A stretch of DNA of 29,325 nt from a virus. The DNA is taken from positions 1 through 29,325 of the IMG/VR virus record IMGVR_UViG_3300046817_000520. One strand, 5' to 3'. The notes beneath the pieces are model-generated. The model was given only the letters and a program-made list of their open reading frames with translations. It did not search any database and was not told the origin of the DNA. Both the position numbers and the translations under genes were made by a program. Below are positions 1 through 29,325 of this stretch, piece after piece (within the stretch, counting starts at the first letter, position 1; each line of letters begins with the position of its first letter).

Positions 1-1381
1 TCGAGACAAACGCCCCGCCATTGTCGCCAAAATCCACCGCCGATTCAGCCGACGAGAAGATCGTCCTGCCCCTCGGGGGAAATGATGCTGTGGCCCCACC
101 GTTGGTGATCCACACCCGGCCCTGATAAACCTCAGACGCTGTCCCTGAGATGCCATAGGGCATCAGGAACGTCGTCGCCTCGGCCCCGTCATTCCCACCA
201 CTGAAATGAACCAACGCCTTACTGTACCCCTGGCCGTAGGTCTGCATGATGATCGCGGTTACAACCCCTGATTCCATTTGAGCAACAGCAGTTGCTCCAG
301 TGCCATCGCCGATGATCGAGACAATCGGCGGCGCCCGATACCCCGTGCCGCCGTAATTGACCCCGATCGAGGTAATCTGGCCGAACGCCACGGTGCAAAC
401 CGCGACGCCACCAGACCCACCAGGGATGGAAGGGCTGCCCGGTATGCCGGGATCGTCGATGCTAACGGTGGGCGGGACTGCGTACCCCGTGCCCGGATTG
501 ATAATCGCGATTGCGGTGATCGCCCCGTTCGTTATCGAGACAGCCCCGCTCGCCCCGCTGCCAGGCGCAGCGCTGAAAATGACCCTCGTCCGGCTGGTAT
601 AGCCATGCCCGCCATCGACGATGACGACCTCTTGCACCCCGCCGGTATTGACGCTGACAGTCGGTGTAGCAATCGCGCTGTCGTCGGTTCCCCCCCCACT
701 GATGTAGAGGTTGATGAAATCATCAACACCGAACCCTGTCCCCGGATTCGTCGTCGTGATCTTCGTCACGGCCCCGTTGCTGATCTCCGCAACGAACGTC
801 GCCGATGTCCCGCTCCCTGTCGTCTGAAACGAGATCGTCGGCAGGCTCGTATAGTTCTTCCCGGCGTTCGCGATGGAGACCTCGGGGCCAACCCCGCCTG
901 CGGTAAACAGGTTGTTGGCATCCCAAAGCCAGTACCCGTTTGTCTGATCCTTGGCGAACACCAACTCCTCGCTGCCGAACTGCGTAAACCCCTGCACCGT
1001 TGACGGACTTGCAATCGTCCCCGCCGGCATGATCGTCGATGTCGCATTGGTGTTGAGGTTGACGGCGATCATCGAGCCGTCCGACAACAACACAGTGGCG
1101 TAAGGCACATCGCCGACATTGCCGAACGCGAACCAGACAATCGTCATCCCAGCGGGGGCCGTGTAGATGTCCGGCCCGATCCCCGGCAGGATGCGAAGGT
1201 TGCTCGGCCCAATCGGGAACCAGCCATCGCACCAGAACATCTCGCCCGCGCCAATCGCCGGGCGAGACGGCTTGGTGTTCAGCGTCTCGAACTTCTCGAA
1301 ATTGATCGGATGGAAATTCTCAGGCAGCCCTGGCGTGTCGGCGGGCTTGCCGGGAAGCGAGATGTTGCCGCCGTCCGACAT
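1..1381 (-). CDS. P22 gp10-like tail/DNA-stabilisation protein with GTGY repeats (3' end outside window)
   Basis: The frame is open from an ATG at 1381 to the window edge, giving 460 residues without a stop, so the C-terminus is missing. The start overlaps the preceding gene's stop as TGATG. Residues 1-165 and about 415-460 read like tail-hub or packaged-DNA-stabilisation proteins of podoviruses (late residues QGRVWITNGG and GRTIFSSAESAVDFGDNGG). Residues about 168-400 hold a tandem series of glycine-rich beta modules with cores near 174 (GKNY), 214 (GTGF), 258 (GHGY), 297 (GTGY), 345 (GGTGY) and 383 (GQGY). It would sit at the portal-tail junction after the adaptors. The gp10 assignment is inferred from the end segments and from gene order; the repeat domain is seen directly. 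Only the exact family name is uncertain; the protein is plainly a virion component by context. Confidence 0.7.
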   Translation of the reverse strand, partial: MSDGGNISLPGKPADTPGLPENFHPINFEKFETLNTKPSRPAIGAGEMFWCDGWFPIGPSNLRILPGIGPDIYTAPAGMTIVWFAFGNVGDVPYATVLLSDGSMIAVNLNTNATSTIMPAGTIASPSTVQGFTQFGSEELVFAKDQTNGYWLWDANNLFTAGGVGPEVSIANAGKNYTSLPTISFQTTGSGTSATFVAEISNGAVTKITTTNPGTGFGVDDFINLYISGGGTDDSAIATPTVSVNTGGVQEVVIVDGGHGYTSRTRVIFSAAPGSGASGAVSITNGAITAIAIINPGTGYAVPPTVSIDDPGIPGSPSIPGGSGGVAVCTVAFGQITSIGVNYGGTGYRAPPIVSIIGDGTGATAVAQMESGVVTAIIMQTYGQGYSKALVHFSGGNDGAEATTFLMPYGISGTASEVYQGRVWITNGGATASFPPRGRTIFSSAESAVDFGDNGGAFVS

Positions 1382-2301
1382 CACCATTTTCCATAAATGT
1401 TAGTCACTCTGCCCGGCCGGGTGTATGCCGAGTATCTGTTGCAATAGTCGTCGAACTTCTTGCGATAATACATTGCCGCGTTGAGGTTTTGCATCTCCTC
1501 GTAAGCATAGATGGCGGCTCCCATAGGGACACAATCTGTCCAAGGATCGGCAATCGCCTCGAATGAACTATCATCCTCCAAATCTTTGGGTAGGCAGCAA
1601 CAGTCAAATTCCATCTGATAGATCGTCGAGGGAATGGGATACATGTAGAGCGAGCCGTTGCTGCCCTGTCCGAGTTGGGCGCACATCGTCGGCACGTAGA
1701 GGTATTGCCTCGGGTACTGGCGGATGAACGCCTGGTAGGTCGAGAACGGGTAGCACGGCAGGCTGTAGCGGTAGTTGGCGTAAATGAAGCTGACCGATCG
1801 GACGAAGATAATCTCCCCCACGCCAGGGAAGATGTTGAGCGGCACGGCGGAGAACGGGTAGACCTCCTGCGACGCCTGGGTGACGTTGATCGGTTGCACG
1901 TTGGCCGTGGCTGTTGCCCCTGTCCCTGTGGGATCGGTGATCGTGACCTGGGGGAACGTGTATCCCGAGCCGCCGAAGTTGACGGCGATGTTGCTGAGCG
2001 AGCCAAGGATAATCTGCGCCGTCGCTGTGGCCTGTGCGCCTGCGGGAAACGGCTGCGCTCCGTTCGGCTGGTCCGGGGCGGAGATCGTCACAACAGGAGC
2101 CGTGTACCCCGTGCCGGCGTTGGTGATATTGATGCTGACGATGGCCCCTGACATCGGCGTGAGGACGCGAACGCACTGAGTTCGTAGAGCCACCTCGCGC
2201 CTAGCACGATTGATGAAGACGCGCAAATCCTCGGGGTTAAGCTCCTTTTGCGCCCGGTCGCGGACGAAGGATTGAACTTGCTGGAGGTAGCTGTTGAGCA
2301 T
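1381..2301 (-). CDS. Head-tail adaptor-like protein carrying a GTGY-module insertion (306 aa)
   Basis: This 306-residue protein starts at an ATG that overlaps the previous stop (TGATG). Its flanks match the neighbouring 234-aa protein: an N-terminal helix with INRARREVALRTQCVRVL (about 30-47), and a C-terminal part from GQGSNGSLYMYPIP through a Cys-rich CCC and a helical end. Between them, at about 50-139, sits a block absent from the neighbour containing two modules, GTGYTAP (63-69) and GSGYTFP (111-117), each ending in a VTI strand. Paralogy to the upstream gene and its place between coat and tail genes suggest a head-completion or adaptor ring protein. The adaptor role is inference; the paralogy and insertion are visible by comparing the translations. 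Confidence 0.65.
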   Translation of the reverse strand: MLNSYLQQVQSFVRDRAQKELNPEDLRVFINRARREVALRTQCVRVLTPMSGAIVSINITNAGTGYTAPVVTISAPDQPNGAQPFPAGAQATATAQIILGSLSNIAVNFGGSGYTFPQVTITDPTGTGATATANVQPINVTQASQEVYPFSAVPLNIFPGVGEIIFVRSVSFIYANYRYSLPCYPFSTYQAFIRQYPRQYLYVPTMCAQLGQGSNGSLYMYPIPSTIYQMEFDCCCLPKDLEDDSSFEAIADPWTDCVPMGAAIYAYEEMQNLNAAMYYRKKFDDYCNRYSAYTRPGRVTNIYGKW

Positions 2302-3005
2302 CAGCCGGCCTTCTGCTGTATGCCGAGCCGGTTGGCCTGCATCTGGTCAGGCGACTGTGCCCAATTCTCCGGCAACAGATTGGGATCGGCGGCATTGCGG
2401 GCAAATGCCATCTGCTGCGTGAACCGCTCCAACATCTTGTCCGCGTCCGATGACCGCTGAAGCGACTGGAATCCGATCCACGCCGCATAGAACGGCACAG
2501 CCAGCGTCCAGATCGGCGGGATGGCCTCTGCTGTCGTATTGTCCACCAGATCGATCGGCGTGCAGAGTGCGTCAACCTTGCAGGCATAGCCAAAATCAGG
2601 GGCGGGATTAACGAAGATGTTGCCGCTCGTCCCCTGGCCGAACTGCGACCACTGGCTCGGCTGCCCGTTCGCCGGGACCGGGCTGTTAAGCGCGTAAAGG
2701 CCGAAGAACTCGAATGGCCGAGAGATCAGCCACTTGTAACCCCCCGCGTTCTGCCGCCAAAGCTGGCGGACGTTGAACACGCCGGCCACACCCGTCGCCA
2801 AGCCGGTGATCGTGGAGAAGTTGTACTGCTGTTGCCCGATGACCAGCGTCAAATCCGCATAGTTGCGGATGCACACGCCTTGCGCGGCGACTTGCTGCCG
2901 GGCCTCGTTAATGTAGGTGTCAATCGTCGCTGTCGGGATCAGCGGGATCGGGGAGGAAGGGGCCTGCAAGAGCGCCGAGGTGATTGTCTCGTATGACGTG
3001 AGCAC
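2301..3005 (-). CDS. Head-tail adaptor-like protein, uninserted paralogue (234 aa)
   Basis: This 234-residue protein begins at a GTG (3005-3003) with a GGAGG ribosome site about 5 nt upstream in the 46-nt gap after the glycine-rich gene. It shares the pattern SY...INEARQQVAAQGVCIR, a GQGTSGNIFVNPAP segment and a long helical C-terminus with the next gene, without the GTGY block. In podoviruses the genes after coat encode head-completion factors such as P22 gp4, and its size and position fit that role. Function is inferred from order and paralogy; I did not recognise a diagnostic motif. Confidence 0.65.
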   Translation of the reverse strand: MLTSYETITSALLQAPSSPIPLIPTATIDTYINEARQQVAAQGVCIRNYADLTLVIGQQQYNFSTITGLATGVAGVFNVRQLWRQNAGGYKWLISRPFEFFGLYALNSPVPANGQPSQWSQFGQGTSGNIFVNPAPDFGYACKVDALCTPIDLVDNTTAEAIPPIWTLAVPFYAAWIGFQSLQRSSDADKMLERFTQQMAFARNAADPNLLPENWAQSPDQMQANRLGIQQKAG

Positions 3006-3051
3006 CTAGACCTCCAAATACAAACCCTCCCCTTTCACGGGATCAGGAGAC

Positions 3052-4164
3052 TTAACCGCCGACCTGCGCCATGAAGATCGTGGCGTTGGCCGAGCCGAGC
3101 GTAACCCCGATCGTGGCCGAAGTGGTTCCGCCACCCGCGACATAAACAGTCGGCGTACCGGCAAACAACCCGCCGTCATAGATCGTGCCAATCGTGGTGA
3201 TCGTGCCACCCGATACAGCAGCGACGCCGATCGATGCCTTGCGCGGGAGATACCCCGTAAGCTCGACCGCCGGGTTGAGATAGGCAGGCGTCGCGCTCGG
3301 GACGCCGCCGACTGTCGTGATCTCGCTCAACACCGAGTACCCAGCGCCACCGTTGGTGATCGAGTCACCTGTGATCGTCCACATCGGCACGATCGTCGCC
3401 GCCGCCGAAGTCCCGGCACCGGCAATCGTCAGCGAGGGAACGGTCGAGAACGAAGACCCCGGATTGTTGCAGAGCACCGCCGCCAGGGTTCCCGAGCCAA
3501 CCAGCGTCGTGACCGCCGTCGCGTTCGAGGTGATTGCCCCAGAGATATAGGCCGGGTCGGTCGGATTGGGATAAATCTGCGGCACCGGAGGCGTGAGATA
3601 CCCGGCGCCCTGATTGACGACCGTGATGCTCGACACCGTGCCGGACGAGATGACCGCGATGGCCGTCGCCTGCACACCCGGCTGCGGGGGCGGCGGGATG
3701 AACACCAGCGGGGGAACCGTGTAGCCCGCACCCGCTGCGGAGACGCTGATCGTGACGTTGATCAACCCACCCACGACAGCCGTCCACTGCGAGTTGCCGG
3801 CGCTCGGCGTAACCGTCGTGCTGCCCGCAACATAGGCGGAACCCGCTGTCGTAACCACCGCGCCGATCGCGCAGCCGGTCATGTTGGCGACGCGGATGTT
3901 AGTACCATCGCTCGTCACGGTGTTGTTGCCGCCGCGATTGTAGGAAGACTCGATCTGCCAGGTCTGCGTGATCGGGTCGAGTACCTGAATGACGCCGACC
4001 TTGGAAAGATCGATCGCCCACACCCCTCGCGGGATCAGGAGAGATTGCCCAGGTGCCAGCGTTACCCGCGTGCCTGCCGGATCGATCGCCCCATTGACCA
4101 GCGATGCCGGATAAAGCGACGGGATCGGCAGATTCTGCCCAGGACCAGAAAGCCAACCAGCCAT
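3052..4164 (-). CDS. Glycine-rich virion protein, likely head decoration or fibre (370 aa)
   Basis: This protein has 370 residues, starts ATG at 4164 with GAGG about 8 nt upstream, and lies 19 nt after the coat gene. Residues 1-75 are a distinct N-terminal segment (AGWLSGPGQNLPIPSLYPAS, then a possible attachment beta domain). The remainder is almost entirely Gly/Ala/Thr/Val beta repeats, with cores GAGYTVPP (145-152) and GAGYLTPP (186-193) and weaker copies later (GSSFSTVP, GAGYSVLS). Such low-complexity beta proteins directly after a coat gene are often decoration or fibre proteins; this is inferred from position. No signal peptide or enzymatic motif is visible. Confidence 0.6.
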   Translation of the reverse strand: MAGWLSGPGQNLPIPSLYPASLVNGAIDPAGTRVTLAPGQSLLIPRGVWAIDLSKVGVIQVLDPITQTWQIESSYNRGGNNTVTSDGTNIRVANMTGCAIGAVVTTAGSAYVAGSTTVTPSAGNSQWTAVVGGLINVTISVSAAGAGYTVPPLVFIPPPPQPGVQATAIAVISSGTVSSITVVNQGAGYLTPPVPQIYPNPTDPAYISGAITSNATAVTTLVGSGTLAAVLCNNPGSSFSTVPSLTIAGAGTSAAATIVPMWTITGDSITNGGAGYSVLSEITTVGGVPSATPAYLNPAVELTGYLPRKASIGVAAVSGGTITTIGTIYDGGLFAGTPTVYVAGGGTTSATIGVTLGSANATIFMAQVGG

Positions 4165-4183
4165 TGTTTGTTACCTCATCCGA

Positions 4184-5227
4184 TCAGAACGTGGACGACG
4201 GATTCGCGATGCCGGTCACATGCGCGTTCGCGCTCGGCTTGGCCGTCAGGACATTGTATCCGAGGACCACGACACCCTGCTGTCCGATCTGGCCGATCGG
4301 CACCAGCGAGTAGAAGCCGGAGAAATCGAACATCGCGTCTTCCGACCCGTACATATTCGTGTACTTGGTGTTGACGTAGTAGGCGTTGCCGACCGGGCAG
4401 AAGTGATCGTTGAATATCGGCACACCTGCCACGTTCAGGTTCGGGAAGGACGACCGGATCGGCGTTCCCATCGAGTATTCCTGGCCGGGCCGGTTGAACG
4501 TCGCCTCTGTCCCGATGAAGTCGGTGTTCAAGGTAGCGAAGTCCGCCGGGTTCATAATGACGCAGGTCGGTGCCTCACCACCCGCCGCATCGCCGACCGT
4601 AATCAGCGAGTTGGACATCGTGGTGCGCTTGTAGCCTACGTTACCGACATTGCCCGAGGCCGACGATGCGACGAAGTACTGACCTTTGAGAGACGTGTTG
4701 CCCGGAGCCGTCCGGTTCACGCCACCGTAGGTCGTGACGTTCGTGCCATCGTCGAAAGCATCGTAGAAGCTGTTGGGCTGAAGCGAGTTCGCCGTGTTGT
4801 TGCTGAACAGCAAGCCGCCCATGTTCTGCACGGTCACGGACCATGCATCGTTCATGCGTGCCTTAAGCAGAGAAATCTCGCGATCGGTCGCCTGGATCAC
4901 CGTCTCGCCAAACGGCAAGGGGATCGGGACGACCCAATAGGCCAGTGGGAATTGCAGGTTTTGCACACCCGGCGTAATCACGGGCGAGTTGAACCCACCG
5001 CCGTAGCCGGTAAACTGACCCTGAACCATCGACTGCCCCTGCACGGGGATCGTCACCTGGCTCAAGCCGCCCGCTGCCCGCTGCGCACCCCCGAGGAGGA
5101 AGAACAGCGCCGGTGAGGCGAAGTAGATTTGAACGAACAAGCGAGGCACGAATGCCCTGCGTGTGACGGCGCTCAGCTCCGTATAAAGCGACCCCGTGGG
5201 GACCGCACCCTGGCCGGGCAAAGGCAT
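4184..5227 (-). CDS. Major capsid protein (HK97-fold type, 347 aa)
   Basis: This 347-residue protein begins MPLPGQGAVPTGSLYTE with a GGAGA ribosome site 6 nt upstream. It follows the scaffold-like gene and precedes the adaptors, the usual position of the coat gene. Features consistent with HK97-fold coats are an N-terminal arm, a long central helix (QATDREISLLKARMNDAW), an SNSLI spine-like stretch, the motif CVIMNPADFATL, and a C-terminal A-domain with VAGVPIFNDHF followed by a Tyr/Phe-rich beta segment. No protease gene is seen beside it, which fits scaffold-driven assembly without head-protein cleavage. The assignment rests on context plus these general features. Confidence 0.8.
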   Translation of the reverse strand: MPLPGQGAVPTGSLYTELSAVTRRAFVPRLFVQIYFASPALFFLLGGAQRAAGGLSQVTIPVQGQSMVQGQFTGYGGGFNSPVITPGVQNLQFPLAYWVVPIPLPFGETVIQATDREISLLKARMNDAWSVTVQNMGGLLFSNNTANSLQPNSFYDAFDDGTNVTTYGGVNRTAPGNTSLKGQYFVASSASGNVGNVGYKRTTMSNSLITVGDAAGGEAPTCVIMNPADFATLNTDFIGTEATFNRPGQEYSMGTPIRSSFPNLNVAGVPIFNDHFCPVGNAYYVNTKYTNMYGSEDAMFDFSGFYSLVPIGQIGQQGVVVLGYNVLTAKPSANAHVTGIANPSSTF

Positions 5228-5242
5228 CTATCGTCTCCGCTC

Positions 5243-5377
5243 TTACTTGTTCGGCACATGCCGAACGCTGGTACCGCGATCGGCAGTAGGCGGCGCGTCC
5301 TTGCGCCCGGTAAGCGATCCCCGCGCCGGCATCGATGGCGTGGCCTTCGGCGGAGCGGGGGTTTGGAAAATCGACAT
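5243..5377 (-). CDS. Small protein ending in HVPN (44 aa)
   Basis: A 44-residue Pro/Ala-rich protein (MSIFQTPAPPKATPSM...) runs from ATG 5377, overlapping the scaffold stop as TGATG, to TAA at 5243, just before the coat gene. Its tail, TSVRHVPNK, resembles the tail LAIQHVPNSGSKH of the 58-aa protein on the other side of the scaffold gene. The translational coupling and shared tail make a real gene likely despite its size. Function unknown; a coat- or scaffold-binding peptide is one possibility. Confidence 0.55.
   Translation of the reverse strand: MSIFQTPAPPKATPSMPARGSLTGRKDAPPTADRGTSVRHVPNK
5249..5266. promoter_or_regulatory. 18-bp palindrome ahead of the coat gene
   Basis: GTTCGGCA-CA-TGCCGAAC is a perfect palindrome with 8-bp arms. 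It overlaps the end of the 44-aa gene and lies just upstream of the coat gene ribosome site. In RNA it could form a 7-bp hairpin with a 4-nt loop. It could be an mRNA stability or processing element, or simply the codons of the HVPN tail, because the related tail at 5970-5990 keeps part of it. Confidence 0.35.
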
Positions 5378-5943
5378 CAGCGGCCCCGGACTTCCTTGAT
5401 CGCCGCCGGGATCGCGTTGCGCAGAAACGACTCCTCGTCGCCCTTCATCAAGGCGTCGAGGCTCACATCGTCCTTGGGGATGTTGAAGAAATCCCAGCGC
5501 GAGCTGCCCGTGGACACAGGCTCCGGCGGAGGATTCTCGCGCTCGAAAAACGCCGCCGCAACCTCGTGGTCCGCGACGCCGCGTTCCTCCATCAGCTTCT
5601 CGACGTGGCCGATACCCTCGTCGTTATAGCCGGCATCCCTCAGAGCCGCCCGGCCCTTCAGCCATCGGCCCTCAAGCTCACGCTTGGCGCTCTCCGCCTG
5701 TCGCTCCTCGCGTTCCTTGGCCTGGCCCGAAAGGAACTCGTCGAGCTTCTTCTCGATGCCGGAGAACTTCTCGTTGACCTCATTGCGGATGCGAATCTCG
5801 GGGCCAATCCGCTCGGGCGCGGCAATCGCCACGGCTTCCTGCAACCGACGAGTCGCCTCCGGGTTCTTCTGGATCAGCGTCGCGACCTCGCGCAGCCGCT
5901 GGAACTCGGCGTAATCGTTCTCGTCGATCTCGTGTGTCGCCAT
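5377..5943 (-). CDS. Putative capsid scaffolding protein (188 aa)
   Basis: This 188-residue, strongly charged protein is probably mostly helical. It has Glu/Lys/Arg-rich stretches (ERIGPEIRIRNEVNEKF and GQAKEREERQAESAKREL) that look like a coiled coil, and an acidic, Pro-containing C-terminus. It sits immediately before the coat gene, separated only by a 44-aa gene, which is the usual place for a scaffold. The start is ATG 5943, with GAGG upstream. Scaffold sequences diverge quickly, so the call rests on composition and position. A protease fusion is unlikely because no catalytic motif is seen. Confidence 0.65.
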   Translation of the reverse strand: MATHEIDENDYAEFQRLREVATLIQKNPEATRRLQEAVAIAAPERIGPEIRIRNEVNEKFSGIEKKLDEFLSGQAKEREERQAESAKRELEGRWLKGRAALRDAGYNDEGIGHVEKLMEERGVADHEVAAAFFERENPPPEPVSTGSSRWDFFNIPKDDVSLDALMKGDEESFLRNAIPAAIKEVRGR

Positions 5944-5953
5944 CGATCAAACC

Positions 5954-6130
5954 TCAGTGCTTCGAGCCGGAGTTCGGCACATGCTGAATCGCGAGCGACC
6001 CGGACTTCGGATTGCCCGGCAAATGGCTCTTGCGCCCGCCGAGATCGATCTGGTCCATCGGGACGCGGACGATCTGGCTGTCCTGCTTGGGCAGGCTCTT
6101 GGTCGGATCGCGGAAGATGTCGGTTGCCAT
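5954..6130 (-). CDS. Small protein with HVPN tail (58 aa)
   Basis: I place the start at ATG 6130 (MATDIFRDPT...) rather than the longer frame from 6178, because AAGGAG lies a few bases upstream of 6130 and the longer frame would overlap the preceding gene. The 58-residue product is polar, with RVPMDQIDLGGRKSHLP in the middle and LAIQHVPNSGSKH at the end. Its tail resembles that of the 44-aa protein after the scaffold. Function unknown; the context is capsid assembly. Confidence 0.6.
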   Translation of the reverse strand: MATDIFRDPTKSLPKQDSQIVRVPMDQIDLGGRKSHLPGNPKSGSLAIQHVPNSGSKH

Positions 6131-6140
6131 CTCTGGCTCC

Positions 6141-6542
6141 TTATGCGGCTTGTTGCGGTTGCGGAGGAGCGGCACCACCCGGCGGCATTCCCGGCTGAGC
6201 CGCGCGCATCGCGGCGATCTGCGGCCCCATCTGGCGCTGCTGCATCAAAGAGCGCTGCGCCTCGGACATCTGAAGCCCCTGGCTCACGGCGCCGGGGGGA
6301 ACGTGCTTGGCGAGCTTGTTCAAAGCCTCGCGAATATCTCTGGCCGCGTCCGACCCGGCAGGGAGAACCCCACCGATCAGGGAAATGGCCTGTACGTGAA
6401 CGGCAAGTTTGGCGAGCGCCGCCGCCTCCATCCCCTGATTCGGGGTGGGCATGGTCGCTCCGCCTGCGCCGCCAGCCGGACGGGGCTGGGGAGGGGCAGC
6501 AGCCCCGCCCGGAGGCGGCGCTGCTCCCGGCGCGTCGGTCAT
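6141..6542 (-). CDS. Pro/Gly/Ala-rich head-region protein (133 aa)
   Basis: The likely start is ATG 6542 (MTDAPGAAPPP...), which makes an ATGA overlap with a possible tiny upstream frame; ATG 6554 in the same frame is the alternative and would give 137 residues. Low-complexity Pro/Gly/Ala ends flank a helical core (about 40-110: GMEAAALAKLAVHVQAISL, then MSEAQRSLMQQRQMGPQIAAM). Such proteins are common between portal and scaffold in podoviruses, usually unannotated. The function cannot be read from the sequence. Confidence 0.6.
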   Translation of the reverse strand: MTDAPGAAPPPGGAAAPPQPRPAGGAGGATMPTPNQGMEAAALAKLAVHVQAISLIGGVLPAGSDAARDIREALNKLAKHVPPGAVSQGLQMSEAQRSLMQQRQMGPQIAAMRAAQPGMPPGGAAPPQPQQAA

Positions 6543-6604
6543 ACCTTCGGGCATGGCCGGCGCTGCGGAATCTGCTTGTGAGCGGGCTTCCGCTTAAACC
6601 GCAC
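6539..6604 (-). CDS. Possible 21-aa basic peptide (GTG start)
   Basis: GTG at 6604 opens a 21-residue frame rich in Lys, Arg and Pro (VRFKRKPAHKQIPQRRPCPK...) that ends in an ATGA overlap with the start of the 133-aa gene. The overlap and composition favour a coupled peptide, but the length and the unimpressive ribosome site make it weak. Confidence 0.25.
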   Translation of the reverse strand: MRFKRKPAHKQIPQRRPCPKV

Positions 6605-6608
6605 AGGA

Positions 6609-6650
6609 TTACTTCCGGCGGTGCTTGCGGCTGCGATTGCGAACGGGCAT
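6609..6650 (-). CDS. Possible 13-aa Arg-rich leader peptide
   Basis: The frame MPVRNRSRKHRRK follows a strong GGAGG at ideal spacing (GGAGGCAGAC then ATG at 6650). Nothing else uses that ribosome site. It may be a leader peptide starting translation of the head operon, or a chance site. The surrounding 6605-6763 holds no other supported gene. Confidence 0.3.
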   Translation of the reverse strand: MPVRNRSRKHRRK

Positions 6651-6763
6651 GTCTGCCTCCATCTCAAGGGTTAAACCCGCCAGACGACCAATCCCAGAAG
6701 GACGAGAGACGAATGCATCTGGCTGTCCTACCTAGTGGGAGCAAATCACCCCAAACGCCACTA

Positions 6764-6792
6764 TTGCAGTCTCATTGAAACGCCGTTACGAT
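6764..6792 (+). promoter_or_regulatory. Sigma70-like promoter for the embedded HTH gene
   Basis: TTGCAG at 6764-6769 and TACGAT at 6787-6792 are separated by 17 nt. Predicted transcription start is about 6799-6800, one or two bases before the ATG of the rightward HTH gene at 6801, so the message might be leaderless or nearly so. Prediction by eye only. Confidence 0.4.
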
Positions 6793-6800
6793 AAGAGCCG

Positions 6801-6995
6801 ATGGCTAACGGTCACGATCACTCCGAGATGGTCCCCGCCAAAGAGGCGGCCAGGATCATTGGCATAGCCCCGCCAACCTTGTGCGCGTGGCGTAAGGCCA
6901 AGAAGGGACCGCCATACTACGCCCGTGTCGGGCGTATCTATTACGATCGATCCGACCTGTCGGAATGGATTAAGGGATTGCGCATCGAGGCTTAA
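6801..6995 (+). CDS. Small MerR/excisionase-type HTH protein (64 aa)
   Basis: The 64-residue protein contains a winged-helix type HTH: PAKEAARIIGIAPPTLCAW, then a wing-like GPPYYARVGRIYYDRSDLSEW. This is the layout of AlpA/Xis/MerR-like DNA-binding domains (helix, turn, recognition helix, beta wing, DLxxW). It is the only rightward gene in the leftward virion cluster and lies in a roughly 450-nt break between portal and the 133-aa gene, with its own promoter-like boxes. It could be an excisionase-like factor, a regulator of late genes, or an acquired moron. The domain call is firm, the role is not. Confidence 0.8.
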   Translation: MANGHDHSEMVPAKEAARIIGIAPPTLCAWRKAKKGPPYYARVGRIYYDRSDLSEWIKGLRIEA

Positions 6996-7030
6996 TGCAA
7001 TTCGTGAATCGTGTCTTGATGGGAAATTCC

Positions 7031-8791
7031 CTAGTGCTTCGCCACGTCCCCCAACCCATTGCTCAAACCCCCGCCCTCGGCCGCTTGGCTAATCCCCGCC
7101 CTTCTCGCCTTTGACGACGTGCCTGACAGCAGTTCCGGGTGCTCCAGCATGATCTTCATCTGCTCGGCTTCCTTGGCCTTCAGACGCTGGATCAGGATGT
7201 CCTTGTGCTTCAAGGGGGACTGCTCGATGAAGCTCTCCCCTGTGATGATCCCGGCCTTCAGCGAGAAGCTGAGAAGCTGCAATTGATCGTCCACATAGAT
7301 CGGGCTGCCCGAGTGTGAATCGACCGTGATCCTCCGGTCATCCGGGAGTTGCGCGAGGAGGAACCCAGTCTCCTCGTGGGCCGGGTCTATCATATATTCG
7401 TGGGCGTCCTTGGCCTGCAACAGCGATAGCGTCGTATCCAGGGCGTCGTTGCACTGACGCTCGACCAGGAGGGACCGATCGCGCAACCGTGGGCTGCCGG
7501 TTTTCATCAACGTGTCGGCGTGATTGCCTGACCTAACACCTGGATCGCCCTGCCCGGTCATAACCGGAGGGAACCCGGAGACGAGGTTCATCATCTGAAT
7601 GATCTCGCCGATGAGAGGGATCATCTGCTCGGGGAGTTTGGGGGTCAGGTCTTTCACATCCGTATTGGGCGGCATGCCCATATACCCCGAGGTGCGAAAC
7701 ACCGCGTACTGCTCGTCGGTGATCCCGTCCATGCCGATGAAGGCGAGGATTTTATCGATCTGCTGACCCATCAACCTCTTGGCGTCGTCCAGATGCTCGG
7801 TGAGCCACGCCTGTAGCATCATCAGGTCAACGATCTCCGACCGGCCCCAGAAATACCCCGCAACGAAGTTGGGCTGGATCAGCGTGTATGGATGCTCCTC
7901 GGGGACGAACAGATTGGTGTGCTTGAACAGCGGAGCCACGATGATGTCAGGCTCAAAGAACTGGATCGTCGTGTAATCCTCTCCCGGCCGGTTGTCGTCC
8001 TTGACCCACAATTCGTGCATCGGGAACATCTCGGCCGAAACCTGGGGGCCGAGTGTCGCGAAGTTGGGGTCGTTGGTGAGTTGGACAATGCCTCCCGGAG
8101 TAGGTTGTGTCATGTTTTGCAGATTGGTATTGAGCACGGCGGTCGAGAGAACCTGGTGCATGAAACTCGTCGGCACCCCGCTCCCGTCCTCGTGCTTAGC
8201 GTTGCCGAGGATGCGCTTGTAAAGCCGTTCGGCCTCGGGGAGATTCCTCACCCTTCTCCATACCTCGTGCTTCGTCATCCAGACCGTCTCGACGAAGGCC
8301 TCCTGCTCGGAGAGGTCGTTTACCCCCTCGTCATAGACGCCCATCGCCCACGGCATCACCAAACGGGCACCGCGATACTGAACTCCCCCATCCGACGAAC
8401 GGGCGGCGAGCTGCTTCATCAAGCAGGCCCCGTAGTTCAAAGCCTCCTTGACCCCGTGCCCGAACAGGATGTCGGTGTTCTTCCTCTCCCATTCGCGGGA
8501 TATGACCCTTGCGGCAACCTCGCCCTTCAACAGCCATTCGGGGGGAACCTTGCTCTCGTAATCCACAGCGCAGCGAAGTTCGCTGGGGCTGAACAGATGC
8601 GAGGCAACCCGGTCGTTGTGCGAATAGATCAGGTTTGCCAAAGCCAACCCGCCTGAGGCCCGGCCGGTCTCGATCCATTGCCCGTATTGACGATAGGCCG
8701 CCGCCCTCTGTCCCTGGCTGCTGCGGCAATCGTCGATGACCTGCCGCGCCCATGTGGCAAGGCGGATCGTGTCTCGGGTCGGGAGCCTCAT
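7031..8791 (-). CDS. Portal protein (586 aa)
   Basis: The 586-residue product starts ATG 8791, after GATAGGTG. It has the look of podovirus portals: an N-terminal helical region (LATWARQVIDDCRSS), WVKDDNRPGEDYTTIQF and PNFVAGYFWGRSEIVDLMM in the wing/clip area, and a long stem/crown helix region with GSPRLRDRSLLVERQCNDAL and a Gln/Lys-rich end (LIQRLKAKEAEQMKIMLE). It forms the dodecameric DNA entry ring and works with TerL. It lies directly downstream of the terminase and the zinc-ribbon gene. It is shorter than the P22 portal (about 725 aa), lacking a long barrel. I see no frame disruption. Confidence 0.8.
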   Translation of the reverse strand: MRLPTRDTIRLATWARQVIDDCRSSQGQRAAAYRQYGQWIETGRASGGLALANLIYSHNDRVASHLFSPSELRCAVDYESKVPPEWLLKGEVAARVISREWERKNTDILFGHGVKEALNYGACLMKQLAARSSDGGVQYRGARLVMPWAMGVYDEGVNDLSEQEAFVETVWMTKHEVWRRVRNLPEAERLYKRILGNAKHEDGSGVPTSFMHQVLSTAVLNTNLQNMTQPTPGGIVQLTNDPNFATLGPQVSAEMFPMHELWVKDDNRPGEDYTTIQFFEPDIIVAPLFKHTNLFVPEEHPYTLIQPNFVAGYFWGRSEIVDLMMLQAWLTEHLDDAKRLMGQQIDKILAFIGMDGITDEQYAVFRTSGYMGMPPNTDVKDLTPKLPEQMIPLIGEIIQMMNLVSGFPPVMTGQGDPGVRSGNHADTLMKTGSPRLRDRSLLVERQCNDALDTTLSLLQAKDAHEYMIDPAHEETGFLLAQLPDDRRITVDSHSGSPIYVDDQLQLLSFSLKAGIITGESFIEQSPLKHKDILIQRLKAKEAEQMKIMLEHPELLSGTSSKARRAGISQAAEGGGLSNGLGDVAKH

Positions 8792-8798
8792 GATTCAC

Positions 8799-9446
8799 CT
8801 ATCCGGTATGCCGGCCCATCTCGCCGCGCGCCGCAAAAGCCGCCGCCCTTGCCTGATGCTGTGTGTTGACAACTGGGGCCGTGCCATCCTGCCATCCGGT
8901 ATGCCCGGTCATCGCCGCATGCGCTCCCCTGCCGGGGCCGGGAGTTGTTGGGACTGAACCGCCGAGGTTCTGGAATTGCGGACGGTTCGGCCCGACACTC
9001 AACCGTGCAGCAGCCGCCGAGACATCAGCCGAGTGCCCTGGCGTGACGGACGTATCCCCCTCGCGCATTTGAGATGGGTCCACCATGTCGGTGATCTTGA
9101 GTTCCGACTTCATCTTGGCGACCTGATCGCGCTGGAAATCATGAAGCAGTGCGGGATCGCCCTCGTAGGCTTTGTTGTCGGCCCGGTATTGATCCTCTAG
9201 CATGCCGGCAGCCTCATTCGCCCGCTGCGCAGACGACTCCTCCATCGTCCGATAGGTCTGATCGACCGATTGAGCATAGGCCGATTTGCGAATGAGCGGC
9301 GCCTGGGGAACGAATACCGGCTCGTCATCGCTCATCCATGCGCCACACATCTCGCACCGATCGGGCGGATCGGAGTCACTTGGATGATGCAGGAAACGAA
9401 ACGTCCCTTGGCAATCCGGGCATTTGTACCAAACGAACCGGGCCAT
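8799..9446 (-). CDS. Zinc-ribbon protein between TerL and portal (215 aa)
   Basis: I set the start at ATG 9446 (MARFVWYKCPDC...) because GGAGG lies 4 nt upstream and the ATG falls one base after the terminase stop; the longer frame from 9482 lacks such support. Cys9-Cys12 and Cys31-Cys34 (CPDC and CEMC) form a zinc ribbon. The remainder is helical and Ala/Gly-rich, with a disordered C-terminus. Similar short zinc-ribbon genes next to terminases are seen in phages, but the function is unknown; a packaging accessory is a guess. Confidence 0.65.
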   Translation of the reverse strand: MARFVWYKCPDCQGTFRFLHHPSDSDPPDRCEMCGAWMSDDEPVFVPQAPLIRKSAYAQSVDQTYRTMEESSAQRANEAAGMLEDQYRADNKAYEGDPALLHDFQRDQVAKMKSELKITDMVDPSQMREGDTSVTPGHSADVSAAAARLSVGPNRPQFQNLGGSVPTTPGPGRGAHAAMTGHTGWQDGTAPVVNTQHQARAAAFAARGEMGRHTG

Positions 9447-9447
9447 C

Positions 9448-11379
9448 CTACCACCTCCGCTGTGCCGGTGCGCGCCGGGCACCGTTGCGCCATCCCAACC
9501 GGGATGCGGCTAGTTGCTCCTGGCTTCGCCTTGCCTGTTTGACGGCAAAGAAGTTGTCGAGCGTGTTGCGGCTCCACAAGCTCATCTGATCCTGGATCGT
9601 CATCGACAGCTTGGCCCGCTCAGCATCCCGCGTGCGCTTCCCGGCGATCAAGGCCCGTCTCAGTTTCTCATCCCAAGCCCGAACCCCGAGAGCCTGCGCA
9701 AACGTCCTATCATCTCGATTACGCCCCTCCGCCTCAATCTTGTCCCCGTCTCGGGTAATCGAACGCATCTCGTCCAGCATCTCAAGCGAGCGAATGGTAA
9801 GGACGCCATTGTGGAGATAGTTGCGGCACGCCTCCATTACTTGTACTTTATTCTGAGAATTGGTTTTCCACTGCCAAACATTACCTCCGCCCATCGAGTC
9901 GGAGCGTCCGTAGATATACCGACTGCAATTAGAGAAGATGTCGGCAATACCCTTCTCCTGCGCTGCGGCGCGGAGATACCCGGTGCGGACGATTGTCTCG
10001 GTAGATTGGAATTGCCGCCAGACCTCCTCCCCAGGCCCGTTCAACTCGCAGATCATCACAACGCGACAGTTGGGCTTCGTGGCTCCGTAGTAGCCGACGA
10101 GCGTCCACAGCAGCCAAGCGAAGTGGTGGGGCTGAATGGTGGCCGAGGCGTATTCGCCCACCTGATCGATGCCATCGGCGAAACACCGCGATACCGAAAC
10201 GGCGCTGTAGTTGTTCGCCTCGTCATGTCCGAAGGCGGGGTCGGCGCTGACGACATAAACGCTATCGGTGACCGGCTCTTCCCACATGCGAAACTCGACC
10301 TCGCGGCGGGAGTTAGACGGCTTCATCTCGCAATCGACAAAATTCTCACCGGGCCAGAATTTGTAGGATTGCGGCTTGGGCAACCGTCCGATCTGCGCGG
10401 CGGCTAACGCCAGCTTGTCGGCCATGAAGAACGTGCTGCCGCTCTGCTGGAACGCCTCTTCTTCGACCCAAGGCTGCTCCTGGATAAGATTGCTGTCCTC
10501 GGGGTCGTCCTCATCCAGATCACGGCCGGGGTCGGTTTTCCACCTGTACCACGCCAACTGTTCAGGCGTTACCTCGTAGCCGTAGAGCGCCTTAACGCCC
10601 TTGATACGGTCCATCTCCTTCTTGTTCGGAGGCTCGGTGCCGTAAATCTTGAAGGCGGGATTGGACTGGTCAATCCGTTGGTTGTCCTTGGCCCACCAGC
10701 CGATAAAGAGGGTGCGGCTTTGCAGGGGATCGGTCTTCGCCTCGTTCCACAGCCGATACCACGTCTCATATCCCCGAGCCGTGGATTCCCAGATATAAAG
10801 CCGGTTCTCCCAATCCTGCGCCAAGGATTGACGGAACGAGGTCAACCCCTCCTCATTGACCCAGGACGATACCTCGGATGCGTGGCAGAAGTTGAGACCG
10901 AGCGACCGACCTAACCCACCACCCGCACGGCTGTTGCGCGTCCCGGCCTGCATGAACAGCAGCCAGGAATCGTTCTCCAACACCAGGGCGTCCCTGGTTC
11001 TGCGTTTGATGCGGGGGAACTTGAGTTTGGCCGGCAGGTTGTCCAGCGTCTCGGCAATCTCCTGCCGGGCGGCGTTGGTATTGAAAGCGGAGTCGAACAC
11101 CATCGACCCGCGCAACCCCTCGTGCATGCCGATCCAGAACAGGGACAGCGCACGGGTTCCGGTAGTGATCCCGAGTTGGCGTGATTTGAGGATGTAAAAA
11201 TCGTGGCAGTCGTCCGCGAGGCCCTCGAAGATCGCCTCGTAGAACATGGTCTGGGCGAGGTACAGGTTCTCGCCGAGGATCATCTGCCCCTTCTCTTTCG
11301 AGGAGACGCGGATGTGGTTCAGAAATTCGTAGAAGCTGTTGCGGAAGACGGAGACTTTATCGGGCGTCCATGCGCTCAT
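9448..11379 (-). CDS. terL: Terminase large subunit (643 aa)
   Basis: The 643-residue DNA-packaging motor and nuclease. The ATPase half shows an adenine/Walker A region YILKSRQLGITT (K65, T72-T73), a Walker B-like LNFCHASE with catalytic Glu169, and the coupling motif EST (199-201). The nuclease half starts near 376 with VVSADPAFGHDEANN (Asp380), and later acidic positions include ICELNGPGEE. Length and order match TerL proteins. It lies upstream of the zinc-ribbon and portal genes. ATG 11379 is chosen over the internal Met because the next gene upstream ends 31 nt away. No recognisable small terminase is adjacent. Confidence 0.9.
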   Translation of the reverse strand: MSAWTPDKVSVFRNSFYEFLNHIRVSSKEKGQMILGENLYLAQTMFYEAIFEGLADDCHDFYILKSRQLGITTGTRALSLFWIGMHEGLRGSMVFDSAFNTNAARQEIAETLDNLPAKLKFPRIKRRTRDALVLENDSWLLFMQAGTRNSRAGGGLGRSLGLNFCHASEVSSWVNEEGLTSFRQSLAQDWENRLYIWESTARGYETWYRLWNEAKTDPLQSRTLFIGWWAKDNQRIDQSNPAFKIYGTEPPNKKEMDRIKGVKALYGYEVTPEQLAWYRWKTDPGRDLDEDDPEDSNLIQEQPWVEEEAFQQSGSTFFMADKLALAAAQIGRLPKPQSYKFWPGENFVDCEMKPSNSRREVEFRMWEEPVTDSVYVVSADPAFGHDEANNYSAVSVSRCFADGIDQVGEYASATIQPHHFAWLLWTLVGYYGATKPNCRVVMICELNGPGEEVWRQFQSTETIVRTGYLRAAAQEKGIADIFSNCSRYIYGRSDSMGGGNVWQWKTNSQNKVQVMEACRNYLHNGVLTIRSLEMLDEMRSITRDGDKIEAEGRNRDDRTFAQALGVRAWDEKLRRALIAGKRTRDAERAKLSMTIQDQMSLWSRNTLDNFFAVKQARRSQEQLAASRLGWRNGARRAPAQRRW

Positions 11380-11410
11380 TCACAACGGCGCTGGCTCCAA
11401 CCTTTCTCTC

Positions 11411-11656
11411 TCATCGACGGCCCCTCCAAGGGTCGCCTGCGGATGCACTCTCCATCGCGCTCGCCAGCCGTATCTCGACGCGGGTTTTTGCCGTGGCCCA
11501 GAACTGCACGATGTCAGCAACAGGCGTCTCTGTGGTGAGAAACGCGATCGGCTCGCCATCCGGGGGGACGATCACCACAGCCCCGGCAAACTCGGCCAGA
11601 TCGATCTTGGCGATACGGGCCGCCATGTCGGCAAAGGCTTTGGCCGGGGCATCCAT
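11411..11656 (-). CDS. Unknown small protein upstream of terL (81 aa)
   Basis: The 81-residue protein (MDAPAKAFADMAARIAKID...) has a beta-like core GAVVIVPPDGEPIAFLTTE. Its start overlaps the previous stop as TGATG, so it is co-translated with the 76-aa gene. Being immediately upstream of terL it could be the small terminase, but it lacks an evident HTH. Function unassigned. Confidence 0.55.
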   Translation of the reverse strand: MDAPAKAFADMAARIAKIDLAEFAGAVVIVPPDGEPIAFLTTETPVADIVQFWATAKTRVEIRLASAMESASAGDPWRGRR

Positions 11657-11886
11657 CAGACAGCCGCAACCCTCTTGGGATAGGCCGACAGTTGGCTCTT
11701 GATCGCCGTGTCGGGGTCTTTGGACTGGAGGATGTTTTGCCCGAGCGCGTAGGGCACATTCTCATAGACGATGAACACATTGCCGGCGACGCGCTGCCAG
11801 AACTCGGAGGAAGCGTCGGTCGAGATGCCCTCGGCGACGGTGATCGTCGCGGCCGGGGTCTTCACCATCGTTGCCGGGATGCTCAT
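11656..11886 (-). CDS. Unknown small protein (76 aa)
   Basis: The 76-residue product (MSIPATMVKTPAATITVAEG...) shows a tail of FWQRVAGNVFIVYENVPYAL then a short basic helix. Both ends overlap neighbours (ATGA with the KTSC gene, TGATG with the 81-aa gene), strong support for a real operon member. I recognise no family. Confidence 0.55.
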   Translation of the reverse strand: MSIPATMVKTPAATITVAEGISTDASSEFWQRVAGNVFIVYENVPYALGQNILQSKDPDTAIKSQLSAYPKRVAAV

Positions 11887-12098
11887 GCGTCGTCCTCCAG
11901 ATATGCGTGATCATATCGGCCTCGCACTGTCTGGCGCAAGGCTTCCCCGATCGAGGCGGATCGCATGACCTCCCCCGCCACCTGCTCGGGCACGTCCTTA
12001 TATACCGAAACCTTGCCGGTTTTCCACCGCACCGTCAGCGCACCGGATGCCGGATCGTGGTCGATCTCGTCAACGTGGCTGCTGAATACCTTGGGCAA
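11883..12098 (-). CDS. KTSC-domain protein (71 aa, TTG start)
   Basis: The product covers nearly all of a KTSC domain: SSHVDEIDHDPASGALTVRWKTGKVSVYKDVPEQV followed by the helix and ...RGRY. KTSC domains occur alone in phages or attached to lysyl-tRNA synthetase; their activity is not well defined. The start codon is TTG at 12098 with GGAGG 6 nt upstream, and it overlaps the epimerase end by 29 nt. The domain is clear; the role in this phage is unknown. Confidence 0.75.
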   Translation of the reverse strand: MPKVFSSHVDEIDHDPASGALTVRWKTGKVSVYKDVPEQVAGEVMRSASIGEALRQTVRGRYDHAYLEDDA

Positions 12099-12825
12099 TG
12101 AACGCCTCCATCCAAGCCATTATCTCCCAGCCGCTATACCAGAAACCACCATGATATTTTGAACGCACATCATAATGTGGCGCCTGTCGAATGGGACCGA
12201 TTTTGACACGCGGGAAAAACTGTCTCCGTATGTACTCCATCACTATCCTTTCCGAGCATAAGTGTGACAGCTGGATATTGCGCAGAATAACCCAATTTAT
12301 ATCAGCCGCCAGCCTCTCCACGGGATACCACTGATAGACCGCGTTGGGAGCGATCTTCTCCGTCTCATGCCCGGTCATCAAGTCGTAGAGCGCGTTCTTT
12401 TTGAGGCCGGGGCCAAACAGCGCAGGGAGGCGGACGATGGTTGCTCGATCGCCGAACCACTTGACGACCTGCCTCTCTAACTCCAATCGGTTAAGGCCAT
12501 ACGGGGGCAACCAATCGATCGTCGGGGTGCTGTCCTCATTGACCCCGCGCGGGACAACAAACACGTCCACCGTCGAGATCAGGACGAACCGCTTGACCTC
12601 GATTTGATGCACCGCATCCATCATCCGTATGATCCCCGATACGTCCTCATACGGATGCTCGTTCGCATACCACTTGGACCCCGGCGCTCCGGCGCAGATC
12701 ACCGTGTCAAATGATCGCCCCCGGATGTCCTCGATATTCTTTGAGTTGTAGAACTCGTTGAACGGGCGCTGGCAGGCGAGGTTGCTGCCGACGAAGCCGG
12801 TGTGACCGATTAGAGCGTCAGCCAT
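12070..12825 (-). CDS. NAD-dependent epimerase/dehydratase-like (extended SDR, 251 aa)
   Basis: The N-terminal nucleotide-binding motif GHTGFVG (7-13) lies in a Rossmann start (ALIGHTGFVGSNL). The conserved Ser-Thr strand LISTVDVF (83-89) and the active-site tyrosine Y109 (PYGLNRLELE) follow. The usual lysine at Y+4 is Arg113. A downstream LPALFGPGLKKNALYDLM matches the substrate domain of sugar epimerases. It is short (251 aa) for the family. It overlaps the FAD oxidoreductase gene by 8 nt. The likely substrate is a nucleotide sugar, but the Arg substitution makes activity uncertain. Confidence 0.8.
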   Translation of the reverse strand: MADALIGHTGFVGSNLACQRPFNEFYNSKNIEDIRGRSFDTVICAGAPGSKWYANEHPYEDVSGIIRMMDAVHQIEVKRFVLISTVDVFVVPRGVNEDSTPTIDWLPPYGLNRLELERQVVKWFGDRATIVRLPALFGPGLKKNALYDLMTGHETEKIAPNAVYQWYPVERLAADINWVILRNIQLSHLCSERIVMEYIRRQFFPRVKIGPIRQAPHYDVRSKYHGGFWYSGWEIMAWMEAFIAQGIQQPR

Positions 12826-13804
12826 TCAGCATCTCCATGACCCGCCGCTCCGCCGCAAAGATCGCGTCGAGCTTGCCCGCTCTCACTCTAAGCGCCCGCT
12901 CACCCACCTGAAGGATGCTGACCAGCCTTGCCGCAGCAGCCGAACGCGGCATAGCCCGTATCGCCAACCGATATTCCGCGACCCGATACTCGTCCCTGAT
13001 CCGTGGATAATAGCTCGCCATCTGCTCGATCATGGCCTTGCCCTGCGCCTCGACGGCATAGGGATGAACGCTGTGGATAAACGCTCTGGCGTCTTGCCAT
13101 GTGCAGGTCTTTGCCATCGGCGTCCAGCGGGCAGAGGTGAGAGAGGATAGCCCCTGGTCCTCGTCCCACGGGTAGAGGGAGGGGAACGGGCCGTCCATGA
13201 TCGTAACGGCCTTGTCGGTTGGCCCCTCCAATAACAAGGTCAGGCACGCCTCGTAGCGGTCCACGTCCTCGTTGTCGAGGGCACAGAACGTGCAGTCGAT
13301 CGTCATGTCCCATCGAGGATCATCGGCCGGGCCGGGAACCACATTGAGATGAACCCTGTCGCCAAGCTCCGATGTGAAGAAATCCCTGGCCGCGTCGAGC
13401 AGCACGTGGCGCTCGCTGGTCAGGACCGCCCCCTCGGCGTGACATAGATCCAGCCGACGAGGATCAGCCGTGTCGAACGGAACCTCGCTTTGCAGGATTT
13501 GCGTGTAGGTACCGAAGTCCAGAAGGCTGTCGTAGGCCGCTATCGCATAGACGTTCTCAAACACGCCTCGGGTGAGAAACCCGTACCGCTCCTCGAACTC
13601 CCTGGCATGTGCCTGACAGGCTGTGCGGGTTAGTTTAGAACGAGGGTAATGAAATCCCAGGTGAAGCCGGGCGGGCATATTACCGGATGCCCCGGCGAAC
13701 ACCCGATCGGCAATGTCGTGAACCTCGACCTCGTGGCCCTCGGATATGAGACGAAGGGCGATATGGCAGCCGTAAAATCCGGCCCCTAGAATGCGGATGT
13801 TCAC
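12818..13804 (-). CDS. FAD-dependent oxidoreductase (328 aa, GTG start)
   Basis: An N-terminal FAD-binding GxGxxG (ILGAGFYG, 5-12) and the ASGN motif near 40 are followed by ARLHLGFHYPRSKLT, a signature I associate with DAO-like flavoproteins found in surface polysaccharide loci and some phages. The GTG start (13804) has GGGGGAG just upstream and makes a GTGA overlap with the DUF4422 gene. The genes are coupled, suggesting that they act on the same glycan. The substrate is not evident. Length is within the normal range, without internal stops. Confidence 0.75.
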   Translation of the reverse strand: MNIRILGAGFYGCHIALRLISEGHEVEVHDIADRVFAGASGNMPARLHLGFHYPRSKLTRTACQAHAREFEERYGFLTRGVFENVYAIAAYDSLLDFGTYTQILQSEVPFDTADPRRLDLCHAEGAVLTSERHVLLDAARDFFTSELGDRVHLNVVPGPADDPRWDMTIDCTFCALDNEDVDRYEACLTLLLEGPTDKAVTIMDGPFPSLYPWDEDQGLSSLTSARWTPMAKTCTWQDARAFIHSVHPYAVEAQGKAMIEQMASYYPRIRDEYRVAEYRLAIRAMPRSAAAARLVSILQVGERALRVRAGKLDAIFAAERRVMEMLNG

Positions 13805-14598
13805 ATCTCCCCCTCAACCCGGTCCAACTCGAAGCGCCCCTCTAGAACCGGCAATGTCTGGATGCGTGTGGTTGGCCGCTCTATTCGGAGCTTTATCAAC
13901 CACATCGACATGAACCACTCCGTCATAAACCCGAGCTTCCTGCTTTGATACGAGTCAGTCTCCGGGCCGACCAGATCGGCAACCTCCGACATGACCTCCC
14001 ACCAATCTGTCATATAATAATTAAACAACTCGGGCGTAAAGATATACAGCGTGTGCGTCGTCAGCCAATTAAACCGCCCATCATTGTAGCCATGCTTGCG
14101 CAAGACGCTCGCGAATATCTCCCAATCCTGTCCAATGTGATTTTGTCCGTACAGTTGATAAAGCGGAGCGTTGAAATACAAGTGGCGATTGACGACCAAA
14201 TCCGCACCCCGCAACCACTCGTTCAACGGCGACAGATCGGTGTGATCGATCATGTGTATGTATTCCAGATAATCCTTCCGCGTCGTCTCGATCGTTGCCT
14301 TGTAAACATCCTCGCTGAAATACCTGTTGGTATCAAAGAACCTGTGTGTCCTGGGTATCAGTTGAGGGAACCAGAAACAACGTCGGTATTGGTTTATCGC
14401 TACAAACTCGTCGTCGGCAAACCGCATGTTGCGCCACAGCCAGTAATGCCCGCGCGCCTCCGAGAACTGAGAACGGTTAGAGATGTTGTCGCCTATCGTA
14501 TCGTCCTTGCCGAGTACGAAGGGGACGATGAGGCCATCGCCCACCTCATAGCTGAACGGGAGATGAGATATTGCGAATGTGCGGCGAAGTTCAACCAA
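13801..14598 (-). CDS. DUF4422-type glycosyltransferase (start uncertain, TTG proposed; 265 aa)
   Basis: The frame shows DUF4422 features: FAISHLPFSYEVGDGLIVPF, then GDNISNRSQFSEARGHYWLWRN, then VAINQYRRCFWFP, and later ...YNAPLYQLYGQNH-like residues. These are glycan transferases of bacterial surface loci. The longer frame from 14784 has a Cys/Arg/Gly-rich start that looks like a shadow, and no ATG opens the domain, so I place the start at TTG 14598, overlapping the 74-aa gene (8 nt) with GAGAGGA upstream. TTG 14616 is another option. The C-terminus ends in a GTGA coupling. Confidence 0.7.
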   Translation of the reverse strand: MVELRRTFAISHLPFSYEVGDGLIVPFVLGKDDTIGDNISNRSQFSEARGHYWLWRNMRFADDEFVAINQYRRCFWFPQLIPRTHRFFDTNRYFSEDVYKATIETTRKDYLEYIHMIDHTDLSPLNEWLRGADLVVNRHLYFNAPLYQLYGQNHIGQDWEIFASVLRKHGYNDGRFNWLTTHTLYIFTPELFNYYMTDWWEVMSEVADLVGPETDSYQSRKLGFMTEWFMSMWLIKLRIERPTTRIQTLPVLEGRFELDRVEGEM

Positions 14599-14815
14599 AG
14601 CGGCGCGTCCTCTCAAATCGGCAAACCCCCACCGTTGTAATGGTTTTCTGCCGTCCCCACCGCACGAACAAATTGAGGATGGGCAACCGCGTATAAATCT
14701 CCGCCCACACATCAAAAAACCACCGCCGCGCGCCGTGCTTGCCGGTGAACCGGAAAATAATTTGGTGCGCCAGTCCTGCCGCACGCATTGAGCCTGTCGT
14801 CATCTTGAATGTCAT
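14591..14815 (-). CDS. Unknown small basic protein in glycan cluster (74 aa)
   Basis: ATG 14815 makes an ATGA overlap with the GT4 gene stop. The 74-residue product (MTFKMTTGSMRAAGLAHQII...) is basic, with a hydrophobic AEIYTRLPILNLFVRW stretch, and ends eight bases into the DUF4422 start. The overlaps support it over the competing frame of the longer DUF4422 reading. Function unknown. Confidence 0.5.
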   Translation of the reverse strand: MTFKMTTGSMRAAGLAHQIIFRFTGKHGARRWFFDVWAEIYTRLPILNLFVRWGRQKTITTVGVCRFERTRRFG

Positions 14816-15903
14816 CCGGCGATCTCCGCCATCTGTTTGCAGTGGCGCTCCCAAGTCCAATACGATCCCTGTTGCGTTGCGGCCCACGCTACGCCGCAGT
14901 AAGCGTCTTCAATAGCATCAACACATCTCTCGACCGCATCCTCGGGCGAATGGATTTGCACGCACTCCCCGGTGCCAAACAAATCGTCCATGCCATACGC
15001 AAGACTGATTGCTGTCGGCACCCCGCAGGCCATGCATTCCATCGCGACGAAGTTGGTGCCGCCCTCGCACCGATTTGGAAACAGCGCCACATCGCAGGAA
15101 CCATAAACCTCGGCCATCTGCCAGTTTGGACGGGGTGAGACGATCTCGTATTGCTCCCGCCTCAGTCCTGCCTTCTGTAGCCACGCGCCAAAGTTGGGCT
15201 TGCCGATATGCGTCCCCGGTGGAGCGCCCCACGGGCACTTGCCCTCGAAGTCTGAGGACAGTTGGCCGAACGGCGACCCCCAAGCCGCGACGAGCACGGC
15301 GTCGTCGTGCGCCTCGGCAAAGCGCTTGAACGCCTCGATTACGAGGTCTTGACCTTTGCGGTACTCGGCCTTGCCGCCGGAGAAGACGCGGAACCCATTG
15401 CGTTGTCGTTTGACGCCGGGGTGAAAGATAACGGGGTCAATGCCCTCATGGCAAAGCAGCGCCTCGACGCCCAGAGAACCGAGTAAATCCCGGTTCCAAG
15501 CGGACGCACAAACCACGACATCATATTCCTTCAGCCTCTCGACATTGCGCCTGACGCTCTCCTCGTCCTCGAACACCGGGCAAGCTATGGTAGGGGTGCC
15601 TCGGATAAACCGGCCCCCGATGCCCCTGTCCGTCAGGTCGTTGCCGAGCGGGATAAACACCGGGGCATCCGGGAGCTTGACGATGCCGATCGGGGAGGCA
15701 GATATGATCTGCCGCTGGACCTCACGGCTCTGGCGGATGCGCTCAGCAAGAAGGGATTGCCTCGGATCATCGGGCGGAAGAACCGCGTCAAGCTCGGGCA
15801 TGGCCGAGACAGCAGTGCCGGGCCACGCAAGGGCATACCCGAGGCCCCGGACGCCCCAGCCGTAGGTACTCGCGATCGGCCAGCAGAATACAGCGTCTCT
15901 CAT
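14812..15903 (-). CDS. GT4-like glycosyltransferase (363 aa)
   Basis: This is a GT-B type glycosyltransferase. The donor-binding half has RKGQDLVIEAFKRF (182-195) and FPNRCEGGTNFVAMECMACG (275-294). The paired glutamates of GT4 enzymes are E280 and E289, separated by eight residues instead of the usual seven. It transfers sugars from nucleotide donors, probably onto a surface or virion glycan. It lies two bases after a 32-aa membrane peptide and is coupled by ATGA to the 74-aa gene. Confidence 0.8.
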   Translation of the reverse strand: MRDAVFCWPIASTYGWGVRGLGYALAWPGTAVSAMPELDAVLPPDDPRQSLLAERIRQSREVQRQIISASPIGIVKLPDAPVFIPLGNDLTDRGIGGRFIRGTPTIACPVFEDEESVRRNVERLKEYDVVVCASAWNRDLLGSLGVEALLCHEGIDPVIFHPGVKRQRNGFRVFSGGKAEYRKGQDLVIEAFKRFAEAHDDAVLVAAWGSPFGQLSSDFEGKCPWGAPPGTHIGKPNFGAWLQKAGLRREQYEIVSPRPNWQMAEVYGSCDVALFPNRCEGGTNFVAMECMACGVPTAISLAYGMDDLFGTGECVQIHSPEDAVERCVDAIEDAYCGVAWAATQQGSYWTWERHCKQMAEIAG

Positions 15904-15905
15904 GC

Positions 15906-16004
15906 TTACTTCACCATACTTGGAATATATATGACGTACAAATACACATACAAAGAAGCAAAAAGACCCACCACTGTTGCAATAGCTACAAATTCTTTTA
16001 ACAT
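15906..16004 (-). CDS. Tiny single-pass membrane protein (32 aa)
   Basis: The 32-residue product is mostly hydrophobic (EFVAIATVVGLFASLYVYLY, residues 4-23, then VIYIPS). The start ATG 16004 lies after the stop of the zinc-ribbon gene, with GAGGAG upstream. The DNA is more AT-rich than its neighbours. It could anchor the glycosyltransferases, act as a holin-like peptide, or be coincidental; nothing decides this. Confidence 0.5.
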   Translation of the reverse strand: MLKEFVAIATVVGLFASLYVYLYVIYIPSMVK

Positions 16005-16006
16005 AC

Positions 16007-16093
16007 TCAATGCTTCTCCTCCTCGCACCGGATGCACTTGCCGGCGACGACGATTGCCCCGCAGATGGGGCAGTGCCCTATATTTTGACCCAC
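16007..16093 (-). CDS. Mini zinc ribbon (28 aa, GTG start)
   Basis: GTG 16093 opens VGQNIGHCPICGAIVVAG then KCIRCEEEKH. Cys8, Cys11, Cys20 and Cys23 make two CxxC knuckles, a minimal zinc ribbon. GAGGGG precedes the GTG by about 8 nt, and the frame overlaps the end of the 96-aa gene by 16 nt. The compact Cys pattern favours a genuine gene; function unknown. Confidence 0.55.
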   Translation of the reverse strand: MGQNIGHCPICGAIVVAGKCIRCEEEKH

Positions 16094-16368
16094 AGCCCGT
16101 TCCCCTCCACGGCAAAGCGATCGAACTCCGCCCGGTTCTTCTCCCAAACAACCATCTGGTCCTCGGTCAACCCCTCCCCCCCATAATGCTCGCCCTTGAT
16201 CATCGGGGTATGCCCACCGAACGGAACCATGTCGGTCGCCCGCGAGACGATGCGGATGTCGTCTTTCCTCTCGGTCACGTAGCGGAGCCTTGCGATGCCG
16301 GTCCACCCTCGGGACAGGGCCTCGTCGATCCCCTGCTGCTCGGTCGGGGCTATCAGGTACGCGATCAT
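16078..16368 (-). CDS. Unknown 96-aa protein in glycan cluster
   Basis: The start at ATG 16368 overlaps the TPR/GT gene stop as ATGA. The 96-residue protein begins MIAYLIAPTEQQGIDEAL, continues with IARLRYVTERKDDIRIVSRA, and ends in an acidic region plus GNGLWVKI. I recognise no family; predicted mixed alpha/beta. Confidence 0.6.
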   Translation of the reverse strand: MIAYLIAPTEQQGIDEALSRGWTGIARLRYVTERKDDIRIVSRATDMVPFGGHTPMIKGEHYGGEGLTEDQMVVWEKNRAEFDRFAVEGNGLWVKI

Positions 16369-17642
16369 CCCACCATCCTCCGCAAATCCCCATCGACCCT
16401 CGCCATCACGTCGGCCCAATCCTCGTCGAGCGAGCGCCTATATATAACGTGTGTCGAATACCAGCCCGTATTGCCCTCATAGCCCCAGCGAAAGTCCCGG
16501 CCCCGCTGGTTTACCAGCAGCCAACACGGAACCCCCATCGCCCCGGCTAAATGCCCAACAGCGGTATCGACGCAGATCACCAGGTCCAGCCCCGCAATGA
16601 TTTTGGCCGTATCGAGCATGTTTGTGATCTCAGGCGACCGATCGAGGATCAGTCCATGCGCAGCCATGTCGGCCATCTGCGAATCCCCCACCTGGAGGCT
16701 GTGGACCTCGATGCCCGGTATCTCGGTGAGCCTCAGCCAATAGGCCAAAGGGCAATCCCGATTGTGGCTCTGCTCGTGCGTCTGACTGCCGGACCATGCG
16801 ATGCCGACACGACAACGGCTCGGCCTATCGTGCCGCTGCTCAAAGAGCGGGCCGAGATACTGCCCCTCATCCCCCGGCCCGCCCAATCCCAAAGCCACCG
16901 GCAGGCTCATCAACGGCGACCACGCCTCGACATCACCAGGAAGAACCCTCGGCAACGGGTAAGCCGTCACGTTGCCCGGCAGCCCTGCCGCATCTGCCGA
17001 CAGCGCGTAAACCTCGCGCTGTATATATAACGTCACCCGATCGGCAAACTTGGCCGCTTGGGCAACCCACCTGAGCGCCATGATCGTATCGCCCAGGCCC
17101 TGCTCGGCCTCCAGATAAAGATGCCCAACCCGCTCCCCCCGCCAAAGGGGCCACGGCCGACTCAAAAACTCCGGCAGCTTGTACGCAAACCGATGCTCGT
17201 ATTCCGCCCAACCCTCCGCCCATTCCCCCGCACTCATCAGCGCAAACGACAGCGCCACATGGTTGATCGCCTCACCTGGACCGCACTCGACCCCACGGCG
17301 GCCAGCCCGGATCGCACTGTCCGGCCAGCCCAGCGCCCCGTAAACCTGCGATAGCAGAGCATGGGGCGTGCCCTCATCTCCCTTTACGGAGATCGCCGCC
17401 CTTAACCGGGCCATCGCCTCCACGCTCCGCCCCACCTGATGCAACGCCCAACCCAAATTCGTCAAAGCCCGGTAATTCCCCCCATCCCCCCCAACCGCTC
17501 GGGCAAAACACCCCGCCGCACTCCCCCAATACTTCCTGTCCGCCAGCAAACAACCCAGCCGATACCAGTCCTCCGCATCCCCACCAGATAAAACCAAACT
17601 CGCTAAATGCTGATATTCCCGGCTGTCCTGACGCTCATCCAT
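16365..17642 (-). CDS. TPR plus GT9-like glycosyltransferase fusion (425 aa)
   Basis: Residues about 24-150 form helical TPR repeats (YRLGCLLADRKYWGSAAGCF, ALTNLGWALHQVGRSVEAMA, and more). The C-terminal part resembles GT9/heptosyltransferase-like proteins: EQGLGDTIMALRWV, RVGIAWSGSQTH, and VICVDTAVGHLAGAMGVPCW. This fusion is common in alphaproteobacterial glycan loci, and the reaction is likely sugar transfer. It heads the glycan genes, overlapping the 66-aa zinc-knuckle gene by 8 nt and the next gene by ATGA. Donor and acceptor are unknown. Confidence 0.75.
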   Translation of the reverse strand: MDERQDSREYQHLASLVLSGGDAEDWYRLGCLLADRKYWGSAAGCFARAVGGDGGNYRALTNLGWALHQVGRSVEAMARLRAAISVKGDEGTPHALLSQVYGALGWPDSAIRAGRRGVECGPGEAINHVALSFALMSAGEWAEGWAEYEHRFAYKLPEFLSRPWPLWRGERVGHLYLEAEQGLGDTIMALRWVAQAAKFADRVTLYIQREVYALSADAAGLPGNVTAYPLPRVLPGDVEAWSPLMSLPVALGLGGPGDEGQYLGPLFEQRHDRPSRCRVGIAWSGSQTHEQSHNRDCPLAYWLRLTEIPGIEVHSLQVGDSQMADMAAHGLILDRSPEITNMLDTAKIIAGLDLVICVDTAVGHLAGAMGVPCWLLVNQRGRDFRWGYEGNTGWYSTHVIYRRSLDEDWADVMARVDGDLRRMVG

Positions 17643-17835
17643 CCGACTTGGACCTCCCCCGCCTAACCGCCGCCCTCATCGAGTCCCGCCGCTTGTCACA
17701 CGAAGCACATACCCCCCTCGGCGCCAACCAAGGCACATGCCCACCAACAGGAACCGGATACGCCACGGGAACCGGCTTTACCCGCCCACAAACACACTCC
17801 CGCTTCCCACAGACCCAACACATCGGGCTATCCAT
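17635..17835 (-). CDS. Zinc-knuckle protein B (66 aa)
   Basis: I start it at ATG 17835, which overlaps the upstream gene by 8 nt. Cys6, Cys9, Cys14 and Cys16 (MCWVCGKRECVCG), and Cys43 and Cys46 (VCASCDKRR), form two metal knuckles joined by a Pro/Val-rich linker. The C-terminal pattern CASCDKRR...AAVRRGR is shared with the gene just upstream (CEYCDRRR...AAMRRAR), so these are tandem paralogues. Likely nucleic-acid or protein binding; function unknown. Confidence 0.65.
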   Translation of the reverse strand: MDSPMCWVCGKRECVCGRVKPVPVAYPVPVGGHVPWLAPRGVCASCDKRRDSMRAAVRRGRSKSDG

Positions 17836-18097
17836 CCGCCCTGGCCCTCCGCATCGCCGCCGCCCCATAAGCCCGGCGCCGGTCGCAGTACTCGCACTCC
17901 CCAGGCGGCGCTATCAACCGCTTGGCCCCCGTCGCCGGAATCGAACCGGCTGTTCGGCCGAGATCGCCACCCGATTGAGGAGCGCTAGCATCCTCCTGTC
18001 GCCTCGGGCGCGGCGGCTTTGCACCAGCACGGGGTAAACCCTTGCACAGACCCAACGGGTGACGCTCGCCACATATCCTGCACTTCTGAGCCAACAT
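17828..18097 (-). CDS. Zinc-knuckle protein A (89 aa), first gene of the long leftward operon
   Basis: ATG 18097 begins MLAQKCRICGERHPLGLCKG, with Cys6, Cys9 and Cys18. A basic, Pro/Ser-rich middle follows, then ECEYCDRRR (Cys68, Cys71) and a basic end. Three GTGATAACACA repeats lie within 50 nt upstream, so it is the natural first gene of a transcript running down to the capsid genes. It is a paralogue of protein B. The middle contains a tRNA T-arm-like string in the DNA, discussed under the rejected items. Confidence 0.6.
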   Translation of the reverse strand: MLAQKCRICGERHPLGLCKGLPRAGAKPPRPRRQEDASAPQSGGDLGRTAGSIPATGAKRLIAPPGECEYCDRRRAYGAAAMRRARADG

Positions 18098-18102
18098 GCC
18101 CC

Positions 18103-18145
18103 GTGATAACACAACGCCCGTGATAACACAACGCGTGATAACACA
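18103..18145. repeat. Three GTGATAACACA iterons ahead of the late/glycan operon
   Basis: Identical 11-mers occur at 18103-18113, 18120-18130 and 18135-18145 (spacing 17 and 15). Read leftward they are TGTGTTATCAC. TTGTGT of one copy and TATCAC of the next copy lie 17 nt apart, so the array itself resembles -35/-10 boxes. An operator or activator site for the leftward transcript is the likeliest role; an origin iteron is an alternative. Confidence 0.6.
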
Positions 18146-18396
18146 GGCAATCCGTTTTGATCCTGGGGGGCGCGAGGATGGGGGTAACGCAATCGATCAG
18201 CAGCCGCGTCCAATGGGGGTCACGGGCCACCCCGACCGACCGCCCCGAGGCCGCCCCGATCGGCTCGACCAGGCCGGCTCACCCCGTCAAACACCCTCCC
18301 GAGTGGGGAATGAATGGGGGAACGATCACCAAAAGCAACAGCAACACCGTTGATACTACTCACATATCTGGCGTTGTTATGCGGAGAGCATATCCG
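18146..18396. other. 251-nt stretch with no supported gene
   Basis: The frames here look like shadows, including a leftward frame starting 18230 whose translation contains repeated CYH from the iterons. A GC-rich stretch at 18230-18300 has no clear terminator with a T-run. It may be the long leader of the operon starting at 18097. Confidence 0.4.
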
Positions 18397-18714
18397 TCAT
18401 ATCGTCCTGACTGGAACCAGCAACCCCTCGCTGTTGCGAACCAACGTCCAGCTCTGTTTGGCGAGGAGCCGTTGGATACGCTCGAGCTCGAGGTCCGTCA
18501 TCTCTTGCGGAGGGATGGGTGGCTCTGTGGGGCAGCCGTCATAGCCCTTGGCGCCTGGCCTCTGGTAACGGCTGATGTGCCACCGGCCGCTGACGCTGAA
18601 CAGGAGCGCTAAACGGCGGTATTGCTCGCCTAGAGGCGGTGGCTTAGTGGGAGCAGACGAGGCTAACCCGCTCCCTAAATTACGCGCGCGTATGGCGCGA
18701 TACGCTCGCTGCAT
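18397..18714 (-). CDS. Unknown 105-aa protein
   Basis: Read from ATG 18714 (GTG 18720 possible), the product is basic at the N-terminus, Pro-rich centrally, and ends in a clear helix MTDLELERIQRLLAKQSWTL followed by VRNSEGLLVPV. A TTGACA-N18-CTAAAT box lies about 130 nt upstream on the same strand. The C-terminal 60 residues look protein-like; the first 40 are less convincing, and a shorter gene is possible. Confidence 0.45.
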   Translation of the reverse strand: MQRAYRAIRARNLGSGLASSAPTKPPPLGEQYRRLALLFSVSGRWHISRYQRPGAKGYDGCPTEPPIPPQEMTDLELERIQRLLAKQSWTLVRNSEGLLVPVRTI

Positions 18715-18840
18715 GGCCACTCGTTTTACGCTGTCATGGGACTACGAGATTGCATGGGCACGCTGCACGCAACAGCGTGATAGGATGAGGCTAGCACGGG
18801 GTTTTGTGCTGTTGGGCTGGGAATGGCGGCTTTGTTGACG

Positions 18841-18870
18841 ATTTAGGGGGTTGACAGGATTTGGTGTCAA
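18841..18870 (-). promoter_or_regulatory. Leftward sigma70-like promoter
   Basis: On the minus strand TTGACA (18870-18865) and CTAAAT (18846-18841) are separated by 18 nt. It would drive the 105-aa gene and possibly everything beyond. A GATTC (GANTC) lies at 18875-18879, just upstream of the -35. By-eye prediction. Confidence 0.4.
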
Positions 18871-18884
18871 CGTTGATTCAACGT
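18850..18884. promoter_or_regulatory. Two overlapping inverted repeats (operator-like)
   Basis: GTTGACA (18850-18856) pairs with TGTCAAC (18865-18871), and ACGTTGA-T-TCAACGT (18870-18884) is a perfect palindrome around a GATTC. They share a border and flank or overlap the leftward promoter and the end of the 68-aa gene. Either could be a repressor operator; the first could also be a weak RNA hairpin. Confidence 0.45.
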
Positions 18885-19084
18885 GTTGGTTGCCACCATT
18901 TTGCAGTCAGGCCGACGCCTTTTAGCTCATAGGCGATGTCTCGGGCCTCGTCGCTATTTGGGTCTGCGAAGGGTCTCGACCATGCGCCGGGTTGCCTACC
19001 GTGCGGGAGGAAGCCGGCAAGCAGGAACTCGTGATTGAGGGCGAGGGGAGCGTCGAAAACGACGAGGCGCGGCAAGTTGCTCAT
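18878..19084 (-). CDS. Unknown 68-aa protein
   Basis: ATG 19084 starts MSNLPRLVVFDAPLALNHEF and the product ends in DEARDIAYELKGVGLTAKWW. It has a beta strand start, a Gly/Pro-rich middle and a C-terminal helix. The stop lies in the palindromic element. No family recognised; small leftward control-region gene. Confidence 0.5.
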   Translation of the reverse strand: MSNLPRLVVFDAPLALNHEFLLAGFLPHGRQPGAWSRPFADPNSDEARDIAYELKGVGLTAKWWQPTR

Positions 19085-19108
19085 AGCCGTTAGTTTATCC
19101 GATTTGCG

Positions 19109-19264
19109 CTAGGCTAGCAACTCCCGCATGATGTCCCGCTGCCATGGGTAAACCTTGATCCCCATCGCCTTGAAGAACCGCATGGGATCATCCCGCATCT
19201 TTTGCAGACGAGCGGCGCGCTGGCGCAATCGCCGCGCATTCTCCCGAGAGTGCGCGTGCTTCAT
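19109..19264 (-). CDS. Small protein with terminase-N-like YPWQ segment (51 aa)
   Basis: ATG 19264 overlaps the stop of the next gene as ATGA. The 51-residue product is basic at the start (MKHAHSRENARRLRQRAARL), then DDPMRFFKAMGIKVYPWQRD and ends IMRELLA. The FF...YPWQ stretch resembles the adenine-binding beginning of large terminases or helicases, but nothing follows it. The final DIMRELLA is nearly the same as DVMRELLA at the end of the neighbour. Confidence 0.5.
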   Translation of the reverse strand: MKHAHSRENARRLRQRAARLQKMRDDPMRFFKAMGIKVYPWQRDIMRELLA

Positions 19265-19356
19265 GCCAATAGCTCCCGCATAACGTCCGGTGCGGCCGCG
19301 ATGGCGCGCAACCCCTCGTGAGCGTGAGGATATGCCTCGCCCAAAGTTGGCATCAT
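19261..19356 (-). CDS. Small protein ending MRELLA, start unclear (31 aa from first ATG)
   Basis: From ATG 19356 the frame gives MMPTLGEAYPHAHEGLRAIA through DVMRELLA. Protein-like sequence in the same frame continues upstream to about 19419 (DDDPAIEWLVPARKGGYPAR) but has no ATG, GTG or TTG; the frame lies +1 of the HTH gene there. Either the start is non-canonical, or it is made by a +1 shift at the HTH stop (GAG GGG CGA TGA), or only the short form is made. It is coupled by ATGA to the 51-aa gene. Confidence 0.4.
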   Translation of the reverse strand: MMPTLGEAYPHAHEGLRAIAAAPDVMRELLA

Positions 19357-19414
19357 CAGCCGGGCCGGATAGCCGCCTTTCCTAGCAGGGACAAGCCATT
19401 CGATAGCCGGATCA

Positions 19415-19591
19415 TCATCGCCCCTCTTGGTTGGCGAGCAGCTCGGCGATCCGCTCTGTCTGCCGACCGACCTGCGAATAGCCGTTAAGCTGGTGATCGA
19501 GCGCCGGCACCGACAGCGCCAACAACTCAGCAGCCCTCACCCGCGTCAGCCGACGCGCATCGATCCACGCTCGCAAATCGTCCTTTGTCAT
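19415..19591 (-). CDS. Cro/C1-like HTH protein (58 aa)
   Basis: The 58-residue product MTKDDLRAWIDARRLTRVRA... has a helix-turn-helix: RRLTRVRAAELLALSVPALD, then HQLNGYSQVGRQTERIAEL. This is the Cro/C1-type repressor arrangement. It opens the leftward control genes, opposite the rightward small-gene array, with shared GCTATCAGAT repeats between them. It is the best candidate for the regulator of that switch, though the ribosome site is weak. Confidence 0.65.
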   Translation of the reverse strand: MTKDDLRAWIDARRLTRVRAAELLALSVPALDHQLNGYSQVGRQTERIAELLANQEGR

Positions 19592-19718
19592 AAGCGCACC
19601 GTATCATGGCTGGCTATCAGATAGATATGCGTTGACCGCATGTCTGACCGTCACATTGATAGGTTGCCATGCTATCAGATTGAGGATTACTCTCTCGTCA
19701 TCGACAACGGAGGCCAAC
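19592..19718. promoter_or_regulatory. Divergent control region with GCTATCAGAT repeats
   Basis: The 127 nt between the leftward HTH gene and the rightward gene at 19719 hold GCTATCAGAT at 19613-19622 and 19671-19680, with an inverted TGATAG half-site at 19657-19662. These are likely operators for a small repressor. TTGACC (19632) and TTGCCA (19664) are possible -35 boxes, but I see no convincing -10. Confidence 0.5.
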
Positions 19719-19910
19719 ATGGCGAAGATCAAGCTCACACGGGATCAGAAAGCGGCGCTGAAGGAGTATGAGTTCCGGCTGCGCGAGGAAGACCGCTATC
19801 TCGGCAGCGTCTTCGTGACCCCGATGGGGCAGCGCAATATCGAGGCGAAGACCAAGATCGCCTTCGACCGATGCCGCTCGCTCGGGATGACCCACGAGCA
19901 CGGCCTTTAA
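19719..19910 (+). CDS. Unknown 63-aa protein, first of the rightward array
   Basis: I start it at ATG 19719 (MAKIKLTRDQKAALKEYEFR...) because AACGGAGG precedes it, rather than the longer frame from 19632. The product is charged and helical (LREEDRYLGSVFVTP, later EAKTKIAFDRCRSLGM). No family recognised. It carries the first copy of the array leader. Confidence 0.65.
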   Translation: MAKIKLTRDQKAALKEYEFRLREEDRYLGSVFVTPMGQRNIEAKTKIAFDRCRSLGMTHEHGL

Positions 19911-19938
19911 TCGTCATCGACAACGGGAGCACACAGTC

Positions 19939-20232
19939 ATGGCAAACACGATCGACACCGTAGGCAAGGCAGAGCGGGCCGCGATGCTCACTCAGAGCTT
20001 CGACAGCGCCATCAACGATCCGGCCAAGGCAGGCAAGCTCGCCGGCCGCAAGCTGACATTCGGCCTCTATCGCCGGTATGCCGTTTACCCTGTCCACACT
20101 CGCTTTGATCGCGTCTGCTGGATGGTCGCAGACGCCGACATCGACGACAACGGTATGCCCGGCATCATCCGGCAGGAAGATACGCCGCAAGCCGCCCTCG
20201 CCGGGTTTGTGTTTCCGCCATTCGCAGAATAG
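19939..20232 (+). CDS. Unknown 97-aa protein
   Basis: ATG 19939 follows ACAACGGGAG. The N-terminal half is helical (AERAAMLTQSFDSAINDPAK). The C-terminal half is beta-rich with FGLYRRYAVYPVHTRFDRVC, MVADADIDDNGMPG and a final FVFPPFAE. Function unknown. A GC hairpin follows before the next gene. Confidence 0.65.
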   Translation: MANTIDTVGKAERAAMLTQSFDSAINDPAKAGKLAGRKLTFGLYRRYAVYPVHTRFDRVCWMVADADIDDNGMPGIIRQEDTPQAALAGFVFPPFAE

Positions 20233-20253
20233 CACAAACCGCCACCCCCGACA

Positions 20254-20280
20254 GCCCGCATGGATCATCCCAGCGGGCTT
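20254..20280 (+). repeat. AGCCCGC-N13-GCGGGCT hairpin, copy 1
   Basis: A 7-bp perfect stem with a 13-nt loop lies between genes, followed by TTAAGGGGTC and then the start-associated box 14 nt later. It lacks a T-run, so a simple terminator is doubtful. The same module recurs at 21471-21497. Confidence 0.6.
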
Positions 20281-20317
20281 AAGGGGTCGAGAGCATCGAC
20301 AACGGGAGCGCCGGACA

Positions 20318-20569
20318 ATGACCTTCTGGAATGTAAAGCCCAACCCAACCACCCCCGACACGATCGAGCCGACAACCCTCGCCGTCGAAAGCGAGGAGCG
20401 CCGATGGGCGACCGGGCGCGGCTATTGCGTCGAAGCCAGGACGGCGGAAGACGCCCGCAAGATCGTGCGCGATTACAACTTCACCATGCGCGGCTATGAC
20501 CTGGCCGAAGATCGCGCCGTCATCCTCGCATCGCGGCAAAAGGTGATCGTTCTGAGCCGCGCAGCCTAA
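20318..20569 (+). CDS. Unknown 83-aa protein
   Basis: ATG 20318 lies 9 nt after the ACAACGGGAG box; longer frames to the left run through other genes. The product starts MTFWNVKPNPTTPDTIEPTT and continues RTAEDARKIVRDYNFTMRGY and AVILASRQKVIVLSRAA. It is mixed alpha/beta. No family recognised. Confidence 0.6.
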   Translation: MTFWNVKPNPTTPDTIEPTTLAVESEERRWATGRGYCVEARTAEDARKIVRDYNFTMRGYDLAEDRAVILASRQKVIVLSRAA

Positions 20570-20590
20570 CCGACAACGGGAGCACGATAG

Positions 20591-20833
20591 ATGACCAAAT
20601 GGCATATTCGCGACGACCTCAACCATGGGCGGGCCGCTTGCTCTCCGCTCAGTTCACGTGATCTCGTCATCTCTATTGAGGACTGGATCGGCCGCATCCC
20701 CAGCGATCAGTGCGCCAAATGCGCCAAGGCGGCAAAACACAGGATCGCCACCGCAACCGCAGACAAACGCCGCCAGCAAGCCTTCGACGATGCCAACGCA
20801 CGCCACCCGCTGCCCATCTCCGGCGCAGCCTAA
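20591..20833 (+). CDS. Unknown 80-aa protein with Cys pair
   Basis: ATG 20591 follows the box at 20573. The product (MTKWHIRDDLNHGRAACSPL...) contains SDQCAKCAKAAKHRIATATA, one CxxC, with a third Cys at 17. It may bind a metal, but the pattern is incomplete. Basic helical C-terminal part. Confidence 0.6.
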   Translation: MTKWHIRDDLNHGRAACSPLSSRDLVISIEDWIGRIPSDQCAKCAKAAKHRIATATADKRRQQAFDDANARHPLPISGAA

Positions 20834-20860
20834 CCACACCACACAACGGGAGCCAAAACC

Positions 20861-21004
20861 ATGCGTCAGGAATTTATCGAGTGCACCAGCCGCTCAACCG
20901 CCGCCCGGCGCGCCCCTTGGGCCGCCGTCATTGCCAAGGTCGAGGGTGGTTACATCGCCTTTGAGAGCAGCCACGACTACCGCGTTTGGCGTGCACAGCG
21001 CTGA
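20861..21004 (+). CDS. Unknown 47-aa protein
   Basis: ATG 20861 follows CACAACGGGAGCC. The short product (MRQEFIECTSRSTAARRAPW..., then VIAKVEGGYIAFESSHDYRV) has a beta hairpin look. Its stop begins the 22-base leader repeat of the next gene. The length is small, but the shared leader and clean spacing support it. Confidence 0.6.
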   Translation: MRQEFIECTSRSTAARRAPWAAVIAKVEGGYIAFESSHDYRVWRAQR

Positions 21005-21029
21005 TCCTACCACACAACGGGAGCCTCAA

Positions 21030-21227
21030 ATGATCGAAATGGAATACATGCTGGCCGACAGCGCCGACGAGTGCGAGCGCGCGGCCCGGTTTATCCGCAA
21101 TCAGACACCCGAAACGCTGCGGGCTTGGGCCGCTCGGATCGAAAGCGGGTTTGCGCCGAACGGCGTTTGCCTGCCCGCGATGGGACTGGAGCGCGCCGCC
21201 GCCAATCTGCGAACCTACCGCCCCTGA
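21030..21227 (+). CDS. Unknown 65-aa helical protein
   Basis: ATG 21030 follows the box at 21014. The product (MIEMEYMLADSADECERAAR...) is mostly helical with acidic patches and ends ERAAANLRTYRP. No recognised family. Confidence 0.65.
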   Translation: MIEMEYMLADSADECERAARFIRNQTPETLRAWAARIESGFAPNGVCLPAMGLERAAANLRTYRP

Positions 21228-21255
21228 TCCTACCACACAACGGGAGTACCTGACT

Positions 21256-21450
21256 ATGACCTACACCGAGGACAAAGACGCCATCATCGCCGAAGCCGAG
21301 CGCCTGCACGGAGGCGATGACGTTATGATTGACGGTGCGCCGCAACCCGAAGTCACCTACGGCGCGGATGGCGCATGGGTGCAAGCTTGGGTCCGTGTCC
21401 CTTGGGACCGCAACGCGCGGGCCGAGAAGCTGCTCGCCGGCGCCGCCTAG
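21256..21450 (+). CDS. Unknown 64-aa protein
   Basis: ATG 21256 follows the second copy of the identical 22-base leader. The product (MTYTEDKDAIIAEAERLHGG...) has a helix, then a beta part with GADGAWVQAWVRVPW, and ends in a short Lys/Arg helix. No family recognised. Confidence 0.65.
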   Translation: MTYTEDKDAIIAEAERLHGGDDVMIDGAPQPEVTYGADGAWVQAWVRVPWDRNARAEKLLAGAA

Positions 21451-21470
21451 CCTCACCCGCTCACCCTACC

Positions 21471-21497
21471 AGCCCGCTCGGGAAGCCGCAGCGGGCT
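21471..21497 (+). repeat. AGCCCGC-N13-GCGGGCT hairpin, copy 2
   Basis: The 7-bp stem and 13-nt loop length match copy 1 at 20254, while the loop sequence differs. TTAGGGAGTC follows, and the variant box CAACAGGAG begins 15 nt later. Keeping stem, loop length and flank in two places suggests a conserved element. Confidence 0.6.
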
Positions 21498-21526
21498 TAG
21501 GGAGTCAGGAGCAACAGGAGATCGAG

Positions 21527-21856
21527 ATGACCACCTTTCGCGCCCGTGTGTTCGAGAACAAGGACGGCAACCGTTATCTCGTCAAGGGCTTCTGGTACAG
21601 CGATGATGCCCCAGAGGCCGGCATGGGATCAATGCTCACCTGCATGACCGAGAGCATGTTGTTTAGCGTCGTGATCGGCGCCAAGCCCACCGGATGGCTC
21701 GACGTTGAGGCCGACGAGGCGGGGCATGGCACAATCGAGCATTTCCCCTATCGGCTGACCGGCCGGCAGTTTGCCAATGGCTCCGTTGACGTGATGCTGA
21801 TCGGCGGCCCGCTGTTCGATCAGGAGATGGCCGCTCACGCAGGAGCTACCCCATGA
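21527..21856 (+). CDS. Unknown 109-aa protein
   Basis: ATG 21527 follows the variant CAACAGGAG box. The product (MTTFRARVFENKDGNRYLVK...) is beta-rich with YSDDAPEAGMGSMLTCMTES and VDVMLIGGPLFDQEMAA. Its stop overlaps the next start as ATGA. It is the largest member of the array apart from the last gene; function unknown. Confidence 0.65.
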   Translation: MTTFRARVFENKDGNRYLVKGFWYSDDAPEAGMGSMLTCMTESMLFSVVIGAKPTGWLDVEADEAGHGTIEHFPYRLTGRQFANGSVDVMLIGGPLFDQEMAAHAGATP

Positions 21857-22074
21857 CCACAATCCGCGTCACCTTCGCAGACGGCCACACCCTCGATGTT
21901 TGCACGAGCAACACCCCCGCCGAGCTGCGCCGCATGCTGGCGCAAACGTCCTTCGGATCGTGGCCGTACCTGTGCAATCAACACGGGTGGGGTAATCTCC
22001 ACGTCGAGGCCGTCCGCATCGACTACCTCGACCCGATCTCCCTCTCACCGTGCATCAACGGGAGGATCGCCTAA
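21853..22074 (+). CDS. Unknown 73-aa protein ending NGRIA
   Basis: The ATGA overlap gives the start. The product (MTTIRVTFADGHTLDVCTSN...) is beta then helix, with a SFGSWPYLCNQHGWGNLHVE stretch. Its last codons are AAC GGG AGG ATC GCC, which spell both the tail NGRIA and the ribosome box for the next gene. The stop overlaps the next ATG by one base (TAATG). Confidence 0.65.
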   Translation: MTTIRVTFADGHTLDVCTSNTPAELRRMLAQTSFGSWPYLCNQHGWGNLHVEAVRIDYLDPISLSPCINGRIA

Positions 22075-22277
22075 TGCTGATCGAACTCAAAAAGGACGGC
22101 CCGCGATACATCGTATATGGCCGAGAAGGCGGCAGCGGCACGGAGCGCCTCGGCTTCATCGCCAAGGACGGCAAATGGTGGAACGCCGTTGACACCACAA
22201 TGGAACACAGCCGCGACTTTGCTACCCGCGAGCGCGCCATCGCTTGGCTACAAACCCTCAACGGGAGGATCGCATGA
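22074..22277 (+). CDS. Unknown 67-aa protein ending NGRIA
   Basis: The product starts MLIELKKDGPRYIVYGREGG and ends ERAIAWLQTLNGRIA. Like the gene before, the codons for NGRIA are the TCAACGGGAGGATCGC box used by the following start (ATGA). The middle, IAKDGKWWNAVDTTMEHSRD, is beta-rich. Function unknown. Confidence 0.65.
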   Translation: MLIELKKDGPRYIVYGREGGSGTERLGFIAKDGKWWNAVDTTMEHSRDFATRERAIAWLQTLNGRIA

Positions 22278-22330
22278 GCACCGTTGAGGATCGAGGCGAT
22301 AGCATCGAGACACCATCGACGAGAATATAA
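22274..22330 (+). CDS. Possible 18-aa peptide
   Basis: The frame MSTVEDRGDSIETPSTRI opens by ATGA overlap behind a strong GGGAGG and ends at TAA 22330. It is short and could be a leftover of the box cassette. Included because the ribosome site has no other user before 22345. Confidence 0.3.
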   Translation: MSTVEDRGDSIETPSTRI

Positions 22331-22344
22331 TACCGGAGGACGAA

Positions 22345-22557
22345 ATGCCATTCAACATCGAAACGGACGTTACGCTTGAATGCCCATCCTGCCGGCAATA
22401 CAAAACCATACCGCGCAGCATCGTCGCAAATCTTCCCGCCGAGGTCCGCCTGATCGAAAGCATTTGCCCCGATTGCGATGATGGCGACCGCCACGCGGCG
22501 ACGTGGTTTAGCGCGCCGGGCATCAAGGTCTCCCAAGATCGTGAGCGCGAACCATGA
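22345..22557 (+). CDS. Small zinc-ribbon protein (70 aa)
   Basis: ATG 22345 has GGAGG about 6 nt upstream. Cys13, Cys16, Cys41 and Cys44 (CPSC and CPDC) form a zinc ribbon with a 24-residue insert. Likely nucleic-acid or protein binding; function unknown. Confidence 0.65.
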   Translation: MPFNIETDVTLECPSCRQYKTIPRSIVANLPAEVRLIESICPDCDDGDRHAATWFSAPGIKVSQDREREP

Positions 22558-22718
22558 CCCGCACCTACACCCCCGACGACATGCCTGTCCTTACTGAGGC
22601 TGACAAAATAGAAATCTGGCTGGCCTGCCAGGCACTCGATCAAACAGACCCGCGTGTCAGAGAGAGCCAGCGCAGCCTGCTCTACAGGCTAAAAAAGGAA
22701 GGGAAAATAAGGCCATGA
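22554..22718 (+). CDS. Unknown 54-aa protein
   Basis: The gene begins and ends in ATGA overlaps. The product (MTRTYTPDDMPVLTEADKIE...) is helical: IWLACQALDQTDPRV, then SLLYRLKKEGKIRP. It is too short for confident family assignment, but the double coupling supports it. Confidence 0.6.
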   Translation: MTRTYTPDDMPVLTEADKIEIWLACQALDQTDPRVRESQRSLLYRLKKEGKIRP

Positions 22719-22942
22719 AAACGTACACTGAGGCCGACCTCGCCCTGTTCGCCAAATACGAGGCTGCTAGGGCAGACCTCCGACCAGCCGCGTGCAACCC
22801 CGAAGGGCCGTGCTGGGTCCGCGAGGGACCGCCTGCGATGGACAAAACCAAGGGCGGCCCCAACACCGTTTGCAGGGGTTGCGGATCGGCCGTTGGCATG
22901 CCGACGATACCTAACACCAGAACCCAAAGGTACGCCCGATGA
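22715..22942 (+). CDS. Cys-containing 75-aa protein
   Basis: ATGA-coupled on both sides. It has Cys27, Cys33, Cys53 and Cys56 (CNPEGPC and CRGC), a possible zinc site, after a helix (MKTYTEADLALFAKYEAARA). Function unknown. Confidence 0.6.
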   Translation: MKTYTEADLALFAKYEAARADLRPAACNPEGPCWVREGPPAMDKTKGGPNTVCRGCGSAVGMPTIPNTRTQRYAR

Positions 22943-23031
22943 CCGAGCGCATCATCGCCGCACTCGGCGGCTTCCTCCTCGGCCCCGCTATCGCCCTCGC
23001 CGTCGTCGCCGCGTGCAGCGTCAGGTGGTAG
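22939..23031 (+). CDS. Tiny membrane protein (30 aa)
   Basis: ATGA coupling at the start. The product (MTERIIAALGGFLLGPAIAL...) is a single hydrophobic helix ending in VVAACSVRW. The Ala-Cys-Ser near the end is not a normal lipobox, since it sits at the C-terminus. A membrane peptide of unknown use, perhaps holin-like. Confidence 0.5.
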   Translation: MTERIIAALGGFLLGPAIALAVVAACSVRW

Positions 23032-23053
23032 CGTCCCAAATTCGCCCTAGAAC

Positions 23054-23105
23054 GCGTCATCTTATAGATCGTTGACGTAGGATACCTATTGCCGTAAGAT
23101 GACGC
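23054..23105 (+). promoter_or_regulatory. Promoter bracketed by a perfect 11-bp inverted repeat
   Basis: TTGACG (23072-23077), 17 nt, TAAGAT (23095-23100) is a good sigma70-type promoter. GCGTCATCTTA (23054-23064) and TAAGATGACGC (23095-23105) are exact inverted copies 30 nt apart; the right arm covers the -10. This is a repressor-operator arrangement, with DNA looping possible. It should drive the genes at 23133 and 23317. Confidence 0.65.
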
Positions 23106-23132
23106 TCTCTCGGAGACGACACGAGCAATCTG

Positions 23133-23315
23133 ATGCCACCAAAGCAAAATACCCCCTCTAAATCTTGCGCTGCGTGCGGCAAGCCAATCCCCAGGCCAAG
23201 GCCCAACAAACACCACTGCTCATCTTCCTGTCGGCAGCGTGCCTACGATCGTCGCCAACGCGAGGCTCTGATCAAGCTACATGCACGCATCGCCGAACTC
23301 GAAGGGGGGCGATAA
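23133..23315 (+). CDS. Small zinc-finger protein (60 aa)
   Basis: The product (MPPKQNTPSKSCAACGKPIP...) has Cys12, Cys15, Cys29 and Cys33 (CAACG ... CSSSCRQRAYDRR), the treble-clef-like pattern common in short bacterial and phage proteins, then a helical C-terminus. It is the first gene behind the bracketed promoter. Probably nucleic-acid binding by family resemblance. Confidence 0.65.
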   Translation: MPPKQNTPSKSCAACGKPIPRPRPNKHHCSSSCRQRAYDRRQREALIKLHARIAELEGGR

Positions 23316-23316
23316 A

Positions 23317-23670
23317 ATGCAGAAATATCATCGTGCTTGGCTCAAATCCCATCCAGAACGATCGGCTGAATGGAGGGCATGGCTCGCAGCTACCTCCCTG
23401 ATTGCGAGCACCTCCTTGTTGCCCGGCAACAGCTATGGTGCGGGAATAGGTTTTGCCCCGATAAATATGGTTGCCTCACCAATAAGACCAATTACCAACG
23501 TGGCAACTATAAAAACTATCGCGCCAATTACTGTTGTATCATACCAGAACGAATGGGAATCCCAAATGGAGGAAAAAAAAGGCATTCATAAAATCGTATT
23601 TTGGGTTGCTATAGGGCACTTAATAGCGGGGGGCTGGCTATTGTGCTGGCTCATAAGATATAGGCGCTAA
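23317..23670 (+). CDS. Unknown membrane-anchored protein (117 aa)
   Basis: I start it at ATG 23317 (MQKYHRAWLKSHPERSAEWR...), one base after the previous stop. A hydrophilic head and Thr/Ile/Pro-rich middle lead to a C-terminal transmembrane helix (IVFWVAIGHLIAGGWLLCWL) and a basic end. The DNA is notably richer in A/T than neighbouring genes. Another frame (23370-23591) also reads open but lacks this consistent pattern. Lysis-related or envelope role possible. Confidence 0.5.
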   Translation: MQKYHRAWLKSHPERSAEWRAWLAATSLIASTSLLPGNSYGAGIGFAPINMVASPIRPITNVATIKTIAPITVVSYQNEWESQMEEKKGIHKIVFWVAIGHLIAGGWLLCWLIRYRR

Positions 23671-23676
23671 CCCAAA

Positions 23677-24069
23677 TCACGCCGCCGCATCCTCCCGCCT
23701 GACCCGCTGGTAGGCCACCAGGCGATGCTCGGCACAATACGACACCCCCATCCGATCAATCCGCTCGCCGCAGAAGTGGAATCCCGCCTCCTTCGGATGC
23801 CCCTCGGGCCATACGCACCGGCCCGGCTCAGGGAACGGGCAGACCGTCGATTGCTTCGTCTCACGCTGCATCATCTCGACCTCCGCCCATCTTACCCGTT
23901 GCCACACATTCGACGGCTCCGCACCAGGCAACACCGTGATACCCTCGCGCCTAGCCTTGCCGATCGCCGCGTTCTTGCCGCAACCCAACTCCACACCCGC
24001 TGCCTGGTACGTCGCGCCGCCCTCGATCAACTCCCGTAATCGGGCGATGCGCTCCGGGGTCCAGATCAT
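23677..24069 (-). CDS. GcrA-family regulator (130 aa)
   Basis: The N-terminus WTPERIARLRELIEGGATYQ then GCGKNAAIGKARREGI matches the GcrA DNA-binding domain, and the C-terminus CVWPEGHP...FHFCGERID...YCAEHRLVAYQ matches its Cys-containing RNA polymerase-contacting domain (Cys85, Cys100, Cys112). GcrA in Alphaproteobacteria binds sigma70 holoenzyme and activates promoters at CcrM-methylated GANTC sites. Here it ends the replication operon, after an ATGA overlap, and converges with the rightward array across six bases without a visible terminator. Confidence 0.85.
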   Translation of the reverse strand: MIWTPERIARLRELIEGGATYQAAGVELGCGKNAAIGKARREGITVLPGAEPSNVWQRVRWAEVEMMQRETKQSTVCPFPEPGRCVWPEGHPKEAGFHFCGERIDRMGVSYCAEHRLVAYQRVRREDAAA

Positions 24070-24671
24070 GCCGTCCTCGCGATCGACAAAAGCAGATCGC
24101 GGAATTCAGGCGGCGTCGCCGCACGTTGGCGTTTCGATAGCCGCTGACAAGCCCCGGTCTTAATCGCTCGAGCTCGTTCTTCACTCGAATGAAAACCATC
24201 TTCAAGTCGTACAAAATCGCCAGGCGCGTGGCCCCAACGAAGCGAAGGCAACTCCACGCCATGCGCGTAAAGCCATGTCGCCTTGCGGGCCTGATGGCCG
24301 TACCATCCCTGCTCAACGCAACAAGTCCACCCGCCGTCAAAATCCGCATTGACCCAACCACCCGACCTGGGCGGCGTGTTGAGCTCGAACGAGCGCCAAG
24401 CATGCGACCCTTCGGGGTGTTCCAGAATACCCCCATACCGCCGCACAGAAGCCAACGCAGCCGCAAAGCAGCCGGCGTCGTCGCCCTTGATCAGCCGCGG
24501 GAATGTACCCGGAGCACCACCCCAATACCGGCCCCAACGGGCACACGGAGGATGGGCAACCACGGGAATATCCCCTGGATAGTGGCGCGCGTCCCTGCCA
24601 GCGTCCCACGGATCAACACCATCGAGGCCGAAATAAACGCCGCCCGTCTCGACGAACAACGCGGCGATCAT
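24066..24671 (-). CDS. Conserved phage protein with HPPC motif, perhaps methyltransferase-related (201 aa)
   Basis: The product reads MIAALFVETGGVYFGLDGVD, then VVAHPPCARWGRYWGG, RYGGILEHPEGSHAW, and HQARKATWLYAHG. The HPPC and later HP-E and RKATW patterns parallel the order of motifs IV, VI and VIII of cytosine-C5 enzymes (PPC, ENV, QxRxR), but are much altered, so catalysis is unsure. ATGA overlaps join it to the HNH and GcrA genes. I recall such proteins as unnamed phage conserved proteins. Confidence 0.55.
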   Translation of the reverse strand: MIAALFVETGGVYFGLDGVDPWDAGRDARHYPGDIPVVAHPPCARWGRYWGGAPGTFPRLIKGDDAGCFAAALASVRRYGGILEHPEGSHAWRSFELNTPPRSGGWVNADFDGGWTCCVEQGWYGHQARKATWLYAHGVELPSLRWGHAPGDFVRLEDGFHSSEERARAIKTGACQRLSKRQRAATPPEFRDLLLSIARTA

Positions 24672-25087
24672 GCGGCCATCGCTGTAGGCAGCCCAGGCCG
24701 GGCATGCGCTATCGCCGCAAATCCCTTATCGACATCGCCGCTCACCTTTCGCAATCGGCCCGCGACCGCGATCGGGTCGGATATTCCCTGCGCCATGCAA
24801 CTCCCCCAAAACGTCAACTTGCCCTCGCGTTCCTCCCGGTTGTGGCAATCCCGGCAAATCGGGATCAGCAGCCAATCGGGAGGTTGCTTGCCAGCCGCGC
24901 CCTTGTAAACCGGATCGCCCGCGTTGAACCGGAGATGCCCCGGATCGCACGGCGGCCGGCGCCCGCAGCACAGGCACGGCAGGAGTTTCATCCATACCCG
25001 ATGCGCCGGCAACCGGCGAGGATCAGGCGCCCGGTTGTGAACCAGCACCAGCTTGGCGATGCGGGCAGGGCGGCGGCGCTGGATCAT
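24668..25087 (-). CDS. HNH-like/DUF968-type protein (139 aa)
   Basis: Start ATG 25087 makes ATGA with the methyltransferase stop; the longer frame is a shadow. Cys38 and Cys41 (CLCC), His51 (DPGHLRF), and Cys78, Cys81 and His82 (CRDCH) with DWLLIPICRDCHNREE give the layout of HNH or DUF968 nucleases. Phage members act in recombination or DNA processing. The catalytic residue set is only partly visible. Confidence 0.65.
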   Translation of the reverse strand: MIQRRRPARIAKLVLVHNRAPDPRRLPAHRVWMKLLPCLCCGRRPPCDPGHLRFNAGDPVYKGAAGKQPPDWLLIPICRDCHNREEREGKLTFWGSCMAQGISDPIAVAGRLRKVSGDVDKGFAAIAHARPGLPTAMAA

Positions 25088-26205
25088 GCTGTCATCCTTT
25101 GAACCATCGCGATCCGCTCGCCCAACCACCGCATGCACGGAACCGCCATGCTGTTCCCCAATGCCCGGTAGCGCGAGCCCTCGGCTGCTGGCTTGCCGCG
25201 ATAGGTGATCGCCGTGTAGTCGTCGGGGAAGCCCTGCAGGCGCTCGCATTCACGCGGCGTGAGGCGGCGCACGGACATGCCTTGAAGCGCGCACGGCAGA
25301 TTGAGTTCATTCTTGCCGCCGCCCTTGTTTCCCCCAACAAGTGTTGGAGATGGGCGCCCTTCGCCCGGCGAGGCATGCCCATCGAAGGCCATTACCAGCG
25401 GCGTGCCGCGTCCCGTGCCGTCCTCGCCGGCGTCGAAGCCATCGGCGCGGAGGCTGTGGGTGATGCAATAATCGTCCATGCCGGCATTGCCGGTGCCGGT
25501 GCCGGTGCGAGTTGTCATTGCCGGCGCAATGTCAATCGTCGGCGCAATCAGGTTGTCGGCGGTATCGGCGTCTCCGCGCCATCCGCTGCCGCCTTCAGCG
25601 CATCCCGCAATTGGCCGGGCAACTCTTTCCCCCGCTTCTCGGCGCGGCGCAGTATCCCCGCGCAGGCTCTCGGGCTCAAAAAGTACCGCCGCGGCAGGTC
25701 GCCAGTCTCCAAGATGTCCGACAACGAAGACGCGACGGCGGCGCTGTGGAACTCCGAAATGCTGAGCGTCAAGAACTCGGTAGGCGAACCCATACCCGCA
25801 TTGCCCCAAGAGCGCGAGGAAGGCCCCGAAGGCTCGGCCATCGTCAATCGACAGGATGCCGGGGACGTTCTCCCAAACCAGCCAACGGGGGCGTAGCCGT
25901 CGAGCAAGATGCACAAACTCGATGGTGAGTCCGCCCCGGTTCCCAGCAAGGCCCGCGCGAAGTCCTGCGACCGAGAAATCCTGGCAGGGGGTTCCCCCCA
26001 CAAGAAGGTCGATTGCTTCATAGTCACCCTCGTTGATCGTCGTGAAATCGCCGTGGATCGGAACGCCGGGCCACCGCTCGGCCAACACGGCGCGGGGAAA
26101 CGCCTCGATTTCCGAGAAGAACGCCGCTCTCCAACCGAGCGGATGCCAGGCCACAGATGCCGCCTCGATCCCCGAGCAGACGGAACCATAACAAAGCTCG
26201 ATCAT
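25084..26205 (-). CDS. DNA (cytosine-5-)-methyltransferase (373 aa)
   Basis: SAM-binding motif I is SVCSGIEAASVAW (8-20). Catalytic motif IV is GGTPCQDFS with Cys74. Motif VI is ENVPG (112-116), and motif VIII is QRRRRVF (154-160). The variable target-recognition region (about 190-310) is Gly/Asp-rich. The end carries RLTPRECERLQGFPDDYT and GNSMAVPC (motifs IX and X). No adjacent restriction nuclease is evident, so it is an orphan phage methylase, plausibly for anti-restriction. It is tightly coupled to its neighbours by ATGA overlaps. Confidence 0.9.
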   Translation of the reverse strand: MIELCYGSVCSGIEAASVAWHPLGWRAAFFSEIEAFPRAVLAERWPGVPIHGDFTTINEGDYEAIDLLVGGTPCQDFSVAGLRAGLAGNRGGLTIEFVHLARRLRPRWLVWENVPGILSIDDGRAFGAFLALLGQCGYGFAYRVLDAQHFGVPQRRRRVFVVGHLGDWRPAAAVLFEPESLRGDTAPRREAGERVARPIAGCAEGGSGWRGDADTADNLIAPTIDIAPAMTTRTGTGTGNAGMDDYCITHSLRADGFDAGEDGTGRGTPLVMAFDGHASPGEGRPSPTLVGGNKGGGKNELNLPCALQGMSVRRLTPRECERLQGFPDDYTAITYRGKPAAEGSRYRALGNSMAVPCMRWLGERIAMVQRMTA

Positions 26206-26474
26206 GCCATGCCTCGATTGCAGTTCGGATCGCCCTTCCCTTCGTCGCGAGCCATTTCCTCGTCAACCACGGCTATCAGTTCCCACACCTCGCGAAAGTG
26301 CTTGCGCCACCCCTTCGGCGGCGGCCACGGCACTCCCCACGAGGCCAACGTCGCTTTCGTCCAACCACCCGCAGGAGTCATCGCCGCCTCGATCTCCTCC
26401 TCGGTAGGGAGAACCACATCCGCGTGGTCCGCCTCGATCCACCGCTGCAATTCCTCGTCCTCGTTGGGGATCAT
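26202..26474 (-). CDS. Unknown 90-aa protein
   Basis: The ATG 26474 start overlaps the primase stop (ATGA), and its own stop overlaps the methyltransferase start. The product is acidic (MIPNEDEELQRWIEADHADV...), with GWTKATLASWGVPWPPPKGW and a C-terminal helix. No family recognised; it sits between primase and methylase. Confidence 0.6.
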   Translation of the reverse strand: MIPNEDEELQRWIEADHADVVLPTEEEIEAAMTPAGGWTKATLASWGVPWPPPKGWRKHFREVWELIAVVDEEMARDEGKGDPNCNRGMA

Positions 26475-27373
26475 GCTGTCGGCTCGCTGTAATCGCGCAA
26501 CATATCGTTCCAATCCTTCCCCGCAATCGGCGGCAACTCGACCCGCACCACCTTGAGCTTATCAACCTCGACCGCCCTGTTGGCCCGAGCGTAGGCTGCT
26601 CTCTGGCCGGCGAAATTCTTGTCGTTGTCGCCGAAGATCACCAATTCCTCGACACCTGCCGGGATCACGAAACCCTCTAGAAACGATGTCCCTGTCGTCG
26701 CCCAGCACGGCACGCCCTTGAGCAACCATGCCGACAAGGCATTCTCGATCCCCTCCGCTACCCCCATTCGGGGACTGACCGGGCAGAGGCGCACCGCACA
26801 GCCTACCGGCGTCTTGTGCGGCATCATCCGCTTGGGCCGCTCGATCGGCAGCTTCATGCCGGCATAGTCGATGAAGGTTCGATGCAGGTTCACCGTCTCG
26901 CCGGTCGGACCTGACACCCTCGCAAGAATGCAAGCCCCCTCATCGTCCTTCGTGGTGTACCGCAGGCAACTCGGCACGCTATCCAACCCCCGGCGCCGAA
27001 AATACCGCTCCCCAGGCGTTCCCTTGAGCGGTTGTGAGCCTTCCCATAACCGTTTCATCTCGTCGCGAGAGACTTCCTTCCGAGGCTTTTCCACCGCGAC
27101 CTCGCCTAGCACCGCCTCGATCCGCTTCGCCGCTATCGCAAAGTCTGCCCCGACAACCCGAACGGCCAGGGCCAAGCCGTCCCCTTTGCCACACTGATTG
27201 CAAATCCAATTCCCGGAACCATCCCGATTGATGAACCGCCAACGATCCTTACCTTCGCACCACGGACAGGGACCGTTCTTGCCCGTTAAGAACCGCTGAT
27301 CCAAGCCGATCAGGGGAAGGATGGCCGACCACCGGCCCTGCGTTCTCTCCCGCAGCGGAGCCGCGTGCATCAC
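26471..27373 (-). CDS. Toprim primase, DnaG/P4-type (300 aa)
   Basis: An N-terminal zinc motif CPWC...CNQC (Cys36, Cys39, Cys58, Cys61) reads GKDRWRF in between. The Toprim domain shows GVAEGIENALSAWLL (Glu207), VIFGDND (Asp249, Asp251) and GKDWNDML near 285. It makes RNA primers for replication. No helicase domain is fused here, since the helicase is the next gene upstream. The GTG 27373 start makes a GTGA overlap with the helicase stop; ATG 27370 is an alternative. Confidence 0.85.
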   Translation of the reverse strand: MMHAAPLRERTQGRWSAILPLIGLDQRFLTGKNGPCPWCEGKDRWRFINRDGSGNWICNQCGKGDGLALAVRVVGADFAIAAKRIEAVLGEVAVEKPRKEVSRDEMKRLWEGSQPLKGTPGERYFRRRGLDSVPSCLRYTTKDDEGACILARVSGPTGETVNLHRTFIDYAGMKLPIERPKRMMPHKTPVGCAVRLCPVSPRMGVAEGIENALSAWLLKGVPCWATTGTSFLEGFVIPAGVEELVIFGDNDKNFAGQRAAYARANRAVEVDKLKVVRVELPPIAGKDWNDMLRDYSEPTA

Positions 27374-28920
27374 GCCGCAACCTTCCCCTGCTTTTTGGCA
27401 AACCGGATGATTGATGCTCTGATCCAGCTATCGACCTCGAAGCTCACCGGCATATCTGGAGCGTACTTGTGCGCGTTGGGCCAGACCCCCACCGCATCCC
27501 GGTACTTGTTCGACGCCCAGCCGGGCTTGTAGCCCTTCAACCGGCCGTAGGATTTCAACTCTCCGTAAAAATCAGCAAGTGGGATCGGCCTACCCTGTAG
27601 CTCGATCACCCCGGCGTTGTGCCGCTTTTTCTGCGTCTTCGTCAGTTCGATCAATTCTCCATCGACGACCTCGACGTTGGATTTGACCTCGGGCTTGAAC
27701 CCACAAGCGGGGCAGACGCTGACCCTCGGCGGCCGGAGGAAGTGGCACTTCGGGCATTCCTTCGGCAGCGGTGGCTTCTTCGCCTCGGCCGTGTTTGGCT
27801 TCCCATCGTCGAGCCGATCGTGGTGAATATCCGTGACCAGACCTAACCGGCTCGACGTGTCGCTGTGATCCAAAATCAGGCAATCTTCCTTCCCCTCAGC
27901 CGTTCGCAACCCCCGCCCGATGATCTGCACGTAGAGGATTTCGCTTTTCGTCGGCCGGGCCAGGATGATGCAGCGCACGTCCCAATCAACCCCCGTCGTC
28001 AGCGTGCCGACGTTGCACACCACGGCATAATCGCCCTGGTGGAAAGCGTCCTTGATCGCCTTGCGCTCGTAGGCGTCCGTGTATGCGTCCTGGTAGCCGC
28101 AGGTGATCCCGGCATCGAGGAACCGCTGTTGCAGGTGCTTGGCGTGCGCCCGGTCCACCCCGAAGCACAGCGTCGGCCTACCCTCCCCCTGTCTGATCCA
28201 CGTCTCGACGACATCAGCCACAAGCTCAGGCTTGCTCATCGCCCCCGATAGCTGCTCCTGGTGATAATCCCCCGCCACGGTTTTCACGCCGCTTAAATCG
28301 GGGTGGCTCGGCGCGAAGGCTCGGAACTTCGAGAGGTAGCCCTGATCGATCAACCCCTGCGTCGTCGCCGAGATGATCAGATCGTCAAAAACCTTTCCCA
28401 ACCCCTTCGTCCAAGGCGTCGCCGACAACCCGATGAACGGCACTTTTTGCCATTCGGGGGAAGTGATCCATTTCTCCAGGCTGTCGAACCGGCGATGAAC
28501 CTCATCGATGATCACGATGTCAGCCTCGGGCCAGTTCCTCCGAGCCAACGTCTGCACCGATGCGACCTGTACCGGCCTCGACCAGTCCGTCATGACGTGC
28601 TGCGCCTGGATCACCCCGACATCGCGAACCCCGTCCGTCCAGAACGCCTCGACCGTCTGATCGATCAGGCTCAAGGCCGGCACGACGAACACAACCCGCT
28701 TGCCCTTCTCCCTCGCCAGCTTGACGACCTCGGCCGCTAGGCGCGTCTTCCCATAGCCGGTCGGGGCCTGTAGCACCGGGCGCTTGTGACCCGACCGCAG
28801 GCTATCCCGCAATGCCTCGATTGCATCCCGTTGATGGTCCCGTAAGGGCCTCTCAACGATTGGTTGATCGTCGTCGATGGATGGCAACCGCAACGCGACA
28901 CCCATAGGCTCTACTCCCAT
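27370..28920 (-). CDS. SF2 DEAD/DEAH-box helicase with zinc ribbon (516 aa)
   Basis: Walker A is APTGYGKT (52-59), motif II is DEVH (139-142), motif III is SAT (166-168), and motif VI is QIIGRGLR (332-339), as in SF2 helicases of the type III/SSL2-like set. A zinc ribbon follows (Cys389, Cys392, Cys403, Cys406), then a Lys-rich C-terminal domain. It likely opens DNA for replication or recombination. ATG 28920 has GGGGAG upstream. It overlaps a minor frame of the DUF1376 gene end. Confidence 0.9.
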   Translation of the reverse strand: MGVEPMGVALRLPSIDDDQPIVERPLRDHQRDAIEALRDSLRSGHKRPVLQAPTGYGKTRLAAEVVKLAREKGKRVVFVVPALSLIDQTVEAFWTDGVRDVGVIQAQHVMTDWSRPVQVASVQTLARRNWPEADIVIIDEVHRRFDSLEKWITSPEWQKVPFIGLSATPWTKGLGKVFDDLIISATTQGLIDQGYLSKFRAFAPSHPDLSGVKTVAGDYHQEQLSGAMSKPELVADVVETWIRQGEGRPTLCFGVDRAHAKHLQQRFLDAGITCGYQDAYTDAYERKAIKDAFHQGDYAVVCNVGTLTTGVDWDVRCIILARPTKSEILYVQIIGRGLRTAEGKEDCLILDHSDTSSRLGLVTDIHHDRLDDGKPNTAEAKKPPLPKECPKCHFLRPPRVSVCPACGFKPEVKSNVEVVDGELIELTKTQKKRHNAGVIELQGRPIPLADFYGELKSYGRLKGYKPGWASNKYRDAVGVWPNAHKYAPDMPVSFEVDSWIRASIIRFAKKQGKVAA

Positions 28921-29007
28921 AACTTACTCCCCGAATGGGTCTTACTTCTACAGGTACAGCTACAACTACACGCGCGTGCCATCGGTTTGCCATTAGCTAA
29001 ACGGTGG

Positions 29008-29035
29008 CTGAGCCATAGCTGAGCCATAGCTGAGC
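29008..29035. repeat. 11-bp tandem repeat CTGAGCCATAG (2.5 copies)
   Basis: CTGAGCCATAG occurs at 29008-29018 and 29019-29029, then CTGAGC. Period 11 is not a multiple of three, so changing copy number would shift any reading frame crossing it. It lies directly after the stop of the DUF1376 gene. Confidence 0.6.
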
Positions 29036-29325
29036 TAGTCATCTTGCCACCCATTGCCGTTTGGCTCAGCCATCGACGAATGGCCGTTGGGCCACCGCAC
29101 TGCGGCGCCTCTCTTCCCCGATTCCCGGCGCTCGACAGCCTTGGACCGGGCGATCGCCAGCTCTGCCTCGATACGTTTATGGACAAGAAATCCATCGACT
29201 TGCGTAAAAAACGTTAGGATGGTATGTTTGATTTTAGTCCATTGTTTCTTGCTATCGCAGCATGACAGCCGCCACAATTCATCGTCGTTATTTTTTATTG
29301 GTTTTACGGTACACCAAAAAAGCTT
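29035..29325 (-). CDS. DUF1376-family protein (5' end outside window)
   Basis: The frame is open from the right edge, 96 residues in the window. It reads NDDELWRLSCCDSKKQWTKI, then KHTILTFFTQVDGFLVHKRI and EAELAIARSKAVERRESGKR, which fits the C-terminal part of DUF1376 (YdaU-like) phage replication-region proteins. The first in-window TTG is not a real start. The DNA at 29200-29325 is AT-rich. After the TAG at 29035 a second frame to 28911 reads LANGKPMARACSCSCTCRSK, a low-complexity tail of the kind I recall in this family; see findings. Confidence 0.7.
   Translation of the reverse strand, partial: KLFWCTVKPIKNNDDELWRLSCCDSKKQWTKIKHTILTFFTQVDGFLVHKRIEAELAIARSKAVERRESGKRGAAVRWPNGHSSMAEPNGNGWQDD

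Follow-up and report, generated by a model that had tools for sequence, protein, structure and literature searches.

Phages gather and trade tiny genes of unknown function, and how they do so is still an open question. A case in point is an array of ten small ORFan genes in the window, by which we mean the whole 29,325-nt stretch of IMG/VR virus record IMGVR_UViG_3300046817_000520, from an uncultured phage; nine of the ten are preceded by the same short box, exact or varied. What are these boxes? A first-pass annotation offered two roles for them, recombination joints or sites for an RNA or protein that regulates the whole set, and its interpretation is partly supported by the analysis below.

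Boxes and genes of the array

The core ACAACGGGAG is found in six exact copies, all on the plus strand, each upstream of a start codon and all within 1.3 kb (boxes B to G in Table 1), where 0.024 would be expected in the window under a trinucleotide model. Four near variants bring the total to 10 sites, every one of them 6–9 nt from the downstream ATG. When two mismatches are allowed the window has 30 matches against 26 expected, no overall excess, so the signal consists of the near-exact copies and their clustering. Of 11 array starts, 8 have CAACG directly upstream of GGAG, whereas the remaining 253 GGAG sites of the window never do; gene A, which is among the 11, has its box shifted by one base. 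Within the array gene I has no box. The boxes are confirmed as a real feature of the array. All ten sites originally reported upstream of ten starts exist, but the tenth lies within the end of gene J and the ORF behind it has only 18 codons, which leaves nine convincing gene starts.

Table 1. Positions of the array features in the window
Feature	Position	Strand	Remarks
58 aa ORF	19415..19591	-	Divergent from array; no Pfam match
Putative divergent control region/array leader	19592..19718	.	Repeated CTATCA/TGATAG half sites; from sequence; no consensus promoter
Box A	19704..19713	+	ACAACGGAGG; one base off register, 5′ of gene A
Gene A	19719..19910	+	63 aa ORFan; no family above cutoff
Box B	19920..19929	+	ACAACGGGAG
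Gene B	19939..20232	+	97 aa ORFan
Hairpin, joint 5′ of gene C	20253..20281	+	AGCCCGC...GCGGGCT; predicted fold
Box C	20299..20308	+	ACAACGGGAG
Gene C	20318..20569	+	83 aa ORFan
Box D	20573..20582	+	ACAACGGGAG
Gene D	20591..20833	+	80 aa ORFan
Box E	20843..20852	+	ACAACGGGAG
Gene E	20861..21004	+	47 aa ORFan
23-nt direct repeat, copy 1	21001..21023	+	CTGATCCTACCACACAACGGGAG; with gene E stop TGA
Box F	21014..21023	+	ACAACGGGAG
Gene F	21030..21227	+	65 aa ORFan; perfect 23-nt direct repeats either side
23-nt direct repeat, copy 2	21224..21246	+	CTGATCCTACCACACAACGGGAG; with gene F stop TGA
Box G	21237..21246	+	ACAACGGGAG
Gene G	21256..21450	+	64 aa ORFan
Hairpin, joint 5′ of gene H	21471..21499	+	AGCCCGC...GCGGGCT; predicted fold
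Box H	21511..21520	+	GCAACAGGAG; weakest box
Gene H	21527..21856	+	109 aa ORFan
Gene I	21853..22074	+	73 aa ORFan; no box
Box J	22055..22064	+	TCAACGGGAG; within 3′ end of gene I
16-nt repeat, copy 1	22055..22070	+	TCAACGGGAGGATCGC; flanks gene J
Gene J	22074..22277	+	67 aa ORFan
Box j	22258..22267	+	TCAACGGGAG; within 3′ end of gene J, 5′ of 18-codon ORF
16-nt repeat, copy 2	22258..22273	+	TCAACGGGAGGATCGC; flanks gene J

Pairwise comparison of the array proteins within the window found no two similar. The ten proteins joined had no match among 50,697 phage records, a search with the DNA likewise gave none, and no relatives of proteins B and H are encoded in the viral contigs searched; contigs near-identical to the window stop short of the array. 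Genes I and J have the C-terminus NGRIA in common. The divergent 58 aa ORF looks HTH-like by eye. No tRNA was found, nor any Rfam family match in the window or in three further stretches (L149, L255 and L288).

Likeness between adjacent joints

Conservation of outer bases beyond the ribosome site (CATCGAC or TACCAC) had been read as a property of the set, and it holds between neighbours. Only the core, about 8–10 nt, is shared across the whole array; the outer bases are common mainly to adjacent boxes, with CATCGAC in boxes A-B-C and CCACAC in E-F-G, and genes C and D have GCGCAGCCTAACC in common at their ends. Over the whole array the 5′ flank has no more than a weak excess (p = 0.10 for 8 nt, 0.004–0.06 for 12–20 nt), in a test that put gene A off register.

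Anchoring at the box itself, and taking each box with 30 nt upstream, gave adjacent boxes a longest shared stretch averaging 12.67 against 9.44 when permuted (p = 0.0006), with p = 0.002 when gene G is left out. A comparison across 17 consecutive starts gave p < 5e-5. The p values are post hoc, with 10 sites behind them, and depend on a handful of pairs (A-B-C, E-F-G, J-j). The chain of likeness is interrupted at G-H and H-J. No such gradient was found among minus-strand genes of the window (p = 0.60), right-arm CDS of phage Anaya (p = 0.59) or the start-associated sequences (SAS) of Anaya, a cluster K phage (p = 0.27).

Exact direct repeats of 13–23 nt lie on either side of each of genes A to F, where the probability of a match of at least 13 nt between random 51-nt stretches is 0.0005. 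The pair of boxes first described as identical over 22 bases including a stop codon does include TGA both times, and the repeat is 23 nt long. Since the array proteins are unrelated ORFans, copying seems to have affected the joints and not the genes that belong to them.

That ordinary Shine-Dalgarno selection would not suffice, as first proposed, is borne out. The 5′ ACAACG of the core cannot pair with the anti-Shine-Dalgarno. We consider it somewhat probable that the box is an SAS-like ribosome-binding joint, homogenised locally in each phage by short-homology recombination while small genes are gained and lost. The joints would then serve both translation initiation and recombination over short stretches, with the core supplying GGAG 6–9 nt upstream of each start codon. 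In the simplest history, joints were copied locally when adjacent repeats recombined by short homology or the template was switched from one to the next, while the genes between them were gained, lost or replaced. Each joint does resemble the adjacent one, often in a stretch that takes in the stop codon or final codons of the gene before it. A gene landing between two boxes would be translated immediately from a polycistronic early transcript. If two adjacent repeats recombined, a single gene would drop out and the joint left behind would still work, so the array may take up or shed genes at its joints with translation kept. The origin of the joints by recombination, the role of the box in driving translation and the unity of the array as one early operon are inferred. 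A perfect repeat could mark an impending deletion and not a past insertion.

Boxes in other phages and known systems

Parallel cases occur in further phages, each with its own box. A phage unrelated to that of the window (G046/L149) has seven CAACGGGAG boxes with the same core, an identical 56-nt joint upstream of two unrelated genes, a neighbour gradient (p = 0.0005) and hairpins upstream of several boxes; two of its array genes are evident paralogues (73% identity). The same core also precedes starts in another unrelated phage, G047. A close relative of L149 (L255, 91% in TerL) has no CAACGGGAG at the equivalent place but a duplicated joint of its own; it shares no more than two short stretches with the L149 array, and its genes are mostly different. 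Together with the neighbour gradient and the repeats around unrelated genes, this sister with changed genes and joints favours recombination joints, one of the two roles first offered.

Among phages of capsid kinship to the window, G028 has a private box, AAGGGGAGA, that is start-associated at 10 of 10 sites, with a neighbour gradient of p = 0.018 (only p = 0.053 in a 45-nt version), and most of its boxes are preceded by hairpins with compensatory, covarying changes. The capsid-kin genomes have no CAACGGGAG arrays and most are without any private box, so small-gene regions do not need boxes. A box array is also missing from three helicase relatives (L105, L106 and L109). The genomes compared include none that has gained or lost one array gene relative to the window, and exchange at this locus was thus not seen directly. 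More tentatively, small-gene arrays of diverse phages might be built of joint cassettes private to each genome (a hairpin and a start box) under concerted evolution, with turnover of ORFans; genes would be recruited and swapped by the ribosome-binding joint itself, homogenised from neighbour to neighbour.

Cluster K mycobacteriophages, whose SAS were rightly named as a precedent, have them in common with cluster EF Microbacterium phages (PMC3203893, PMC7302621). Like the array boxes, SAS occur in many copies, on one strand of the non-structural arm and a few nt (3–9 in the cluster K type) upstream of starts, they are conserved past the Shine-Dalgarno, at unpaired bases, and unrelated small genes follow them. 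However, the SAS is a fixed 13-mer with consensus GGGATAGGAGCCC or GGGAAAGGACCCC, spread over tens of kb, whereas the boxes, with consensus ACAACGGGAG, are packed in 2.6 kb and share flanks with their neighbours. SAS copies in Anaya show no neighbour gradient, and the array boxes do. Conservation across related phages would be expected of SAS; the capsid kin of the window lack CAACGGGAG arrays. No ESAS promoter-like element was found at the array.

Short direct repeats are known to flank gained or lost phage genes, as at Corndog gene 14 (PMC4351075) and Island3 gene 68 (PMC3029335). There, as in the array, perfect short repeats that take in stop and start signals enclose an unrelated small gene, and the duplicated C-terminal codons of Island3 have their counterpart at the ends of genes C/D and I/J; those are single events relative to kin, while the array is a chain of repeats with one core. 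Short conserved boundary sequences have been proposed for phage mosaicism (discussed in PMC3029335), and they too are short homologies at gene edges that serve as recombination joints, but the boxes are a repeated family within one genome and coincide with the translation start region.

Competing explanations

A regulon-type role was reportedly first suggested for SAS. Applied here, a phage or host protein or a small RNA would bind the box in the mRNA and switch translation of the whole set, in keeping with the conservation of ACAACG despite its lack of 16S rRNA pairing, with the same core upstream of starts in two unrelated phages, G046 and G047, and with comparable fixed motifs in cluster K and EF phages (PMC3203893, PMC7302621). 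We hold this unlikely: fixed sites should not peak in likeness between neighbours, and Anaya SAS do not. One regulator for the whole set, the other role first offered, also fits poorly with only about 8–10 nt shared, a boxless gene I and kin phages that have different boxes or none, and the other strand of the window has no box complement with 0–1 mismatch. A CsrA-type site is disfavoured, as the box is without AnGGA, which we take to be the core of such sites.

The box might instead be a plain translation signal, an A/C-rich unstructured leader plus GGAG selected repeatedly for strong early translation, with no recombination. Array start regions are indeed less folded than other starts (p = 0.016), but their anti-Shine-Dalgarno pairing is only equal. 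In 190 alphaproteobacterial genomes the pattern ACAACGGGAGN{4,9}ATG outnumbers its reversed control 2.7-fold (73 against 27), yet no host genome has more than three copies. Upstream of ATG, CACACAACGGGAG is found in at least 119 viral stretches. Independent selection would not duplicate stop codons and 23-nt flanks in neighbours, and the gradient, missing from other starts, is left unexplained, which makes this reading quite improbable.

Several pattern matches were rejected as arrays. The CACACAACGGGAG matches include two large homologous sets, one of them coding and Cys/His-rich, the other formed by a 156-aa gene that follows a terminator. In viral contigs the CTACCACACAACGGGAG pattern had only two matches, both coding and due to chance, and ATCGACAACGGGAGN{3,9}ATG had 19 single matches, about chance level. 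Copies of AGGACGGCAC in L102 are a coding tandem repeat, and those of GGCAGAGAG in G019 lie within a low-complexity repeat.

Old tandem duplications, in which gene and leader were doubled and the proteins diverged past recognition while the leaders were kept, are very improbable. The paralogous pair in G046 proves that duplication happens in such arrays, and the shared end of genes I and J is in line with it, but near-neutral, stop-containing flanks are identical over 13–23 nt, which makes the leaders young, so the proteins should still be recognisable, and no similar ones are found in the array.

PeSLs of T4-type phages, as described in PMC4503421, are mobile regulatory cassettes of an early promoter and a stem-loop; like the array they are repeated intergenic elements with proposed shuffling of small genes, and the joint hairpins of G046 and G028 recall their stem-loops, but what the array repeats is the ribosome-binding region. 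Promoter/terminator cassettes of this kind at each joint, with the box as their downstream end only, are scarcely credible: hairpins do precede boxes C and H, several boxes of G046 and most of G028, but the other eight window joints have no such predicted hairpin, and a search of the plus strand from 19400 to 23000 for sigma-70-like promoters found none.

To our knowledge, SAS motifs have gone unexplained since 2011. Local copying of a start-associated motif would leave a measurable signature, similarity between neighbours without similarity of their proteins, which can be sought in any phage genome and separates regulatory motifs from recombination joints. If local copying by recombination is the true account, the joints would delineate gene modules and indicate which small genes can be expected to come and go together.

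A start-associated box in an array of small genes

In the array of small ORFan genes A to J, on the plus strand at 19704-22273, six exact copies of ACAACGGGAG and four close variants stand ahead of start codons, which bears out the ten or so boxes described in the first-pass annotation; the number of exact copies expected in the window is 0.024. GGAG stands 6-9 nt from the ATG, a spacing like that of a ribosome-binding site. Of 11 array starts, 8 have CAACG before GGAG, as do none of the window's 253 other GGAG sites. As predicted anti-SD pairing is no stronger at array starts than elsewhere, Shine-Dalgarno pairing does not explain the 5′ half of the box, and the annotation was right that ordinary Shine-Dalgarno selection does not suffice. 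Folding is weaker in array start regions than at other starts (p=0.016). Across 190 alphaproteobacterial genomes the pattern ACAACGGGAGN{4,9}ATG is found 73 times and its reversed control 27 times, with at most three copies in any genome; the box sequence is thus mildly preferred as a start context there, and no host signal is this dense. The half-site region beside the array (see table) is a candidate array operator and promoter region.

The outer bases, also said to be conserved, are alike between neighbours and show no conservation across the whole array. CATCGAC is common to boxes A, B and C, and CCACAC to E, F and G; the joints (gene boundary regions around the boxes) of F and G have 23 nt in common, stop codon included, rather than the 22 first counted. 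The gene ends of C and D are alike (GCGCAGCCTAACC), and TCAACGGGAGGATCGC is common to J and j, a box inside the 3′ end of gene J. The mean longest stretch shared by adjacent boxes is 12.67, versus 9.44 under permutation (p=0.0006; these gradient tests are post hoc, the sequences having been seen first, and ten sites are few). This neighbour gradient persists with gene G left out (p=0.002) and when every one of the 17 successive plus-strand starts is included (p<5e-5). It is absent at ordinary starts, both of window minus-strand genes (p=0.60) and of right-arm genes of the cluster K mycobacteriophage Anaya (p=0.59), and among the start-associated sequences (SAS) of Anaya (p=0.27), a positive control found with the same k-mer scan (15 of 16 start-associated).

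Array proteins belong to no Pfam or PHROG family, resemble neither one another nor anything among 50,697 phage records, and, for B and H, have no match in viral contigs; the joints are thus alike and the genes are not. Exact repeats of 13-23 nt lie on both sides of each gene A to F. The same configuration is reported for Corndog gene 14 (PMC4351075) and Island3 gene 68 (PMC3029335), where gain or loss was explained by recombination at the flanking repeat.

Kin, parallels and known systems

This 29,325-base viral contig is probably part of a genome near 65 kb: a relative, G001, is 65,299 bases long, and its first ~21 kb, taken in reverse, align with the left 17.6 kb of the contig. Among the minus-strand genes of the contig is a member of the major head protein family phrog_9953, for which viral contigs contain over 80 relatives, and the right part encodes a helicase, a primase/toprim protein and a GcrA family protein. 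GcrA is a cell-cycle regulator of alphaproteobacteria. The GcrA-family protein, together with one capsid relative found in an Acetobacteraceae MAG, makes an alphaproteobacterial host likely, short of proof. Such a phage-encoded protein could interfere with host cell-cycle transcription. A 19-nt inverted repeat enclosing a sigma-70-like promoter (see table) lies 5′ of a 60-aa zinc-ribbon-like ORF and is a candidate operator.

Near-identical contigs of this phage end short of the array. Clusters of CAACGGGAG are found in none of 45 capsid-kin records, and a syntenic run of small genes in G001 has no CAACGGGAG. In G046, an unrelated phage for which tblastx gives no similarity to the window, all seven CAACGGGAG boxes fall within the small-gene region; two adjacent joints share an identical stretch of 56 nt with unrelated genes behind them, and the neighbour gradient recurs (p=0.0005). 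At the corresponding place, its relative L255 (terminase 91% identical) carries a small-gene region that lacks CAACGGGAG and has its own joint sequence in duplicate; only two short stretches are common to the two arrays. The CAACGGGAG boxes of G047, a 132-kb phage, are clustered 3′ of repeated promoter-like leaders, which suggest repeated promoter plus box units.

Of the capsid-kin genomes that the scan covered wholly or almost wholly, G028 alone carries a strong private (genome-specific) box, AAGGGGAGA, start-associated in 10 of 10. In the two hairpins before it, compared across six intragenomic copies, 9 of 17 pairs vary on both sides without losing their pairing; this covariation shows that a hairpin or palindrome is selected, and does not bear on the hairpin's role. 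The joint structure has no Rfam match, and the gradient is weaker (p=0.018 with 110 nt and p=0.053 with 45 nt).

A dense non-coding array of another kind in L106, its 9-nt spacers unrelated, looks like an array of sites. In L151, L155, L158, L160 and others a T-tailed hairpin and then CCACACAACGGGAG precede a widespread 156-aa gene, one conserved leader within a phage family.

Features in the window and in other phage contigs
Feature	Location	Strand	Remark
GcrA-family protein	window 23677-24069	-	PF07750, E=7e-18
Sugar-related cluster: epimerase, DUF4422, glycosyltransferase-like, TPR plus heptosyltransferase-like	window 12070-17642	-	adjoins structural module
19-nt inverted repeat CGCGTCATCTTA / TAAGATGACGC	window 23046-23113		surrounds sigma-70-like promoter
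CTATCA/TGATAG half sites, repeated	window 19592-19718		between array and divergent small ORF
~58-nt identical joint with hairpin	L255 16145-16660	reverse complement coordinates	duplicated ahead of two consecutive genes
Leaders TAAGTnTGnnTTACGC, then (A)CACAACGGGAG and start codon	L252 (G047) ~12700-14740	reverse	several
Small-gene region with repeated joints	L288 (G028) 12100-17430	reverse	covarying long hairpin, second hairpin, AAGGGGAGA, ATG
Dense non-coding array, GAGCGAGCC and GAGAGCACC/GAGAGAACC	L106 (IMGVR_UViG_3300009146_000014) 17844-19049	reverse	one every 18-19 nt

Joints as proposed ribosome-binding sites and homologies

The array box is SAS-like in its start position and its conservation beyond pairing. 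It does not match the SAS consensus, its copies, unlike those of SAS, are not evenly similar, and it lacks conservation across kin phages; for these reasons we would not class it as SAS. The joints also fall short of the promoter and stem-loop features of PeSLs, the T4-type mobile regulatory cassettes, and have the flanking repeats of short-homology insertion joints.

A trans-acting regulator could possibly act on the core of all boxed genes, but it would leave unexplained the neighbour gradient, the private boxes and gene I, which has no box. What is observed is the motif, where it lies and how it clusters, the gradient between neighbours, the lack of relationship among the proteins, the repeats on both sides of genes, and parallel phages with private boxes of their own; we infer that recombination caused the likeness of the joints. 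The 5′ half of the box may be translationally active, and the array would be transcribed as a single unit. In this reading the accessory genes form a polycistronic set, with joints that may at once bind ribosomes and offer short stretches of homology to recombination.
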